Assembly: GCA_035063765.1 (NCBI GenBank)
Contig: JAPSFT010000005.1
Span: 1-64,000 of the forward strand
Source: Deltaproteobacteria bacterium
Lineage (GTDB): Bacteria; Myxococcota_A; UBA9160; PR03
Length of the DNA stretch: 64,000 nt
Direction of reading: 5' to 3'
The notes under the pieces are model-generated. The model worked only from the letters and a program-made list of their open reading frames with translations. It was not told the DNA's origin and ran no database searches. Made by a program: the position numbers and the translations under genes. Positions 1 through 64,000 of this stretch are shown in pieces (the first letter of the stretch is position 1; each line of letters opens with the position of its first letter).

Positions 1-1542
1 GTGGCCTCCGCCGACGAGCCCTTCAGCCAGTACGGCCTGCTCGCCGAGAGCGTGCAGACGCCGGCCGACCGCTCGTGGGTGCTCTTCACGCTGCGCCCCG
101 AGGCGCGCTGGCACGACGGCCGCCCGATCACCCCCGCGGACGTGATCTGGACCTTCCAGACGCTCCTCGACAAGGGCCAGCCCTTCTTCCGCTTCTACTA
201 CGGGAGCGTCGACCAGGTCGAGCAGCGCGGCGAGCGGGGCGTCTACTTCCACTTCGCGCCGGGCACGAACCGCGAGCTGCCGCTGATCCTGGGCCAGCTC
301 CCGGTGCTCCCGAAGCACTGGTGGGCGACCCGCAGCTTCGACGCCGTGAGCCTCGAGCCGCCGCTCGGGAGCGGCGCCTACAAGATCGCGAAGTTCGAGG
401 CCGGACGCTTCGTCGAGTACGAGCGGGTGCCCGACTACTGGGGCCGGGACCTGCCCGTGAACCGCGGCCGCGAGAACTTCGACGTGCAGCGCTACGAGTA
501 CTTCCGCGACGCTACCGTCGCCCTCGAGGCCTTCAAGGGCGACCAGTACGACTTCCGGCTCGAGAACAGCGCGAAGGACTGGGCGACCGGCTACGACGTG
601 CCGCCCGTGCACGACGGCCGGATCGTGAAGCAGGAGGTTCCGCACGAGCGGCCGGCCGGCATGCAGGGCTTCGCGATGAACCTGCGCCGGCCCGTGTTCC
701 AGGACGCGCGCGTGCGCGAGGCGCTCGCCTTCGCCTTCGACTTCGAGTGGGAGAACCAGACCCTCTTCTACGGCCAGTACACGCGTACGCGTAGCTACTT
801 CGAGAACTCGGAGCTGGCCGCACGCGGGCTCCCCGGGACGGCCGAGCTGGCGCTGCTCGAGCCCTTCCGCGGGAAGATCCCCGAGGAGGTGTTCACGACG
901 GAGTACCAGCCGCCGGCGACGGACGGCTCGGGCAACAACCGCGACAACCTGCGCCGCGCCGCCGAGCTCTTCAAGGCGGCCGGCTGGCAGGTGGCCGGCG
1001 GGAAGCTCGTGAAGGACGGCCAGCCGCTGGCCTTCGAGATCCTGCTCCCGAGCGCGCAGTTCGAGCGCGTGGTCCTGCCCTACAAGGCGAACCTCGAGAA
1101 GATCGGGGTCACCGCCTCGGTCCGCACCGTCGACACCGCGCAGTACAAGCGCCGGATGGACACCTTCGACTACGACATGACGCTCTCGGTGTTCCCCCAG
1201 TCCGACTCGCCCGGCAACGAGCAGCGCGACTTCTGGGGCAGCGAGGCCGCCGGGCGCGAAGGCAGCCGCAACACGATCGGGATCCGGGACCCCGCCGTCG
1301 ACGCGCTGGTCGAGCAGGTCATCGCGGCACCGGACCGGGCGAGCCTCGTGGCCGCGTGCCGCGCGCTCGATCGCGTGCTCCAGTGGGGCCACTACGTCGT
1401 GCCGAACTGGTACATCGCGAGTGACCGGATCGCCTACTGGAACCGCTTCGGGATGCCCTCGCTGGTTCCCAAGAACGGCCTCCAGCTCGACGCCTGGTGG
1501 TGGGACGCGGGGAAGGCGGCGGCGCTGGAAGCGAGGCGCTAG
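1..1542 (+). CDS. ABC transporter substrate-binding protein, family 5 (5' end missing)
   Basis: This is the periplasmic solute-binding subunit of the downstream YejBEF-type importer, which takes up peptides or oligopeptide-like molecules. The 513 visible residues show the family 5 (OppA/DppA/YejA) pattern: an early 'LRPEARWHDGRPITPADVIWT' type block near residues 30-50, then the 'ALAFAFDFEW' block near residue 240. The reading frame is open at base 1 and there is no signal peptide, so roughly the first 80-100 residues lie outside the window; the GTG at base 1 is not a credible start. The stop lies 9 bases before the permease gene, which indicates one operon. Substrate specificity cannot be read from sequence. 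Confidence 0.9.
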   Translation: MASADEPFSQYGLLAESVQTPADRSWVLFTLRPEARWHDGRPITPADVIWTFQTLLDKGQPFFRFYYGSVDQVEQRGERGVYFHFAPGTNRELPLILGQLPVLPKHWWATRSFDAVSLEPPLGSGAYKIAKFEAGRFVEYERVPDYWGRDLPVNRGRENFDVQRYEYFRDATVALEAFKGDQYDFRLENSAKDWATGYDVPPVHDGRIVKQEVPHERPAGMQGFAMNLRRPVFQDARVREALAFAFDFEWENQTLFYGQYTRTRSYFENSELAARGLPGTAELALLEPFRGKIPEEVFTTEYQPPATDGSGNNRDNLRRAAELFKAAGWQVAGGKLVKDGQPLAFEILLPSAQFERVVLPYKANLEKIGVTASVRTVDTAQYKRRMDTFDYDMTLSVFPQSDSPGNEQRDFWGSEAAGREGSRNTIGIRDPAVDALVEQVIAAPDRASLVAACRALDRVLQWGHYVVPNWYIASDRIAYWNRFGMPSLVPKNGLQLDAWWWDAGKAAALEARR

Positions 1543-1551
1543 CCCGCGCGC

Positions 1552-2655
1552 ATGGGGGCCTACGTCGTCCGCCGCCTCCTGCTCGTGATCCCGACCCTGT
1601 TCGCGATCATGCTCGTGAACTTCGCGGTCGTGCAGGTGGTGCCGGGGGGGCCGATCGAGCAGATCCTGGCCCGTCTCGAGGGCACCGCGGTGGGCGCCAC
1701 CTCACGCGTCTCCGGTGGCGGCGGCGAGCTCGCTCCGGCCGGGCCGGCCGCGCCGGGCGGCGGCGGCCCCTCGCGCTACCGCGGCGCCCAGGGCCTCGAC
1801 GCCGAGTACATCGCGCGTCTCGAGAAGGAGTTCGGCTTCGACCAGCCGCCCTGGAAGCGCTTCCTCGAGATGATGCGCCGCTACCTCCTCTTCGACTTCG
1901 GCAAGAGCTACTTCCGCGACAAGCCGGTGATGGAGCTGGTGCTCGAGCGCATGCCGGTGTCGATCTCGCTGGGCCTGTGGACGACGCTCCTCGTCTACGC
2001 GATCTCGATCCCGCTCGGCGTTCGCAAGGCCGTGCGCGACGGCTCGCGCTTCGACGTCTGGACCAGCGGTGTCGTGATCGCCGGCAACGCGATCCCCTCC
2101 TTCCTGTTCGCGATCTTCCTGGTCGTGGTCTTCGCCGGCGGGCGCTACCTCGACTGGTTCCCGCTGCGCGGCCTCGTCTCCGAGAACTGGCGCGAGCTCT
2201 CCTTCCCGCGCCTGGCCCTCGACTACCTGTGGCACATGGTGCTGCCGGTCACGTCGATGGTGATCGGCGGCTTCGCCTCGCTCACGATCCTGACCAAGAA
2301 CTCGTTCCTCGACGAGATCCACAAGCAGTACGTGACGACCGCGCGCGCCAAGGGGCTCGGCGAGCGGCAGGTGCTCTACGGGCACGTCTTCCGCAACGCG
2401 ATGCTGATCGTGGTGGCCGGCTTCCCGGCGGCCCTGATCGGGATCCTCTTCGCGAGCTCGCTCCTGATCGAGGTGATCTTCTCGCTCGAGGGGCTCGGGC
2501 TCCTCGGCTTCGAGGCCGCGATCAACCGCGACTACCAGGTGATGTTCGGGACGCTCTACGTCTTCACCCTGATGGGCCTGGTGCTGGGCCTCGTCGCCGA
2601 CCTCACCTACACCTTCGTGGATCCCCGGATCGACTTCGAAGGGCGCGAGGTCTAG
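1552..2655 (+). CDS. yejB: ABC transporter permease, YejB-like
   Basis: Inner-membrane permease subunit of an oligopeptide/microcin C-type importer, 367 residues. It opens with a typical N-terminal membrane helix ('[18 protein letters not shown]') and has the Gly-rich loop followed by '[20 protein letters not shown]' (about residues 80-100), which is characteristic of YejB. The inner-membrane permease signature region lies around residues 250-290 ('[21 protein letters not shown]'). It starts 9 bases after the binding-protein stop and ends 3 bases before the next permease, so it is translated as part of the operon. The close YejB match makes the family assignment firm; the transported substrate is unknown. 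Confidence 0.93.
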
Positions 2656-2658
2656 CGC

Positions 2659-3722
2659 GTGCTCGGCGAGCTCGGGCGCCGCCGCTTCGAGGCCTTCCGC
2701 GCGAACCGACGCGCCTGGTGGTCGTTGTGGATCTTCGCGGCCCTGTTCCTGGGCACGCTGCCGGCCGAGCTCGTCGCGAACGACAAGCCGCTGCTCGTCC
2801 GCTACGAGGGCCGCTTCTACGTGCCCGTCCTGCGCAGCTACCCGGAGACCACCTTCGGCGGCTTCTTCGAGACCGAGGCGCAGTACCGGGCGCCCGAGGT
2901 GCAGGAGCTGATCCGGGCCAAGGGCTGGCTCGTCTGGCCGCCGATCCCGTACTCCTACGACACCCACGTGCGCGACCTCGCGGGCCCCGCGCCCTCGCCG
3001 CCGAGCGCGAAGAACTGGCTCGGCACCGACGACCAGGCCCGCGACGTGGTGGCGCGCCTCGTCTACGGCTTCCGGATCTCGGTGCTCTTCGGGGGCATCC
3101 TGACCCTCCTCTCGTCGCTGGTCGGGGTCACGGCCGGCGCGGTGCAGGGCTACTTCGGCGGCCGGATCGACCTCTTCTTCCAGCGCTTCATCGAGATCTG
3201 GTCGAGCATGCCGACACTCTTCCTGCTGATCATCCTGGCCAGCGTCGTGCAGCCGAGCTTCTGGTGGCTTCTCGGGCTGCTGCTGCTCTTCTCGTGGATG
3301 AGCCTGGTGGCGGTGGTGCGCGCCGAGTTCCTGCGCGCGCGCAACTTCGACTACGTGCGCGCGGCCCGCGCGCTCGGCGCGCGCGACCTGACGATCATGT
3401 TCCGCCACATCCTGCCCAACGCGATGACCGCCGCGCTCTCCTTCCTGCCGTTCATCCTGTCGGCGGCGATCACCTCGCTGACGGCGCTCGACTTCCTGGG
3501 CTTCGGCCTGCCGCCGGGGAGCCCCTCGCTCGGCGAGCTCCTGAACCAGGGCAAGAACAACCTGAACGCCCCCTGGCTCGGGCTCTCGGGCTTCTTCGTG
3601 ATCGCGATCCTGCTCGCGCTGCTGGTCTTCGTCGGCGAGGGGGTGCGCGACGCCTTCGACCCGCGGCGGACCTTCCGCGCTGCGCCGCCGCCGCCGGAGC
3701 CCGGCGCCGTCGCGGAGGCCGC

Positions 3723-3726
<4 letters not shown>
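2659..3726 (+). CDS. yejE: ABC transporter permease, YejE-like
   Basis: Second inner-membrane permease of the Yej importer, 355 residues, GTG start 3 bases after yejB. After the first membrane helix (about residues 22-40) comes a long periplasmic insert with 'YPETTFGGFFETEAQYRAPE', typical of YejE. Next are the 'GTDDQARDVVARLVYGFRIS' block and the permease loop 'ARALGARDLTIMFRHILPN' near residue 250. The stop codon overlaps the GTG start of the ATPase gene (GTGA), so the two are translationally coupled. It should pair with YejB to form the membrane channel. Confidence 0.93.
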
Positions 3727-5339
<1,613 letters not shown>

Positions 5340-5373
5340 GGCCTTCGGGTGCACGATCGAAGGGGGAGGACCG

Positions 5374-6846
5374 ATGACCCGAACCATCCTGCGCGCCCTG
5401 GGTCTCCTGCTCTCGTTGCTCGTGCTCGCGGCGGTCGTCCTGACCCTGCGCGCGCTGCGCCTGCCCTCGCGCCAGGTCTCGGTGCCGCCGGCACCCGCGC
5501 GCGCGGTCGACGCCGAGCGGGTGGCCGCGCACCTGGCCGAGGCGATCCGGATCCCGACGGTCATCACCTCACCCGACCCCGCAGAGCTCGAGGCCGAGCC
5601 CTTCCGCGCCTTCTCGGCCTGGCTTGCGGCGACCTACCCGCGCCTGCACGGGGCACTCGCGCTCGAGCGCGTCTCCGGCCACTCGCTCCTCTACACCTGG
5701 CAGGGGAGCGACCCCGCGCTCGCGCCGCTGCTCCTGCTCGCGCACCAGGACGTCGTGCCCGCTGGCAATCCCGAGCGCTGGACGCATCCGCCCTTCTCGG
5801 GCGCGATCGCCGAAGGCCAGGTGTGGGGGCGCGGCGCGATCGACGACAAGGGGGCGCTCGTCACGATCTGCGAGGCGGTCGAGGCGCTGCTCGCCGAGGG
5901 CTACGAGCCGCGCCGCACCGTGATCCTGGCGTTCGGCCACGACGAGGAGGTGGGCGGGCCGAGCGGCGCGGTGAAGATGGCCGAGCGCCTCGCCGCGCGC
6001 GGCGTGCGCCCGGCGCTCGTCCTCGACGAGGGCTACGTGCTGCTCGAGCCCGGTACGGTGCCGGGCTTCGACGGCCCGGTGGCTCCGATCGGTGTCGCCG
6101 AGAAGGGCTATGCGACGCTCGCGGTGGTGGCGCGTGCGGCCGGCGGCCACTCCTCGACGCCGCCGCGGCGGACGGCGACCGGCGCGCTGGCGCGTGCGAT
6201 CACGCAGCTCGAGGAGCACCCGTTCCCGATCTCGGTGGGCGGCGTCACGGGCTCGTTCTTCGCGTGGCTCGCCCCCGAGCTGCCGCTCCCCGGCCGGGTC
6301 GCGCTCGCGAACGCCGACCTGCTGGCGCCGCTCCTGTCGGAGGCCGTCCGCCGCGAGCCCGGCGTGAACGCGCTCCTGCGCACGACCACCGCGGTCACGA
6401 TGCTCTCCGGCTCGCCGAAGGAGAACGTCCTGCCGGTCGAGGCGCGCGCGCTCGTGAACTTCCGCATCCTGCCCGGCGAGACGGGTGAGAGCGTGCTCGC
6501 ACGCGTCCGCGAGACGGTCGCGGCGCCCGACGTCGAAGCGCGCTTCGAGGGCGAGCACCGCGATCCGAGCCCGGTGTCCCCGAGCGACGGTCCTGCTTTC
6601 ACGCTGCTCCAGCGCACGATCGGGGAGCTCTTCCCCGGCGCCGTCGTGGCGCCCGCGCTGGTCGTGGGCGGGACCGACGCGAGGAGCTACCACGTCGTCG
6701 CCGACGCCGTCTACCGCTTCGGCCCCTTCCGCTTCGGCCCCGCCGACATCAAGCTCCCCCACGGCATCGACGAACGGATCGCCATCGACAACCTCGGCAC
6801 CGCCGTCCGCTTCTACGCCCGCCTGATCGAGAACGCCAGCCTCTGA
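5374..6846 (+). CDS. M20 family metallopeptidase, membrane-anchored
   Basis: Probable dinuclear zinc amino-acid/dipeptide hydrolase (M20; carboxypeptidase S-like), 490 residues. An N-terminal hydrophobic segment (about residues 5-25) suggests a membrane anchor or signal. Zinc ligands are visible in HQDVVP (about 124), GRGAIDDKG (about 155), the catalytic/metal GHDEEVGG (about 188) and a late LPHGIDER near the C-terminus. The ATG is preceded by a strong ribosome site (GGGGGAGG, 5361-5368). It follows the Yej importer by 34 bases, which fits hydrolysis of imported peptides. Its TGA stop is the first triplet of the perfect inverted repeat at 6844-6942. Confidence 0.9.
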   Translation: MTRTILRALGLLLSLLVLAAVVLTLRALRLPSRQVSVPPAPARAVDAERVAAHLAEAIRIPTVITSPDPAELEAEPFRAFSAWLAATYPRLHGALALERVSGHSLLYTWQGSDPALAPLLLLAHQDVVPAGNPERWTHPPFSGAIAEGQVWGRGAIDDKGALVTICEAVEALLAEGYEPRRTVILAFGHDEEVGGPSGAVKMAERLAARGVRPALVLDEGYVLLEPGTVPGFDGPVAPIGVAEKGYATLAVVARAAGGHSSTPPRRTATGALARAITQLEEHPFPISVGGVTGSFFAWLAPELPLPGRVALANADLLAPLLSEAVRREPGVNALLRTTTAVTMLSGSPKENVLPVEARALVNFRILPGETGESVLARVRETVAAPDVEARFEGEHRDPSPVSPSDGPAFTLLQRTIGELFPGAVVAPALVVGGTDARSYHVVADAVYRFGPFRFGPADIKLPHGIDERIAIDNLGTAVRFYARLIENASL

Positions 6847-6942
6847 GGGGGACAGACCCGGCGATCCGGCGATTCTCTGGACGCTTCCGCCCTCGGCTCG
6901 GCTCCTCGTAGAATCGCCGGATCGCCGGGTCTGTCCCCCTCA
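6844..6942. repeat. Perfect 33-bp inverted repeat containing both stop codons
   Basis: Bases 6844-6876 and 6910-6942 are exact reverse complements, separated by a 33-base loop. The left arm begins with the TGA stop of the M20 gene, and the right arm ends with the reverse-complement stop of the MAPEG gene. The arms contain GGGGACAGACCC near their outer ends, a sequence of the kind found in REP-like palindromes mobilised by RAYT transposases (known pattern; attribution here is inference). It could act as a bidirectional terminator, but there is no T-tract. I saw no second copy in the window. Confidence 0.85.
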
Positions 6943-7332
6943 GGCGAGCCAGAGGAGGCCGATGCCGCAGGCGAGGCCGGCGAGGAAGGCGAGGGAGCGG
7001 AGGACGTCGAGGTTCGCGAGGTAGGCGATGGGGTGCACGATGCGGGTGGCGAGGAAGCCGAGCGAGAGGTTGGCGGCCGTGGCGCCGCGCGCGGCCTCGG
7101 GGTTGGCGAGGTGGAGCACGACCACCGCCGCCGTGAAGAAGCCGAGCGCCTCCCAGGCGTTGGCCTGGGCGGCGTAGGCACGCGCGCCGGCACCCTCGAG
7201 CTTCATGGCCTGCAGGCGCGGGTGCTTGTTGTCGATCCCACCGAGCTGACGCATGCGGAAGTAGCCGCCCGAGAAGGAGAGCACGTAGGGCAGCAGGGCG
7301 ACGATCACGAGGCACCAGAGCGGGGTCGTCAC
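6940..7332 (-). CDS. MAPEG family integral membrane protein
   Basis: Small four-helix membrane protein of 130 residues, of the MAPEG type (membrane proteins of eicosanoid/glutathione metabolism; bacterial members have unproven activity). Visible family features are 'LGGIDNKHPRLQAMKLEG' in the first loop, then 'ANAWEALGFFTAAVV' and a final 'LATRIVHPIAYLANLDVLRS' helix with the conserved R-x-x-H-x-x-x-Y-x-x-N arrangement. I chose the GTG at 7332 because an AAGGAG site sits 8 bases upstream; a longer frame exists but lacks such a site. It is convergent with the M20 gene and shares the inverted repeat. Confidence 0.85.
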   Translation of the reverse strand: MTTPLWCLVIVALLPYVLSFSGGYFRMRQLGGIDNKHPRLQAMKLEGAGARAYAAQANAWEALGFFTAAVVVLHLANPEAARGATAANLSLGFLATRIVHPIAYLANLDVLRSLAFLAGLACGIGLLWLA

Positions 7333-7374
7333 GAACGATCTCCTTCGAGGCGGGTGCGAAGCACGATACACCGT

Positions 7375-8325
7375 TCAGGCGCAGTCGATCAGCACCTTGA
7401 GCGCGCCCGGCCGGGCCGCGTGCTCCAGGGCGAGCGCCCCGTGAGCGAGGGGAATCCGCTCCGACACCAGCGGGTCCACGTCCACGCGGCCGGCCGCGAG
7501 CGCCGCGAGAGCGGGCGGGAAGGGGCCGCAACGCGAGCCGACCACGCTGATCTCGTGGATCACGAGCGGCGCCAGGTCGAGCGGCTCGCGGGCGGCGACG
7601 GTGCTCTTCAGCACCAGTGTGCCGCGCGGCTCGGTGAGCTCGACCGCGCGCCGGAAGCCCGAGAGGGTCCCGGTGGCCTCGACCACGATCGGAGCCCGCT
7701 CGCCGTGGAACTCGGGGCCCGGGAAGGTCTCGATGCCGCGCGCCGCCAGCACCGCGAGCTTCCCGCGATGGCGCCCGATCGCGGTGACGCGTGCGCCGGC
7801 GTCGTGCAGCACCTGCGCGATCAGGAGGCCGAGCTTGCCGTCGCCGAGGACCAGCGCGCGCGCGCCGGCCGGCACCTCCACCTGCGCCAGCACCTCGAAG
7901 GCCGCCGCCAGCGGCTCGACGAAGACGGCACGCTCGTCGGGGACGCCGTCGGGCACGCGGTGCAGGTTCTCGACCGGCACCCGCACGGCCTCGGCGAAGG
8001 CGCCGTCGGCCTCGTGGATACCCATGACGCGGCGCTGCGGGCAGTGGCGGCGCAGGCCCCTCGCGCAGGTGGGGCAGCGCCCGCACGCGAAGTTGATCTC
8101 GCCGACCACGCGCTGGTCGCGCCACTCGGCGGGCCCGTCGAGGACGCGGCCCACGAACTCGTGGCCCAGCACGCCGCGAAAGGCCATGTAGCCGCGCACC
8201 AGCTCGAGGTCGGTGCGGCAGACGCCGGCGAGCGACACCCGCACCAGCGCCTCGTCGGGGGAGGGCTTGGGGTCGGGCCGCTCGACCAACGCGGCGCGCT
8301 GGCCGTCGAACGCGAGCGCGCGCAT
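7375..8325 (-). CDS. Zinc-type alcohol/polyol dehydrogenase-like protein
   Basis: Medium-chain dehydrogenase/reductase of 316 residues. The catalytic-zinc pattern is present: 'GVCRTDLELVRGY' with Cys near residue 36 and 'GHEF' near 54. The structural-zinc Cys cluster is 'CGRCPTCARGLRRHC', and the nucleotide-binding loop is the variant GDGKLG rather than GxGxxG (about residues 160-165). The family resembles threonine/L-idonate-type dehydrogenases, and the substrate is not predictable. The ATG at 8325 follows AGGGGGAGGG. It lies 13 bases downstream of the SMP-30 gene on the same strand, so the two are probably cotranscribed for a sugar or lactone step. Confidence 0.85.
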   Translation of the reverse strand: MRALAFDGQRAALVERPDPKPSPDEALVRVSLAGVCRTDLELVRGYMAFRGVLGHEFVGRVLDGPAEWRDQRVVGEINFACGRCPTCARGLRRHCPQRRVMGIHEADGAFAEAVRVPVENLHRVPDGVPDERAVFVEPLAAAFEVLAQVEVPAGARALVLGDGKLGLLIAQVLHDAGARVTAIGRHRGKLAVLAARGIETFPGPEFHGERAPIVVEATGTLSGFRRAVELTEPRGTLVLKSTVAAREPLDLAPLVIHEISVVGSRCGPFPPALAALAAGRVDVDPLVSERIPLAHGALALEHAARPGALKVLIDCA

Positions 8326-8338
8326 GCCTTCCCTCCCC

Positions 8339-9184
8339 CTAGCCCGGCCAGCCGGCTCCCGGCACCTCCACCTCGATCGCCTCGATCCGACCCTGGCGGT
8401 CACCGGTCTCGGCGGGATCGTGCGCCCGGGCCGTGCAGACGAAGAGGGTGCGTCGCTCCGGTCCGCCCAGCATGCACGCGATCGCGGAGCGGTCGACGGC
8501 GATGCGCTCCGCCACGGCCCCGCCCTCGCGCACGCGCAGGACCTCGTTGCTCACCGGCGACGCCACCCAGATCGCGCCCTCCGCGTCGAGGCAGATCCCG
8601 TCGGGCACGGCCTTCTCGAGCGGTGCCCACACGCGCCGGTTCGAGAGCCGCCCGTCGCCGGCGACGTCGAAGGCCGTGAGCCGCGCGCCGAAGCTCTCGC
8701 CGACGATCAGGGTGCGGCCGTCGGGCGTGATCACGGTGCCGTTCGGGAACTGCAGGTCCGAGGCGGCGATCTCGGCGTGCCCGCCGGGATGCACGAGGAC
8801 CAGGTTCGCGGGAGCGGGCTTCGCTCCACCGTGCAGGTCGAAGCCGAAGTTCCCGACGTAGGCGCGGCCGCCCCCGTCGACGACCATGTCGTTGCAGTGG
8901 AAGCTCGCGAAGGGCGCGAGATCGGCGACCCGGGCGAGACCGCGAGCCTCGAGCCGCAGCAGGCGGCGGTCCTTCATCGAGACGACCAGCAGCCGGCCCT
9001 CGGGATCCCAGCCGAGCCCCGACGGCTGGTTCGGCACCGCGACGATCGTCTCCACGCGACCCGCGAGGTCCACCGCGAGCACGACGCCGGCGTGCATGTC
9101 CGAGAGCCACAGCCGGTCTCCGCGCCAGCGCGGGCCTTCCGGGAAGCGCAGGCCGTCGAGCAGGACGCGGGACGCGCGGGGCAT
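8339..9184 (-). CDS. SMP-30/gluconolactonase family hydrolase
   Basis: Six-bladed beta-propeller lactonase of 281 residues. The metal-binding Glu of the first blade is in 'LRFPEGPRW' (about 14). Further conserved elements are 'NQPSGLGWDPEG', 'FASFHCNDMVVD' with the metal-site Asn, 'QFPNGTVITPDGRTL', and 'PDGICLDAEGAIWV' with the catalytic Asp region. It likely hydrolyses a sugar or other lactone using Ca2+/Zn2+. It is followed at 13 bases by the zinc dehydrogenase gene, a pairing typical of sugar or lactone oxidation. Start at 9184 chosen from homology length; a GGGGGA lies upstream. Confidence 0.88.
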   Translation of the reverse strand: MPRASRVLLDGLRFPEGPRWRGDRLWLSDMHAGVVLAVDLAGRVETIVAVPNQPSGLGWDPEGRLLVVSMKDRRLLRLEARGLARVADLAPFASFHCNDMVVDGGGRAYVGNFGFDLHGGAKPAPANLVLVHPGGHAEIAASDLQFPNGTVITPDGRTLIVGESFGARLTAFDVAGDGRLSNRRVWAPLEKAVPDGICLDAEGAIWVASPVSNEVLRVREGGAVAERIAVDRSAIACMLGGPERRTLFVCTARAHDPAETGDRQGRIEAIEVEVPGAGWPG

Positions 9185-9260
9185 CGCGGTAGGATCCCCC
9201 CGCTCGCGCCGGCGCGCCAGCACCGCTCGGCCAGGCTTGGGCCGACATCGGGAGGCGACC

Positions 9261-9605
9261 GTGGACCTCGTGATCTGCCTGCTCTTCGTCGCCTACCTCT
9301 TCCCCTTCGCGGTGGCCGCGCGCTACGAGCACGAACGCCTCGGGCGGATCCTGGTCGCCAACCTCGTGTTCGGTGGGACGGCGATCGGCTGGCTCGCCGT
9401 GCTGGGCTGGGCGCGCACCCGGCGGTGCGGCCGCCCGAGCCGGTCATGCACGGCCACCTGCGGCGCCCTGCCGCCCCAGGTCACCGCCTGCACGCCCGCG
9501 CCCCCGCCCGGCACCACCGGTCCCGTCACCTGGTCCTTCAGCGGCGCGCTCGCTCCGGGCGCCAGCGGCACGGTCACCTACTCGGTCACGATCGTCCCGC
9601 CCTGA
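9261..9605 (+). CDS. Chimeric small protein: superinfection-immunity-like membrane N-terminus joined to a DUF11-like tail
   Basis: A 114-residue product with GTG start behind GGAGGCGACC. Residues 1-52 look like the Imm_superinfect family (T4 Imm-like; two membrane helices with 'RILVANLVFGGTAIGW'). From about residue 70 the sequence changes to a Ser/Thr/Pro-rich segment ending 'WSFSGALAPGASGTVTYSVT', which is the typical end of a DUF11 repeat from a cell-surface protein. The two halves do not belong together in any family I know, so a deletion fusion is the simplest reading. No phage genes are nearby, and the name does not prove phage immunity. Confidence 0.6.
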   Translation: MDLVICLLFVAYLFPFAVAARYEHERLGRILVANLVFGGTAIGWLAVLGWARTRRCGRPSRSCTATCGALPPQVTACTPAPPPGTTGPVTWSFSGALAPGASGTVTYSVTIVPP

Positions 9606-9631
9606 GGCCGGCGCCCGGGCCTCGCGCCCCG

Positions 9632-10309
9632 TCAGGACGCGAGCGGGAAGGGCTCGATCGGGGCCTCGCAGCGCGCCTCGCCGGCGTCGACGGCAGCGAG
9701 CGCCCGGCCGAGCGTCGCCGGATCGCGCAGCACGCGCTCGATCAGGAGCGCGAGGTCCGCCCGCCGGAGGAAGCCGTGGATCCGGGGGTCGCTGCTGAGG
9801 AGGCCCTGCCCGGTCGGCTCGCCGTCGCGGAGTCCACCCGGTCGCAGGATCGTGTAGGGCAGGGCGCTGCCGCGGAGGTGCTCCTCGGCGCGCGTCTTGG
9901 CGTCGACCACCGCGCCGAAGGCCGCCCGCGCCCGCTCGGATCGATACGCGGCCATCTCGCCGCAGCCGATCGCGGTCACGAGCACGAATCGTTCCGGGCG
10001 CGCGGCGAGCGCCTGGTCGATCACGATCCGGTTGCCGGCCTCGTCGACGGCGCGCGCGCCGCCGCCCCGGCTGCCGAGGGTGGAGACGACCGCCGCCCCG
10101 GCGGGCGTGAGCGCGAAGGCACGCCCCACGTCCTCCGCCGCGAGCGCGTCGCCGCGCACGATGCGGACGCCGAGGGCGTCGAGCGCGGCGGCGTCCGAGC
10201 CCGGCCGGACCAGCGCCGTGACGCCCACGCCCTGCGCGCGCAGCCGCCGCGCGAGCTCGAGGCCGGCGCCGCGGCTCGCGCCGAAGACGAGGACGGAGCG
10301 CCCGCTCAT
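9632..10309 (-). CDS. chuY: NAD(P)-binding reductase, ChuY-like (anaerobilin reductase candidate)
   Basis: Atypical short-chain/NmrA-like Rossmann protein of 225 residues. The N-terminal dinucleotide loop is 'GASRGAGLELARRL' (about residues 9-22), and the 'LPYTILRPGGL' segment near 155 is typical of NAD(P)-binding epimerase-like proteins. Its ATG overlaps the stop of the ChuX-like gene by 4 bases (ATGA), and that gene in turn overlaps the radical-SAM gene. In E. coli O157:H7 the three-gene order chuW-chuX-chuY encodes the anaerobic heme-opening enzyme, a heme carrier and an NAD(P)H reductase of the product anaerobilin. The assignment rests on fold plus context, not on a specific motif. Confidence 0.7.
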   Translation of the reverse strand: MSGRSVLVFGASRGAGLELARRLRAQGVGVTALVRPGSDAAALDALGVRIVRGDALAAEDVGRAFALTPAGAAVVSTLGSRGGGARAVDEAGNRIVIDQALAARPERFVLVTAIGCGEMAAYRSERARAAFGAVVDAKTRAEEHLRGSALPYTILRPGGLRDGEPTGQGLLSSDPRIHGFLRRADLALLIERVLRDPATLGRALAAVDAGEARCEAPIEPFPLAS

Positions 10310-10842
10310 GCGGGCGCCCGTGCGGCGAGCCGGCGCTCGAGGGCGTCGAAGCGCGCGAGCTGGTCCGCGCACAGCTCGCCCGCGTCGTCGCGCCCGACGA
10401 AGAGCTTGAACATCGCGCCGCCCGCGGCGTTGAAGAACTGGATCGAAGCGGTCTGCTTGCCCATGAAGGGCCGGCGCAGGAAGACGATCGAGCGGCAGCG
10501 CTCCGCCCGCAGGTGGCCCGAGAGCGCCCCCGCGCCCTGCAGGTTGAAGAACCCGTGGCCGAGCGTGCCGGCGGGAAGCGGGCCCGAGAACTCGAAGACG
10601 CCGTCCTCGGTGTGCACGATCAGCCGGACCGGGCCCCACGCAGCCACCTCGGCCATGACCTCGCAGAAGTGCTCGCCGCCGGCCTCGCTCCAGAGCTCCT
10701 CCGGCAGGCAGCCGATCACGGTGCGCAGCGAGACGCCGTGCTCCGCCGCCACGCTCTCGAGGACCCCGCCCACCCGGCTCGCGAGCCTCGCGCGCAGTGC
10801 CTCGAGGGCGCTGCCGTTCGTCCCGGTCTGGATCTCGCTCAT
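10306..10842 (-). CDS. chuX: Heme-utilization carrier protein, ChuX/HutX family
   Basis: Cytoplasmic heme-binding/trafficking protein of 178 residues, the usual length for HutX/ChuX. Family blocks visible are 'VAAEHGVSLRTVIGCLPEEL' near 30-50, 'GPVRLIVHTEDGVFEFSGPL' near 90 and 'HGFFNLQGAGALSGHLRAE' near 110. The last of these is followed by 'SIVFLRRPFMGKQTASIQFF'. Both ends overlap neighbours by 4 bases (ATGA with chuW upstream and chuY downstream), so the three products are probably made in fixed proportion. It would hand heme to, or receive it for, the ChuW-like enzyme. Confidence 0.9.
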   Translation of the reverse strand: MSEIQTGTNGSALEALRARLASRVGGVLESVAAEHGVSLRTVIGCLPEELWSEAGGEHFCEVMAEVAAWGPVRLIVHTEDGVFEFSGPLPAGTLGHGFFNLQGAGALSGHLRAERCRSIVFLRRPFMGKQTASIQFFNAAGGAMFKLFVGRDDAGELCADQLARFDALERRLAARAPA

Positions 10843-12173
10843 GTCGTCGTCCTCCTGGGTTCGTCGGGATGCAAGACGTCGCGCAGGCCGCGCGCGAGGT
10901 TCGGCGCCCAGAAGCGGCCCGCCACCGTGAGGCGGAGGCGCGGGCCGGCGCCTTCGAGGAGACCCGCGCGCTGCCACTGGCCGACGAGCGCGCCGGCGCG
11001 CTCCCGCGCGTCCGGCCCGAGCGTGGCGAGGTCGAGTCGCCCCACCTCGAGCTGCGCCGCGAGGTGCTGCTGGAGGCGCTCGTCGGCGTCCGGCTCGCGG
11101 ATCGCGCGCAGGGGCTTGCGGCCCGCCCGCACGAGCGCGGCGTAGGCCTCGAGCTCCGCCGCCAGCGCGTAGGAGTGCTCGGCGAGGGAGCCGCCGGCGC
11201 CGGCGCCGTAGCCGAGGCAGTCGGCGCCCTGCTTGATCAGCAGGTTGTAGAGGTTCCGCTCGCGCGTGGCGCGCGCCCAGTGGCTGTTGCTGATCTGGCG
11301 CCAGCCCGCGTCCTCGAGCACGCGCGCGCCCTCGCGGTACAGCGCGCCCTGCTCGGGGAGCGGCAGGGCGGGGCCCGACTTTCCGGCCGCGATGGCGCCG
11401 GCGAGCGGCGTCGCCGGATAGACGTTCAGCGGGTAGAGGTCGACCCCGTCGAGCTCGAGGTCGATGCAGGCCCGCAGGTCGTCCTGCCAGGTGTCCGGCG
11501 TCTGGCCCGGGAGCCCGATCAGGAGATCGGCGACGATGGCGGCGCGGTCGCGGTCGACGAGCTCGGCGAGGAAGCGCAGCAGCTCGTCGCGCGAGGCGCG
11601 GCGCCCCTGGCTTCGGCGCACCGCGGTGTCGAAGCTCTGGACCCCGATCGAGAAGCGGTTGGCGCCGGCCTCCAGGCACGCGTCGACCTTCTCGGCGTCG
11701 AAGCCGAGCCAGCGGCCCTCGACCGTGATCTCGCAGTCCGGCGCGAGTGGCAGGGCGCCGCGCAGGGCGCGAAGCAGGTGGTGGAGCTCGCCGGCCGGCA
11801 GGGCGCTCGGCGTGCCGCCGCCCAGGTAGAGCGCGTGCACCGGCGCCCGGGCGACGCCGGCCGCGGCGCGCTCGCGCTCGAGCTCCTCGATCACGAGCGA
11901 CGCGTACCCCGCGATCCTCGCCGGCTGGGCCGGACCCCGGTAGAAGCCGCAGAAGAGGCAATGGTTCGCGCAGAAGGGGACGTTCACGTAGGCGACGCGC
12001 TTGCCGCGCGGCGCGGGCGTGCCGATCAGGCGCTGCCACGCCTCCTCGAGGGCGTCCGCCGGCACCGGGCGCTGCCCCCGCCACGGCACGAGCGGGGCGC
12101 GTCGCGCGAAGGCGTCCCGGATCGGATCGCCGCCGAGCCGCGCGTGGTGGTCGCCGAGCCTGCCTGTCTGCAT
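10839..12173 (-). CDS. chuW: Radical SAM heme-utilization enzyme, ChuW/HutW family
   Basis: A 444-residue HemN-like radical SAM protein. The 4Fe-4S cluster motif is C68-x3-C72-x2-C75 ('CANHCLFC') in 'VNVPFCANHCLFCGF', followed by 'LYLGGGTPSAL' and 'SIGVQSFD'. The length and the truncated HemN C-terminal region fit HutW/ChuW. In the characterised homologue this enzyme opens the heme ring anaerobically by radical methyl transfer, yielding anaerobilin and iron. It is the first gene of an overlapping trio with the carrier and the reductase. I use the ATG at 12173; no strong ribosome site is visible, so the exact start is less sure than the identity. Confidence 0.88.
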   Translation of the reverse strand: MQTGRLGDHHARLGGDPIRDAFARRAPLVPWRGQRPVPADALEEAWQRLIGTPAPRGKRVAYVNVPFCANHCLFCGFYRGPAQPARIAGYASLVIEELERERAAAGVARAPVHALYLGGGTPSALPAGELHHLLRALRGALPLAPDCEITVEGRWLGFDAEKVDACLEAGANRFSIGVQSFDTAVRRSQGRRASRDELLRFLAELVDRDRAAIVADLLIGLPGQTPDTWQDDLRACIDLELDGVDLYPLNVYPATPLAGAIAAGKSGPALPLPEQGALYREGARVLEDAGWRQISNSHWARATRERNLYNLLIKQGADCLGYGAGAGGSLAEHSYALAAELEAYAALVRAGRKPLRAIREPDADERLQQHLAAQLEVGRLDLATLGPDARERAGALVGQWQRAGLLEGAGPRLRLTVAGRFWAPNLARGLRDVLHPDEPRRTTT

Positions 12174-12263
12174 CGCCAGCCCGCCCCTCGTCGGGTCATC
12201 ACGCAGCTGGCGGGTGGCTGGCTCGCGCGTAACGGCGGGCAGGATGGGCGCGGCGGCGGCGTC

Positions 12264-12287
12264 GCGACATGACGGAGATCATGTCGC
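12264..12287. promoter_or_regulatory. Inverted repeat upstream of chuW, possible operator
   Basis: Perfect 9-bp arms GCGACATGA and TCATGTCGC separated by 6 bases, centred about 100 bases upstream of the chuW start in the 134-base gap after the preceding SDR gene. The size and spacing suit a dimeric regulator such as one responding to iron or heme. It does not resemble a clear Fur box, and a weak terminator of the upstream SDR gene is the alternative because a hairpin could form. Confidence 0.4.
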
Positions 12288-12307
12288 CGGGCGGACTCCG
12301 CCCCCAG

Positions 12308-13090
12308 TCAGCCGAGGGTCCGGCGCACCATGAGCCGCTCGTAGGCTCCGGGCCAGAGCGTGGCCAGCCAGAAGGAGGCCCGCGCCTCCCGGCCGACCCA
12401 GACCGTCCGCCGGCCCGCCGTGACGCCGCGGAAGATGACCTCGGCGGCGGCCTCGGGGCCGAGCTCGCGGCCCACGCCCGTGCGGGCCCCGGCGCCGGCC
12501 GGGCGGCCGTCGGCGCCGAGCGCCCGCGCGCCGATGTCGGTGCGCACGAACGAGGGGCGGACCAGCGTCACGCCGAGCCCGTCGGCCGCGTGCTCGGTGC
12601 GCAGCGTCGCGAAGAAGCCCTCGAGCGCGTGCTTGCTCGCCACGTAGCCGCTGCGGGTCGCGAGCGGCGCGAAGCCGGCCACGCTCGAGAGCGCCACCAC
12701 CCGGCCGCGCCGGGCGAGCAGCGAAGGCAGCGCGGCCTTCGTGCAGTGGACGGCTCCGAAGAAGTTCACCTCGACGACGCGCCGCAGCACCTCGACCGCG
12801 GTCTCGCGGACACGGCCCACGTGGGTGATCCCGGCGTTGTTCACGAGCAGGTCGATGCCGCCGAAGGCGGTGAGCACGCGATCGATCGCCGTAGTGCACT
12901 CGTCGGGAACGGTCACGTCGCAGCGGAGCGCGAGGCTCCGGGCGCCGGCGCGGCCGAGCTCGTCGGCGGTGGCGGCGGCGGCCTCGGCATCGAGGTCGAG
13001 CACGGCCACGGCGTAGTCCGCCTGCGCGAAGCGCTTCGCCAGCGCCGCGCCGATGCCGTGCCCGGCGCCCGTCACCACCATCTGCCTCAC
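12308..13090 (-). CDS. Short-chain dehydrogenase/reductase
   Basis: Classical SDR oxidoreductase of 260 residues. The cofactor loop is TGAGHGIG at residues 7-14, with NNAG near 88 and the catalytic Ser and YxxxK in 'SSVAGFAPLATRSGYVASKH' (about 137-156). An Asp at the end of beta-strand 2 ('VLDLD') suggests NAD rather than NADP. The start is a GTG at 13090 that overlaps the stop of the epimerase gene (GTGA) behind GGGAG, so the product begins V-R-Q-M. It is the last gene of the ThDP enzyme/epimerase/SDR operon. Substrate unknown. Confidence 0.88.
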   Translation of the reverse strand: MRQMVVTGAGHGIGAALAKRFAQADYAVAVLDLDAEAAAATADELGRAGARSLALRCDVTVPDECTTAIDRVLTAFGGIDLLVNNAGITHVGRVRETAVEVLRRVVEVNFFGAVHCTKAALPSLLARRGRVVALSSVAGFAPLATRSGYVASKHALEGFFATLRTEHAADGLGVTLVRPSFVRTDIGARALGADGRPAGAGARTGVGRELGPEAAAEVIFRGVTAGRRTVWVGREARASFWLATLWPGAYERLMVRRTLG

Positions 13091-14076
13091 GATCCGCTCC
13101 CGAAGCGGACGCTGCGATAGTGGTCGAAGCACTCGCTGCTCGTGAAGCGCGGACGGAAGCCGAGCTCGCGCACGAGCGCGTCGTTGGCCAGCACCGGGCG
13201 GTAGCGCAGGAAGTCCACCTGCTCCGCGCCCCGCGACGAGAGGCCGAGCCGCCGCGCCAGCCCGAGCGCGCCCCCGAGCAGCGGGGCGGGGAGCGGGAGG
13301 TAGGGCCGGCCCAGGCGCCGTGCGATCTCGGGCAGGGCGATCGCCCCGTCGCCGCACAGGTTGTAGATGCCCGCCCGGCGCTCGAGGATCCCCTTCGCGA
13401 TGGCGGCCGCCACGTCCTCGTCCCAGATCAGCACGAAGGGCGCGTCCGAGCCGGCCACCCCGATGATCACGCGCCGCTCGAAGAGGGCGCTGATGGGGCT
13501 CGCGACGCGCGCGCCCAGGATCGTCCCCACCCGGAACACGAGCTGGGAGAGGGCGGGGTGCGCCCGGCGGGCCTCGGCGATCGCCTCCTCCGCCAGCCGC
13601 TTGTGCCAGGCGTAGGCGAAGTCCTGGTTCCCGCGCAGGGGGTCCGTCTCGCGCAGCGGGACCGGGTTGTCGGCGTGGTAGCCGTAGGCCGCGCCGCTGC
13701 TCGTGTAGACGAGCTGGCGGACGCCCGCCGCCACGCAGGCCTCGATCACGTTGCGGGTGCCGAGCACGTCGATCGAGTACTCGAGCTCGCGCGAGCTCTC
13801 GGGGCCGGCCACCACCACGGCCGCCAGGTGCACCACGGTGTCGGCCGCGTGGTGCTCGAGCCGCTTCACGAGCCCGGCTTCGCGCACGTCGCCCGTCTCG
13901 TAGACGACGCCCGGCTGGCGATCGGCGGCCGCCGGCTCGCGCAGGTCCACGGCCACGATCCGGCCGACCGCGTCGCGCTCGCGCGCGAGGCGCGCCACCA
14001 CCTGCCGCCCGACGAGCCCGGAGGCGCCCGTCACGAGGACCGAGCGGGCGCCTCCGTCGCGCGCAGGGGCGGCCAT
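13087..14076 (-). CDS. NAD-dependent epimerase/dehydratase family protein
   Basis: Extended SDR of 329 residues. It has TGASGLVG near residues 16-23, 'DTVVHLAAVV' near 85, a Ser/Thr block 'LVYTSSGAAYGY' near 127 and 'FAYAWHKRLAE' giving the YxxxK pair near 155. It most resembles sugar-nucleotide epimerases, but members act on many substrates. Its ATG shares one base with the stop of the ThDP-enzyme gene (TGATG), and its own stop overlaps the next SDR start, so the three genes form one coupled unit. Confidence 0.86.
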   Translation of the reverse strand: MAAPARDGGARSVLVTGASGLVGRQVVARLARERDAVGRIVAVDLREPAAADRQPGVVYETGDVREAGLVKRLEHHAADTVVHLAAVVVAGPESSRELEYSIDVLGTRNVIEACVAAGVRQLVYTSSGAAYGYHADNPVPLRETDPLRGNQDFAYAWHKRLAEEAIAEARRAHPALSQLVFRVGTILGARVASPISALFERRVIIGVAGSDAPFVLIWDEDVAAAIAKGILERRAGIYNLCGDGAIALPEIARRLGRPYLPLPAPLLGGALGLARRLGLSSRGAEQVDFLRYRPVLANDALVRELGFRPRFTSSECFDHYRSVRFGSGS

Positions 14077-15818
14077 CAGGCGGGCTCGAGGTGCATCTTC
14101 TTGAAGACGTCGAGGCCGGGCGCCCACATGTGCGCCACCGGGTCCACGTCCACGTGCACGACGGCCGGCCCGCCGCTCGCGAGGCAGCGCTCGAGCGCCG
14201 GGCGCAGCTCGCGCCCGCGCGACACCCGCTCGCCGTGCGCCCCCATGCTGCGCGCGAGCTCGTCGAAGCGGATCTCGCAGAGGTCGGTGTTGAGGTTGGC
14301 GCCGGGCGGGAGCACGCGCTCGCGCGCCATCGTCTCGGGGTCGAGCCCCATCGACTGGCTGAACTTCACCATGCCCCACTGCCGGTCGCACAGGACCAGG
14401 AAGACCACCGCGAGCCGGTGGCGCACGGCGGTCTCGATCTCCTGCACGTGCATGCCCATCGCGCCGTCGCCGAGGATCGCGTAGACGGGCCGTTCGGGGC
14501 AGGCGATCTTCGCGCCGAGCGCCTGGCCGGGGCCGGCCCCGAGCATCCCGAACTTGAAGGTGCTGAGCACCGCGCCGGGCGTGCGGTGCTCGTGGTAGAG
14601 GTTCGCCCACACGGCGGTGTTCCCACCGTCGATCACGAGCACGGCGTCGTCGCCGAAGAACTCGCGGCACACGAGCGGGACGAAGGCGGAGTGGAGGGGA
14701 GCTGCGTCCTCGTCCTTCGCCGCGCCGCGCAGGAAGCTGCGGAGCTGGCCCACCCGCCCGGCCCACTCGTCGATCCGCCGCTGGCGATCGGCGAGGCCGC
14801 CGGCGGTGAGGCCCTCGAGCTCGGCGAGGAGCGCCTCGAGGAAGGCCCCGACGTCGGCGAGGACCGCGAGCTCGAGCGGGCGGTTGAGCCCGAGGACCTC
14901 CTCGTCGCAGTCCACCTGGACGACGCGCTGCACCTCGGGATCGCCCCAGTAGGGCGGCTTGCCCCACCAGTCGGTCTCGCCGAAGCGCGCGCCGAGGGCG
15001 AGCACCAGGTCCGCCTCGCGCCGCACCTCGTCGATCAGCGGCGGGAGCATCGGGATCTTGTTCGGGAGCCGCTCGTCGACGGCGGCCCGGCCGCCCCAGC
15101 TCGTCGTCACCGGCGCGCGCAGGATGCGCGCCAGCTCCTCCACGAGCGCTCCCGCGCCCGCGTGCACGGCCCCGCTGCCCACCTGCAGGAGCGGCAGCCG
15201 CGCGCTGGCGAGCAGGGCGGCGGTGCGGCGCACGGCGTCGGCCGCGGGCACGAGCCGCTCCGTGCGGCGGTACTGGGCGGGACGCAGCACCGGGGGGGCG
15301 TTCTCGAAGCTCCCGTTGAGGACGTCCTCGGGGACCGTCACGTGCACCACCCCCGGCCGCCCCTCGAAGGAGCGCCGGAAGGCGCGCTGCATCGCCTCGG
15401 GAATGCGCTCGAAGCTGCGGGCCGCGCCGCTCCACTTCGTCATCGGGCGCATCACGCCCACCTGGTCGAAGTACTGGTAGGTGCCGCCACGGTCAGGCCC
15501 GACGATCGGGCCCCGCCGCCAGCTCGTGAGCACGAGCACGCGGTTGCCCTCGCCGTTCTCCACCGCCACGCCCGGGAGCACGTTGGCCGCGCCGGGCCCG
15601 TTGCTCGCGATGCAGACGCCGAGCCGCCCGGTCAGGCGCGCGTAGGCGCCCGCCATGTGCGCCGCGCTGGTCTCGTGGCGCGGTGACACCAGCCGGATCC
15701 CCTGGCTGCGCAGGCCCTCGGTGAGCCCGAAGTAGGACCCGTCCACGATCCCGAAGACGACCTCCACGCCCTCCGCGCGGAGCATCCGTGCCACCAGCTC
15801 GCCGCCGGTCGTCGCCAC
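14076..15818 (-). CDS. Thiamin-diphosphate-dependent enzyme, acetolactate-synthase-like
   Basis: Three-domain ThDP enzyme of 580 residues. The N-terminal PYR domain carries the catalytic Glu in 'SPRHETSAAHMAG', the middle domain runs from about residue 190, and the PP domain carries GDGAMGMHVQEIE. In the Mg/ThDP motif the usual Asn-Asn pair is replaced by Cys-Asp ('LVLCDRQWG'). It probably decarboxylates a 2-keto acid or joins an acyl unit to an acceptor; true acetolactate synthase is unlikely because no regulatory subunit gene is adjacent. GTG start at 15818 is preceded by AAGGAG with a 6-base gap. First gene of a coupled operon with the epimerase and SDR. Confidence 0.87.
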   Translation of the reverse strand: MATTGGELVARMLRAEGVEVVFGIVDGSYFGLTEGLRSQGIRLVSPRHETSAAHMAGAYARLTGRLGVCIASNGPGAANVLPGVAVENGEGNRVLVLTSWRRGPIVGPDRGGTYQYFDQVGVMRPMTKWSGAARSFERIPEAMQRAFRRSFEGRPGVVHVTVPEDVLNGSFENAPPVLRPAQYRRTERLVPAADAVRRTAALLASARLPLLQVGSGAVHAGAGALVEELARILRAPVTTSWGGRAAVDERLPNKIPMLPPLIDEVRREADLVLALGARFGETDWWGKPPYWGDPEVQRVVQVDCDEEVLGLNRPLELAVLADVGAFLEALLAELEGLTAGGLADRQRRIDEWAGRVGQLRSFLRGAAKDEDAAPLHSAFVPLVCREFFGDDAVLVIDGGNTAVWANLYHEHRTPGAVLSTFKFGMLGAGPGQALGAKIACPERPVYAILGDGAMGMHVQEIETAVRHRLAVVFLVLCDRQWGMVKFSQSMGLDPETMARERVLPPGANLNTDLCEIRFDELARSMGAHGERVSRGRELRPALERCLASGGPAVVHVDVDPVAHMWAPGLDVFKKMHLEPA

Positions 15819-15891
15819 CGAGGTCTCCTTCCGGACCCCGACGGGCCCCGCCAGTGCTCCGTTCCCGCTCCGGGCCCCTTCGGGCCACCGC

Positions 15892-15916
15892 CGGACGCCG
15901 GGCCGCCCGGCGTCCG
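15892..15916. repeat. Perfect 11-bp hairpin in the divergent intergenic region
   Basis: Arms at 15892-15902 and 15906-15916 (CGGACGCCGGG and CCCGGCGTCCG) with a 3-base loop. It lies 74 bases upstream of the ThDP-enzyme start, and a smaller GGCCC/GGGCC hairpin sits just below it, nearer that gene. In RNA of the ThDP gene it would form a stable leader stem. It could equally be a DNA-binding site between the divergent ThDP-enzyme and M50-protease genes. I see no conserved ThDP riboswitch sequence around it. Confidence 0.45.
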
Positions 15917-16076
15917 AACGGACCCTTGGTAGCGCAGCCCGGTGGACATCCGGAAGCCGGGCGCGCTTTGCACAATCGCCAGGGCCCTTCCGTGCTCGAG
16001 GCACCCCGATCGCGCCTGGCCGGGCACTTCCCTTGCAGGACATCTGCTCGACCCGTCGATTCCGGGAGGGACCGCG

Positions 16077-17246
16077 ATGGCCGCCGCCGGCGCCTCGCCG
16101 CGTGGCTTCACGCAGCGAGGCATCCCGCTCTTCTCGATCCGCGACATCCAGGTGCGCCTCGATGCGTCCTGGTTCCTGATCTTCCTGCTGATCCTCGCGA
16201 GCCTGTCGCTCGGCTACTTCCCGCGCACCTACCCCGGCGCCGGCCTGGCTGGCTACTGGGCCGCCGGCCTGGTCGCCACCCTGCTCTTCTTCCTGTCGAT
16301 CCTCGCCCACGAGATCGCGCACGCGCTGATGGCCGAACGCGCGGGGATCCGCGTGCCGGCGATCACGCTCTTCCTCTTCGGCGGGGTCTCGCAGATGGAG
16401 GCGGAGGCGACGTCACCGGCCACGGAAGCGCGGGTCGCCGCGGCCGGCCCGCTCGTGAGCTTCGCGCTCGCGGCGCTCTTCTGGGCCGTGCATCGCTCGC
16501 TCTCCGCCGAGCTGTTGCCACTCGCCGCCGCGGTGCTGCTCTACCTCGCCTGGATCAACGCGGCGCTCGGCGTCTTCAACCTGTTGCCGGGCCTGCCGCT
16601 CGACGGCGGCCGCCTGCTGCGCGCGGTGACCTGGCACCACACCGGCTCGCTCCGCCGGGCGACGCGGATCGCCGCCAACGCCGGCAAGGGGCTGGCGGTG
16701 GGGATCATCCTGCTCGGCGCGATCGAGCTCTTCACGGGCGCGCTGCTCGGCGGCATCTGGCTGATCCTGATCGGGATGTTCATGCGTTCGATGGCGGAAG
16801 CCAGCTACCAGGACCTGGTCCTCGTGCAGGCGCTCGAGGACGTACGGGTGGCGGACGTCGCCGTCGAGAACCCCGTCACCGTGGAGCGCCGCCTCTCGCT
16901 GCGCGCGCTCGTCGACGACCACCTGCTCCAGCGCGGCTTCCGCGCCTACCCGGTCGTGGACGGGGGGCGGCCGGTGGGCCTGATCTCGATCGAGGACGTG
17001 CGCGGCGTCGCGCCCGAAGCGCGCGACGCGACGACGGTGGGCGAGCGCATGCACCCGCTCGAGCCCGCCCTCCAGGTCGAGCCCGACCTGCCCCTGCGCG
17101 ATGCCCTGCGCCGGCTCACCCAGGCCCCGGGCGGCCGGCTCCTCGTCCTGCACGACGGCGAGCTGCGCGGTCTGCTCACGAAGAGCGCGCTCCTGCGCTT
17201 CGTGCAGATCCGCAACGCGCTCCAGGAAGCCGGAGCGGCCTCCTAG
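16077..17246 (+). CDS. M50 site-2-type zinc metalloprotease with CBS pair
   Basis: Intramembrane protease of 389 residues, of the SpoIVFB/S2P class that carries C-terminal CBS domains. The zinc motif HEIAH is at H78-E79-x2-H82 within a membrane helix, and the second ligand motif 'NLLPGLPLDGGRLLR' places Asp at residue 176. About six membrane segments occupy residues 30-245. Two CBS repeats follow from about residue 250 to 385 ('VAVENPVTVERRLSLRALV', 'MHPLEPALQVEPDLPLRDAL'), likely sensing an adenine nucleotide. Start behind GGGAGGG. It is divergent from the ThDP gene, and its stop overlaps that of the aminotransferase. Target protein unknown. Confidence 0.9.
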   Translation: MAAAGASPRGFTQRGIPLFSIRDIQVRLDASWFLIFLLILASLSLGYFPRTYPGAGLAGYWAAGLVATLLFFLSILAHEIAHALMAERAGIRVPAITLFLFGGVSQMEAEATSPATEARVAAAGPLVSFALAALFWAVHRSLSAELLPLAAAVLLYLAWINAALGVFNLLPGLPLDGGRLLRAVTWHHTGSLRRATRIAANAGKGLAVGIILLGAIELFTGALLGGIWLILIGMFMRSMAEASYQDLVLVQALEDVRVADVAVENPVTVERRLSLRALVDDHLLQRGFRAYPVVDGGRPVGLISIEDVRGVAPEARDATTVGERMHPLEPALQVEPDLPLRDALRRLTQAPGGRLLVLHDGELRGLLTKSALLRFVQIRNALQEAGAAS

Positions 17247-18487
17247 GCCCCGCCGCCGAGGTCGCGCAGCAGGCCGTCGGCCCGCTCGGCGAAGAGCGCG
17301 ATCTCGTCGTCGCCGAGGACGAGCGGGGGGTAGAGCTTCGGCACCGCGAGGTTCTGCGCCGAGGCCACGACGATCACGCCGCGCTGGAGCATGCCGAGGA
17401 CGAAGAAGGCGCCGCGGATCTCGTCGGGGAAGTCGAGCGCCCACAGGAGCCCCGTGCGCCGCACGCCGAGCAGCAGCTTCGGGTGGCGGGCCTGGAGGTC
17501 CTCGAGCACGCGGCCGAGCCGGTCGCCCATCGCGTTCGCCTGCGGAAGCAGCTTCGCGGTCTCCTCGAGCGCCGTGCGCGAGACCACCGCGCCGACGTTG
17601 GACCACGCGTAGGACGAGATGATCCGGTAGGGGTCGTCGCCCCAGAAGTCGAGGACGCCCGGGCGCATCACGACCGCGGCCATCGGGAACAGGCCGCCCG
17701 AGAAGCCCTTCGCCGTGACCAGCAGGTCGGGCTCGATGCCGAAGCGCGCGCTGCCCCAGACGTGGCCGAGCCGGCCCATGCCGGTCACGACCTCGTCGAT
17801 GATGAGCTTGGCGCCGTGCGCGTCGCACAGCCGCCGCACCTCGGCGAAGTAGCCGGGTGCCGGTGCGCGCCCGTCGTAGTCGGTGCGGACGGGCTCGAGC
17901 ACCACCGCGGCGGTACGCTCGCTGATCGCCGCGGCGAGCGCGCTGGCGTCGCCGTAGGGGACGGCGCGGAAGCCCGGGATCAGCGGCTCGGCCCAGGCGC
18001 GCATCGACTCCGAGCCCATCATCGTGAGCGCGAAGCCGGTGACGCCGTGGTAGCCGTGGTCGGCGTGGAGCACTTCGGCCCGTCCGGTGGCGCCTCGCGC
18101 GAGCTTGATCGCCTGGTCGATCGCCTCGCTCCCGGTGACGCAGGGCCAGGTCACCTCGAGCCCGGGTGGGGTCGTGTGCGCGAGCGCCTCGGCGAGCCGG
18201 GCCTTCGCCTCGCTGAAGAAGAACAGCGAGCCGAAGTCCTGCTCGCGCATCGCCTGCTCCATGGCCGCTACGAGCGCCGGATGGCGGTGGCCGAGGCTGT
18301 TCACGCCGCCCACGCCCCAGAGGTCGAGGAAGCGCCGGCCCTCGGTGTCGGTGATCCAGCAGCCCTCCCCGGAGGCTTCGACGACGAGGTAGCCGAGCTT
18401 CTCGATCGCCTGGACCCGGCTCACGCCGAAGTAGCGCCCGTACTCGGCGAGGAACCGCTCGCGGGTCAGGGATGCGTTGCGTTCCAT
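17243..18487 (-). CDS. Class III PLP-dependent aminotransferase
   Basis: PLP enzyme of 414 residues in the ornithine/acetylornithine and glutamate-semialdehyde mutase superfamily. It shows 'GCWITDTEGRRFLDLWGVGG' near residue 42, 'VTGSEAIDQAIKLARG' near 120, 'KLIIDEVVTGMGRLGHVWG' near 222 and the PLP lysine K260 in 'LLVTAKGFSGG'. The amino donor and acceptor cannot be assigned, although proximity to glutamate dehydrogenase (32 bases upstream on the same strand) would supply glutamate. An AAAGGAG site precedes the ATG. The stop overlaps the M50 gene stop by 3 bases in convergent orientation. Confidence 0.88.
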   Translation of the reverse strand: MERNASLTRERFLAEYGRYFGVSRVQAIEKLGYLVVEASGEGCWITDTEGRRFLDLWGVGGVNSLGHRHPALVAAMEQAMREQDFGSLFFFSEAKARLAEALAHTTPPGLEVTWPCVTGSEAIDQAIKLARGATGRAEVLHADHGYHGVTGFALTMMGSESMRAWAEPLIPGFRAVPYGDASALAAAISERTAAVVLEPVRTDYDGRAPAPGYFAEVRRLCDAHGAKLIIDEVVTGMGRLGHVWGSARFGIEPDLLVTAKGFSGGLFPMAAVVMRPGVLDFWGDDPYRIISSYAWSNVGAVVSRTALEETAKLLPQANAMGDRLGRVLEDLQARHPKLLLGVRRTGLLWALDFPDEIRGAFFVLGMLQRGVIVVASAQNLAVPKLYPPLVLGDDEIALFAERADGLLRDLGGGA

Positions 18488-18519
18488 CTCGTCTTCTCCT
18501 TTGGACGAAGGGCCTGCGG

Positions 18520-20085
<1,566 letters not shown>

Positions 20086-20126
20086 TTAGCCGTGAAGTCG
20101 TCTACCCGACGATCCAGCTCGAAGGA

Positions 20127-23100
20127 TCAGCTCCGCCGGGCGATCGCGGTCCTCTCCGCCCGGGTGCGGCGGCGGCGCCTCCCGATCGCAGCGAGCACCA
20201 GGGCGAGCTCCCCACCGAAGCCGCAGGCGGGCGGCGTCTCCCAGTACGGCCAGCCGCTGGCGCACTTGGGATCGGCGCTGTCGGCGAGCCCGTTGCCGTC
20301 GTCGTCGCGACCGTTGTCGCATTGCGGGTCCTCGGGCGCGCCTTGCGGGAACGGGCAGCCGGGATCGCCTGCGTCGACGAGGCCGTCGCCGTCGTTGTCC
20401 GCACCGTCGTCGCAAGCGTAGGCGGAGCTCGTCTCGTCGGGGTCGAAGACGTCCTCGCAGCCGGGATCCTGCGGATAGGCCGCCAAGCCGTCGCCGTCGT
20501 CGTCCGCCGTGTCGTCGCACGGGCCGGAGCCGCGCTCGCTGAGCCAGCTCTCGACGCCGCAGCTCGGGTCGTCGAGGTCGGCGAGCCCGTCGCCGTCGTC
20601 GTCGATCCCGTTGCCGCATTGCGGCTCGAGCGAGCCCGGGCCCCAGCTCGGCTCGCGATCGGCGCCGCTCGTCGTGAACACCTGCGACCGCGTGCCGTCC
20701 GCCGTGCTCCAGAAGAGGAAGCTCTGGCCACCGCCGAACGAGTAGGTGCCGGCCAGGCTCTGCCCGTCCGGCGACCATGCCGGATCGCGTCCGCCGAGCT
20801 GCGCCGTGATCGATCCCGCACCGTCGAGGACGGCGATGATGCCGTCCTCCGGCGTCAGGTCGTCGTAGGTGTACGCGAGCCCCGCGCCATCGGGCTTCGC
20901 GGCGGGATCGCCGACGAAGAGGACGCCGCCGCCGCCGGTTCCGAGCAGCGTCTCGACCGGCGGGCTCTGCCCGAGATCGAGCTCGTAGAGGTCCACCTGC
21001 ACGAGCGTGCCGGCGCCATCGTCCACGCCACGCTCGAAGTAGAGGCGCGTGCCGCTCGGATCGAAGGCGGGGCTCGCGTCGCGCGGGTCGTTCGTCACGT
21101 CCTGCGGCGCCGCGCCGTCGAAGGTGACGAGGCGCAGGCCATTGGCGGTGGCGACCGCGAGCCGCGTGCCGTCGAAGGACCATGCAGGCTCGCGCCCTTC
21201 GAGCGGAGTCCCGCTGCCCGCTGCCGACTCGACGGGCCGCACGTCGAGGCCCGTGAGATCGGTCGTGTAGACGTGCCACGAGCCGTCGCGATCGCTCGCG
21301 AATGCGATCCTCGCGCCGTCCGGCGACACGGCCGGCTCGACGTCGCTCGACGCCGCGTTCGTGAGATTGCGCTCGTAGCCGCCGTCGAGCTCCGCGACGT
21401 AGATCTCGTCGTTGCCGTCGCGGCTGCTCGTGAAGGCGACGAAGCCGTCGGCGCGGAAGCGCGCCTCGATGTCGGCGAGCTCGACGACGGGAATCGCGTT
21501 CACCGTCACGTCCTGGCTTCGCGGCGCGAACCCGTAGCCGGCCAGCTCCGCAGTGAGCATGTACGTCCCCACCACGGGAACCGCGAGCTGGTAGCGACCG
21601 TCCGCATCGGTCACGGCCTGCGCCGAGAAGCCCGGGGCCTCGGCGCGCACCGTGACACCCGCGAGCGGAGCGCCCGAGCCGAACACGGGCGCCGTGACGA
21701 CGCGACCCGTGATCTGCACCGTGCCGGTGGCGCCGAAGAGGTTCACGCCGTCGGTGCTGCCCGTGAGCTCCGGCACCACGCGGAACTCGAAGCTGACCTT
21801 CGCACCCGGCACCGAGAGCAAGCTCACGCCCCAGACCCCGCCGTTCGGAAGGCCGGTGAACGAGTAGCGGCCGTTCGCGTCGGTCGTGGTCGTCTGGTAG
21901 ACGCCGACGCCGCTCAGCGCGACGACGGCGCCGGCGGCGGGAGTGAGCGCACCGCTCGGCGAGTCCACGACGTAGATCGTCCCGTTCACGCTGGCGAGCG
22001 CCTGCGTCGCCGTGCCCGTCTCCCAGTCGAGCGGGGAGAGGTACCCGCCGGGCTGGCCGGGGACGTGCTGCACGTCGCATCCGCCGGCATCGGTGAGCGC
22101 GAGATCGGCGTTCTCGTCCGAGAAGGCGAGCTCGCGGCCGTCGGGCGACCAGACGACGCCGTCCAGCTCCGTATGGGTCACCGCGCGCAAGAGCGGACGC
22201 GGCGGACCGAGGTCCGGGTCGAAATCGATGGCCTCGGGCGCGCTCGGCACGTTCGAGACGAAGATGCTGTAGAGCGGCCGGGCGTTGATCGGGTGATAGT
22301 CCCCGAGCCAGTACAGGAAGGCGATCTTCTGGCCGTTCGGCGAGAAGCGCGGCGAGAAGATGCCGTACGCGGTGAGCAGCACGCGCGCCCCGCTGCCGTC
22401 GCCGCGGATCGTCGAGACCTCGTCGAGTTCGTTCCCGAAGATCGGACGGGGCCGGAATCGCAGCAGCGTGTAGCAGCCGGGCGTGCGCTGCGCGGGCGCG
22501 ATCGCCGCGCAAGCGGGATCGATCTCCGGCGATACGTCTTCGAGGTTGTGATCCGCCACGCGTACGAGGTCCGTGCCGTCGGGCCTCACGAAGTAGATGC
22601 CGCGCTCGCCGATGCTGCCGGGGATCGACGGGATCGCGTCGTTCGTGAACGCGATCCACTGTCCGTCCGGCGTCCAGCGCGGCTGGAGGTGGCCGGGGCC
22701 GGTGACGATCTGGCGGCGGCCCGTGCCGTCTGCGTTCATCAAGAAGACGCCGGCCGTGAAGTTGTTGGCGTGCACGTAGACGATCCGCGTCCCGTCCGGC
22801 GACCAGCGCGCGTGGGCCCCGCCGCTCAGGGTCGCGGTCGAGTTCTGCGTGACGCGAACGAAGCTCTGGGCGGGCGTGTTGAGAACGAGCAGATCGGGAT
22901 CGAACCCGAACTGCATATCCCCGAAGAGCAGCTTCCCGCTCGCCGTGCCGACCGTCCCGCACACGCGGAAGGTCCGGAACGCGACGTCGGAGTCGCCGTC
23001 GTCGTCGGTCACGGTGAGGCTCGCCGTGTACTCGCCGGGCTCCGCGTAGACGTGCACGGGGTTCACGTCGGTCGAGGCTTGTCCGTCGCCGAAGTCCCAG

Positions 23101-24512
23101 ACGTGCGAGACGATCGTGCCGTCGGCGTCGGTGCTCGTGTTCGCGAAGGCGGCCGGCTGGCCCACGAGGGGATCGGCGGGCGGCACGAAGGCGGCGACCG
23201 GCGGGAGATTGGGCGGATCGGCCACCTGCGCGCTGCGCGTCGTCGTGGCACTCGCGCCGTCGTCGTCGGTGACGGTGAGGCGCACGGTGTAGGTGCCCGT
23301 CGCGGCGTAGACGTGCTCCGGGTTGCGATCGTTCGAGGTGCCGCCGTCGCCGAACTCCCAGCTCCACGCGACCACCGTCCCGTCGGGATCGGAGCTCGTG
23401 TCGGTGAAGCGCGCGGGGCCGCCGGCGTAGAGCGTGGCGGGCGGCGTGAACAGCGCGTTCGGATCCTGGTTCGTCACCGGACAGGCGTCGTAGGCTGCGT
23501 TCGGCGCGATCGGCGTCTCAGCGCCGCCGAGCAGGCCGAAATGGTCGTCGGCGTTCGTGCCGAGCTCGACGCTTTCGAACGCGAAGGCGACGGCGCCCGT
23601 GAGCGCGGTCGTGCTCGGCGCGAAGGTGTCGTAGAGCAGCGCCGACGCGCCCGGATCCGCGAAGAACTGCTTGTAGACGATGCCGAAGACGTCGCCGCAC
23701 GGGCTGAAGCCCCACTTCGCGCTCGGGTGGTTCAGGTAGCGGGTGGCGGACCCGCCGGTGCGCACGTTCACGAGCGTCTGCGCGAATTCGTCGGGGCTCG
23801 TGCCGGTGCGCCACGAGTAGACGAAGCGGGTCGGGTCCGGTCCCCAGCCCCAGCCCGCGATGGAAGGGTTCTGGTTGCGATCCCACTCCCCGTCGAGATC
23901 CTCGTCGACGTCTCCGGGCAGGTTGTCGACCGGGAAGGTCTGCGCGTGGACGGCACGGGTCGGGATGTCCACCACGTTCAGCGTGATCTGGTCGACGTTG
24001 CGCACGCCGGCGAAGAGATAGGAGCTTCCGTTGTCGCTGAAGCGGTGGCGCACGCTTGCCCAGACCGAGCCGCCGAGCGCCCAGATCTCCCTCGCGCGGC
24101 CGTTCACGCTGAGGTCCGTGAGGTCGAAGAGCGCGAAGGACTGGAGCGCGCTCGCGTCCTGATCGGTGGTGGCGAGGCGGTGGTCGTCGGGGCTCCAGGT
24201 GAAGTCGTCGGCGACGATGCCGGGATGCAGCAGCGCGCCGTCCGACACGCGCTCGACCCGCCAGGGATCGTGCGGGTTGCTGCCCTGCCGCACGAGCCGG
24301 TACCGGCCGCCGGGCGAGGTGATCACGTCGAACGACGGGTTCATCGGACCGATGGCCGGCCGCACGCCGGGGTCCGGCACGAGGTAGGCGCCGGTCTCGG
24401 TGCAGCCGCAGTCGGTGCCGTCCAGGGCCGCAGTCGCCGGCGGCACGGGGAGGAGGGCGAGCAGCACGAGGAGAGGGGCGACGCGGAAGAGGGACGCTCG
24501 GGGATCAGGCAT
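20127..24512 (-). CDS. Large secreted protein: PKD domains, TolB-like propellers, Asp-rich Cys segment, C-terminal anchor
   Basis: 1461 residues with a signal peptide (about 1-29, ending near PATAALDG). A TolB/WD40-like propeller precedes two PKD domains (about 353-435 and 440-512; 'WSWEFGDGG', 'HVWDFGDGQ'). A second propeller follows with 'WSPDGTRIVYV' and 'WTPDGQWIAFT' repeats. Two carboxypeptidase-regulatory-like folds lie at about 850-890 and 945-1005, then further 'SPDGARIAFASDRDG' repeats to about 1280. Residues 1290-1424 carry at least four Asp-rich Cys repeats ('CDNGRDDDGNGLADSADPKC') that probably bind calcium. The end is Cys-Gly, a hydrophobic helix (about 1432-1449) and an Arg cluster, resembling the sorting tails of deltaproteobacterial surface proteins. 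Divergent from the LAL regulator. Role unknown, probably surface binding. Confidence 0.85.
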   Translation of the reverse strand: MPDPRASLFRVAPLLVLLALLPVPPATAALDGTDCGCTETGAYLVPDPGVRPAIGPMNPSFDVITSPGGRYRLVRQGSNPHDPWRVERVSDGALLHPGIVADDFTWSPDDHRLATTDQDASALQSFALFDLTDLSVNGRAREIWALGGSVWASVRHRFSDNGSSYLFAGVRNVDQITLNVVDIPTRAVHAQTFPVDNLPGDVDEDLDGEWDRNQNPSIAGWGWGPDPTRFVYSWRTGTSPDEFAQTLVNVRTGGSATRYLNHPSAKWGFSPCGDVFGIVYKQFFADPGASALLYDTFAPSTTALTGAVAFAFESVELGTNADDHFGLLGGAETPIAPNAAYDACPVTNQDPNALFTPPATLYAGGPARFTDTSSDPDGTVVAWSWEFGDGGTSNDRNPEHVYAATGTYTVRLTVTDDDGASATTTRSAQVADPPNLPPVAAFVPPADPLVGQPAAFANTSTDADGTIVSHVWDFGDGQASTDVNPVHVYAEPGEYTASLTVTDDDGDSDVAFRTFRVCGTVGTASGKLLFGDMQFGFDPDLLVLNTPAQSFVRVTQNSTATLSGGAHARWSPDGTRIVYVHANNFTAGVFLMNADGTGRRQIVTGPGHLQPRWTPDGQWIAFTNDAIPSIPGSIGERGIYFVRPDGTDLVRVADHNLEDVSPEIDPACAAIAPAQRTPGCYTLLRFRPRPIFGNELDEVSTIRGDGSGARVLLTAYGIFSPRFSPNGQKIAFLYWLGDYHPINARPLYSIFVSNVPSAPEAIDFDPDLGPPRPLLRAVTHTELDGVVWSPDGRELAFSDENADLALTDAGGCDVQHVPGQPGGYLSPLDWETGTATQALASVNGTIYVVDSPSGALTPAAGAVVALSGVGVYQTTTTDANGRYSFTGLPNGGVWGVSLLSVPGAKVSFEFRVVPELTGSTDGVNLFGATGTVQITGRVVTAPVFGSGAPLAGVTVRAEAPGFSAQAVTDADGRYQLAVPVVGTYMLTAELAGYGFAPRSQDVTVNAIPVVELADIEARFRADGFVAFTSSRDGNDEIYVAELDGGYERNLTNAASSDVEPAVSPDGARIAFASDRDGSWHVYTTDLTGLDVRPVESAAGSGTPLEGREPAWSFDGTRLAVATANGLRLVTFDGAAPQDVTNDPRDASPAFDPSGTRLYFERGVDDGAGTLVQVDLYELDLGQSPPVETLLGTGGGGVLFVGDPAAKPDGAGLAYTYDDLTPEDGIIAVLDGAGSITAQLGGRDPAWSPDGQSLAGTYSFGGGQSFLFWSTADGTRSQVFTTSGADREPSWGPGSLEPQCGNGIDDDGDGLADLDDPSCGVESWLSERGSGPCDDTADDDGDGLAAYPQDPGCEDVFDPDETSSAYACDDGADNDGDGLVDAGDPGCPFPQGAPEDPQCDNGRDDDGNGLADSADPKCASGWPYWETPPACGFGGELALVLAAIGRRRRRTRAERTAIARRS

Positions 24513-24674
24513 CGGTCGGGTTCTCCGAAACGGGGTGCGTCGGGCGGATGCTCCCACCCGAGAGTGCTCGCGGTGCTCCCCCGGTGCTTCGGTGGAATCG
24601 CCTAGACTCGCAGCCCGCTGCCAGGGAGCGGGTCCAAGGGCGAGCGCGTCGCACGCAGTTGCCGGGGGAAGCGG

Positions 24675-27338
24675 TTGCTGGGACGGAAGCAGGAGCTCGC
24701 CGAGCTCGACGGGACGCTCGAAGCCGCGCGCGTCGGCTCGGCGACGGTCCGTGTGCTCGAGGGGCCCGCGGGTATCGGCAAGACCACGCTGCTCGATGCA
24801 GCCTGGGATCGGGCCCAGGGCTTCGAACGACTCCGGATCGTGGCGCGGGAGGCCGAGGCGGAGCTGAGCTGGGCGGGCCTCGCGAGCCTCCTGCTCGCCT
24901 GGCCCGACGCCGCCGACCCGGTCCTCGCGCCGATCCGGGCCGTCCTCGATGGCGAGCCGCGGAGCCTCCTCGCGGTCGGCTCGGCCCTGCACGGAGCGCT
25001 CACGAGGCGCGCCGAACGGGCGCCGCTGCTCCTCGTCGTCGACGACGCGCAGTGGCTCGACCCTCCGTCCACGGCGGCGCTGGCCTTTGCCGCGCACCGG
25101 CTCGGTGCCGATCGTGTCGCCGTCCTCGTCGCCCAGCGCTCGGGCACGCCGCGGCGCTTCGGCGAGGCTCCCGTGCTGCCGATCGGCGCGCTTGCCCGGG
25201 ACGATGCGCTCGAGCTCGTACGCTCGCGTTTCGCCCTCGGCCGGGACGTCGCTGGCCGCTGCCTCGAGCTGACCGGCGGCAATCCGCTCGCGCTCCTGCA
25301 TCTCGGGGCGGCGCTCGCCCCGGCCCAGCGTCGCGGCGCTCGCCCGATCGACCCGGTGCAGGCGCTCCCGAAGCGCCTGGCCGACGTCTTCACCGCGACG
25401 CTCGCGGCGCTCCCGGCAGCGACGCTGCGGGCGCTCGCCGTGCTTGCCGCCGGCGGCGCGGAGGCACGACTCGAGAGCGTGCTCGCGTCCGTCGAAGCGA
25501 AGCCGGCCGATCTCGCCGCGGCCGAGGAGGCCGGCATCGTCGCGATCGACGGCCGGCCGGAGCTCGTCCATCCGCTCTGGGCGGCGGCGGTTCTCGAGCA
25601 CATCGGCCCGGTGCAGCGCCGGCGCGTGCACCGGGCGATCGCCGAGCATACGAGCGACCCCGACCGGGCCGCGTGGCAGGCGGCGCTCGCCGCCGAGCGG
25701 CCCGACGAGGGCGTCGCGCGGGCGCTCGAGGAGGTCGCGCGGCGTTCCGCGTCCCGTGGACTCTCGGTGATGGCTGCGCAGGCCTGGAGCGCTGCGGCAC
25801 GGTACAGCGAAACGCAAGCGGCCTCGTGCCCACGCGAGATCGCGGCAGCCCAGGCCTCGTGGGACGCGTCGCTGCCGGGAGCCGCGCGCGAGCTCCTCGA
25901 CGCCGTGATCCCGCGTCTCGAAGACGCACGCGAACGGGCCTCGGCGGTGATGCTGCGCAACCAGGTCCGCGCGTTCACCGAAGATGCACGGGGCGCGGCA
26001 CTCGCCCTGCGCGACGAGGCCGATCGCGTGCGCGGCGCCGCCCCCGATCTCGAGGCACCGCTCCTGTGCGAGGCCACGATTGCGGCGCTCCTTGCCGCGG
26101 ATGGGACGCTCGCCCTCGAGCTCTCGTCGCGCGCCGCGGATGCCGCCGTCGACGATGCCCAGCTCGGCACCGCGCGCGTCCTGCGAGGAGTGGTCGCGAC
26201 GAGTCGGGGCCAGGGCGTCGAACCCACGTCGCTGCAGCTTCTCGAGCGCTTCGGGAGCGCGCCGCCGGTGGATCCCGGCGACCCGGAGATGGAGATCCTC
26301 CAGCTCGCGGGCTACCTGCTCCTCGTGAGCGAGCGCTGGCCGGCGGCCGAGCGCGCGCTGCGCGCCGCCGTCGGCGCTGCGCGCCGTCGCGGGCGCGCCT
26401 CCGTCGAGGCGTACTCGAGCGCCTGGCTCGCCGAGCTCGAGTTCCGGCGGGGTCGTTGGCTCGACGCGCTCACGGGTGCAACCGTCGACATCGCGCTCAG
26501 CGAGGCTCGCGAGGAGGCGCGGGGCGCGCTCGGCCACGCCGTTGCGGCACGCGTGCTCGGCCACCTCGGAGACACCGAGGCATGTCGTGCGCGTGCAGGT
26601 CACGCGCTCCGCACCGCGCGGGCGCTCGGCCTCGACAGCATCACCGCGTTTGCCCACGCCGCGCTCGGGGCCGGCGCGCTCGCGGCCGGCGAGGTCTCCA
26701 CGGCCGCCGCCGAGCTCGGCGCGGTGTGGGAGATCCGTCTCCGTGGGGGCCTCGCCGAGGCGGGGATCACGTGGTTCCAGGCGGACCTGGTCGAGGCGCT
26801 CGTGGCGACCGGACGCACGGTCCAAGCGGAGGAGATCGTACGCGACGTCGCGCGCAACGCGCGGGCGACGGGCGGTGCGTGGGCGGCGGCAGCCGCCGCC
26901 CGCGGGCGCGCGCTGCTCGGGAAGGGCTCGGCGCGCGAGGCCGTTGCCGCCGCGGAAGCGCTGCCCGCACCGTTCGAGCGCGCGCGGACCCGGCTGGCCC
27001 TCGTCGAGCACGATCGGGCAGGCCCGGACGAGGTGGGCCTCGGCGAGGCGCTCGCGACCTTCGAGCGGCTCGGTGCACGGCCGTGGGCCGAGCGCGCGCG
27101 AGCACGCCTCGGCCGGGGTGGCGAGGCGGTGTCGTCGCTCGCGCGCCAGCTCAGCGATGCCGAGCTGCGGGTGGCGATGCTGGTCGGCCGCGGTGCCACG
27201 AACGCCGAGGCCGGCGAGCAGCTCGTGCTCTCCGTGCGGACCGTCGAGGCGCACCTGCGTTCGATCTTCCGCAAGCTCGGCCTGCGCAGCCGCAGCGAGC
27301 TGGTGATCCGCGTGACGCGCGAGGAGGGCGGTGCCTGA
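24675..27338 (+). CDS. LAL-type LuxR transcriptional regulator with N-terminal ATPase
   Basis: 887-residue regulator with an STAND/AAA ATPase. Walker A 'EGPAGIGKTTLL' lies near residues 29-40 and Walker B 'LLLVVDDAQWLD' near 115. A long helical TPR-like middle region follows, and a C-terminal LuxR helix-turn-helix ('QLSDAELRVAMLVGRGATN', 'SVRTVEAHLRSIFRKLGL', about 825-880). The start is a TTG at 24675 placed just after GGGGGAA. It is divergent from the large PKD/propeller gene (162-base gap) and may control it; that is inferred from position only. The inducer is unknown. Confidence 0.88.
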   Translation: MLGRKQELAELDGTLEAARVGSATVRVLEGPAGIGKTTLLDAAWDRAQGFERLRIVAREAEAELSWAGLASLLLAWPDAADPVLAPIRAVLDGEPRSLLAVGSALHGALTRRAERAPLLLVVDDAQWLDPPSTAALAFAAHRLGADRVAVLVAQRSGTPRRFGEAPVLPIGALARDDALELVRSRFALGRDVAGRCLELTGGNPLALLHLGAALAPAQRRGARPIDPVQALPKRLADVFTATLAALPAATLRALAVLAAGGAEARLESVLASVEAKPADLAAAEEAGIVAIDGRPELVHPLWAAAVLEHIGPVQRRRVHRAIAEHTSDPDRAAWQAALAAERPDEGVARALEEVARRSASRGLSVMAAQAWSAAARYSETQAASCPREIAAAQASWDASLPGAARELLDAVIPRLEDARERASAVMLRNQVRAFTEDARGAALALRDEADRVRGAAPDLEAPLLCEATIAALLAADGTLALELSSRAADAAVDDAQLGTARVLRGVVATSRGQGVEPTSLQLLERFGSAPPVDPGDPEMEILQLAGYLLLVSERWPAAERALRAAVGAARRRGRASVEAYSSAWLAELEFRRGRWLDALTGATVDIALSEAREEARGALGHAVAARVLGHLGDTEACRARAGHALRTARALGLDSITAFAHAALGAGALAAGEVSTAAAELGAVWEIRLRGGLAEAGITWFQADLVEALVATGRTVQAEEIVRDVARNARATGGAWAAAAAARGRALLGKGSAREAVAAAEALPAPFERARTRLALVEHDRAGPDEVGLGEALATFERLGARPWAERARARLGRGGEAVSSLARQLSDAELRVAMLVGRGATNAEAGEQLVLSVRTVEAHLRSIFRKLGLRSRSELVIRVTREEGGA

Positions 27339-27533
27339 CCGCCGGGCGCCCCCGGCCCGGCGCCCGTCGCGGGCCGGGGCCCGCCGGCCGTCTCGTGCAT
27401 GGCCGCGCCGGCGCGGGGCCGGCTCCCCGAAGGGCGGCGCTCACAGGAGGGTCGCGAGGGGCCGCGCGTCGCGGCGCGCCGGCTCCCCGGGGCCTCCAGC
27501 AGCCGGTGCGGATCTGCGATACTCGCGCGCCCG

Positions 27534-29609
27534 ATGGACCCCCAGGCCGCACCGCGCCCCTTCCCGCTCCCGAAGCTGCTGCTCTTCTCCACGGTCGTCG
27601 TCGTCGGCTTCTTTGCGATCGTCGAAGGCCTGCTGGCCCTGGCCGGCGTCTCGACCCGGCTCGAGCGCGAGGACCCGTTCTGGGGCTTCTCGGGCCTCGT
27701 GTCCGTCTTCGAGCGGCACGGCGACGAGTACCGCACCCGCTTCCTCGAGCCGAACCGCGTCTTCAACGACCAGCAGTTCGCGGCCGAGAAGCCCGGCAAC
27801 GGACTGCGCATCTTCACGCTCGGCGGCTCGAGCGCCTACGGCTACCCGTGGAGCGCCGACGCTGCCTTCAGCGGCGTGCTCGGCGACGTGCTGGCGGAAG
27901 CGCTCCCCGAACGGCACGTCGAGTCGATCAACGCCGCCGGCATCTCCTATGCCCTGCACCGCCTGCGCTTCGTGGCACGCGAGGTGGTGGAGTACCAGCC
28001 CGACGTCCTGATCCTCTACAGCGGACACAACGAGTTCATCGAGCCGGACTTCTTCGCGGCGCTGAAGAAGCAGACGCCCCGGCGCAACCGGCTGCTCGAG
28101 CTGCTCTGGCACTCGCGGCTCTACTCGGGGATGGAGCTGCTGGCGTCGCGGTTCTCGCCCGAGGATCCGGCGAGCGCCTCCGCCGCTCGCTTCGACATGT
28201 TCGTCCGGCGCAACGAGACCGTCGCCTACGACGCCGCGCAGAAGCAGGCGATCGTCGATGCGTTCCGCGACGGGCTGCGCGAGATCGCCGGGCTCGCGCG
28301 GGCTCACGGCGCGCATCTGGTCCTGATGCCGGTGGTCGCCAACCTCCGCGACTGGCGCCCGGTCCGTTCGGTGGTCTTCGAGAAGCTGTCCGAGGCCGAG
28401 TACCAGGAGTGGGCCCGAGCGCTGGCCGAAGGCCGGCAGCAGCTCGCCGGCGGACACCCGAAGGAGGCGGTGGACGCGCTCGAGCGAGCCCGCCGCCTGG
28501 CGCCGTCGTACGCAGAGACCTGGTTCCTCCTGGGCCGCGCCTACGAGGCGCTGCAGCGCTGGGACGACGCGCGCTCGGCCTACGCCCGCGCCGCCGACCT
28601 CGACGCATCGCCGGTGCGCCGCATCTCGGGCACCAACGATGCGGTGCGCGCCGTGGCGGCCGAGGAGGGCGCCCTGCTCGTGGATGCGGAGCGCCTCTTC
28701 GAGGCGCAGAGCGAGCACGGGCTGGTCGGCTTCAACTGGATCGAGGACTACGTGCATCCGACGCGGGAGGGGCACCAGCGGATCGCCTGGAAGCTCTGGC
28801 AGGCGATGGCGGAGGCGGGCTGGCTCGGCGGGCAGCCCGCGCAGCGCGAGGTGTTCGATCGGGTGGTTGCCCGGCGCCAGGTGTCGGGCTCCGAGCACAA
28901 CGCCGTCTGGCTCTTCAACCAGGCCTCGGTGCTGCGCCACCAGGGGTACCTCGACCAGGCGACCGCTCGCTACCGGGATGCCGTGGAGCTGCGTCCGACC
29001 TACGCGCCTGCGCAGGCAGGCCTCGGCTACGCCCTCCAACAGAGCGGTCACTACGAGGAGGCGCTCGTGCATCACGAGCGCGCCCTCGCCCTCGGCCTCG
29101 ACACCGCCGAGTCACGCACCAATCTCGGCACCACGCTCTTTGCGATGGGCCGCCTGGACGAGGCGCTGCGCCACCTGCAGCGCGCCGTCGAGCTCGACTC
29201 CGGCTTCGCTCCCGCCCAGATCAACCTGGGCGCGCTCCTCGAGGCGCGCGGGGAGCCGGCGCAGGCGGTCCCGTTCTACCGGCGCGCCGTCGCGATCGAC
29301 CCGACCGGCGTCGAGCAGGTCAACAACCTGGCCTGGGTCCTGGCGACCGCGAGCGACCCTGCGGTACGCGATGGAGCGGAGGCGGTACAGCACGCCGAGG
29401 AGGCTGCCCGCCTGACCGAGCACCGCAACCCGCAGGTGCTGGACACCCTGGCCGCCGCCTACGCCGAAGCCGGCCGCTTCGACGACGCGACGCGCACGGC
29501 CGGCCAGGCGATCGAGCTGCTGGCGGGAAGCCCTGACGCGGCGCCGGTCGCCGAGCGTCTCGCGGGCTACCAGGCCGGCCGCCCGTACCACGCCGCGGCT
29601 GCCCGGTAG
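27534..29609 (+). CDS. SGNH-type hydrolase with tetratricopeptide repeats
   Basis: 691 residues with an N-terminal membrane anchor (about 15-35). SGNH blocks are visible: 'FTLGGSSAYGYPW' near residue 98 with the nucleophile Ser, 'ILYSGHNEFIE' near 163 and 'DYVHPTREGHQRIAWKLW' near 405 giving Asp and His. A TPR pair (about 300-365) lies between the second and last catalytic blocks. A further run of TPRs covers about 445-665 ('EALVHHERALALGL', 'EALRHLQRAVELDSG'). The active site probably faces the periplasm. Likely an esterase or polysaccharide O-acyl modifying enzyme with a protein-interaction platform; substrate unknown. Confidence 0.82.
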   Translation: MDPQAAPRPFPLPKLLLFSTVVVVGFFAIVEGLLALAGVSTRLEREDPFWGFSGLVSVFERHGDEYRTRFLEPNRVFNDQQFAAEKPGNGLRIFTLGGSSAYGYPWSADAAFSGVLGDVLAEALPERHVESINAAGISYALHRLRFVAREVVEYQPDVLILYSGHNEFIEPDFFAALKKQTPRRNRLLELLWHSRLYSGMELLASRFSPEDPASASAARFDMFVRRNETVAYDAAQKQAIVDAFRDGLREIAGLARAHGAHLVLMPVVANLRDWRPVRSVVFEKLSEAEYQEWARALAEGRQQLAGGHPKEAVDALERARRLAPSYAETWFLLGRAYEALQRWDDARSAYARAADLDASPVRRISGTNDAVRAVAAEEGALLVDAERLFEAQSEHGLVGFNWIEDYVHPTREGHQRIAWKLWQAMAEAGWLGGQPAQREVFDRVVARRQVSGSEHNAVWLFNQASVLRHQGYLDQATARYRDAVELRPTYAPAQAGLGYALQQSGHYEEALVHHERALALGLDTAESRTNLGTTLFAMGRLDEALRHLQRAVELDSGFAPAQINLGALLEARGEPAQAVPFYRRAVAIDPTGVEQVNNLAWVLATASDPAVRDGAEAVQHAEEAARLTEHRNPQVLDTLAAAYAEAGRFDDATRTAGQAIELLAGSPDAAPVAERLAGYQAGRPYHAAAAR

Positions 29610-29745
29610 CCAGGCGCTGTGCAGCACGCTCCCTCCTCACGCGGCGCTGGACCTTGGCCCGCTTTCGCGAGGAGGCTGGCGGAGCAGTAGCGGCGCCCAT
29701 CCGATCGCCCCGGGTCCCAGCCGGGGGGACGCGCCTGCTCGGTCG

Positions 29746-30561
29746 CTACTGGATGGACCAGCCTCCGTCGCTCGTGAGGATCGCCCCGTTGACGTTCACG
29801 CCGTCGTCCGACAGCAGGAACGTGATGGACGCGGCGAGCTGCGCCGCCGTCGCGAGGGTCGGGATCTGGGAGTAGAAGGGCTGCAGCCGAGCCAACCCGG
29901 CCGCGGACACCTTCGCCGGGAACGGGATGCCGGTGGCGACGGCGCCGGGTGCGACGGCGTTGACGCGGATGCCCGTGGGACCGTACATGAAGGCTGCGCT
30001 CCGGGTCATGCCGATCACGCCGTGTTTGGAGACCGTGTACGCGGTGCCGGATGCGTTGCCGCGCAGGCCGGCCTCCGAGGCGACGTTCACGATCGCGCCG
30101 CGGCCGGCCGCGACCATCGCGGGAAGCACGGCGCGCGTCAACTTGAACGCTCCACTGAGGTTCACGTCGAGGACGCGATTCCAGATGGCATCCGTCGTCT
30201 CGGCCAGGGGCGAGAAGTCGTCGTTGATGCCGGCCACGTTGGCGAGCCCGTCGATCCGGCGACCCGCCGCGGCGACGATCGCGTCGATGGACGCCTGCTC
30301 GGTGATGTCACCGGTGACGAGCACGAGGTCGGCGCCGGGAAGGGACGCTGCGAGCTCGCGGAGGCGCTCGCCGGAGACGTCGAACGCGACGACCCGGCCC
30401 CCCTCGCGTGCGATGCGCGACGCGCTCGCGCGCCCGATCCCGGAGCCTGCGCCGGTGACGATCACCGTCTTGCCGGCGAAACGGCCGGCGGTGACCTGCT
30501 CCTGCCAGGCCGTGCTCGCGTCCTCGGCGGGCAGCGCGGTCAGCACCTCGTTCTCGGACAT
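29746..30561 (-). CDS. Short-chain dehydrogenase/reductase
   Basis: Classical SDR of 271 residues with an N-terminal extension of about 30 residues. The cofactor loop is TGAGSGIG near 37-44, with NVAG near 113 in place of NNAG. The catalytic Tyr/Lys pair is in 'SGTAYTVSKHGVIGM' near 177. Asp after beta-2 ('VVAFDVSG') suggests NAD. 'VNAVAPGAVATG' near 205 is the usual post-catalytic block. GAGAGGAAG precedes the ATG. Neighbours give no clear pathway; it is convergent with the SGNH gene and lies downstream of two small membrane-protein genes. Confidence 0.87.
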   Translation of the reverse strand: MSENEVLTALPAEDASTAWQEQVTAGRFAGKTVIVTGAGSGIGRASASRIAREGGRVVAFDVSGERLRELAASLPGADLVLVTGDITEQASIDAIVAAAGRRIDGLANVAGINDDFSPLAETTDAIWNRVLDVNLSGAFKLTRAVLPAMVAAGRGAIVNVASEAGLRGNASGTAYTVSKHGVIGMTRSAAFMYGPTGIRVNAVAPGAVATGIPFPAKVSAAGLARLQPFYSQIPTLATAAQLAASITFLLSDDGVNVNGAILTSDGGWSIQ

Positions 30562-30643
30562 CGGCTTCCTCTCTCGCCCCAGCGCCTCGCCGGGGTCCGC
30601 GCACACGGTCGCCGATCGGCAGGCCGATGCGCGAGGGCGGACA

Positions 30644-31057
30644 TCAGGAGCGGGTCTTCGCGATCCGGAGCGCCAGCACGCGCGGCGCCGCGTGGAGCGC
30701 AAAGGCTCCGAAGCCCGACAGCCACGCGGCGGCCTCCAGGGCCGGTGGGAGCGCCGGGGCCAGGAGCACGCGTGCGGCCTGCAGGGCCAGGCCGGCGTCG
30801 AGCAGGACGATCGCGGCGATCGCCGGCACCGGATGGCCGCGTGCCCCGCCCCTGCCGCGGGGGAGGATCCAGTAGGCGACGGCGAACGCGAGCTGCGTGA
30901 TGCCCCCGAAGAGCATCCACGAGCCATGGAGCTGCGCCCACGCGGGCGAGAACGCCACGAATCCGCTCCTGGCCGTCGCGAGCAGCGCGCCCACGAAGGC
31001 GGCGGCGACCACGACCACCAGGGCCGACCGGATCCCGATGCGCGTGAGCGGAGGCAT
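30644..31057 (-). CDS. Heme-copper oxidase subunit I-like small membrane protein (copy 2)
   Basis: 137 residues with about four membrane helices. The segment 'WAQLHGSWMLFGGITQLAF' followed by 'AVAYWILPR' resembles the His-bearing helix and following loop of cytochrome-oxidase/NO-reductase subunit I, yet the protein is far too short to be a complete catalytic subunit. It is related in length and pattern to the gene just upstream, with which it shares one base (TGATG), so the pair looks like an ancient tandem duplication. It may bind heme or quinone or assist an oxidase; no such oxidase is in the window. Confidence 0.6.
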   Translation of the reverse strand: MPPLTRIGIRSALVVVVAAAFVGALLATARSGFVAFSPAWAQLHGSWMLFGGITQLAFAVAYWILPRGRGGARGHPVPAIAAIVLLDAGLALQAARVLLAPALPPALEAAAWLSGFGAFALHAAPRVLALRIAKTRS

Positions 31058-31461
31058 CAGCGGATCCGCGGCCAGAGCGAGACCGCCATCGCGGTGCAGG
31101 CAGCGAGCTGCAGCCACGCGGCCAGGGTCAGCGCGACCGCCGCCCAGGGCGCGGGGCCGGCCTGCGCGAGCCACGGCTCGGAGACGGCCCGCAGGGGCAC
31201 ACCGGCGTTGAGCCCGGCGAACGCCAGCCAGTTGAGCGCCGCCGGGCCGCGCGGGTCGGCCCCGGGGTGCTTCGGGAACAGCCACAGGGCGACACCGAAG
31301 ATGAGCTGGGTGATCCAGCCGACCGTGAGGGCATGGAACAGGCCCAGCCGGACCGCTCCGAGCCAGGCGGGCGCGAGCAGGGCCACGCCGAGCCACCCCG
31401 CCAGACCCCCGAGCAGCCAGCCCAGCGCCGCGCGGATGAACCAGCGGGAGACCGGCGGCAT
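31057..31461 (-). CDS. Heme-copper oxidase subunit I-like small membrane protein (copy 1)
   Basis: 134 residues with four predicted membrane helices. 'LGLFHALTVGWITQLIFGV' followed by 'ALWLFPK' matches the subunit-I-like pattern H-x-x-x-x-G-W-x-x-Q-x-I-F-G-V-A-x-W-x-x-P. Both this protein and its downstream partner begin 'MPP' with Arg in the next few residues and keep the His...Gln...Pro order, which supports common origin. The stop overlaps the next start by one base. The methyltransferase stop lies only 35 bases upstream, so all three may be one transcript. Function unproven. Confidence 0.6.
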   Translation of the reverse strand: MPPVSRWFIRAALGWLLGGLAGWLGVALLAPAWLGAVRLGLFHALTVGWITQLIFGVALWLFPKHPGADPRGPAALNWLAFAGLNAGVPLRAVSEPWLAQAGPAPWAAVALTLAAWLQLAACTAMAVSLWPRIR

Positions 31462-31495
31462 CAGGATCCCGGGGTGATCGCCGCGCGCTGCACGA

Positions 31496-32515
31496 TCACG
31501 ACGGCTTGCGGCCGTAGAAGGCGTGGAAGCTGTCGCCGGGGACGAGCGAGCGGCTGTGGGCATCCTCGAAGCCCGCTTCGCGGAGCTGCGCCACGAGCTC
31601 CGGCGGCGCCGGCAGGCGCCCGCAGCCCTGGGTCCCGGCGCTCCAGATGTCGAGCGCCACGGTTGCCGGGCTCCCGCCACGGCACGCGGTCGTGAGCAGG
31701 ATGCGCCCGCCCGGGACGAGGAAGCGCGCCGCATGACGCAGGAGCGCAACGCGCTCCGTGACGGGGAAGTAGTAGATGTTGTTGTGGAAGGTGACGACGT
31801 CGAAGACCGGCTCCGGAGCGCGGTCGCGCACGTCGCCCTTGTCGACCGAGGCGCGCGCCGCGCAGCCCCAGGCGTGCAGGTTGGCGTTGGCGAGCTCTGC
31901 GACCTCGGGCTGGAGCTCGAGGCCGAGCGCCGTGAGCTCGCGGTTCCGCTCGGCCGCGTAGCGGATGTAGGTGCCCGAGCCGGCGCCGACCTCGAGAAGG
32001 CGGAGCACGCCTCGCGGCGGCACCACCCGGTCGATCGCCTCGTGGACGAAGGGGCGCACGAGGGGCGAGGAGCGTGCGATCAGGACGCCGTCCTGGTCGG
32101 CGAGCGTGAAGCGCCGCCCGGCGGCGAAGCGCTCGGGCGACTCGAGCACGAGGCGGTGGTGCAGGGTCGCCACCTCCTCGAGGATCGCCGCGATGGCGTC
32201 GTTCCCGGGCCGGGCGAGCGCGCGCGCGAGGCGGCTGCGCAGCCCATAGCACGAGCCGTCGGAGCGGAGCGCGCCCGTGCGCACGCCGAGCTCGAGCCAC
32301 GTCTCGAGCCAGGCGCGGTCGGCCTGGTCGCGCAGGGCTTCGCCGGCGAGCGTCTCGAGCGAGGCGGGCCCCCGCGCGAGCCGCTGCAGCACGCCCGCGC
32401 GGAAGGCGGAGGCCAGCCAGACGACGCGGTAGTACGGGGTCGCCAGGCGCAGGACTGCGAAGAGGGGGCCGAGCTGGCCTCCGCGGACCAGCTCGAGAGC
32501 GGTTCGGACTCGCAC
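31496..32515 (-). CDS. SAM-dependent methyltransferase with N-terminal dimerisation-like domain
   Basis: 339 residues. The N-terminal half (about 1-150) is helical and winged-helix-like, as in O-methyltransferases. The SAM-binding loop is 'LLEVGAGSGTYIRYAAE' near 170-186, followed by 'DVVTFHNNIYYFP' near 235 and 'PGGRILLTTACRGG' near 270. The start is taken as GTG 32515, behind GGAGG with a 4-base gap. It ends 35 bases before the two subunit-I-like membrane genes. Substrate unknown; small-molecule O- or C-methylation is likely. Confidence 0.8.
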   Translation of the reverse strand: MRVRTALELVRGGQLGPLFAVLRLATPYYRVVWLASAFRAGVLQRLARGPASLETLAGEALRDQADRAWLETWLELGVRTGALRSDGSCYGLRSRLARALARPGNDAIAAILEEVATLHHRLVLESPERFAAGRRFTLADQDGVLIARSSPLVRPFVHEAIDRVVPPRGVLRLLEVGAGSGTYIRYAAERNRELTALGLELQPEVAELANANLHAWGCAARASVDKGDVRDRAPEPVFDVVTFHNNIYYFPVTERVALLRHAARFLVPGGRILLTTACRGGSPATVALDIWSAGTQGCGRLPAPPELVAQLREAGFEDAHSRSLVPGDSFHAFYGRKPS

Positions 32516-32549
32516 GATGCCTCCAGGGTGGATCCGCGCGGCGCGCCGC

Positions 32550-33008
32550 TCAGGGTACCGGCCGCCGATAGCTGCCCGCCTCGGCCCGGAAGGCGATGGC
32601 CAGGCGGTTCCAGCCGTTGATGGCCACGATCGCCAGCGTGAGGTCCACGAGCTCCTTCTCCGTGAAGACCGCGCGGGCCGATTCGTAGGCTCCATCGGGA
32701 ACGTGGGTCTCGGCCACCCGCGTGACGGCTTCGGTCCACGCCAGGGCGGCGCGCTCTCGCTCCGTGAAGAACGGCGCCTCCTCCCAGGCCGACAGCGTGT
32801 AGAGGCGCTGCTCGGTCTCGCCCTGGGCACGCGCGTCCTTCGTGTGCATGTCGAGGCAGAACGCGCAGCCGTTGATCTGCGAGGCGCGCGTCTTGACCAG
32901 CTCCAGGAGCGACGCCTCGAGGCCGCAGTGGTGGACGTATCGCTCCAGTCCCCGCATGGCCTCGATGCCCTCCGGAGCCGTGGCCTTGTAGTCCATTCGA
33001 GCCTTCAT
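32550..33008 (-). CDS. Carboxymuconolactone decarboxylase/AhpD-like protein
   Basis: 152-residue alkylhydroperoxidase-like protein. The redox pair is in 'INGCAFCLDMHTKDARAQG' (C-x-x-C followed by H, near 47-56), the signature of AhpD-family proteins that reduce peroxides via a thiol relay. 'NGWNRLAIAFR' near the end is also typical. ATG at 33008. It lies 34 bases upstream of the methyltransferase on the same strand and is divergent from the Ddn-like gene. Likely a general antioxidant function. Confidence 0.88.
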   Translation of the reverse strand: MKARMDYKATAPEGIEAMRGLERYVHHCGLEASLLELVKTRASQINGCAFCLDMHTKDARAQGETEQRLYTLSAWEEAPFFTERERAALAWTEAVTRVAETHVPDGAYESARAVFTEKELVDLTLAIVAINGWNRLAIAFRAEAGSYRRPVP

Positions 33009-33146
33009 CTCCGAGTCCTCCACGCGGCGCTTCCGCCCGCGCACGGCGGCCGCGATCCCCCGCCCCGTGGCAGGGTAGCCCCCCGGGCCGAAAGGTCGGT
33101 CGCCAGGGGCCCGCGTCGAGGCAGGCCGGCCCGCGCGCGGAGTAGA

Positions 33147-33569
33147 ATGGGCGCCATGAATCTCCCCTACTTCCTGCGCCGGGTGAATCGCGTCTTCACC
33201 AATCCCCTGATGCGGACCTTCGCGTGGCTCGTCCCGCCGCTCGCCGTCGTGCACCACGTCGGGCGCACGAGCGGCCGGGCGTACCGCACGCCCGTGGTCG
33301 CCTTTCCTTCGCCGAAGGGCCTCGTGATCCCGCTGACCTACGGCCGCGACGTCGACTGGGCGCGCAACCTCCTTGCCGCACGCGGTGGCGAGGTCGAGCG
33401 GACGGGGCGGCGCGTGGCCCTGCGCAACCCGCGGATCGTCGCCTTCGCCGCCGCCGAGGCCCACCTGCCCGCGCCGCTGCGCCCCTTCTTCCGCACCCTG
33501 GACCTCCCCGGCTACGTGCTCCTCGACCGCCCCGGCGGCGGGCGCACGCACGCCGCCCGCAGGGCGTGA
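33147..33569 (+). CDS. Nitroreductase-family deazaflavin (F420)-dependent oxidoreductase
   Basis: 140-residue split-barrel protein of the Ddn type. Family features are 'HHVGRTSGRAYRTPVV' near 35-50, 'VIPLTYGRDVDWARNLLA' near 60-78 and a late 'ALRNPRIV'. Related proteins use cofactor F420, though some bind lipids or flavins, so F420 use is inference. I use the ATG at 33147, which has GGAG 4 bases upstream; an in-frame ATG at 33156 is the alternative. Divergent from the AhpD-like gene across 138 bases. Confidence 0.8.
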   Translation: MGAMNLPYFLRRVNRVFTNPLMRTFAWLVPPLAVVHHVGRTSGRAYRTPVVAFPSPKGLVIPLTYGRDVDWARNLLAARGGEVERTGRRVALRNPRIVAFAAAEAHLPAPLRPFFRTLDLPGYVLLDRPGGGRTHAARRA

Positions 33570-33668
33570 AGCCCCAGACCAGCGGCCCCGGTCGGGGGGC
33601 TGGCTGCATCCGCGTCCGTCCCCGTCGCCCGGTGGACTACGTTCGCTCCGGACGGAGGCTCGATCGCG

Positions 33669-36575
33669 ATGCGGAACCCGACCCGCCGCGGCCGGCTGCT
33701 CTTCTGGGGCCTCACGCCCCTGGCACTCGTGGCCTTCGGCCTGCACGTGCACGAGGTCGCGCGCTCGGGGCTCGCGCAGCTCCCGGTCTGGGCGCTGCGG
33801 GACCCCGACGGAGGCTACCCGCGGGTCGGCGGCTACCGGGTCGAGACCGACAGCTCGGGAAGCCGGCTCCTGCCCGGCGACCGCCTCCTCTCGGTGGGTA
33901 CCACGGATCTGCGGGGAGCCGGCTTCATCGGCTTCGACGCCGCGGCGCTCGCTGCGACCGGGCCGCTCGGCGAGGCGCGCCTCGTCTTCGAACGCGACGG
34001 CGTCCGGACCGAGGGCTCGATCCGGGCGCGCGCGCGGCCCTATCCATGGTCTCGCGTGCCTCCGCTCGTCGCCTCCTTCCTGTTCTGTGCGCTCGTGCTC
34101 CTGCGTGCGCCCGGAAGTCCCGATGCGCAGCGCTTCTTCGCCGCCGTCATGAGCTACGGCATCGTCCAGGCGCAATTCTACGGCGGGCCGGCCTGGCAGA
34201 CCTGGCTCTCGCTCGGCATCTGGAACCTGGGCGCGCCGATCGCGTCCGTGCTGATGCTGCGCTGGGCCACCTACTTCCCGGCGGAGGTTGCCGCGTCGGC
34301 ACGGCCCTGGTGGGGCTGGGCATGGCTCGGCCTCGCGCTGTGGATTCCGATCCGGCTCAGCTACCTGCGCGGAGGGCCGCTCCCGCCCGCGTGGCTGCCC
34401 CTGGTCTCGCAGGCGCTCCACGCGCTCTTCATCGTCGGCACGATCGCGCTCCTGCTCCGCAACTACGCACACGCCGACCCGGTCGGACGGCGCCGGCTCA
34501 AGTGGGTGCTCTGGGGCTGCGCGGTGGGCAGCGCGCCGCTCGTGCTGGCGCAGGCGAGCCTGCTGCTCTGGCCCGGGTGGCAGGGCTTCCCGGCCGCCTT
34601 CGCGCTCGGCACCACGTGGACCACGCTCGCCGTGGCCGGCATGCTCGTCGCGATCGCCCGCTACAACATCTTCGACATCGATCGGCTGCTGACGGCGACG
34701 GCGTCCTCCACGCTGGTGGGCGCCGCCTTCCTGGGCGGCCTGCTGTTCGTGCTGCCGGAGCTGGCGCGCGCGCTCGCCGCGTGGGCACCGATCGGCGAGG
34801 GACCGGCGAGAGCGCTCCTGGCGCTGGCCCTCGCGGCGCCGCTCGTCCCCGCCTACCGGCGGCTGCGGCCGGGCATCGAGCGGATCTTCTTCCCGGAGCA
34901 GCGCGAGCGCGAGCGCGGCATGGAGCAGCTCCTGCACGATCTTTCGCAGTGCGCCGCGCGCAGCGAGGTCCTCGACCTGGTCTCCGAGCGGCTGCCGGGC
35001 GTGATGCGGCCCCGGAGCTGCGTGGTGTACGCGGCGAACGGAGAGCGGCTCGAGCCGGTTCCGGTGCGCGGCACCGCGCCCTCCGGCTCGCTGCTGCGGC
35101 GCGGTCCGCTGACGCTGGCCCTCGAGCGCGATCCGCGGCCGGTCGTCGTCGACGAACGTGCCTTCACGCGCGCGGTCCCGGATCTCGCGCCCGCTGAGCG
35201 CGACGAGCTGCTCGCGCGCGAGGCCGCCGTGCTGGTGCCGCTCCGGTGTGGGAAGGATCTCGCGGGCTTCGTGGTGCTGGGTGCCCCGCGCTCGGGCGAC
35301 GTCTACACGAGCGGCGACCTCACGCTGCTCGCTGCGCTTGCGCAGAAGGCGTCGGCGGAGTTGCTCCATCTGCGCGACGCCGAGACGATCCGCTCCGAGC
35401 GGGGCCGGGCCGCGGAGCTGGCGCGGCTGCGCGTCGAGGCGGAGCAGCTCCTCGCGCGCCGTTCGCGCTTCCTGGCCGCCGCGAGCCACGACCTGCGCCA
35501 GCCACTGCATGCGCTGCGGGTGCTCGCGAGCCTGCTCGAGGAGCGGATCGGTGCCGGAGAGACCCGGGCGCTCGTCGAACGGCTGCAGCAGTCCGCGGAG
35601 GCGCTCTCGGAGATGTTCTCGTCGCTGCTCGATCTCTCGCGCCTCGACGTGGGGGCCGTGGAGCCGCGCCCCGTTGCGCTCGCGCTCGATCCCCTGCTCG
35701 AGGGGCTCTGTGCGGAGCTCGCACCGTCCGCGGAGGCGAAGGGGCTCGAGCTGCAACGGGAGGAGAGCGGTCTGGCCGTGCACAGTGATCCCGTGCTTCT
35801 CGGCCGCATCGTGCGCAACCTGTTGACCAATGCCGTCCTCTACACCGAACGAGGGAGGGTGCGGGTGGTGGCGCGACCCCGCGGCTCCCGGGTGACCGTC
35901 GAGGTCTCCGACACGGGGCCCGGCATCGCGCCCGAGCGCCAGGCGGAGGTCTTCCGCGAGTTCGTCCGTCTCGAACGCGGGACGGGCGGGGGTGGCGGGC
36001 TCGGCCTCGGGCTCGCAATCGTCGAGCGGCTGGCGCAGGCGCTCGGCCACGAGGTGGCGGTCGAGTCCGAGCCCGGGCGCGGCTCCACGTTCCGGCTGAC
36101 GCTCCCGGCGCGCCGCCTCACCCGCCGCGCGCCCGCCGTGGCGGCGGCTGCCGGCCTCGAGGGGCGGGTGGTGCTGCTCGTGGACGACGATCTGGAGGTC
36201 CTCGCGGCGACCCGCGACCGGATCACCCGCTGGGGCTGCCGGGTGGTCGCGGCGGCCAGCACGGCCGAGGCCCTCGAGGCGCTCGAGCGTCGCGGCGTCC
36301 GGCCCGAGGCCCTGCTCGTCGACTACCGGCTGGCGGCGGCCACGACCGGGCTGGAGGTCGTGGCCGCGATGCGGGCTGCGTTCGGAGCCGCACTCCCCGC
36401 TGCGCTGCTCAGCGGCGAAACCACCCCGGAGGCGATGGGGCGCATCCGGGCCAGCGGCCTCCCGCTGCTCCTCAAGCCCGCCGCCCCGGCTCGCCTCCGC
36501 GCGCTCCTCGCCGAGCTGCTGCGGCGCGGCGCGAGCCCACCCTCCTCCGAGCCCGGCTCCGCGCGCCCGGACTAG
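33669..36575 (+). CDS. Hybrid sensor histidine kinase with PDZ-like input, membrane region and receiver
   Basis: 968 residues. The first helix (about 8-28) is followed by a PDZ-like fold near 55-125 ('LLPGDRLLSVG'). Seven or so membrane helices span about 130-385. A GAF domain lies at about 420-570 and a histidine kinase core after it, with phospho-acceptor H607 in 'SHDLRQPLHALR'. N-box 'LLTNAVLY' and G-boxes 'DTGPGIA' and 'GLGLGLAIVE' are intact. A receiver domain (about 835-955) has the acidic cluster VDDD near 838 and phospho-site D885 in 'LLVDYRLA'. GGAGG precedes the ATG. The NarL-type regulator at 38429-39061 is a likely partner. Confidence 0.9.
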   Translation: MRNPTRRGRLLFWGLTPLALVAFGLHVHEVARSGLAQLPVWALRDPDGGYPRVGGYRVETDSSGSRLLPGDRLLSVGTTDLRGAGFIGFDAAALAATGPLGEARLVFERDGVRTEGSIRARARPYPWSRVPPLVASFLFCALVLLRAPGSPDAQRFFAAVMSYGIVQAQFYGGPAWQTWLSLGIWNLGAPIASVLMLRWATYFPAEVAASARPWWGWAWLGLALWIPIRLSYLRGGPLPPAWLPLVSQALHALFIVGTIALLLRNYAHADPVGRRRLKWVLWGCAVGSAPLVLAQASLLLWPGWQGFPAAFALGTTWTTLAVAGMLVAIARYNIFDIDRLLTATASSTLVGAAFLGGLLFVLPELARALAAWAPIGEGPARALLALALAAPLVPAYRRLRPGIERIFFPEQRERERGMEQLLHDLSQCAARSEVLDLVSERLPGVMRPRSCVVYAANGERLEPVPVRGTAPSGSLLRRGPLTLALERDPRPVVVDERAFTRAVPDLAPAERDELLAREAAVLVPLRCGKDLAGFVVLGAPRSGDVYTSGDLTLLAALAQKASAELLHLRDAETIRSERGRAAELARLRVEAEQLLARRSRFLAAASHDLRQPLHALRVLASLLEERIGAGETRALVERLQQSAEALSEMFSSLLDLSRLDVGAVEPRPVALALDPLLEGLCAELAPSAEAKGLELQREESGLAVHSDPVLLGRIVRNLLTNAVLYTERGRVRVVARPRGSRVTVEVSDTGPGIAPERQAEVFREFVRLERGTGGGGGLGLGLAIVERLAQALGHEVAVESEPGRGSTFRLTLPARRLTRRAPAVAAAAGLEGRVVLLVDDDLEVLAATRDRITRWGCRVVAAASTAEALEALERRGVRPEALLVDYRLAAATTGLEVVAAMRAAFGAALPAALLSGETTPEAMGRIRASGLPLLLKPAAPARLRALLAELLRRGASPPSSEPGSARPD

Positions 36576-36623
36576 TCCGATCGGGGGAGGCCGCGGCGCG
36601 CAGGGCAGGCGTATCGTGGCCCC

Positions 36624-38432
36624 ATGCACGTCGCTTTGCTGCGTCCCGGGATGGTGCGCCTCCTCGCGCTCGGCCTCGTCTTCGGTGCCGCCGGCCTCGT
36701 CGCCGCTCCCGCGCAGGCGCGCACGCGCACCTTCTGCGGGGTCGTGAATCGCTCCTGTGGCGGCCACCTCGAGCCGGTCTGCACCTCGGGCGCGGCCTGT
36801 GATCCGGGACACACGCGCTACAGCGGGAGCCCGTTCCCGATCACGATCAACTGCCCGTGGCCGGTCCCGGACGTGCGGGTGAGCGCCGGCTGCTACGACG
36901 AGCGTCCCGACTGCGGCGACTGCAGCGCCAACGGCCAGATCCCCTGCCCGGAGGAGGCGGAGCCCTGGTGCACCGCCGGCTGCGACCCCGGGCTCGCCGT
37001 GCACCCGATCACCACGCTCTGCTCCGATGGCAGCATCGAGCTGCCCGACGCCGGGCCCAACGAGACCTGTGCGCCCGGCCTCGTCGATTGCGAGGAGGGG
37101 CTCCAGTGCACGCTCGCGCTGCTCTGCTCCCACGAGCCGGTGCAGGAAGGCGAGACCTGCGACGCCACGGCCCCGTGCGCGTCCGGCCTCTACTGCCAGG
37201 CCGGCGTCCCGCAGGTGTGCCGGAGGAAGCGGACCGTCGGCGAGGGCTGCTCCGCCTTCCATCCGTGCGCCGAGGGCCTCTCCTGCGAGGCCTGCTTCAC
37301 CGAGCTGTGCAACGCGCCGCTCCAGTGCTTCCCGAACGCCAACGAGGGCGCGATCACCGAGCAGCAGTGTCGCAAGCTCTACAGCCCGGTGATCGGGGAC
37401 GGCGTCACGGGCGGCGACGTCACCCTCACCTGGGCCGGCGGCAACGGAGCCTCGGCGGTCGTCTCGGAGTCGCAGGCCTTCGGCGTGGCCTACGGCCAGA
37501 ACGGTGAGTACGGCTGCTTCACGAGCCTGTGCTTCGGGGTGAACAGCGACGTCGAGATCACGGGCGCCTTCAGCTCGGTGGGCCTCTCGACCACCTTCGA
37601 GGCGGTAGGAGGCAAGTCCTACGTCGTCACCGAGACGGCGCAGACTCCGGCCTCGCTGCTGAGCTTCTCCACCTCGCAGATCTGGGAGCGCCTGAGCGGC
37701 GACACCGACTTCCCGCCGGTGCTCGGCGCCCTGAACGGCACCGAGAATGCCCTGGCGGTCGGTGGCGGGCTGAACCCCTCGCCCTTCACCGCCGGGACCC
37801 TGTACTGCGACACCGTGCTCGACCCGGTCGCGGTCGACCCCGGCCAGAACCAGCCCCCGCCGCTCGGCCTGCCCCCGCTCGAGTTCGTCGTCAACCCCGA
37901 CTTCGAGACCGACACCTTCGGCTGGGCCTGTCGCGACGGCGGAGTCTGCGGCTGGGCCTGGGACTCGCCCTTCGCTCCGGGCAGTACGGGATCGGGGCGC
38001 GTGACGAGCTCGCCCGCGGGCTCGCCCTCCGAGGTCGGCCGCATCGAGTCGAGCTGCGTGCAGGTCCAGGGCGGCCTGCCGTATCGGCCGTCGGTCTGGA
38101 TCAAGACCACGGGGGCCGCCGCCGGAGGGGCGAACGTGCGGTGGAGCGCGAGCGAGAGCTGCGCGGGAGAGGAGGTCGGGAACGATCCGCTCGGCTCCTC
38201 GCCCGCCGATGGGATCTGGCGCCGGCTCTCGGCCGATCTGGTGGCGCCGGTGGATGCGCGCACGGCGAAGCTCGAGGCGTTCGCCGTGCGCGGCGCCGCG
38301 GGCGCGGCGAGCGAGACCTTCGTCGATCACGCCTACGTCCCCGAGCCGGCGTCCGCGGCGGCGGCCGCGACGGCGGCGGCGGTGCTCGCGGTCCTCGCCC
38401 GCCGGCGGCGCGGAGCGCGGGCCCGGCGCTAG
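36624..38432 (+). CDS. Cys-rich secreted PEP-CTERM protein
   Basis: 602 residues with a signal peptide (about 1-33, hydrophobic 'LALGLVFGAAGLVAAPAQA'). Residues about 35-260 are very rich in Cys in short repeats ('CDATAPCASGLYCQAG', 'CSAFHPCAEGLSCEAC'), suggesting a disulfide-knotted domain. A later region (about 415-560) resembles a carbohydrate-binding jelly-roll ('NPDFETDTFGWACRDGG'). The tail is 'VPEPASAAAAATAAAV', a helix and an Arg cluster, which is the PEP-CTERM sorting signal for exosortase. It sits between the hybrid kinase and the response regulator, a hint that it is their target or signal. The stop overlaps the regulator stop in convergent orientation. Confidence 0.83.
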   Translation: MHVALLRPGMVRLLALGLVFGAAGLVAAPAQARTRTFCGVVNRSCGGHLEPVCTSGAACDPGHTRYSGSPFPITINCPWPVPDVRVSAGCYDERPDCGDCSANGQIPCPEEAEPWCTAGCDPGLAVHPITTLCSDGSIELPDAGPNETCAPGLVDCEEGLQCTLALLCSHEPVQEGETCDATAPCASGLYCQAGVPQVCRRKRTVGEGCSAFHPCAEGLSCEACFTELCNAPLQCFPNANEGAITEQQCRKLYSPVIGDGVTGGDVTLTWAGGNGASAVVSESQAFGVAYGQNGEYGCFTSLCFGVNSDVEITGAFSSVGLSTTFEAVGGKSYVVTETAQTPASLLSFSTSQIWERLSGDTDFPPVLGALNGTENALAVGGGLNPSPFTAGTLYCDTVLDPVAVDPGQNQPPPLGLPPLEFVVNPDFETDTFGWACRDGGVCGWAWDSPFAPGSTGSGRVTSSPAGSPSEVGRIESSCVQVQGGLPYRPSVWIKTTGAAAGGANVRWSASESCAGEEVGNDPLGSSPADGIWRRLSADLVAPVDARTAKLEAFAVRGAAGAASETFVDHAYVPEPASAAAAATAAAVLAVLARRRRGARARR

Positions 38433-39061
38433 CGGGGATCCTCGAGGCCCAGCTCGCGCATCACGAGCACCGCCTCGGTGCGGTTGCTCACGTCGAGCAC
38501 CTCGAAGAGCGTCCGCAGATGGGTCTTGACGGTGCCCTCGGCGATGCCGAGGACCCCGGCGATCTCCCGATTCGTGAGCCCGCGCGAGAGCAGGCGCAGG
38601 ACGTCGAGCTGGCGCGCCGTCAGCTCGGTCCCCCGGCCTCCCCGCGGCTCCGCCCCGGGAGCGGGGTCCGCCGCCGAGAGCGCGGCGACCGGGACGAAGA
38701 CGCCGCCGGCGATCACGAGCGCGAGCGCCCGCCGCAGGACCTCGGGGGTCGACGACTTGGGCACGAAGCCGGCGGCCCCTCCCTCGAGAGCACGCCGCAT
38801 GTCGGCGGGATCCTCGGAGCCGGAGACGATCACCACCGGCACCGTCGGGTGTCGCTCGCGCAGCCGCCGGAACGCGGTCCAGCCATCCGTCCCCGGCATG
38901 GCGAGGTCGAGCAGCACCAGCTCGATCTCCGGATCAGCCGCGACCCGTTCCAGGGCGGCGCTCGCGTCGGGTGCCTCCGCGATCCCGGCGGCGAGCTCCG
39001 CGAGGACCTCGCGCAGTCCCTCGCGAAACACTGGATGATCGTCACAGATCAGGATCTTCAC
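38429..39061 (-). CDS. NarL/LuxR-type response regulator
   Basis: 210 residues: receiver domain (1-120) with D7/D8 acidic pair, phospho-acceptor D52 in 'LVLLDLAMPG', and the conserved Lys near 104 in 'FVPKSSTPE'. The C-terminal LuxR helix-turn-helix is at about 148-205 ('LTARQLDVLRLLSRGLTNRE', 'EGTVKTHLRTLF'). The GTG at 39061 gives the canonical 'KILICDDHP' start. It is convergent with the PEP-CTERM gene and overlaps its stop by 3 bases. Most likely phosphorylated through the hybrid kinase; the targets are unknown. Confidence 0.9.
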   Translation of the reverse strand: MKILICDDHPVFREGLREVLAELAAGIAEAPDASAALERVAADPEIELVLLDLAMPGTDGWTAFRRLRERHPTVPVVIVSGSEDPADMRRALEGGAAGFVPKSSTPEVLRRALALVIAGGVFVPVAALSAADPAPGAEPRGGRGTELTARQLDVLRLLSRGLTNREIAGVLGIAEGTVKTHLRTLFEVLDVSNRTEAVLVMRELGLEDPR

Positions 39062-39187
39062 GCTCGCGGCGAGCCTACCGCAGCAGGCGCAGCGGGACTC
39101 GGCACCGGGCACCGGCCGCCGTGCCACACCCCGGCCAGCCCCGCCGCCGGAGCGGGCACGGCGCGACGAGCCGCTTCGTGGCCGGCC

Positions 39188-40060
39188 TCAGGCGGGCTTG
39201 ACGGCGAAGACCCGTACGCTCGCGGCGTACTCGTTGAGGTCGTAGCGGCCGAGCAGCTCGCGCAGGTCGCCCTCCCGCGGCGCCGGCGAGGAGCAGCCGC
39301 ACGACGGGGCCGGCACGGGCGGCGCCGGATCCGCGCACGAGCGCGCCGGTGCATCCAGCGCACGGTAGATGTCGAGATCCGAGCCGGTATCGAGGACCTC
39401 GGCGTGGGCGAAGCCGGCGTCGAGCAGCCCGCGGCGATAGGCGTCGATCGGGATCGCACCGGCGACGCAGCCGACGTACGCGAGCAGGTCCGCACCGATC
39501 CCTTCGGGGAGCGGCTTGCGGAGCGCGATGTCGCTGATCGCGACGCGGCCTCCCGGCCGCAGCACGCGCGCGATCTCCCGGAACACGGCCTGCTTGTCGG
39601 GCGCCAGGTTGATCACGCAGTTCGAGATCACGCAGTCCACCGAGGCGTCGGGGAGTGGCAGCCGATCGATCGTGGCCAGGTGGAACTCCACGTTGGCGAA
39701 GGGCCTGCCGTCCGCGCCGCCGCGCGCGGCGTTGCGGCGCGCGCGCTCGATCATCTCGGGCGTCATGTCGATCCCGATCGCCTTCCCGCTCGGCCCGACC
39801 TTCGGCGCCGCGAGGAAGACGTCGAGGCCGCCGCCGCAGCCGAGGTCCACGACGGTCTCTCCCGGCCGCAGGTGCGCATGGGCCGTGGGGTTGCCGCACG
39901 ACAGGCCCATGTTCGCCTCGGCCGGAATCGAAGCGAGCTCCTCGGCGGAGTAGCCGAAGGCACGGGCGACCTGTGCGATCGACGCGTTCTCGCTCGACAG
40001 GCTGCTCTTCGCGAACGAGCCGTAGCGCTCCCGGACTGCACGTTCGAGGTGGCTGGACAC
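39188..40060 (-). CDS. arsM: Arsenite S-adenosylmethionine methyltransferase ArsM
   Basis: 290-residue ArsM-type enzyme that methylates As(III) to volatile or less toxic species. It shows '[20 protein letters not shown]' near 52-70, SAM loop 'DLGCGGGLD' near 71-79 and '[14 protein letters not shown]'. Candidate As-binding cysteines occur in 'NCVINL' near 147 and 'GCVAGAI' near 198, and the C-terminus has an additional 'CGCSSP'. GTG start at 40060 lies 9 bases after AAGGAG. The upstream region carries a perfect palindrome and a TTGACA element, suggesting metalloid-responsive control, although no arsR gene is adjacent. Confidence 0.9.
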
Positions 40061-40436
40061 GATGGTGGTCTCCTTGTGAGTGGATCGGCACGGCGCGCAG
40101 TGCACATTCCATAAATCCAAGTTTCTATGATCATAGAATCTTGTCAATGGGGCGGTCCCCCGTGTCGGCCGACAGAGGGCGAAGGCCCCTCCGGGGAGAA
40201 TCCCTCGGGATCCCCTTGCCCGCGGCCCCGGACCGGACACAGGATCGCGCGCGACGGCGGGCGTGTCGGTGAGCCGTGCCGGCGCACCTTCGCCACGGTG
40301 ACTACGAGGGCCCCTGCGAGACCGGCGGCGCCGAGGACTGACCGGGCCGTACCCCCGACCGGCGAAGGCGCGGGGAGCCGCGCGCGGGCTGGAGGAGATC
40401 ACCCCGTTCGCTGCACCCGCCTCCGACTCTCCGCGA
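40061..40436. other. Intergenic stretch upstream of arsM
   Basis: 376 bases between the arsM start and the sulfotransferase stop, both genes on the minus strand. The part near arsM (about 40105-40150) is markedly AT-richer than its surroundings and holds the palindrome and TTGACA element. The rest is GC-rich and shows no gene I can support; short GC stems near 40185-40220 could serve as a weak terminator for the upstream sulfotransferase gene. Confidence 0.6.
40123..40147 (-). promoter_or_regulatory. arsM promoter with perfect 16-bp palindrome
   Basis: TTCTATGATCATAGAA (40123-40138) is a perfect palindrome about 63 bases upstream of the arsM start. On the arsM strand a consensus -35 hexamer TTGACA (40147-40142) lies just before it, so a protein bound to the palindrome would cover the promoter spacer. 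The site size fits an ArsR/SmtB-type dimer. I could not identify a convincing -10 hexamer at ideal spacing. Confidence 0.55.
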
Positions 40437-41276
40437 TCAGGTCGGAGCGGAGAGGCAGGTCCGGGATCGCGCCTGCAGGCGGGCGTAGAGGTCGCCGAGG
40501 CGCGCGCGCAGGAAGTCGGCATCCGCCTGCGCGAGGGGCCGCTTGTTCGGAGCGGCGGACACGCCGTCGCCGAGGAGGCCAAGCTGGAAGCCCGGGAGTC
40601 CGAGATGGACGCACAGGCGCTCCACCGCACCGCGGTCCCGTAGATCGGTGTCCTCGAGGAAGAAGCCTTCCTGCTCCAGGTACCAGCCCCCGAGCGTCTC
40701 GACCTGAGCGGCGAAGAGCTCGATGTCCTCGGCTTCGGGCCATCCCTTCTTGGTCTGCACCGAGGGCCATTGCGCCAGCGGATCCCGGAACAGGAAGACG
40801 AATGCGCAGTTCGGGAACAGCTCGCGAAGGGCACGGAAGGTGAGCGGGCTGCGGACGCGGATCTCCTTGAAGCCCAGGCGCCGGGACGGAATCGGCGGGG
40901 CGAGCAGATCGAGCAGGGCCTGGCGTACCTGCGTCAAGCTGCTCTGCCAGTCGGCGCGAGCCATGGCGGTCTCGATGCTGAAGTCGTCGCGGCGAAAGGA
41001 TTCGCTGACCGCCCGCACCCGGTCGCTGCTTCGCTCGGCATCGAGGCGGTGCAGGATCTGATGGTGAGCCTCGACGAGGTTGTCCACGAGGAACTGCCCC
41101 GGCTCTCCCCAGATGCAGATCGCGCGCGTCGAGTTCAGGATCCGTTGCAGGGCGGTGGTCGAACTCCGGCCCCAGACACCGAACACGAAGACGTGCCGTT
41201 CCTCGCGCACGTCCTCGTAGGCGACGGAGTGATGGCTTGGTCGGGGACGCAGCAGCCGCCGGGCGAGTTTCTTCAC
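40437..41276 (-). CDS. Sulfotransferase family protein
   Basis: 279-residue PAPS-type sulfotransferase. The 5'-phosphosulfate loop is '[19 protein letters not shown]' near 28-46 and the 3'-phosphate-binding block is '[16 protein letters not shown]' near 156-171. It would transfer sulfate from PAPS to a hydroxyl or amine acceptor that cannot be named. The open frame begins with GTG at 41276, without a good ribosome site, so the exact start is uncertain. It is preceded by a 426-base gap shared with the divergent TetR gene and has no linked pathway genes. Confidence 0.8.
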
Positions 41277-41702
41277 GGGTCACGATTCAGGAGGTGGCCG
41301 CATCCGGCACGGGACGGCATTCTAACCGGCGAAGCTGCGGCGGCAAGCACGCCGGCTCGCTGCGAGCGGACGCCTCCGCACGGCCACGCCTCGGATTCGC
41401 CTGAGCCGGATCGGTGACGGGCATCGCCCGCTTCGGTGGCCGCCACTTCGGGGATCGCTACGCAGCGCGCAGCGCGCAGCGCGAGCGCCGATGGCCGGCG
41501 CCTCGCCCCGGCACCGAGCCTGCCGGCATCACGCTCGCGGTGATCCCGCTCGACGGCGCGCTGGCGAGGCGCCACCTGCGACCCGACTCCCGGGCGACGT
41601 GCAGGAGCGGCCGCACGCGCTCGCCGGGAACCCCGTTGACGGGCCCCGGGAGCACCGATAACTTGCTTGTTGAATAACAAGCGGCTGTCGGAAGGAGGGC
41701 CC
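41277..41702. other. Divergent intergenic region, sulfotransferase and TetR genes
   Basis: 426 bases between divergent starts. The last 70 bases hold the TetR promoter and operator-like palindrome described separately. The rest is GC-rich with runs of CGCAGCGCGCAG near 41460-41480 and shows no credible gene; the open frames there lack ribosome sites and resemble no family. Confidence 0.55.
41636..41682 (+). promoter_or_regulatory. TetR-gene promoter with overlapping inverted repeat
   Basis: TTGACG (41636-41641) and TAACTT (41659-41664) are separated by 17 bases and look like a sigma-70-type promoter. Immediately downstream is an inverted repeat with 7-bp arms GCTTGTT and AACAAGC around GAAT (41665-41682), where a TetR dimer would block transcription. 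The TetR start is at 41703, behind GAAGGAGGG. Autoregulation is the natural inference. Confidence 0.6.
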
Positions 41703-42371
41703 ATGCGCCGCCTCGCGGCTGCCGCGCGCGGCACGCAGGAAGAGCGCCGCAGCGAGGCGGAGCGACGCCTGGTGGAGGCCGCCGCCGAGCTGATCGGCGA
41801 GCTCGGTGTGGCGCGCGTCACGCTGGCCGGGGTGGGCGAGCGCGCCGGCTACAGCCGCGGCCTCGCGACCCACTACTTCGGCTCGAAGGGCGCGTTGATC
41901 CAACGCGTCGTCGACCTCGCCACGGCGGAGTTCCGCGCGGCCCTGGGCCGGCGGCGCCGCCCCGCCGCCGCGCTGGACGAGCTCCGGGCCCTGGTGCAGA
42001 CCTTCTTCGAGATCGTCTCCGCGCTCCCGCCGGTCCATCGCGCCTGCCTGGTTCTGGGCGCCGACGCGGTGAGCGCGGGCGCCGCGGAGGTGCGACCCGC
42101 GATGGTGTCGTTCGACCGCAGATTCCGGGAGGAAGTTGCGAAGGGCATCGAGCGCGGGATCGCCGCCGGCGCCTTCCCGCGCTCCACGGACCCCACGGGT
42201 CTCGCGGCCGTGGTCGTCGGCATGCTGCGCGGCGTCGCCTTCCAGTCGATGATCGACGGCGAGCTCGACCTGGACGCCTGCCGCGTCGAGGTCGAGCGGC
42301 TGCTCGCTGCCCGCCTCGGCCCGGCCGCTGCGCCACGGCCGAAGCGCCCGCGGAAGGGGCGCCCGCGCTGA
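41703..42371 (+). CDS. TetR family transcriptional regulator
   Basis: 222 residues with the N-terminal TetR helix-turn-helix at about 24-70 ('VTLAGVGERAGYSRGLATHYF', recognition helix followed by 'GSKGALIQRVV'). The C-terminal ligand domain is helical and unassigned. The ATG at 41703 is chosen over an upstream TTG because of the GAAGGAGGG ribosome site; the TTG frame starts inside the operator palindrome. The gene leads a likely operon with the ThDP enzyme (91-base gap) and the VOC protein, which it probably represses. Confidence 0.88.
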   Translation: MRRLAAAARGTQEERRSEAERRLVEAAAELIGELGVARVTLAGVGERAGYSRGLATHYFGSKGALIQRVVDLATAEFRAALGRRRRPAAALDELRALVQTFFEIVSALPPVHRACLVLGADAVSAGAAEVRPAMVSFDRRFREEVAKGIERGIAAGAFPRSTDPTGLAAVVVGMLRGVAFQSMIDGELDLDACRVEVERLLAARLGPAAAPRPKRPRKGRPR

Positions 42372-42462
42372 CCCGCGCCGGCGCGGCCGGCGCAAGGACG
42401 GAGCGGCCACGGGCGCCGTCGAGCGGCGACCGGGACGCACCCGCAAGGAGAGAGGAGTCACC

Positions 42463-44169
42463 ATGGAAGCGATCACCGGGGGAGAGCTGCTCGCGCGATG
42501 CCTGGCGGCGGAGGGCGTCCGCTTCGTCTTCGGGCTGCCGTCGCCCGAGATCGACCCGCTGCTGCCCTGCCTCGCCACCCACGGCATCCGGCTGGTGCCG
42601 ATCCGGCACGAGGCTGCCGGCGTCCACATGGCGGAGGGGCTCTACAAGTCCACGGGGCAGGTCGCGGCCGTGATCGGGAATCCCGGGCCCGGCTCGGCGA
42701 ACCTGCTGCCCGGCCTGATCACGGCTCGACACGAGGGCGTGCCGGTCCTGGCGCTCACCTCGCAGCACCGGCTCGGCATCGTCTACCCCTCGACGCCCGC
42801 GACCTTCCAGGGCCAGGACCAGCTCGACGTGTTCCGGCCGATCGTGAAGTGGGGCGGGCCCGCGCTGTCGTGGGAGCGGATCCCGGAGGTGCTGCGCCTC
42901 GCGTTCCGCGAGATGTGGACCGGGCGCCCCGGCCCGGTCCAGGTGGAGCTGCCGGCTCCCGTCCTCTACGCGACCGGGGATCCCGCGACGGCACCGGTCC
43001 TCGCGCCCGGCGCCTACCGCCCGCCGCAGCCGCAGGCTTCCGAGCAGCAGCTCGCCGCGGCGGCCGATCTGCTCGCGTCGGCGAAGCGGCCGCTCGTGGT
43101 CGCGGGCTCGGGCGTCGACCGTGCCGGTGCGAACGCGGCGCTGCTCGAGCTCGTCGAGCTCCTGGGCTGCCCCCTCTTGCCGACGATGGCCGCCCGCTCG
43201 GTCGCTCCCGCGGACCATCCGAACGCCGTCATGGGCTACTCGCCCGCCGGCGACGCCGCGCGCCGCGAGGCCGACGTCATCCTGGTCGCCGGCTCGCGGC
43301 TCGGGAACCTCGATCTTCCCTTCGACAAGTACTGGGGCGATCCGGGCGGCCAGCGGCTGATCCAGATCGATCTCGATCCCCGCAACATGGGCGTCACGCG
43401 GCCGCTCGCGCTCGGCATCGTCGCGGACGTCGCCGACGCGCTGCCGGGCCTGCTGCGGGTGCTGCGCGCGCGCGGCCTGCGCCCGCGCGACGCGGCGCGC
43501 GCGCACGAGCTCCATGCGGCGACCGAGGCGTGGAAGCTCGAACAGGCGGGATCGGTGCTCGCGTGGTCGGGAGCCGGCATCCACCCGGCGCACGCGATCG
43601 GCACGATCGGTGCCGCCTTCGGCCGCGACGCCATCTACGTCGCCGACGGCGGCAACACCTCGCTCTGGGCGTCCGCCGTGCTGCCGCCCACGCGGCCGCG
43701 CTCCTATCTCTCGATCCTCGAGCTCGGCATGCTCGGCACGGGGATCCCCCAGGCCATCGGCGCGAAGCTCGGGGCGCCGGAGCGCGAGGTCGTCTGCATC
43801 ACCGGCGACGGAGCTGCCGGCTTCAACGTGATGGAGCTGCAGTCGGCCGCCCGCGAGGGCCTCGAGGTGACGGTCGTGGTCTGTGCCGAGGGCTCGTGGA
43901 CGATGGAGATCCCGAACGAGCGCGCGCTCTACGGGAAGACCTTCGGGACCGACATGGGCCTCGTGCGCTGGGACCGCGTGGCCGAGGGCCTCGGCGCACA
44001 CGGCGAGCACGTCGAGAAGATCGACGAGCTGCCGGCCGCGCTCGAGCGCGCGCGACGTGTCCGGGGCCCGCGCCTGCTCTGCGTGCGCACCGATCGCGAG
44101 GCGAACCTTGCCGTCCCGGACGAGATGATGAAGCGCTTCTTCGAGGTCTACGCGGGGGCGACGCCCTGA
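42463..44169 (+). CDS. Thiamin-diphosphate-dependent enzyme, acetolactate-synthase-like (second copy)
   Basis: 568-residue three-domain ThDP enzyme. Catalytic Glu in 'PIRHEAAGVHMAEG' near 48, middle domain about 190-335 ('RPLVVAGSGVDRAGANAALL'), and PP domain motif GDGAAGFNVMELQ near 448. The usual Asn pair of the metal motif reads Ala-Glu ('VVVCAEGSWT'), as non-canonical as in the relative at 14076-15818 but different from it. ATG behind AGAGGAG. The neighbouring TetR and VOC genes suggest a small catabolic set acting on an unknown keto acid or CoA ester. Confidence 0.87.
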   Translation: MEAITGGELLARCLAAEGVRFVFGLPSPEIDPLLPCLATHGIRLVPIRHEAAGVHMAEGLYKSTGQVAAVIGNPGPGSANLLPGLITARHEGVPVLALTSQHRLGIVYPSTPATFQGQDQLDVFRPIVKWGGPALSWERIPEVLRLAFREMWTGRPGPVQVELPAPVLYATGDPATAPVLAPGAYRPPQPQASEQQLAAAADLLASAKRPLVVAGSGVDRAGANAALLELVELLGCPLLPTMAARSVAPADHPNAVMGYSPAGDAARREADVILVAGSRLGNLDLPFDKYWGDPGGQRLIQIDLDPRNMGVTRPLALGIVADVADALPGLLRVLRARGLRPRDAARAHELHAATEAWKLEQAGSVLAWSGAGIHPAHAIGTIGAAFGRDAIYVADGGNTSLWASAVLPPTRPRSYLSILELGMLGTGIPQAIGAKLGAPEREVVCITGDGAAGFNVMELQSAAREGLEVTVVVCAEGSWTMEIPNERALYGKTFGTDMGLVRWDRVAEGLGAHGEHVEKIDELPAALERARRVRGPRLLCVRTDREANLAVPDEMMKRFFEVYAGATP

Positions 44170-44302
44170 GCGCCGCGGCGCAGCCCGGCTGTCCGCGCGC
44201 TCGCCGCCGGGATCCACGCGGGGCCCGGCCGGCGAAGGCCGGCGCCGCCCCTTCTGGGAGCATCCGGCGCGCCGCCTCCGGCGCGTCGCGCAGGAGGTCG
44301 AG

Positions 44303-44827
44303 ATGAGCCGGATCTTCGGGGCCGTGCGCCAGAACGGCTACGTCGTGCGCGACGTGCAGGCGGCGATGCGGCACTGGGTCGCCCGGATCGGCGTGGGCCC
44401 GTGGTTCTACTTCGATCGCGTGCGGATCGACTGGTTCCGCCACCGCGGGCAGGACTCCGCCGTCGAGCTCGGCATCGCGCTCGCGAACTCGGGCGACCTC
44501 CAGATCGAGCTGATCGAGCAGCGCAACGCCGCGCCGTCCCTGTACCGGGAGTTCCTCGACGCCGGCCACGAGGGCCTCCAGCACGTCGCCTACTGGACGA
44601 CCGACTACCAGGCGCTCTACGACCGGGCCCTCGCGGCGGGCCACGTCGTGGGGCACGAGGGCCAGATCGGCGGCGCCCAGGGCCGCTTCGCCTACTTCGA
44701 CACGGGCGGGCCTCCCGGGACGGTCGTCGAGATCTCGGACGTGAGCGGGCCGAAAGGTGCGTTCTTCGAGCACGTGCGGAAGGCGTCCCTCGGCTGGGAC
44801 GGATCGGATCCGATCCGCGCGATGTGA
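44303..44827 (+). CDS. VOC (glyoxalase/dioxygenase-fold) family protein
   Basis: 174-residue vicinal-oxygen-chelate protein. Metal-site candidates are the His in 'NGYVVRDVQAAMRHWVAR' region and 'GLQHVAYWTTD' near 95, with Glu in 'GTVVEISD' near 150. The family includes glyoxalases, epimerases and dioxygenases; the short single-module length favours an isomerase- or lyase-like role. AGGAGGT precedes the ATG. It follows the second ThDP enzyme by 133 bases on the same strand and probably acts in the same pathway. Confidence 0.82.
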   Translation: MSRIFGAVRQNGYVVRDVQAAMRHWVARIGVGPWFYFDRVRIDWFRHRGQDSAVELGIALANSGDLQIELIEQRNAAPSLYREFLDAGHEGLQHVAYWTTDYQALYDRALAAGHVVGHEGQIGGAQGRFAYFDTGGPPGTVVEISDVSGPKGAFFEHVRKASLGWDGSDPIRAM

Positions 44828-44865
44828 CGCTTCGCGCGGAGCGGAGCGCTCGCCGCCGATCCTGG

Positions 44866-45855
44866 TCAGCGCCGTCGCCTCGAGTGCAGCACCGCGAGAC
44901 CCAGCGCGAGGAGTGCCGCCAGACCGGGCTCGGGCACGAAGGTCACCCGCCCGGCGCTGTAGAGCGCGCTCGTGTCCCAGAAGCCGCTCCCGCCGAGCTC
45001 GGGAAGGTCGAGCTCGGCGAAGGCGCCTCCGACCCCTGCCGGTCCGAAGCCCAGGATGTCGAAGGAGTCGCCGGGCGCCGGCACGAAGCCGTCGGTCAGG
45101 ATCATCTCGAGCACGCCGCCGAGCTCCGCACGGCCGAGGACCGAGAGCACGTCGTGCTCGACGCTCGGCTGCGTGCCGCCGAGCTCGATGCGCAAGCGTC
45201 CCGTCTGTGTGTAGTCACCGTCGATCGTCAGCATGCCGGGCGACGAGCCCGGCGCGACCACGCCCTCGTTGATCACGTCGACGCCCAGGACGGCCGCGCC
45301 TTCGAGCCGCGCCCGCTCGTCGACGATCAGATCCCCGTCGCCGCTCCAGAGCGAGCCGTCCTCGATCGTCGTGACGCCGCGGACGCGAAGGTCGCCGAAG
45401 AGGGTCGTCTCGGAGCCCGACTCGAAGCGCAGCGTCTGGGTGGCGATCTGCGATTCGCCGCCGATGCCGAAGGTCGTGATCTCGCCCGCCTGGACGAAGT
45501 TCGACGCGATCACGGGCAGGGTTCCGAGCAGCGCCTGCCCTTCGTGTCGCACCGTGCCGTCACCGCTGAACTCGCCGCGGTAGCCGTTCGAGCCGGTGAG
45601 CTCGAGCGTCGCGCCGGCGGCGACGGCGACGGCGCTCGTGTCGGCGAAGCTCACGTTCGAGTCGATGCGTGCGAGGCCGCCGGTCACGGCCACGTCGTCC
45701 TCGATCGTCAGGTCCTGGCCGGCGATGCCCTCTCCCTCGGAGAACCGGCCGGTCCGAGCCGCTGGCGTGGCCCGCGCCCGCGCGACGCGCTCGGGGCGCC
45801 CATCGCGCGGGCGAGCTCGGCGCAGCAGCTCCTCGAGCTCGGGCTTCCAGCGCAT
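44866..45855 (-). CDS. PEP-CTERM protein with a foreign N-terminus (probable gene fusion)
   Basis: 329-residue open frame. Residues about 45-300 are a beta-rich secreted passenger ('SGDGTVRHEGQALLG', 'GSSPGMLTIDGDYTQTGRL') ending 'FVPEPGLAALLALGLAVLHS' and Arg residues, a clear PEP-CTERM tail. There is no signal peptide. Instead residues 1-35 ('MRWKPELEELLRRARP', 'ERVARARATP') resemble the first residues of acyl-CoA carboxylase carboxyltransferases, a cytosolic family. The sequence therefore looks like a deletion fusion that replaced the export signal, and the product would probably not be secreted. No ribosome site is visible. Confidence 0.6.
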   Translation of the reverse strand: MRWKPELEELLRRARPRDGRPERVARARATPAARTGRFSEGEGIAGQDLTIEDDVAVTGGLARIDSNVSFADTSAVAVAAGATLELTGSNGYRGEFSGDGTVRHEGQALLGTLPVIASNFVQAGEITTFGIGGESQIATQTLRFESGSETTLFGDLRVRGVTTIEDGSLWSGDGDLIVDERARLEGAAVLGVDVINEGVVAPGSSPGMLTIDGDYTQTGRLRIELGGTQPSVEHDVLSVLGRAELGGVLEMILTDGFVPAPGDSFDILGFGPAGVGGAFAELDLPELGGSGFWDTSALYSAGRVTFVPEPGLAALLALGLAVLHSRRRR

Positions 45856-45922
45856 GGCGAGAAGGTGGCTTCGCCTTCCGCGCTACGCGCCTGCGTGGTA
45901 GGATCCTCGTGCGAGGCTCCCC

Positions 45923-47644
45923 TTGTCGCACCGGTACGTCACCCTCCTCGCCGTGGTCCTGCTCGTCCGACCAGCGCTGGCCACTGCCTCGCCGTGGATC
46001 ACGATCGCCGCCGAGGGCGAGGACTCGCCCGACGGGCGCCCGTACGGACCGCTGGTCCTCGCTTCGAGGATCTCCGACGACGGCGCCGTGTCCTTCGGTG
46101 ACGCGCCGGAGGGAACGCCGCCGAGCCCGCCGTTCACCCTGTGGCGCTGGTCGGAGGCGAGCGGCGCCGAGCACGTGGCCGCGATCGAGGGGGTCGCCTG
46201 GAGCTCGTGGGCGCGCCCTGAGCTGTTCGCCAACGGCGCCGGCGACCTCGCGCTGCGCGAGGGCAGTGGTCCGGCCCCGGTAGCCTGCGGCGCGGGGGGC
46301 ACGAGCGAGCAGGTCCGGGAGCGTCTGCACGGCGCGCCGCGCGGCGGCGATCCGGCGCTCGTGACCGCGACCGGGGCGCCGGCGCCCGGGGCGCCGGACC
46401 TCACGATCGCCCGTCTCATCCAGTTCTCCTGGGAAGGCGGTGGCTTCGGTAGGCGGGCCTGGCTCTTTCCCTTCCCCGCTCCTTCGCTCGATCCGGGCGG
46501 CGCCCTGACCTTCTATGCCCATACCGCGCACGATCCCTGCTTCCTCGACGACCCGGGGGCGAGCCTGCCCGCGGCGGTGTTCGCGCCCGACGGGGCCGGC
46601 GGCAGCGCGCTGGTGGCGCGCGACGGCGATCCGCTGCCCGGCGCCGGCGACGGGGAGGTGATCCGGCTCGATTCGTTCGAGCGCGTCGCCGCCGCGGACG
46701 CCGTGTTCGTGTCGTCGTTGCTCGGGGAGATCGAGCGCGGGGAGCCCCAGCCCGGGGCGCTGCTGCGCTGGCGGGGGGGTCTGCTCGAGACCGTCGTGCG
46801 CCCGGGCGAGCCGTCCGCCTTCGCGGGCGGCGCGGTCCTCGCCGACGTGGGCCTGCCCGCGAGCAGCCCCTCCGGGACGATCGCGCTCGCGGCCAAGCGT
46901 GCGGCCGAGGACGGCACGACCCCCGACCCGGCGGGCGCCGGCATCTGGCTCGGCGATGCCGACGGCGTGGCCGAGCGCTGGCCCCTGGTGGGCGCCGTGC
47001 CGGGCGGGCCGGCGGGCGCCGTCTTCGTCGAGGCGAGCGCCGAGAGCGCGCTGCCGGGCGCGATCCGCGTGAACGACGCGGGAGAGGTCGCCTTCGTCGC
47101 GAAGTTCCGGACGGCGCCCGGAGCGGAGCCGACCTCCGGGCTCTTCGGCCCCGGGGCGGACGGCTCGCCGGTGTTGCGGCTCACCGCCGGCGCCAGCACG
47201 TCCGGCGGGAGCACCCTCCTCTGGTTCGAGCCGCTGCACCTGGCCGAGGACGGGACCCTGCTCGTGCGGGCCGGTCTCCCGGTCGGCCCGGGCGTGTGCT
47301 GCCGCTCCTCGGACTACTCCTGGCATCTCCTTCCGCGGGCAGGCGGACCGCGGCTCCTGCTCCGCGAGACGGATCTGGTCGAGGTCGCCCCCGGCGACCT
47401 CCGCTCCATCGGCAGCTACCGGATGGCCTACGATACGGCGCTCACCCGCTTCGGCATGGTCTTCGGCGTTGTCGGCCGGCTCTCGCGCGAGCCCACCGCC
47501 ATCGCCGTGCTCACGGTGCCGGAGCCCCGCGCACCGCTTGCCGGCGCGGGGGCGCTCGTTGCGCTCGGCCTGCGGGCCTCGCGGCGGCGCGCGCGCCGGC
47601 CGATCCGTAGGGGAGGCTCCGCACGCACTCCGCTCGCCTCCTGA
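45923..47644 (+). CDS. Secreted PEP-CTERM-type protein
   Basis: 573 residues with a signal peptide at the N-terminus (about 1-22, 'TLLAVVLLVRPALATAS'). It contains repeated segments of the kind 'RISDDGAVSFGDAP', 'RVNDAGEVAFVAKF' and 'GIWLGDADGVAERWPLV', typical of the choice-of-anchor propeller-like secreted proteins. The tail 'VPEPRAPLAGAGALVAL' plus Arg cluster is a PEP-CTERM signal, followed by an unusually long Arg-rich extension. The start is a TTG behind GCGAGG, which is weaker than normal. Divergent from the fused PEP-CTERM gene. Confidence 0.72.
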   Translation: MSHRYVTLLAVVLLVRPALATASPWITIAAEGEDSPDGRPYGPLVLASRISDDGAVSFGDAPEGTPPSPPFTLWRWSEASGAEHVAAIEGVAWSSWARPELFANGAGDLALREGSGPAPVACGAGGTSEQVRERLHGAPRGGDPALVTATGAPAPGAPDLTIARLIQFSWEGGGFGRRAWLFPFPAPSLDPGGALTFYAHTAHDPCFLDDPGASLPAAVFAPDGAGGSALVARDGDPLPGAGDGEVIRLDSFERVAAADAVFVSSLLGEIERGEPQPGALLRWRGGLLETVVRPGEPSAFAGGAVLADVGLPASSPSGTIALAAKRAAEDGTTPDPAGAGIWLGDADGVAERWPLVGAVPGGPAGAVFVEASAESALPGAIRVNDAGEVAFVAKFRTAPGAEPTSGLFGPGADGSPVLRLTAGASTSGGSTLLWFEPLHLAEDGTLLVRAGLPVGPGVCCRSSDYSWHLLPRAGGPRLLLRETDLVEVAPGDLRSIGSYRMAYDTALTRFGMVFGVVGRLSREPTAIAVLTVPEPRAPLAGAGALVALGLRASRRRARRPIRRGGSARTPLAS

Positions 47645-48702
47645 TCCGCTCCGCGGCGCTGGCCCTCGCGGTCGCGCCCGCAGCCTTCGCCGACCGCTTC
47701 GACGTCGGCCCCGGCCAGCCGCTCGCCGCGATCGGCGACGTGCCCTGGGACCTGCTCGAGCCGGGCGACCTGGTGCGCATCCACTGGCGCGCCGAGCCGT
47801 ATCGCGAGAAGTGGGTGATCGGGCGCAGCGGCACGGCCGAGGCGCCGATCGTGGTGCGCGGTGTCCCGGGGCCGAACGGCGAGCGGCCGGTGGTCTCCGG
47901 CGACGGCGCGACCACGCCCGAGCTGCTCGACTTCACGGGGAAGGCGCGCGCCGTGATCAAGATCGGCACGGCCAACGTGCCCGACGCGTACGTCCCCGAG
48001 CACGTCGTGGTCGAAGGCTCGAGGTCCGCTCCGGCCACGAGTCGTACTCGTTCCATGACGACCACAGCGCGACGCAGGCCTATGCGAAGAATGCCGCCGC
48101 GATCTGGGTCGAGAGCGGGCGCCACGTGACGATCCGCGACTGCGTCATCGCGGACTCGGGCAACGGGCTCTTCGCGTCGGCATTCGACGGCGAGACCCGG
48201 GACATCCACATCGAGCGCAACCGGATCTTCGTGTACGGCAACGTCCTGGTCGAGCCCGACGGCGCCGGCAACAGCCAGATCGTCCACTACGGCGGTGACA
48301 GCGGCGATCTCTCGATCTATCGCAAAGGCATGCTGCACTTCTTCCACAACACGGTGGTGTCGAAGCGCAGCGGGCACACCACTCTCCTGCGCCTCTCCAG
48401 CGACGACGAGACCGCGGATGTGCGCGACAACCTGCTCTACGTGACGGCGGAGGGATCCGAGCTCGCACTGCTCGACGGGTCCGGCACCCTGCTGCTCTCC
48501 CACAACGGGTTGAAGTTCGGCTGGGTCGAGAGCCACTCCGGCTCGGTCGTCGACGTGGTCGACGCGGGCGGCAACCTGGAGGCTGCCGATCCCGGCTTCG
48601 CGGACTCCGCCGCGCAGGACTTCCGCCCGCTGCCGTGCTCGCGCTCGCCGCTGCCGCCCGCCGCGGAGCTCGCGGCTAGACTGCGTCCAGTCGACGACGC
48701 TC
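47641..48702 (+). pseudogene. Parallel beta-helix secreted protein, start lost and frameshifted
   Basis: A signal-peptide-like stretch ('LIRSAALALAVAPAAFADRF') begins right at the previous stop but has no ATG, GTG or TTG start. Frame one runs through 'PWDLLEPGDLVRIHWRAEPY' and 'APIVVRGVPGPNGERPVVSG'. At about 48018 one C appears to be missing (GGCTCGAG where GGCCTCGAG would keep the frame). The second frame then continues with 'HESYSFHDDHSATQAYAKN' and beta-helix repeats ('NAAAIWVESGRHVTIRDCVI', 'DNLLYVTAEGSELALLDGSG') to about 48690. The C-terminus runs straight into the toxin-antitoxin remnant, so the real end and any sorting tail are gone. Confidence 0.65.
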
Positions 48703-48926
48703 ATGGCAGCACGAAGGAGCGCAGGAGCGAGACATCGAATGCACCGAGGCGTACTGGCGCGATTCCAGAGGCCAGGGTCGTGGCAAGGCCCAGGGTCTTT
48801 CGGGAGCACCTCCATCGGATGCTCTCCGAGAACGGGTATCCGGAGCTGCGCAGCCTCGAAGCGCTCCTCGACGCTCTCGGGTTCCGTCTGAGCGTCGAGC
48901 TGAAGCCGGCCGGCCCGGTATCGTAG
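48703..48926 (+). pseudogene. Remnant toxin-antitoxin module (copy 0)
   Basis: From about 48703 the DNA matches the 3' end of the toxin and then the antitoxin of the intact module at 50988-51615. The toxin remnant lacks its first ~80 codons. The antitoxin remnant (GTG at 48780 to the stop at 48926, 48 codons) begins like the intact one, jumps 55 codons, and ends with the same 'LRSLEALLDALGFRLSVELK'. The jump lies precisely at CGGGAGCACCT, which occurs twice in the intact gene (51334 and 51499), so a recombination between 11-bp repeats explains the in-frame 165-bp loss. It is followed 5 bases later by a half tRNA-Ser. Confidence 0.75.
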
Positions 48927-48931
48927 CCGCC

Positions 48932-48970
48932 GGAGAGGTGGCCGAGCGGTCGAAGGCAGCGGTCTCGAAA
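48932..48970 (+). pseudogene. tRNA-Ser 5' half, anticodon CGA (copy A)
   Basis: 39 bases equal to the acceptor 5' strand, D-arm and anticodon arm up to the end of the loop of the intact tRNA-Ser(UGA) at 51630. The only difference is C for T at the first anticodon base, giving CGA. Homology stops just after the loop (GAAA); no 3' half follows. The bases after it (TTCGTCTCGG) match those after copy B, not the intact tRNA. Confidence 0.85.
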
Positions 48971-49050
48971 TTCGTCTCGGCGTCGCGGGGATTTCACGAG
49001 GTACTTCTGCAGCTTGCGTCGCTCTACTGCGCCGCGCGATGCCAGCAGGG

Positions 49051-49130
49051 CTGATCCCCGCAGATCCCTCGTCATCCCTGTTGATTCGAATGGATCCAGG
49101 ATGATCTCTCTTGATCCCTCTTGATCTCCA
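49051..49130. repeat. Eight consecutive 10-bp units, consensus NTGATCCCTC
   Basis: Starting at 49051, eight in-phase decamers can be laid out without gaps: CTGATCCCCG, CAGATCCCTC, GTCATCCCTG, TTGATTCGAA, TGGATCCAGG, ATGATCTCTC, TTGATCCCTC, TTGATCTCCA. The core GATCC recurs each helical turn. The block ends 58 bases before the toxin start of module 1. A phased array like this could be a cooperative operator or a bent/handled DNA element; its counterpart is found before module 2. Confidence 0.7.
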
Positions 49131-49188
49131 AGGCTCCACGAATCCCGCTTGCGATTATGATGACGGATACGTTAGCATTCGACGACGC

Positions 49189-49521
49189 ATGATCGAGGTT
49201 CGCGAGTACGTCCCGGAAGGAAGGACCGCGAGCCTCTTCGCCGAGTGGTTCCTCGCCCTTGATTCCCGCGGACGTCAGCTCGTGGACGATGCCGTTGCGC
49301 GCATGCGCCTCGGCAATCTCGGTGACTGCAAGCGGGTCGGCGCCGGCGTCGTCGAGCGCCGGATCGACAGCGGGCCCGGCTATCGCATCTACTTCGGAAG
49401 AGACGGAGACAAGCTGATCCTGCTGCTCGCGGGCAGCACGAAGCGCCGTCAGCAGAAGGCGATCGCGACGGCCCAGGAGCTATGGCGCGATTACAAGCAG
49501 CGCAAGCGAAAGGGAGACTGA
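49189..49521 (+). CDS. Type II toxin, RelE/ParE-like killer protein (module 1)
   Basis: 110-residue toxin of the RelE/ParE-fold 'addiction module killer' family that is encoded upstream of an HTH antidote. Family landmarks are 'FAEWFLALDSRGRQLVDDAV', 'LGNLGDCKRVGAGVVERRID', 'GPGYRIYFGRDGDKLILLLA' and the late 'AQELWRDYK'. Members usually inhibit translation by ribosome-dependent mRNA cleavage, which is known for the fold but unproven here. The ATG at 49189 is chosen for family length; the antitoxin ATG comes one base after the stop. It is diverged from module 2 but has the same layout. Confidence 0.87.
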   Translation: MIEVREYVPEGRTASLFAEWFLALDSRGRQLVDDAVARMRLGNLGDCKRVGAGVVERRIDSGPGYRIYFGRDGDKLILLLAGSTKRRQQKAIATAQELWRDYKQRKRKGD

Positions 49522-49522
49522 C

Positions 49523-49846
49523 ATGGCCCTCACCCGAGACTTCCGCGAGACCGTGATGGCCGCCGCTCAGAAGGACGCCGCCTATCGACGCAGCCTTCTG
49601 ACCCGGGGATTCGCGCTCGCGCATTCGGCCGACGAAGAAGACCGGAACGTCGGCAAGTCGCTGCTCCGCGACTACGTCAATGCCACGCTGGGATTCCAGG
49701 CGCTGGCCAAGGAGCTGGACAAGAAGCCGGAGAGCCTCATGCGGATGCTGAGCGATTCAGGGAATCCCCGTCTCAGCAACTTCGCCGAGTTGGTGGAGTG
49801 CCTCTTCGAGCACGAGGGAATTTCGCTGCTGGACGAGGAGGCGTAG
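49523..49846 (+). CDS. Antitoxin, HTH antidote protein (module 1)
   Basis: 107-residue antidote protein paired with the toxin one base upstream. The end has the HTH-like region 'LGFQALAKELDKKPESLMRM' and 'LSDSGNPRLSNFAELVECLF', matching the antidote family (COG3636-like). It is expected to bind the toxin and repress the operon promoter. A ribosome site AAAGGGAG lies inside the toxin 3' end. The C-terminal 'EHEGISLLDEEA' differs from module 2, so the two antitoxins may not cross-neutralise. Confidence 0.87.
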   Translation: MALTRDFRETVMAAAQKDAAYRRSLLTRGFALAHSADEEDRNVGKSLLRDYVNATLGFQALAKELDKKPESLMRMLSDSGNPRLSNFAELVECLFEHEGISLLDEEA

Positions 49847-49873
49847 CGCCCGCCTTCTGGGTCGAGTCCCCGG

Positions 49874-50362
49874 TCACGATCGCGCCGCCCGCTCGTGGCC
49901 GAGGTCTGGGCGCTCCTCCGCCTCCCCGTGATCGCCATGGATCGCCTGCGCGATCACGCGCTCGGTGACCGCCTGGAGATGGGCGCGCAACGTGGTGTGG
50001 AGCTGCTGGAACTCCGGCCACAGCACCTCGTCTGCGAAGCGACGCGCCACGCGTGCCATCACCGTCGTGCGGCGCTGCCCGGCGTAGCGGTAGGGACGGA
50101 TGCCGTAGCGGCGCAGCAGCGCGAGGAAGAGCGCCCGAGACCAGTCGTCGGGAAGCGAGAAGCGGATCTCGACCGGTGGCTCCGCGCGCTCCAGCCTGGC
50201 GAGGCGCTGCAGGATCCGCTCCCGCGCGCTTTCGGCCGCGAGCCGTTCCCCGTCGCTCCCGGGGCGGGCAAAGAGTACCTCGATCTTGCGGAGCTTCTCG
50301 ACGAGCCGCCACTCCTCGTCCTCGAGGCCGCGGGCCCGCGCGCGATCCCTGGCTGCGCTCAT
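49874..50362 (-). CDS. Hypothetical protein, coupled to the small gene upstream
   Basis: 162 residues, very charged, with a helical N-terminus ('RARARGLEDEEWRLVEKLRK') and a central segment 'IRFSLPDDWSRALFLALLRR' followed by 'YGIRPYRYAGQRRTTVMARV'. I do not recognise the family; the second half with 'FADEVLWPEFQQLHTTLRAH' looks like a conserved helical domain. Its ATG overlaps the stop of the 75-residue gene (ATGA), so both are likely real and translated together. They run against the TA module and end 28 bases from its antitoxin stop. Confidence 0.6.
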   Translation of the reverse strand: MSAARDRARARGLEDEEWRLVEKLRKIEVLFARPGSDGERLAAESARERILQRLARLERAEPPVEIRFSLPDDWSRALFLALLRRYGIRPYRYAGQRRTTVMARVARRFADEVLWPEFQQLHTTLRAHLQAVTERVIAQAIHGDHGEAEERPDLGHERAARS

Positions 50363-50586
50363 CGGGCGTGGCGGCTCGTTGCGCGACGGGCGCGGCTGCG
50401 AGGCTTGCCATGGAAGCGTTGCAGCAGCTTGGTGGTGGCCTCGGCGTCGAACGACTCGGGGTCGAACCCGGCCGGTGTCCACTCGGACGCACTGTGGTGT
50501 TCGGGATGACGAGGATGCCGAAGTCCGTGCTGCATGGGCGGCGCGAGGGCAGGGCCGCCGGACGATTCGGCTCGCCTTGTGGGCAT
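50359..50586 (-). CDS. Small hypothetical protein, 75 residues
   Basis: The ATG at 50586 has an excellent ribosome site (GGAGGAG, 5 bases before), and the stop overlaps the next gene by 4 bases. These two facts are the main evidence that it is a real gene. The product has 'SASEWTPAGFDPESFDAEAT' and a basic tail. The FDPESFD segment vaguely recalls the C-terminal tail of pRiA4b ORF-3-like plasmid proteins, but that is a weak impression. No function is proposed. Confidence 0.55.
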   Translation of the reverse strand: MPTRRAESSGGPALAPPMQHGLRHPRHPEHHSASEWTPAGFDPESFDAEATTKLLQRFHGKPRSRARRATSRHAR

Positions 50587-50729
50587 CCGGGCTCCTCCGC
50601 TGCGGGACGCTACCGCCTTCTCGGGGCCGACCGTCAGGCCTCCTGCATGGCCCTGCGAGTGGCCCATGGTCGACGCTGTGCTCGGCGTCTGATTTTGCTT
50701 GCATCACGGTCTCGGGCGATCCTGCACGC

Positions 50730-50768
50730 GGAGAGGTGGCCGAGCGGTCGAAGGCAGCGGTCTTGAAA
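50730..50768 (+). pseudogene. tRNA-Ser 5' half, anticodon UGA (copy B)
   Basis: 39 bases identical to the 5' half of the intact tRNA-Ser(UGA) at 51630, again ending exactly after the anticodon loop (GAAA). The following TTCGGCTCGG matches copy A. A T-arm-like GGGTTCGATCCCTCC appears about 75 bases later (50844-50858) but cannot pair properly, so the gene is not functional. It lies between the small unknown operon and toxin-antitoxin module 2. Confidence 0.85.
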
Positions 50769-50877
50769 TTCGGCTCGGCCAGCGGGCCGATTCCGTCGCA
50801 TCGACGGCGCTTTGGCGCCAACTTCGTCCCGTCCGATGCAAGCGGGTTCGATCCCTCCGAACCGTTCTTGCGCCATC

Positions 50878-50937
50878 GTGATCCGGGCTGCGCCCGATCG
50901 ATTCGTCGTGATCCTGGATGATCCCTCGTGATCCCCG
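50878..50937. repeat. 10-bp phased GATCC repeat before module 2
   Basis: In-phase decamers GTGATCCGGG, CTGCGCCCGA, TCGATTCGTC, GTGATCCTGG, ATGATCCCTC, GTGATCCCCG (50878-50937). Units 2 and 3 are degenerate. The last three units are the clearest, and the block ends 50 bases before the toxin GTG. Same unit length, core and position as the array in front of module 1, although the modules themselves have diverged. Confidence 0.6.
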
Positions 50938-50962
50938 CCGACGACCGCTCCTGGCAGGACCT

Positions 50963-50978
50963 GTAGCGTTTAAGCTAC
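50963..50978. promoter_or_regulatory. Inverted repeat at the module 2 promoter
   Basis: GTAGC-GTTTAA-GCTAC, 5-bp arms around six bases, ending 9 bases before the toxin GTG start. Its position suits an operator for autoregulation by the antitoxin's HTH. Module 1 has a similar but less symmetric GTTAGCATTC at the same distance. Confidence 0.45.
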
Positions 50979-50987
50979 GATTCCCCG

Positions 50988-51326
50988 GTGCCGAGAGAGA
51001 TCGAAGTCCGGATCTACGTCACGGCAGCCGGCACCGAGCCCTACACCGAGTGGGAGCGAAGGCTCGGGGACCGGATGGCACGGGCCAGGATCCGGGCGCG
51101 GATCGGGCGGCTGCGCCTCGGCCACTTCGGGGACGCGAAGCGCGTGGGCCAAGTGTACGAGCTGCGGATCCACGTCGGGCCTGGCTACCGGGTCTACTAC
51201 GGTCGAGAAGGAGACGCCCTCGTGATCCTCCTCTGTGGAGGAGACAAGGGATCGCAGGAGCGAGACATCGGACGCGCCGAGGCGTACTGGCGCGATTACA
51301 GGGGCCGGGGTCATGGCAAGGACTAG
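50988..51326 (+). CDS. Type II toxin, RelE/ParE-like killer protein (module 2)
   Basis: 112-residue toxin of the same killer family as module 1. Landmarks are 'TEPYTEWERRLGDRMARARI', 'LGHFGDAKRVGQVYELRIHV', 'GPGYRVYYGREGDALVILLC' and 'EAYWRDYRGRG'. The GTG at 50988 is chosen because it fits the family length. The 3' end overlaps the antitoxin ATG by 14 bases, a tighter coupling than in module 1. The decayed copy at 48703 is much closer to this module than to module 1. Expected to be an mRNA interferase; not shown here. Confidence 0.88.
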   Translation: MPREIEVRIYVTAAGTEPYTEWERRLGDRMARARIRARIGRLRLGHFGDAKRVGQVYELRIHVGPGYRVYYGREGDALVILLCGGDKGSQERDIGRAEAYWRDYRGRGHGKD

Positions 51327-51615
51327 GGACTATCGGGAGCACCTGGACGAAGTCCTGAAGGACGACGCGGAGGCGGTCGCCTACCTGAACGCTGCACTCG
51401 GGGAAGACGATCCCGAGATCTTCCTCCTCGCGCTGCGCGACGTGGCGCGCACCCGCGAGGGTGGACTCGCAGGCCTGGCCGAGAAGGCACAGCTCAACCG
51501 GGAGCACCTCTATCGGATGCTTTCCGAGAACGGCAATCCGGAGCTGCGCAGCCTCGAGGCGCTCCTCGATGCCCTCGGCTTCCGCCTGAGCGTCGAGCTG
51601 AAGGCGACGGGCTAG
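51313..51615 (+). CDS. Antitoxin, HTH antidote protein (module 2)
   Basis: 100-residue antidote. The N-terminus 'DYREHLDEVLKDDAEAVAYL' is followed by the HTH region 'LAGLAEKAQLNREHLYRMLS' and 'ENGNPELRSLEALLDALGFR'. Two copies of CGGGAGCACCT inside the gene (51334-51344 and 51499-51509) explain the in-frame deletion found in the remnant copy 0. Only 14 bases separate its stop from the intact tRNA-Ser(UGA), and the same arrangement (5-base gap) is seen in copy 0. Confidence 0.88.
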   Translation: MARTRDYREHLDEVLKDDAEAVAYLNAALGEDDPEIFLLALRDVARTREGGLAGLAEKAQLNREHLYRMLSENGNPELRSLEALLDALGFRLSVELKATG

Positions 51616-51629
51616 GTATCGTTGCCGCC

Positions 51630-51719
51630 GGAGAGGTGGCCGAGCGGTCGAAGGCAGCGGTCTTGAAAACCGCCAGGCGCGCGAGCGCCTCGAGGGTTCG
51701 AATCCCTCCCTCTCCGCCA
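51630..51719 (+). tRNA. tRNA-Ser(UGA)
   Basis: Complete class II tRNA with 7-bp acceptor GGAGAGG/CCTCTCC, anticodon arm GCGGT-CTTGAAA-ACCGC (anticodon TGA), long variable arm, T-arm GAGGG-TTCGAAT-CCCTC and an encoded CCA at 51717-51719. It is the intact member of a set in which two 5' halves lie upstream. Confidence 0.97.
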
Positions 51720-51881
51720 GCCCCCTCGCGGCCCTCGCGCGCTGCCCGGCGCCCGCGACCGCCGCCCTCCACGGGGAGGGGCGCCGCGCGGTCCGGAGGC
51801 AGGGTCGGCCGCCTCGGACGCGGGGCCGGACCGGCACGGCAGGGCCGGGCGCCGGCGGCTATGATGCCCGGCCCTGTGCGC

Positions 51882-51971
51882 GGAGAGGTGGCCGAGTGGC
51901 TGAAGGCACAGGTTTGCTAAATCTGCATACGGGAAACCGTATCGAGGGTTCGAATCCCTCCCTCTCCGCCA
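51882..51971 (+). tRNA. tRNA-Ser(GCU)
   Basis: Complete class II tRNA with the same acceptor as its neighbour, anticodon arm CAGGT-TTGCTAA-ATCTG (anticodon GCT), a variable arm TACGGGAAACCGTA, standard T-arm and encoded CCA. Second of three serine tRNAs in tandem. Confidence 0.97.
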
Positions 51972-52055
51972 GCGTCACGCCGCGTCCGTGCCCCCCGGCC
52001 GCCCCGAGCGGCTCCCCGGCGGCCGGGCGCGCCCTGCAGGAGCCGGAGCTTCTCC

Positions 52056-52145
52056 GGAGAGATGGCCGAGCGGCTGAAGGCACGCGCCTGGAGAGCGCGT
52101 GTACCGGAAACGGTACCGTGGGTTCGAATCCCACTCTCTCCGCCA
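52056..52145 (+). tRNA. tRNA-Ser(GGA)
   Basis: Complete class II tRNA with acceptor GGAGAGA/TCTCTCC, anticodon arm CGCGC-CTGGAGA-GCGCG (anticodon GGA), variable arm GTACCGGAAACGGTAC, T-arm and encoded CCA. Third serine tRNA. Confidence 0.97.
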
Positions 52146-52189
52146 GCATTCGGATGGCCGGCGGGATTCGCTAGAGTCCCCGGCCTCGA

Positions 52190-52266
52190 GCGCCCGTAGC
52201 TCAGTTGGATAGAGCGTCAGGTTGCGGACCTGAAGGTCGCATGTTCGAGTCATGCCGGGCGCGCCA
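52190..52266 (+). tRNA. tRNA-Arg(GCG)
   Basis: 77-base class I tRNA with acceptor GCGCCCG/CGGGCGC and encoded CCA. The anticodon stem TCAGG/CCTGA encloses TTGCGGA, so the anticodon is GCG rather than the common ACG (inosine). The D-arm GCTCAGTTGGATAGAGC is standard for tRNA-Arg. It is followed at once by a strong terminator. Confidence 0.93.
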
Positions 52267-52275
52267 GTTCCAGGA

Positions 52276-52307
52276 GGCCCGACGCGGGGTTGCCGCGTCG
52301 GGCCTTT
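52276..52307 (+). terminator. Rho-independent terminator after the tRNA array
   Basis: Perfect 12-bp stem GGCCCGACGCGG / CCGCGTCGGGCC (52276-52287 and 52293-52304) with a 5-base loop followed by TTT. It begins 10 bases after the CCA of tRNA-Arg and would end the tRNA transcript. Confidence 0.9.
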
Positions 52308-52485
52308 GCGCTTGGCGGCGGGACGTACCGCCGGGCGTCACCCAGGAGCGCAACCCGGAAGCCCGCGCGAAGACGACGAACCGCATCCCGCAGCAGGCGG
52401 TGGGCGGAGGCGCGATCCTGCGAGCGCCGGCCCCCGGCGAGCGATTCCTCTCGGGCCCGGCCCGGGCGGTGCCGATACCGGCGCC

Positions 52486-52656
52486 ATGCCCGGTCTTCTC
52501 GCCATGGCGGTCGCCTCGGCGGCGGGATGGGCCGTTGCCGCCGTCGTGCGCCCGGTCGCAGGCGGCGCCGGATCCCTGGTCGGGAGCTTCGTCCTCGGCG
52601 CGGTGGTCTTCGTGATGGCGAAGCGCTGCTTCGCCGAGCTGCGCGGCGACCGGTAG
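52486..52656 (+). CDS. Small hydrophobic protein, 56 residues
   Basis: Two predicted membrane helices ('LLAMAVASAAGWAVAAVV' and 'GSFVLGAVVFVMAKRCF') and a short basic tail. The ATG at 52486 lacks a clear ribosome site, so the case rests on the coherent two-helix pattern. It stands alone between the tRNA terminator and the dehydrogenase gene. No family recognised. Confidence 0.4.
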   Translation: MPGLLAMAVASAAGWAVAAVVRPVAGGAGSLVGSFVLGAVVFVMAKRCFAELRGDR

Positions 52657-52764
52657 CCGCCGCAGCCACGACATCCGTCCGCTCTCGCATCCGGCTCCCA
52701 GCGCCTGGAGGAGGGGTTCCCGGGTGAGCCCGCCTCCCGGCCCTTCGAAGAGCCGGGTCGCGCG

Positions 52765-53853
52765 CTACTCGAAGGCGATCACCTGGCGCGCGGCTTCGCC
52801 CCTGCGCAGGCGGTCGAAGGCGTCGTTCACGCCGTCGAGGCCGATGCGCGACGAGATCATGGCGTCGAGCTGGAGGCGGCCGTCGAGGTAGAAGTCGACG
52901 TACTTCGGCATGTCGAAGCGGAAGCGGTTCGAGCCCATGTAGGAGCCGATCACCTTCTTCTCCTGGAGCGTCAGGTCGGCGGCCGGGATCGGCACCATCT
53001 CGGTGACCGGCACGACACCGACGAGCACCGTCGTGCCGCCGCGGCCCGTCATCGCGATCGCCTGCTGCACGGTCGGGACGAGGCCGATGCACTCGAAGGC
53101 GAAGTCGACGCCGGCCGGGGCGAGTTGGCGCACCGCGGCGACCGGATCGCCCTTCTTCGCGTCGACACCGTGCGTGGCACCGACCTGGGTTGCGAGGTCG
53201 AGCTTCCACGCCTGGGCGTCCACGGCGATGATGCGGCTCGCACCCGTGATGCGCGCGCCCTGGATCGCCGCGAGCCCGACGCCGCCACAGCCGATCACCG
53301 CGACGGTGGCACCGGCTGGAACGTCCACGGTGTTGAGCACGGCGCCGAGGCCCGTCGTCACGCCGCAGCCGATCAGCGACGCGCGGTCGAGCGGCATGTC
53401 GTCGCGGATCTTCACGAGCGAGCGCTCGGGGCAGAGCATGCGCTCGGCGAAGGAGGACAGGTTCGCAAACTGGAGGATCGGCGAGCTGTCGGCCGCGGTG
53501 ATGCGCGGCTTCGCCCCGAGCGGGCGGCCCGTGAACTGGGTCAGGCACAGGTAGGGTCGCCCCTCGGTGCAGAACGAGCAGACGCCGCACCACGAGGTGA
53601 TGCAGCCGATCACGTGATCGCCGGGCGAGAAGTCGGTCACGCCCTCGCCCACCGCATCCACGACGCCCGCGGGTTCGTGGCCGAGGATGCAGGGCGGCGG
53701 CATCGGCAGGTGGCCCTCGACCACGTGCAGGTCGCTGTGGCAGATCCCCGAGGCGACGGTCCGGACCAGCACCTCGCCGCGGCCCGGTGCGTCGATGGCG
53801 ACGTCCTCGAGCACGAGCGGGGCCTTGTTCGCGCGCATCACGGCTGCTTTCAC
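52765..53853 (-). CDS. Zinc-dependent alcohol dehydrogenase (AdhE2/class III-like MDR)
   Basis: 362-residue dehydrogenase. Catalytic zinc ligands are in 'ASGICHSDLHVVEG' (Cys near 38) and 'GHEPAG' (His near 60). The structural zinc block is 'CGVCSFCTEGRPYLC', and 'IGCGVTTGLGAVLNTVDV' near 160 plus 'VIGCGGVGLAAIQGA' near 188 form the NAD-binding region. It resembles NAD- or mycothiol/NDMA-type alcohol and formaldehyde dehydrogenases. GTG start at 53853 follows AGGAG with a 6-base gap. No obvious operon partner. Confidence 0.9.
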   Translation of the reverse strand: MKAAVMRANKAPLVLEDVAIDAPGRGEVLVRTVASGICHSDLHVVEGHLPMPPPCILGHEPAGVVDAVGEGVTDFSPGDHVIGCITSWCGVCSFCTEGRPYLCLTQFTGRPLGAKPRITAADSSPILQFANLSSFAERMLCPERSLVKIRDDMPLDRASLIGCGVTTGLGAVLNTVDVPAGATVAVIGCGGVGLAAIQGARITGASRIIAVDAQAWKLDLATQVGATHGVDAKKGDPVAAVRQLAPAGVDFAFECIGLVPTVQQAIAMTGRGGTTVLVGVVPVTEMVPIPAADLTLQEKKVIGSYMGSNRFRFDMPKYVDFYLDGRLQLDAMISSRIGLDGVNDAFDRLRRGEAARQVIAFE

Positions 53854-54133
53854 GTCGATCTCCTCTCGTGATCTCCCACGATACATGGGCTTGCATCGAT
53901 CGGCGAAGGCGCGCGGTCCCGCGCACGCGGTCCCCGGCGGCGGCGAGGAGCCCGCCGGTCTCGAGCTCGTGACGACGAGGACGCGACCCTCGCGCTCGAC
54001 GCGTCGGTGCTCGGGGTTCCTCGGGCCGGCGTCCGGTACGGGGTCGCCGCTTGCGTCGGCGGCGGGGGCCGGGCCGAAGGTGCCCTGTTCGGCGAAGGCG
54101 GCGACGCTGGCGGGCGAGGACGGGATCGCGAGC

Positions 54134-55156
54134 GTGTCCACCGCGGGCTCTGGACACCCGTCTCTACCGCGTGCAGGTGCGGCGCGCGGCCAGCTCCTGA
54201 TCGGCCTCGGCGACCTCGCGGGAGGTCCCTTCGAGAGCGTAGCGAGCGCCGTGTCCGACGACGGCTCGGTCGTGGTCGGCGAGAGCATCGGGAGCATCAG
54301 CCAGTACGAGATCGGCCGGAGCGCGGTCCGATGGACGCTCGCGGGCGACGTCGTGACGGGCATGGCGAGCCTCGGCTGGCTCGCGCCGAGCTCCCACGAG
54401 AGCCACGCCTACGCCGTCTCCTCGGACGGTGGGATCGTCGCAGGGACCAGCACGGACCCGGCGGACTCCCTCGCCTTCCGCTGGACCCAGGCGGACGGGA
54501 TGCGCCGCATCGAGGATCTCGCGGGGGGTATGGTCCGGAGCAGTGGCCTCGGTGTCTCGGACGCGGGCCGCGTCGTCGGCGAATGCTACGACGCCGGTGG
54601 TGCGAAGGCGTGCTTCGCCGACGAGGAGCAGTTCGCCACGCTTGCCGACCCGTTCTCCGCTCCGATCACGGGCAGCGCGGAGGCCATCACGCCGGACGGG
54701 GTCTTCGTCGCGGGCACGCGCGACACGCAGGAAGGTCGCGAGGCCTTCCGCTGGTCAGCGACCGACCTCGCTCGGGGCGAAGGTGCGATCACGGAACTCG
54801 GCGACCTCGAGGGTGGTGCCTTCGCGAGTACGGCGCACGCCATCTCGGACGACGGCTCGACGGTCGTGGGCAGCTCGGAGGTGGGCGGTGGGACCGAGGC
54901 GTTTCGCTGGACCGAGGCCGGCGGGATCGTGAGCCTGGGCGATCTGCCGGGCGGCAGCGTGAACGCGGTGGCCACTGCGGCCTCGGCGGACGGCTCGCTC
55001 ATCGTGGGCCGCGCAAACGACGCATCCGGCTCGCGCGCCTTCGCGTGGGACGCCGCGCACGGCATGCGGCACCTCACCGACCTGCTCGACGATCGCGGCG
55101 TCGAAACCACCGGCTGGAGGTCAGGAGGGACGGCGCCTCGTCACCAGGACAGGTGA
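54134..55156 (+). pseudogene. HAF-repeat surface protein, truncated at both ends
   Basis: About 340 codons of HAF repeats ('GDLAGGPFESVASAVSDDGS', 'GDLEGGAFASTAHAISDDGS', 'GDLPGGSVNAVATAASADGS', 'EAFRWTEAGGIVSLGDLPGG'). No signal peptide or ribosome site is found upstream: the 280 bases before it are the divergent side of the alcohol dehydrogenase gene, and the GTG at 54134 is only the first start in frame. The C-terminus stops just after 'LTDLLDDRGVETTGW', where intact members continue for another repeat and a PEP-CTERM tail. The stop codon lies inside a small inverted repeat (55140-55157). Confidence 0.7.
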
Positions 55157-55157
55157 C
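55140..55157. repeat. Inverted repeat at the end of the HAF fragment
   Basis: GTCACC-AGGACA-GGTGAC, perfect 6-bp arms, continuing as GGACAGGTGACACCC. It lies exactly where the HAF protein is cut off, and the ORF's stop codon (55154-55156) falls in the right arm. The ACAGGTGACACC style recalls dispersed REP/RAYT-type palindromes, as does the longer repeat at 6844. Confidence 0.5.
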
Positions 55158-55318
55158 ACCCATTCGATTCGGCTGACACGCCGAGCCTCTCCCGGCCACC
55201 TCGCGTGCAGGCAGCGCAGCGGAAGGGACCGCTCGGCAGGGAGCCGGGAGGCCTGGTGGGTCCCTCGTGCGCACCCGGCCCCGGCCGGCCCTTCCACGGT
55301 TCGGCCTGGAGGATCGTG

Positions 55319-55972
55319 ATGGCACCCGTACGGACCTCCGTCCTGCTGGCTCTCGTCCTCCTCGTCGCGGCGCAGCCCGCCCGCGCCGTGTCCCTCGTCA
55401 ACGGCAGCTTCGAGGACGACGCGCTGGCCGCCGACTCGTTCTGCGTCTCGTTCGCCGCGCCGCTCTGTGCATCGCTCACGGGCTGGAGCGGCGACGTCTA
55501 CCTGGTGAACGGAAGCCCCGGCCCGATCGCGCCGCAGCTTCCGATCCCGGATGGCGAGCAGTTCGCGATGATCCAGTCTACCGCCGTGATGCAGCAGTCG
55601 GTGACGATCGACGTCGCCGGCTCCTACCGGCTGACGTGGTCGGATGCCGGACGGGCGCACTACATCGGGGCGAACGGCAACGCGAGCTACGACGTATCGT
55701 TCGACGGGACCGTGCTCGGCTCGTACGACACCGTGACGGGCTCTCCGTGGGCCTCCCACTCGCTGACGTTCCACGCGAACGCGGGCGTCTTCACCCTGGA
55801 GATCGCCGGAACCACGCCGGCCAGCGCAGGAGACAACTCCGCCCTGCTCGACGCCTTCGTCCTGGTGCCCGAGCCGAGCGCCCTCTGCCTCGACGCCGCG
55901 GCGCTGGCCCTCCTTGCCTGCCGGAGCGCCGCGCTTCGTCGGCGAGCGCGCCGGGGCGGACGAGGACGGTAG
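55319..55972 (+). CDS. Secreted PEP-CTERM protein with DUF642/choice-of-anchor-like domain
   Basis: 217 residues with a signal peptide ('RTSVLLALVLLVAAQPARA', 1-25). A beta-sandwich-like domain follows, with 'VNGSFEDDALAADSFCVSF', 'IPDGEQFAMIQSTAVMQQSV' and 'YRLTWSDAGRAHY'. The tail 'LVPEPSALCLDAAALALLAC' with Arg residues is a PEP-CTERM signal. GGAGG lies upstream of the ATG. It is the only fully intact PEP-CTERM gene of the 53.8-56.6 kb stretch, and its 3' end runs into the next truncated copy. Confidence 0.8.
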   Translation: MAPVRTSVLLALVLLVAAQPARAVSLVNGSFEDDALAADSFCVSFAAPLCASLTGWSGDVYLVNGSPGPIAPQLPIPDGEQFAMIQSTAVMQQSVTIDVAGSYRLTWSDAGRAHYIGANGNASYDVSFDGTVLGSYDTVTGSPWASHSLTFHANAGVFTLEIAGTTPASAGDNSALLDAFVLVPEPSALCLDAAALALLACRSAALRRRARRGGRGR

Positions 55973-56597
55973 GAGCGGCCTTCCCCCGGAGATCGCTCCC
56001 GGCACGGCGCTGCTCACCGGCGTCCAGGGCTATGCGGGACTCGGTGCGACGGGCAACGCGTTCGGCGGCCAGTTCCTCCGCAGCATCCCGGCCAACCACG
56101 CCGTCCTGACCCTCACGAACCTGCCCGAGCACACCACGCTGGATCTCGCCTTCCTCTTTGCCGCCATCGACTCGCTGGACGGGACCGGCACCTTCCCGGC
56201 CGGCGACTTCTTCGAGGTGCACGTGGACGGAGTGGTGGTCTTCAGCGAGTCCTTCGCGAACGCCACCGCGGGCCAGATCCAGAGCTACGAGCCCCCGGCC
56301 GGGGTCGAGCTCGCGCGCCATGCCGATCTCGGCTTCAGCGGGCCCGGCAGCTACTACACCGACAGCGCGTACGATCTCGGCGCAGACCCGATCTTCCAGG
56401 ACATCCCGCACACCGGATCGTCCCTGACCCTCGACTTCTTCATGCAGGGCCCCGGCAACCAGGCGCTCGAAGACGAGTCCTGGGCGATCGACAACCTCTC
56501 GGTGCGGGTGGACACCGTGCCCGAGCCCGGCTCCGGTGCCCTGATGCTCGCCGGCCTCGCCGGTCTCGCCTTCTCTGCGACGCGGCGGCTGGGCTAG
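55973..56597 (+). pseudogene. 5'-truncated PEP-CTERM protein fragment
   Basis: The frame opens inside the previous gene (an ATG at 55914), but family-like sequence starts only near 55980 ('PPEIAPGTALLTGVQGYAGL', 'FGGQFLRSIPANHAVLTLTN'). It runs through 'SWAIDNLSVRVDTVPEPGSG' to a PEP-CTERM tail. No signal peptide, ribosome site or plausible own start exists. The two PEP-CTERM sequences abut with no spacer, which implies a deletion that removed the N-terminal part of the second gene. Confidence 0.65.
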
Positions 56598-56703
56598 CCC
56601 GCCACGCCCCGGCGGTCGTTCGAGGGAGACCAGGAGCGGCCCGCCCCGCTCCCGAACGCATGCTGCTCTTGACCGCCCTCGATGGATCCAGGAGCTTCGA
56701 AGC

Positions 56704-57081
56704 ATGCGCAACGAGGAGGTGATCGCGGCGCTCGCCGCGCTGGCGCAGGAGACGCGGCTCGGGGTGTTCCGCCTGCTCGTGCGGGCCGGCGCCGGAGGGC
56801 TGCCGGTGGGCGCGATCGGCGACGAGCTCGGGATCCCGGCCGCGACGCTCTCCTTCCACCTGAAGGAGCTGCGGAACGCCGGCCTCGTGAGCTGCCGCTG
56901 CGAGGGGACCTCGCGGATCTACACGCCGAGCTTCGCGAGGGTCTCCGAGCTGATCCGCTTCCTGACGGCCAACTGCTGCGCGGGCGTCTCGGGCTCGGGC
57001 CCCGCGCCGGGTGCCCGCCGCGGGGCTGCTCGCAAGACGGCGGCGAGCGCCCGGAGGGCGGCGGGAGGGAGGCGCCCGTGA
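56704..57081 (+). CDS. ArsR family transcriptional regulator
   Basis: 125 residues with a winged helix-turn-helix ('QETRLGVFRLLVRAGAGGLP', 'IPAATLSFHLKELRNAGLVS'). It ends with 'IYTPSFARVSELIRFLTANC', and the Cys-Cys near residue 90 may form a metal or thiol site. The C-terminal basic tail is unusual. It lies 49 bases upstream of the histidine-phosphatase gene on the same strand, and no arsenic genes are adjacent. Possible regulators of arsM at 39 kb would have to act in trans. Confidence 0.87.
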   Translation: MRNEEVIAALAALAQETRLGVFRLLVRAGAGGLPVGAIGDELGIPAATLSFHLKELRNAGLVSCRCEGTSRIYTPSFARVSELIRFLTANCCAGVSGSGPAPGARRGAARKTAASARRAAGGRRP

Positions 57082-57130
57082 GGCGCGGGCGTCCCGGCGC
57101 TCGCGGCCTTCGACGCCGGGGATGCGAGCC

Positions 57131-57724
57131 ATGGCCAGCGGCAGCGCCGCCGATCGCCCGGGCGAGGTGTGGCTCGTCCGTCACGGCGAGACGCCCTGGA
57201 GCCGGGACGGGCTCCACACCTCGCACAGCGATCCGGATCTGACCGAACGCGGCGAGGCGAGCGCCCGGGCGCTCGCCGGGCGCCTGCGCACCGAGCGCTT
57301 CGACCTCGTCCTCACGAGCCCCCGGCTGCGCGCCCGGCGTACCGCCGCGCTGGCGGGCTTCGCCGCGGCCGAGGCCGACGGCGACCTGGTCGAGTGGGAC
57401 TACGGGCGCTACGAGGGCATCTCGACGCCCGAGATCCGACGGTCCGTGCCCGGCTGGACGGTGTGGACGCATCCCTGTCCCGGCGGCGAGACGGCGCAGG
57501 AGGTGTCGGAGCGGCTCGACCGGGTGATCGCCCGGGCCCGGGCCGCCGGCGGCCGGACCCTCCTCTTCGGACACGGACATGCGTTGCGCGCCCTCGCCGC
57601 ACGCTGGATCGGGCAGGAGGTCACGCTGGGCCGCTCGCTGCGGCTCGACACGGGCACCCTCTCGACGCTCGGCTGGGAGCGGGAGAGCCCCGTGATCCTG
57701 TGCTGGAACGCCGGGGCCCGGTAG
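57131..57724 (+). CDS. Histidine phosphatase family protein (phosphoglycerate-mutase-like)
   Basis: 197 residues. The catalytic His is in 'VWLVRHGETPWSRDG' near 20, with the second Arg in 'TSPRLRARRTA' and Glu/His pair in 'DLVEWDYGRYEG' and 'LLFGHGHALRAL' near 140. It is a cofactor-type sugar or nucleoside phosphatase of the SixA/PhoE class. I use the ATG at 57131 with GGGGA 8 bases before it; an ATG at 57122 is also in frame. Follows the ArsR gene. Confidence 0.88.
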   Translation: MASGSAADRPGEVWLVRHGETPWSRDGLHTSHSDPDLTERGEASARALAGRLRTERFDLVLTSPRLRARRTAALAGFAAAEADGDLVEWDYGRYEGISTPEIRRSVPGWTVWTHPCPGGETAQEVSERLDRVIARARAAGGRTLLFGHGHALRALAARWIGQEVTLGRSLRLDTGTLSTLGWERESPVILCWNAGAR

Positions 57725-57772
57725 CGGCGGCGGGAGGCCCGGCGCCGGAGGGCGCCCGGGCCCGGCGACGGG

Positions 57773-59401
57773 CTACGCGCCGATCCCCGCCTCGTGCAGG
57801 AGCGTGCGCCAGCGCGCGAGCTCGGGACGGGGGGCTGCGGCCAGGATCGTGCGGTCCGGGCGCACGAGCAGCGCGTGGGCGCCGCCGGCGGCGAGCGCCG
57901 CGCCGATGCGGCCCGAGCGGTCGACGAGCGTCGTCGTCTCGTCGCTCGCGTGCGCGCTTGCCTCGGCCTCCGAGGCGACGACGCGCACGAAGCGCGTGTC
58001 GAGGCGCTTCCAGAACGAGCGCTCCTCCGCCCCGGGCGGCCCGAGCGGGGCATGGCCGTCGCCGAGCACGACGAAGCCCGTGCCGAGGGCGTCGTCGAGG
58101 AGGTGCTCCGCGCCGTCGCGGGTCGTGACGGGCCCCTGCGGCAGGAAGCGCCCGGCGAGATCGCCGCGCCGGCGTGCCGGACACACGAGCGCCCCCCGGC
58201 CGAGCCGGCCGAAGAGATGCTCGGCGAGGAGGTCGTCGCTGCCGAGGAGCCCCCCGGCCGCGCGGGCGAGCCGGTGCTGCCAGGCGAGCCGGCCGGGCGT
58301 CCCCCGCGTCATCGAGCGGCCGATCCGCACGGCCGCGTGGATCACGCGGCGCGCGTGCGGGCGGCGCTCGCTCTCGTAGCTGTCGAGGATCCGCGCATCC
58401 GCATCGCCGCGCAGGTGCAGCGCGAGCTTCCAGGCGAGGTTCGCGGCGTCGCGCACGCCCGCGCACAGGCCCTGCCCGAGGAAGGGCGGCGTCTGGTGCG
58501 CCGCGTCGCCGAGGAGGAAGACGCGGCCGCGCCGCCACGGCCGCGCCACGATCGAGCGGAAGGTGTAGACGGCGGCGCGGAGCAGCTCCAGGGTGGACGG
58601 ATCGCGATCGCCGAGCCAGGGCGCGACGAGCGCGCGGACCCGCTCGGGCCGCGTCATCTCGGCCGGTACGTCGCCGGGCATGAGCATGAACTCCCAGCGA
58701 TGGCGGTCCTCGAGCACCGGCATGTAGGTCGAGGGCCGCCCGGGATCGCAGACCTGCTGCACGCCGGGGAAGGCGACGAAGGGTGCCGGCGAGCGTACGT
58801 CCACGACGAGCCAGGTCTCGTCGAAGCCGAGGTCCTCCATCGCGACACCGACGAAGCCGCGCGTGCGGCTGCGCGCGCCGTCGCAGGCGAGCACGGCCTG
58901 CGTCCACACCTCCGAGAGCACGCCGCTCTCGCGATCGCGGAAGGTGACGCGCACGGGGGCCGGCCCGTCGTCGCGGTCCTGCTCGATGGCCTCCATCTCC
59001 GTGCGCGCGAGGAGCGTCACGTTCGGGCGCCTCGCAAGGCCCTCGCGCAGGACGAGCTCGAGCTCGGGCTGGTCGAAGAAGCTCGATTCGGGCAGGCCGT
59101 GGGGCCCGCTCTCCGCCCGGCGCGGCAGCTCGAAGACCGGCCGCAGCGAGCGGTCCACGAGCTGCATGCCCGGGATCGCGCGCGAGCGCGCGGCGATCTC
59201 CGCGTGGAGGCCGATCGCCTGGAAGACGCGGAAGGTCTCGTCGTCGAAGTGGACGGCGCGCGGCAGGGGGTACGGCGCCGCCTCGCGCTCGAGCAGCAGG
59301 ACGTCGATGCCGCGCTGCGCGAGGAGGTGCGCCGCCACCACGCCGGTGGGCCCGGCGCCCACGATCACCACGGAGACGGGACGGTGCTGCGCGATCGGCA
59401 T
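57773..59401 (-). CDS. FAD-dependent aromatic monooxygenase, MhpA-like
   Basis: 542-residue class A flavoprotein hydroxylase, similar in layout to 3-(3-hydroxyphenyl)propionate 2-hydroxylase. FAD loop 'VVIVGAGPTGVVAAHLLAQRG' near 11-31, the DG block 'VLACDGARSRTRGFVGV' near 170 and the FAD ribityl block 'VFLLGDAAHQTPPFLGQGLC' near 300. A C-terminal thioredoxin-like extension (from about 420) is typical of MhpA/PheA hydroxylases. It is the last gene of the TetR/VOC/FAH operon and would add the hydroxyl that prepares a ring for cleavage. Confidence 0.88.
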   Translation of the reverse strand: MPIAQHRPVSVVIVGAGPTGVVAAHLLAQRGIDVLLLEREAAPYPLPRAVHFDDETFRVFQAIGLHAEIAARSRAIPGMQLVDRSLRPVFELPRRAESGPHGLPESSFFDQPELELVLREGLARRPNVTLLARTEMEAIEQDRDDGPAPVRVTFRDRESGVLSEVWTQAVLACDGARSRTRGFVGVAMEDLGFDETWLVVDVRSPAPFVAFPGVQQVCDPGRPSTYMPVLEDRHRWEFMLMPGDVPAEMTRPERVRALVAPWLGDRDPSTLELLRAAVYTFRSIVARPWRRGRVFLLGDAAHQTPPFLGQGLCAGVRDAANLAWKLALHLRGDADARILDSYESERRPHARRVIHAAVRIGRSMTRGTPGRLAWQHRLARAAGGLLGSDDLLAEHLFGRLGRGALVCPARRRGDLAGRFLPQGPVTTRDGAEHLLDDALGTGFVVLGDGHAPLGPPGAEERSFWKRLDTRFVRVVASEAEASAHASDETTTLVDRSGRIGAALAAGGAHALLVRPDRTILAAAPRPELARWRTLLHEAGIGA

Positions 59402-59424
59402 GGGGCTCCTCCTCGGGAGGGGAT

Positions 59425-60384
59425 TCAGCGGACGAGGTTCTCCTGCCCGCCGAGGTCGATCGCGCCATCCGGCGTGCGGATCGTGGCGGTGACGCGATCG
59501 CCCGGCTGCAGGTACGCGCGGCGCCGGGCCTGCGCGCGCAGGAAGAGCTCCCAGCGCCGGGCCTCGGGCAGGAGCGAGACGAGGCGCTGCACGAGCGCGG
59601 GCGGCGACCGGAGCGCGACGCCGCCCGGTGTCCCCGTCAGGATCAGGTCGCCCGGGTCGAGGTCCTCGATCTGGGTCAGCTCCGTGAGCGTCGCCGCGGG
59701 GTCGAAGACCATGTCGCCGGCGCTCGCGTCCTGCCGCACCTCCCCGTTCACGCGCAGCGTGAGCCGCAGCTCGCGCCAGCGCGCGAGCTCGGCCGGCTCC
59801 GGGACGAAGAGCACGGGGCCCGCCGGGCAGAAGGTCCGGTAGCTCTTGCCCTTGTAGAACTGGGTCTGCGGGAGCTGCACGTCGCGGGCACTCACGTCGT
59901 TGGCGACGACGAGCCCTGCCACGAAGCGCGGCAGGGTGGCGTCCTCCACCACGGTCGGGCCGCGCGTGGCCGTGCCGATCACGAGGCCGAGCTCGACCTC
60001 GTAGTCGAGCAGCCGCACGTGCGGCGGCCGCACGATCGCGTCGCGTGGCCCGGTGATCGCGGCCGACGACTTGCGGAAGAGCACGTTGAAGCGCTTCGCG
60101 TCCGGGTCGAGTCCGATCTCCTCGAGGTGCGAGCGGTAGTTCATGCCCTGGGCGATCACGCGGCAGGGGTGGGTGACGGGCGCGAGCAGCTCGAGCTCCG
60201 CGAGCGGCCGGGCGCCGCCGCCGGGCGTGCGCGCGAGCGCGCGCGCCGCGTCGAGGCCCTTCGCCAGCAGCCGGGCCGTGGTCGGGTAGGAGCCGGGAAG
60301 CCGGCGCACGCCGTCCGGGGCGAGCACGCCCCAGGCGCCCTCGGCGTCGTCGGCGTCGCGGAAGTGAACGAGCGAGAGGCCCAT
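59425..60384 (-). CDS. Fumarylacetoacetate hydrolase family protein
   Basis: 319 residues of the FAH fold. Metal-binding acidic residues are in 'LLDYEVELGLVIGTATRGPT' near 128 and 'GLVVANDVSARDVQLPQTQF' near 157. 'KSYRTFCPAGPVLF' near 183 and 'LDPGDLILTGTPGGVAL' near 258 are standard blocks. Members hydrolyse or decarboxylate C-C bonds of ring-fission products. Good ribosome site (GGAGGAGGAG). It sits between the FAD hydroxylase and the VOC dioxygenase, which makes it the likely processing enzyme after ring cleavage. Confidence 0.9.
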   Translation of the reverse strand: MGLSLVHFRDADDAEGAWGVLAPDGVRRLPGSYPTTARLLAKGLDAARALARTPGGGARPLAELELLAPVTHPCRVIAQGMNYRSHLEEIGLDPDAKRFNVLFRKSSAAITGPRDAIVRPPHVRLLDYEVELGLVIGTATRGPTVVEDATLPRFVAGLVVANDVSARDVQLPQTQFYKGKSYRTFCPAGPVLFVPEPAELARWRELRLTLRVNGEVRQDASAGDMVFDPAATLTELTQIEDLDPGDLILTGTPGGVALRSPPALVQRLVSLLPEARRWELFLRAQARRRAYLQPGDRVTATIRTPDGAIDLGGQENLVR

Positions 60385-60428
60385 CGGTCTCCTCCTCCGC
60401 AGCGGGACCGCGCCCGCGCGGCGAATCC

Positions 60429-61541
60429 TCAGCGCGCGAGCGCCCGCCGCTGTGCGGCGAGGCGGCCGAGCCGCAGCTCCTCGTGGCCTAGGCGGCGGCG
60501 CAGCAGGTCCACGAAGAACCGGGGCCCCGGCGGCGGGCCCACGAAGTCCGCGGGCAGCGGCGGGCCCCACTGGTAGAGGGTCGTGCCGCGGAAGGGCGTG
60601 CGGCCCGTCCCGGCCGGCGCCGTCAGCACGTCACCGTCCGCGTAGTGCTCGAGCGTCCGGCCATCGGGGTCGCGCCAGTAGTCGAAGAGCTGGCTGCCGA
60701 GGATGTGCCGCCCGATGCCCCAGACGTGGCGCCAGCCGCGCTCGCGCAGCCAGGCGCCGCCGGCGGCGATGGCGTCGAGATCCTCGGTCTCGAAGGCGGC
60801 GTGCGCGAGGCCGTCGCCCGCGCCGGCGGCGATCGCGATCGTGTGGTGATCGCTCGGCTGCTCGCCGCGATCGCAGCGGGTGAACGCCATCACCGGACCG
60901 CGCCCGGGCGCCTCCTCGAGCCACTGGAAGTCCGACACGATCATCCCGAAGGTGCGCATCCAGAAGAGCAGGGTGCGCGCGAAGTGGGTGGTCTCGAGCG
61001 CGACGTGCCCGAGGCGGGCGAGCTCGGCGGGCGCGCGCGCGGGGCGCTGCGTGCCGTCGACGCGGGGCTTCTCCGCGGGCCGGTTCGCGGCGAGTGCCGG
61101 GCGGCGCGGGAGCGGCGCCACCTCGGCGATCCCGTGGACCGCGTGCACCGCGAGCCCGCCGGGCGCGGCGAGGCGCACGCGCAGCCCGCCGCCCGGCTCG
61201 GTGATGCGCTCGATCGGCGCGGCCCCGGGGAGCGAGGCGAGCCGCCGCAGGGCGAGCTCCGAGTCGACGCGCATCGCGACGGCCTCGAAGCGCGCGCGCG
61301 GCCCGCGCCGCAGGATCACGGCGTGATGCGCCGGCCCGTGCGCGCGCAGCCAGACCGCGTCTGGCGAGCAGGCCGACGGGAAGAGGCCGAAGTCCTGGTA
61401 GAAGCGCTCCGCACGCTCGAGATCGGGCGTCACGAGCGCGACGTGCGCGACGTCCTCGGCCCGCACGAGCGGGTCGAGCACCCGCCCGCGCTCGACGTCG
61501 GCCCGATCGGTGGACGAGAGGAACGGGAAGGGACGGCTCAT
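60429..61541 (-). CDS. Two-module VOC protein, extradiol-dioxygenase-like
   Basis: 370 residues with two VOC modules. The second carries metal-ligand candidates: His in 'LGHVALETTHFARTLLFW' near 178, His in 'GLAHAAFETEDLD' near 245 and Glu in 'DPDGRTLEHYADGD' near 298. This order H-H-E fits extradiol dioxygenases of the 2,3-dihydroxybiphenyl type. The first module lacks those residues. The ATG overlaps the TetR stop by 4 bases (ATGA), so regulator and enzyme are translated together. Likely cleaves a catechol-type ring; the substrate is unknown. Confidence 0.82.
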   Translation of the reverse strand: MSRPFPFLSSTDRADVERGRVLDPLVRAEDVAHVALVTPDLERAERFYQDFGLFPSACSPDAVWLRAHGPAHHAVILRRGPRARFEAVAMRVDSELALRRLASLPGAAPIERITEPGGGLRVRLAAPGGLAVHAVHGIAEVAPLPRRPALAANRPAEKPRVDGTQRPARAPAELARLGHVALETTHFARTLLFWMRTFGMIVSDFQWLEEAPGRGPVMAFTRCDRGEQPSDHHTIAIAAGAGDGLAHAAFETEDLDAIAAGGAWLRERGWRHVWGIGRHILGSQLFDYWRDPDGRTLEHYADGDVLTAPAGTGRTPFRGTTLYQWGPPLPADFVGPPPGPRFFVDLLRRRLGHEELRLGRLAAQRRALAR

Positions 61542-62224
61542 CGGCTCTCCTCCGCGGGCGCAAGACCCTCCCGGACGCGGCGCCCGCCCGCACGCGCGAT
61601 CTCCGCGGCGTCGGCCACGCCGAGCAGGCGCAGGACGTGGGTCACGAAGGCGACGTCCGCGTCGGGGCCGAGCCGTCCCTCGAGCCGTGCCGCGAGCGCG
61701 CGCATCACGCCGCCGCTCACCATCTCGATCACGACCTCGAGCGCCTCGACCTGGAAGCGCCCGGCCGCGCGGCCCCGGCGCAGGTCGGCCTGCATGCGCC
61801 GGCGGAGCGCGTGCCAGAGCTCGGGATGCCCGCTCATGGTGAGCGCGAGGGCGAAGGACGCCGTCGCGGGATCGCGCCCGGCGAGCGCGAGCACGTTCGC
61901 AAGGCCGATCGCGAGCAGCTCGGCCGGGTCTTCGAGCCCGGCCGAGAGCGCGTCGTTCTCGGCGGCCACGCGGTCGAGGACGTGGCGGACGGTCGCGAGC
62001 AGCGCCGCCTCGCGCGAAGGGAAGTACGAGTAGAAGGTCCCGAAGCCGACGTCCGCGGCCTCGGCGATGCGCGCGATCGTCGCGGCCTCGAGCCCGCTCT
62101 CGGCGATCACGCGGCGCGTGGCGTCGAGCAGGCGCTCGCGGGTCTCGCGGCGGCGGCGCTGGCGGCGGCCCTCGGGCGCGGCCGGCGGCGCGGGAGCGGC
62201 GTGGCGGGCGGGCAGGCGGGCCAT
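61538..62224 (-). CDS. TetR family transcriptional regulator (first gene of aromatic operon)
   Basis: 228 residues. The TetR DNA-binding region is near 28-75 ('ATIARIAEAADVGFGTFYSY' then 'FPSREAALLATVRHVLDRV'). The helical ligand domain shows no specific match. It is the first gene of the transcript TetR-VOC-FAH-hydroxylase and overlaps the VOC start, so it probably represses its own operon until an aromatic inducer binds. An AT-richer 127-base leader with inverted repeats lies upstream. Confidence 0.88.
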   Translation of the reverse strand: MARLPARHAAPAPPAAPEGRRQRRRRETRERLLDATRRVIAESGLEAATIARIAEAADVGFGTFYSYFPSREAALLATVRHVLDRVAAENDALSAGLEDPAELLAIGLANVLALAGRDPATASFALALTMSGHPELWHALRRRMQADLRRGRAAGRFQVEALEVVIEMVSGGVMRALAARLEGRLGPDADVAFVTHVLRLLGVADAAEIARAGGRRVREGLAPAEESR

Positions 62225-62272
62225 CGGTCCTCGGCGGGCCGCACCCCGGCGACCCGGAGGCAGGTTAGGCGA

Positions 62273-62312
62273 AATCCGATGGGATCGTCAAGTTCGATTT
62301 ATCGATCGGATT
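62273..62312. promoter_or_regulatory. Candidate operator and promoter of the TetR-led operon
   Basis: 8-bp arms AATCCGAT (62273-62280) and ATCGGATT (62305-62312) frame 24 bases that also hold TCGA-TTTA-TCGA and, on the minus strand, TTGACG (62291-62286). The region is AT-richer than its surroundings and lies 49-88 bases upstream of the TetR start. A TetR dimer site overlapping the -35 box is the natural reading; no clear -10 is visible. Confidence 0.45.
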
Positions 62313-62351
62313 CTATCGGCTTGCCTCCGTCCCGGGTCAGGGGCTTCCGCG

Positions 62352-62987
62352 TCAACCGCGGACCTCGATGACCGCCGGGTCGTCCGCGTGCTCGAGCAGC
62401 AGGCGGCGCACCCGGTCCTGCCAGAGCGCCTGGAAGGTCGAGGCCTCCTCGCCGCTCGCCTCGCCGCGCAGGCAGCGCCCCATGAGCTGCGAGGTGCGCG
62501 GATCGCCGCCCACGCGCTCGAGGTGCGCCGCGACCTCGACCGGCGTCCCGGCCCCGTCGACGCGCGAGAAGCGGAGCTCGCCGAAGGCGAGGGGGCGCCC
62601 GAAGAAGAGCCGCTCGCGCCGGCCGAAGCGCCCGCCGATCCCCGGGAAGCCGCTGTCCCCGGTCGCCCCGGTGACGAAGGTGCAGACCGCGGCGACCACG
62701 CCGGTCACGCCCGCGTCGCGCGCCTCGCGGAGCTCGACCCGGATCCCGCCCCGCTCGGGCGCCCCGCCCCCGTACAGCCGGCCGAGCGCCGCGCGCGTCA
62801 TCAGGAAGGCCGACGCGACCGTCGGGCAGGAGTGGCCGGCCATCCGCACGACGTCGGCGTAGCGGTAGCGGAGGCGCCCCGCGCCGGCCGCGCCGAGGAA
62901 GCCGGCGAGCGGGTCGACGACGTCGATCACCGGCGCGTCGTCGAAGAAGGACGGGAAGGACTCGTGCGAAGCGGACCCGGCGGACAT
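62352..62987 (-). CDS. FmdE-like (formylmethanofuran dehydrogenase subunit E region) protein
   Basis: 211 residues. 'ADVVRMAGHSCPTVASAFLM' near 44-63 carries the G-H-x-C-P motif of the FmdE family, which in some members binds a metal or Fe-S centre. Later blocks are 'GVTGVVAAVCTFVTGATGDS' and 'FPGIGGRFGRRERLFFG'. Function is unknown in bacteria lacking methanofuran chemistry; a metal-dependent sensor or carrier role has been suggested for relatives. It is divergent from the metalloprotease gene and separate from the TetR operon by 127 bases. Confidence 0.65.
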   Translation of the reverse strand: MSAGSASHESFPSFFDDAPVIDVVDPLAGFLGAAGAGRLRYRYADVVRMAGHSCPTVASAFLMTRAALGRLYGGGAPERGGIRVELREARDAGVTGVVAAVCTFVTGATGDSGFPGIGGRFGRRERLFFGRPLAFGELRFSRVDGAGTPVEVAAHLERVGGDPRTSQLMGRCLRGEASGEEASTFQALWQDRVRRLLLEHADDPAVIEVRG

Positions 62988-63100
62988 GGTGGCGGAACCT
63001 CTGGCTGGGGGGAGCCGCGATCGTAGCGGCCGGCCCCGGGGCGGGTCGGCCCGGGGCGCGGCGCCCGCGCCGTCTCGCGGCCCGGGCCCCGGCCTCCGGT

Positions 63101-63114
63101 ATGACCGCGGTCAT
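63101..63114. promoter_or_regulatory. Perfect 14-bp palindrome in a divergent intergenic region
   Basis: ATGACCGCGGTCAT at 63101-63114 in the 265 bases between the divergent FmdE-like and metalloprotease genes. A dimeric regulator could control either gene from here. Another GC-rich palindrome could arise by chance in such a genome, so weight is modest. Confidence 0.4.
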
Positions 63115-63252
63115 GCCGGGACAGCGCCTCCGGTCCCTACCTATTTCTGCGTTCCCTCCAGGACCCGCTCGCGTGCGCGGGGGTCGCGATCGCGCGGGGG
63201 TGACGGCAAGGGTCCGCGCCCCGTGGCCGGGGTACGGGCCGGAGGTCGCACG

Positions 63253-64000
63253 ATGGCGGCTCGTCCCGGCCTGCGCTGCGCCGGCGCCGGCCTGCTCGTG
63301 CTCGGTCTTGCCCCGCTCGCGGCGCCGGCCGTGGTCGACGTCACCTACGACCTGCACTTCCGGGTCTACTGCGACCCGCCGAGCGGCCCGGAGCTCTGCT
63401 TCCAGGGATCGGGATGGACGAGCGTGGCCGACATCCGGGCGGCCTACGCGAAGCGCGTGGTCCCGGTGCTGAACCGGATCTACGAGCCCACCGGGATCTC
63501 GTTCCGGCTCCATGCGCTCGACTACGACGAGTCGCGGCCCGACTTCACCGCCGTCGAGCGGCCGAGCAAGCTCGACCCGCCGACGACCGCCGACGACGCG
63601 ATCCGCGACATGCGCGAAATCGCGCGCCTGCCCGCCAACGCCGGGCGCATCCAGGTGTTCGCGCTGCCACGGCTGAAGACCGCGTTCTCGGCGGTTGCGC
63701 CCGAGTCCGCGTGCAGCGGCGGCACCGACGACCTGCGCGCGTGCAACCCCGCCGATCCCGGCGCCTGTCCGGGCGGCAGCTGCGACTCCCTGCCCAACTA
63801 CGGCGTGTTCGTCGGTGTCGGGCTGCCCGGCGATCCGATCCTCCTCGCCCACGAGCTCGCGCACCACTTCTGCCTCGGGCACACGCAGTCGGGCGCCGAT
63901 CGCGGGGACCAGGGCGGCGTCTGCGGGCCCCCGGTGAACCACAGCGGAGACGGCATCGCCGACACGCCCCCGGATCCGGGGCCGATGGAGCGCAAGAAGC
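63253..64000 (+). CDS. Secreted M43-like zinc metalloprotease (3' end missing)
   Basis: 249 codons are visible before the window ends. A signal peptide covers about 1-26 ('AGLLVLGLAPLAAPAVV'). The zinc motif is H200-E201-L-A-H204 with third ligand H210 ('HELAHHFCLGH'), followed by 'DGIADTPPDPGP', a hallmark of pappalysin/cytophagalysin (M43) peptidases. The usual Gly of the motif is Cys here. Cys-rich stretches near residues 155-175 suggest disulfides. Probably an extracellular protease. No strong ribosome site; the ATG at 63253 is chosen because the signal peptide follows it directly. Confidence 0.78.
   Translation, partial: MAARPGLRCAGAGLLVLGLAPLAAPAVVDVTYDLHFRVYCDPPSGPELCFQGSGWTSVADIRAAYAKRVVPVLNRIYEPTGISFRLHALDYDESRPDFTAVERPSKLDPPTTADDAIRDMREIARLPANAGRIQVFALPRLKTAFSAVAPESACSGGTDDLRACNPADPGACPGGSCDSLPNYGVFVGVGLPGDPILLAHELAHHFCLGHTQSGADRGDQGGVCGPPVNHSGDGIADTPPDPGPMERKK

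What the first reader, a model, noticed from the sequence alone, without database searches (positions are those of the whole stretch)
6844..6942. Perfect 33-bp inverted repeat that supplies the stop codons of two convergent genes
Both arms are identical over 33 bases and include the TGA of each gene. The unusual precision over such length means either very recent insertion or gene conversion. The outer GGGGACAGACCC recalls REP elements moved by RAYT transposases. It may be a small non-autonomous mobile palindrome that landed at the junction and trimmed both C-termini.
Basis: partly seen in the sequence, partly recalled or inferred. Interest (0 to 1): 0.5.

Follow-up and report, generated by a model that had tools for sequence, protein, structure and literature searches.

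The report
Mobile palindrome between two converging genes
The long perfect palindrome between two converging genes is one of dozens of similar small repeats in this bacterium, probably spread by one matching transposase gene elsewhere in its genome; it is a new example of a known kind of bacterial mobile repeat that tends to sit right behind gene stop codons.

Summary
The inverted repeat is real: two perfect 34-bp arms (6843-6876, 6910-6943), 33-nt loop. It belongs to a dispersed family: GGGGACAGNCCCGG occurs 77 times in this genome (reversed control 0), 0 times in the same-genus genome G001 and 0-3 times in 58 other relatives. The genome has one Y1 (RAYT-type) transposase gene, bounded by the same arms facing inward. 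G001 and the more distant G030 carry different dispersed families (64 and 124 arms) that match the ends of a RAYT gene of their own. A RAYT-linked mobile palindrome is therefore well supported; movement itself was not seen.

It resembles the published "TIRtron/TIRYT" type, arranged as REPIN-like doublets, and lacks the GTAG tag of classical REPs. "Trimmed both C-termini" is not supported for the MAPEG gene (same length and stop in two relatives without the element) and open for the M20 peptidase (variable tail, 4 and 1 residues shorter). The shared part of the element (6848-6938) excludes both stop codons.

Elements of both species end within 8 nt of a stop codon far more often than random intergenic positions. 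Arms match within copies while copies differ, so perfection does not date the insertion.

The parts
6843..6876 (+). left arm of the perfect inverted repeat (34 bp, includes flank CTGAG 6843-6847)
   Evidence: shared arm starts at 6848
6910..6943 (-). right arm, exact reverse complement of the left arm
6877..6909 (.). 33-nt loop; loops differ between copies
6848..6938 (.). miniature element proper: two inward-facing terminal repeats of the RAYT family
5374..6846 (+). M20 family peptidase gene (start predicted); stop TGA 6844-6846
6940..7332 (-). MAPEG family gene (start predicted); stop TGA is the complement of 6940-6942

Best explanation
The feature is a miniature non-autonomous element made of two inward-facing copies of the terminal inverted repeat of a single RAYT-type Y1 transposase gene (G000 contig C7, L051:862-1863, minus strand). 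The transposase probably acts in trans on the single-stranded hairpin and inserts copies elsewhere, in the manner of IS200/IS605; this copy went in between two convergent genes, right beside their stop codons. Shown: copy number, identity with the RAYT ends, near-absence in relatives, junctions without it. Inferred: that this transposase moves it, the single-stranded route, and that arm identity is kept by hairpin-templated correction or selection for pairing rather than by recency.
For: 77 arms in this genome, reversed control 0, none in same-genus G001. One Y1_Tnp gene over the cut-off between inward-facing arms of the family, with NHFHL and RYVHLNP motifs. G001: 64 arms of another sequence equal to the ends of its own RAYT, 0 in G000 and three other genomes. 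G030: 124 arms equal to the ends of one of its RAYT-like genes, 0 in five other genomes. Junction without element in G001 and G002. Only PDB sequence match is TnpArep, 4er8, E 0.0022.
Against: No movement was observed. The RAYT scores 78.8 bits against NCBIfam REP_Tyr_transpos with a cut-off of 80. 27 of 49 sites show one exact arm only; two of these are the RAYT's own ends and some lie at contig ends. The two arms at the RAYT differ from each other at one base. The family could be old and immobile today.
Confidence: 0.85

Rival explanations
1. The palindrome is mainly a host control element behind stop codons (acting on translation or mRNA as E. coli REPs are said to do), kept by selection; mobility is only its origin.
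For: The stop lies within 8 nt of the element in 31 of 49 3'-flanks in G000 and 23 of 39 in G001, against 7.9% of random intergenic positions. PMC12306157 (passages) cites earlier work that REPs fewer than 16 nt from a stop codon lower translation.
Against: The families are not shared between two genomes of one genus, and genes flanked here do well without an element in relatives. No functional data.
Confidence: 0.1
2. A shared bidirectional transcription terminator of the two convergent genes.
For: Strong hairpin between convergent stop codons.
Against: No terminator-like site in 6700-7100 on either strand (that scan asks for a loop of 3-8 nt and a T run); the sequence is a dispersed family, also at 5' flanks of genes (20 of 73 scored arms).
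Confidence: 0.03
3. Insertion trimmed the M20 peptidase and some other genes, with the stop codon brought by the element or made at the junction.
For: Nine gene ends were compared with G001: four are shorter here, by 4 (focal M20), 8, 1 and 9 residues. CTCTGA ends 8 of 31 genes that abut an arm and 0 of 51 other window genes; TCTGA 12 of 31 against 1 of 51. Three of the four compared CTCTGA ends are among the shorter ones.
Against: Five of nine ends have equal length, among them the MAPEG gene and one CTCTGA end where G001 has CTGTGA. Tails are variable; against G002 the M20 and C25:47587 ends are only 1 residue shorter. The distance from stop to arm varies.
Confidence: 0.25

Closest known systems
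TIRtron / TIRYT families (Di Nocera et al. 2013, PMC3733652; abstract, sections 15 and 16 and the first part of section 17 seen)
   Same: RAYT-like gene bounded by terminal inverted repeats that are not GTAG REPs; GGGGACAG fits the reported GGGGWSAS motif; the repeats also occur as a moderately abundant dispersed family in doublets.
   Different: New sequence and host. The G001 (GGGGTCGG) and G030 (GGGGACGG) ends do not fit GGGGWSAS at the seventh base.
REPIN, REP doublets forming hairpins (Bertels and Rainey 2011, PMC3116915; passages seen; author names recalled)
   Same: Two inverted short repeats with a variable spacer forming a long hairpin, linked to a RAYT; compensatory changes between the two sides.
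   Different: No GTAG-type REP; the arms here equal the ends of the RAYT gene's own element.
E. coli TnpA-REP and its REPs (PMC8266576, passages seen; structure 4er8)
   Same: Y1 transposase relative with the HUH motif; extragenic palindromes, many near stop codons.
   Different: No constant GTAG tag; weak sequence match (E 0.0022); protein of 333 residues against a 165-residue chain.

Membership tests
TIRtron / TIRYT | Y1 transposase gene flanked by terminal inverted repeats unrelated to GTAG repeats | tested here: met
   L051: arms at 908 (+) and 1980 (-) around the gene at 862-1863 (-); the left arm lies inside the long reading frame
TIRtron / TIRYT | GGGGWSAS motif in the repeat (shared by some, not all, of that type) | tested here: met
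   GGGGACAG read by eye against the motif given; not met by the G001 and G030 ends
TIRtron / TIRYT | the same repeats dispersed as singles, dimers or groups | tested here: met
   75 arms in 49 sites: 27 single, 18 of two arms, 4 of three
RAYT protein | Y1_Tnp domain with HUH and catalytic tyrosine | tested here: met
   PF01797 43.8 bits, cut-off 23; NHFHL and RYVHLNP seen in the sequence, role of these residues recalled
RAYT protein | NCBIfam REP_Tyr_transpos curated cut-off | tested here: not met
   78.8 bits, cut-off 80
REPIN | inverted doublets forming a hairpin | tested here: met
   17 simple inward doublets and 4 within triplets, of 49 sites
REPIN | excision or movement of the doublet | not testable with these tools
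   no reads and no second strain
GTAG REP | constant GTAG at one end of each unit | tested here: not met
   outer flanks of 75 arms vary
intrinsic terminator | short-loop hairpin followed by a T run | tested here: not met
   0 sites in 6700-7100

The most novel reading that the evidence does not exclude
The RAYT prefers translation-stop context (about (C)TCTGA) as its target, so its miniature elements land just behind genes by choice of target and not only by selection; and whole RAYT/repeat systems are replaced between species of one genus, each new family taking up the same kind of landing site.
Probability: 0.15. Interest if true: 0.55.

Novelty: new member of a known kind. Interest (0 to 1): 0.3.

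Why it matters
It adds a clean transposase/terminal-repeat system in an uncultured lineage. Two genomes of one genus carry mutually exclusive repeat families, each equal to the ends of its own transposase gene. That is a good natural pair for asking whether RAYTs move their repeats, how arm identity is kept inside each copy, and why such repeats sit beside stop codons. In itself the focal palindrome is ordinary.

Tried and rejected
Chance: rejected. Terminator: no T run found and the family is dispersed. Stop brought by the element on the MAPEG side: rejected by equal length and TGA in two relatives. GTAG-type REP: no constant tag. A scan of the 84,980-species collection for the 28-nt arm with two ambiguous positions found 0 stretches; the tool says records of the own genome, or of one very near it, may be left out.

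Shared landing sites: one junction (G000 C13:1443, G001 locus L261) carries an element of each family. I took this as possible by chance for 49 and 37 sites, by a rough estimate only; no test was run. Tree of RAYT proteins: my motif filter kept 8 of 23 and the tree was unresolved, so whether the G000 and G001 genes are orthologous is not settled; they share 47% identity over 196 residues and no DNA match between their loci was listed. A first alignment of the three junctions had G002 in the wrong orientation and was replaced by reading the sequences. A paper search on ribosome stalling gave mostly unrelated papers.

Limits: gene ends come from a reading-frame method of my own, not from annotation. 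2 of the 77 G000 arms were not fetched; 2 of 75 G000 arms and 2 of 64 G001 arms were dropped for short flanks. Arms were collected by exact match to a 14-base core, so doublets with a diverged second arm count as single and the concordance test sees only the other positions. The random-insertion yardstick comes from one 64-kb window. Flanks of two arms of one site are counted apart.

Full report
Observation. The inverted repeat exists: 34-bp perfect arms at 6843-6876 and 6910-6943 with a 33-nt loop, folding far more stably than 200 shuffles (z -13.8). It fills the gap between an M20 peptidase gene (+, stop 6844-6846) and a MAPEG gene (-, stop at 6940-6942).

A dispersed family. GGGGACAGACCCGG occurs 41 times in the genome, 20 and 21 on the two strands, reversed control 0. 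With any base at the ninth position it occurs 77 times, 38 and 39. Of 59 relatives searched, 46 have none and 13 have 1-3; the same-genus genome G001 has none. I read 75 of the 77 arms. They form 49 sites: 27 with one arm (two of these are the RAYT's own ends), 17 simple inward doublets, one pair in the same direction, 4 triplets. 17 of the 49 sites lie within 120 bp of a contig end, so some single arms are assembly breaks. The part common to copies runs about 28 bp inwards from GGGGACAG; the loop varies. The outer CTGAG that lengthens the focal arms is therefore flank.

The transposase. The genome has one match to Y1_Tnp (PF01797), over the cut-off. Its 333-residue reading frame has NHFHL and RYVHLNP; that these are the HUH and tyrosine motifs is recalled and agrees with PMC3733652. 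It scores 78.8 bits against NCBIfam REP_Tyr_transpos, just under the cut-off of 80, and its only PDB sequence match at E up to 0.01 is TnpArep, 4er8, E 0.0022. The gene lies between two arms of the family facing inward, as in the miniature copies; these two arms differ from each other at one base, and the left one lies inside the long reading frame.

Reciprocal specificity. Among relatives, 26 further RAYT-like loci were searched for inverted repeats; by my reading of the listing, 21 have a pair of arms around the gene (20 of them G-rich, such as GGGGACG, GGGGTCG, GGGGCCG, GGGACAG), and 5 have none listed. G001's RAYT ends, GGGGTCGGGTTGGA, occur 64 times in G001 and 0 times in G000, G002, G003 and G004. 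The ends of one of G030's RAYT-like genes occur 124 times in G030 and 0 times in five other genomes, one of them of its own genus. In these three genomes the dispersed palindromes equal the ends of a transposase gene of the same genome. This is the strongest evidence for the RAYT link; movement itself was not seen.

Junctions without the element, and C-termini. In G001 and G002 the same two genes converge with gaps of 34 and 13 bp and no element. The named record L132, Proteobacteria bacterium isolate PRO3, reads like G002 at this junction. The MAPEG protein ends at the same place in focal, G001 and G002, with TGA in all three. The M20 protein ends ENASL here, ENASTIPGL in G001 and ENAAAR in G002, and varies in other relatives. 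Seven further gene ends were compared with G001: four have equal length (C6:110175, C10:28973, C13:34520, C13:34629) and three are shorter here (C38:19143 by 8; C13:1443 by 1, where G001 has an element of its own; C25:47587 by 9, but only 1 against G002). With the two focal genes, nine ends: five equal, four shorter here. Insertion thus often leaves gene ends alone, but trimming in some cases is not excluded.

Stop-codon adjacency. By a simple reading-frame method, 49 of 73 scored arms face the 3' end of a gene, 20 a 5' end, 4 unclear. In 31 of the 49 the stop lies 0-8 nt outside the arm (in two of them its last base is the arm's first G), in 35 within 20 nt, in 7 inside the element. In G001, 39 of 62 scored arms face a 3' end; the stop is within 8 nt in 23 and inside the element in 4. 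Random intergenic positions beside a 3' end in the window are that close in 7.9% of cases and within 20 nt in 17.6%. This is a rough yardstick from one window and my own gene calls. There is precedent: PMC3733652 (section 15) says most convergent REPs of two species lie under 20 bp from both genes and that GTAG termini often give the stop codon; PMC12306157 (passages) cites ribosome stalling by REPs within 15 nt of a stop, and itself finds only about 11% of its E. coli REPs that close. Stops abutting G000 arms read TCTGA in 12 of 31 against 1 of 51 other window gene ends (Fisher p 1.7e-5) and CTCTGA in 8 of 31 against 0 of 51. I cannot explain this: it may be a target preference or be carried by some copies.

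Arm identity. In 21 paired G000 copies the arms differ at 3 positions in all over 28 nt, against 23.4 when right arms are shuffled among copies; in 26 G001 copies at 0 over 22 nt against 20.2; none of 10000 shuffles was as low in either case. Copies differ from each other while each mostly matches itself. Because arms were picked by an exact 14-base core, doublets with one diverged arm are missed. PMC3116915 (passages) reports compensatory changes in REPIN hairpins.

Filing. It meets the described features of TIRtron/TIRYT families and of REPIN-like doublets and fails the GTAG tag; the G001 and G030 ends do not fit the GGGGWSAS motif, so that motif is not general here. I call it a new member of a known kind. 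I made no paper search for this exact sequence.

Noticed in passing
G001 loci L231, L236-L271: The congener has its own family of nearly perfect hairpins (26 paired copies, 81-88 bp, 0-2 mismatches by half) starting CGTCAAGAAAGGGGTCGGGTTGGA, matching its own RAYT ends.
   Followed up: partly
L216 about 1416-1443 and L261 1501-1561: One and the same gene junction carries an element of the G000 family in G000 and of the G001 family in G001.
   Followed up: partly
31 gene ends abutting arms in G000: Stops beside arms have an excess of TCTGA and CTCTGA over other gene ends in the window.
   Followed up: partly
G000 contig ends, e.g. C8:51, C11:43, C16:4, C43:45: 17 of 49 repeat sites lie within 120 bp of a contig end; the palindromes seem to break the assembly.
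   Followed up: no
L051 862-940: The RAYT reading frame runs through its own terminal repeat; the focal 29-nt arm has no stop in six frames, and 7 of 49 genes facing an arm read into the element.
   Followed up: no
L011, L026, L045, L224: Four sites have three arms, with a tandem extra arm beside a doublet.
   Followed up: no
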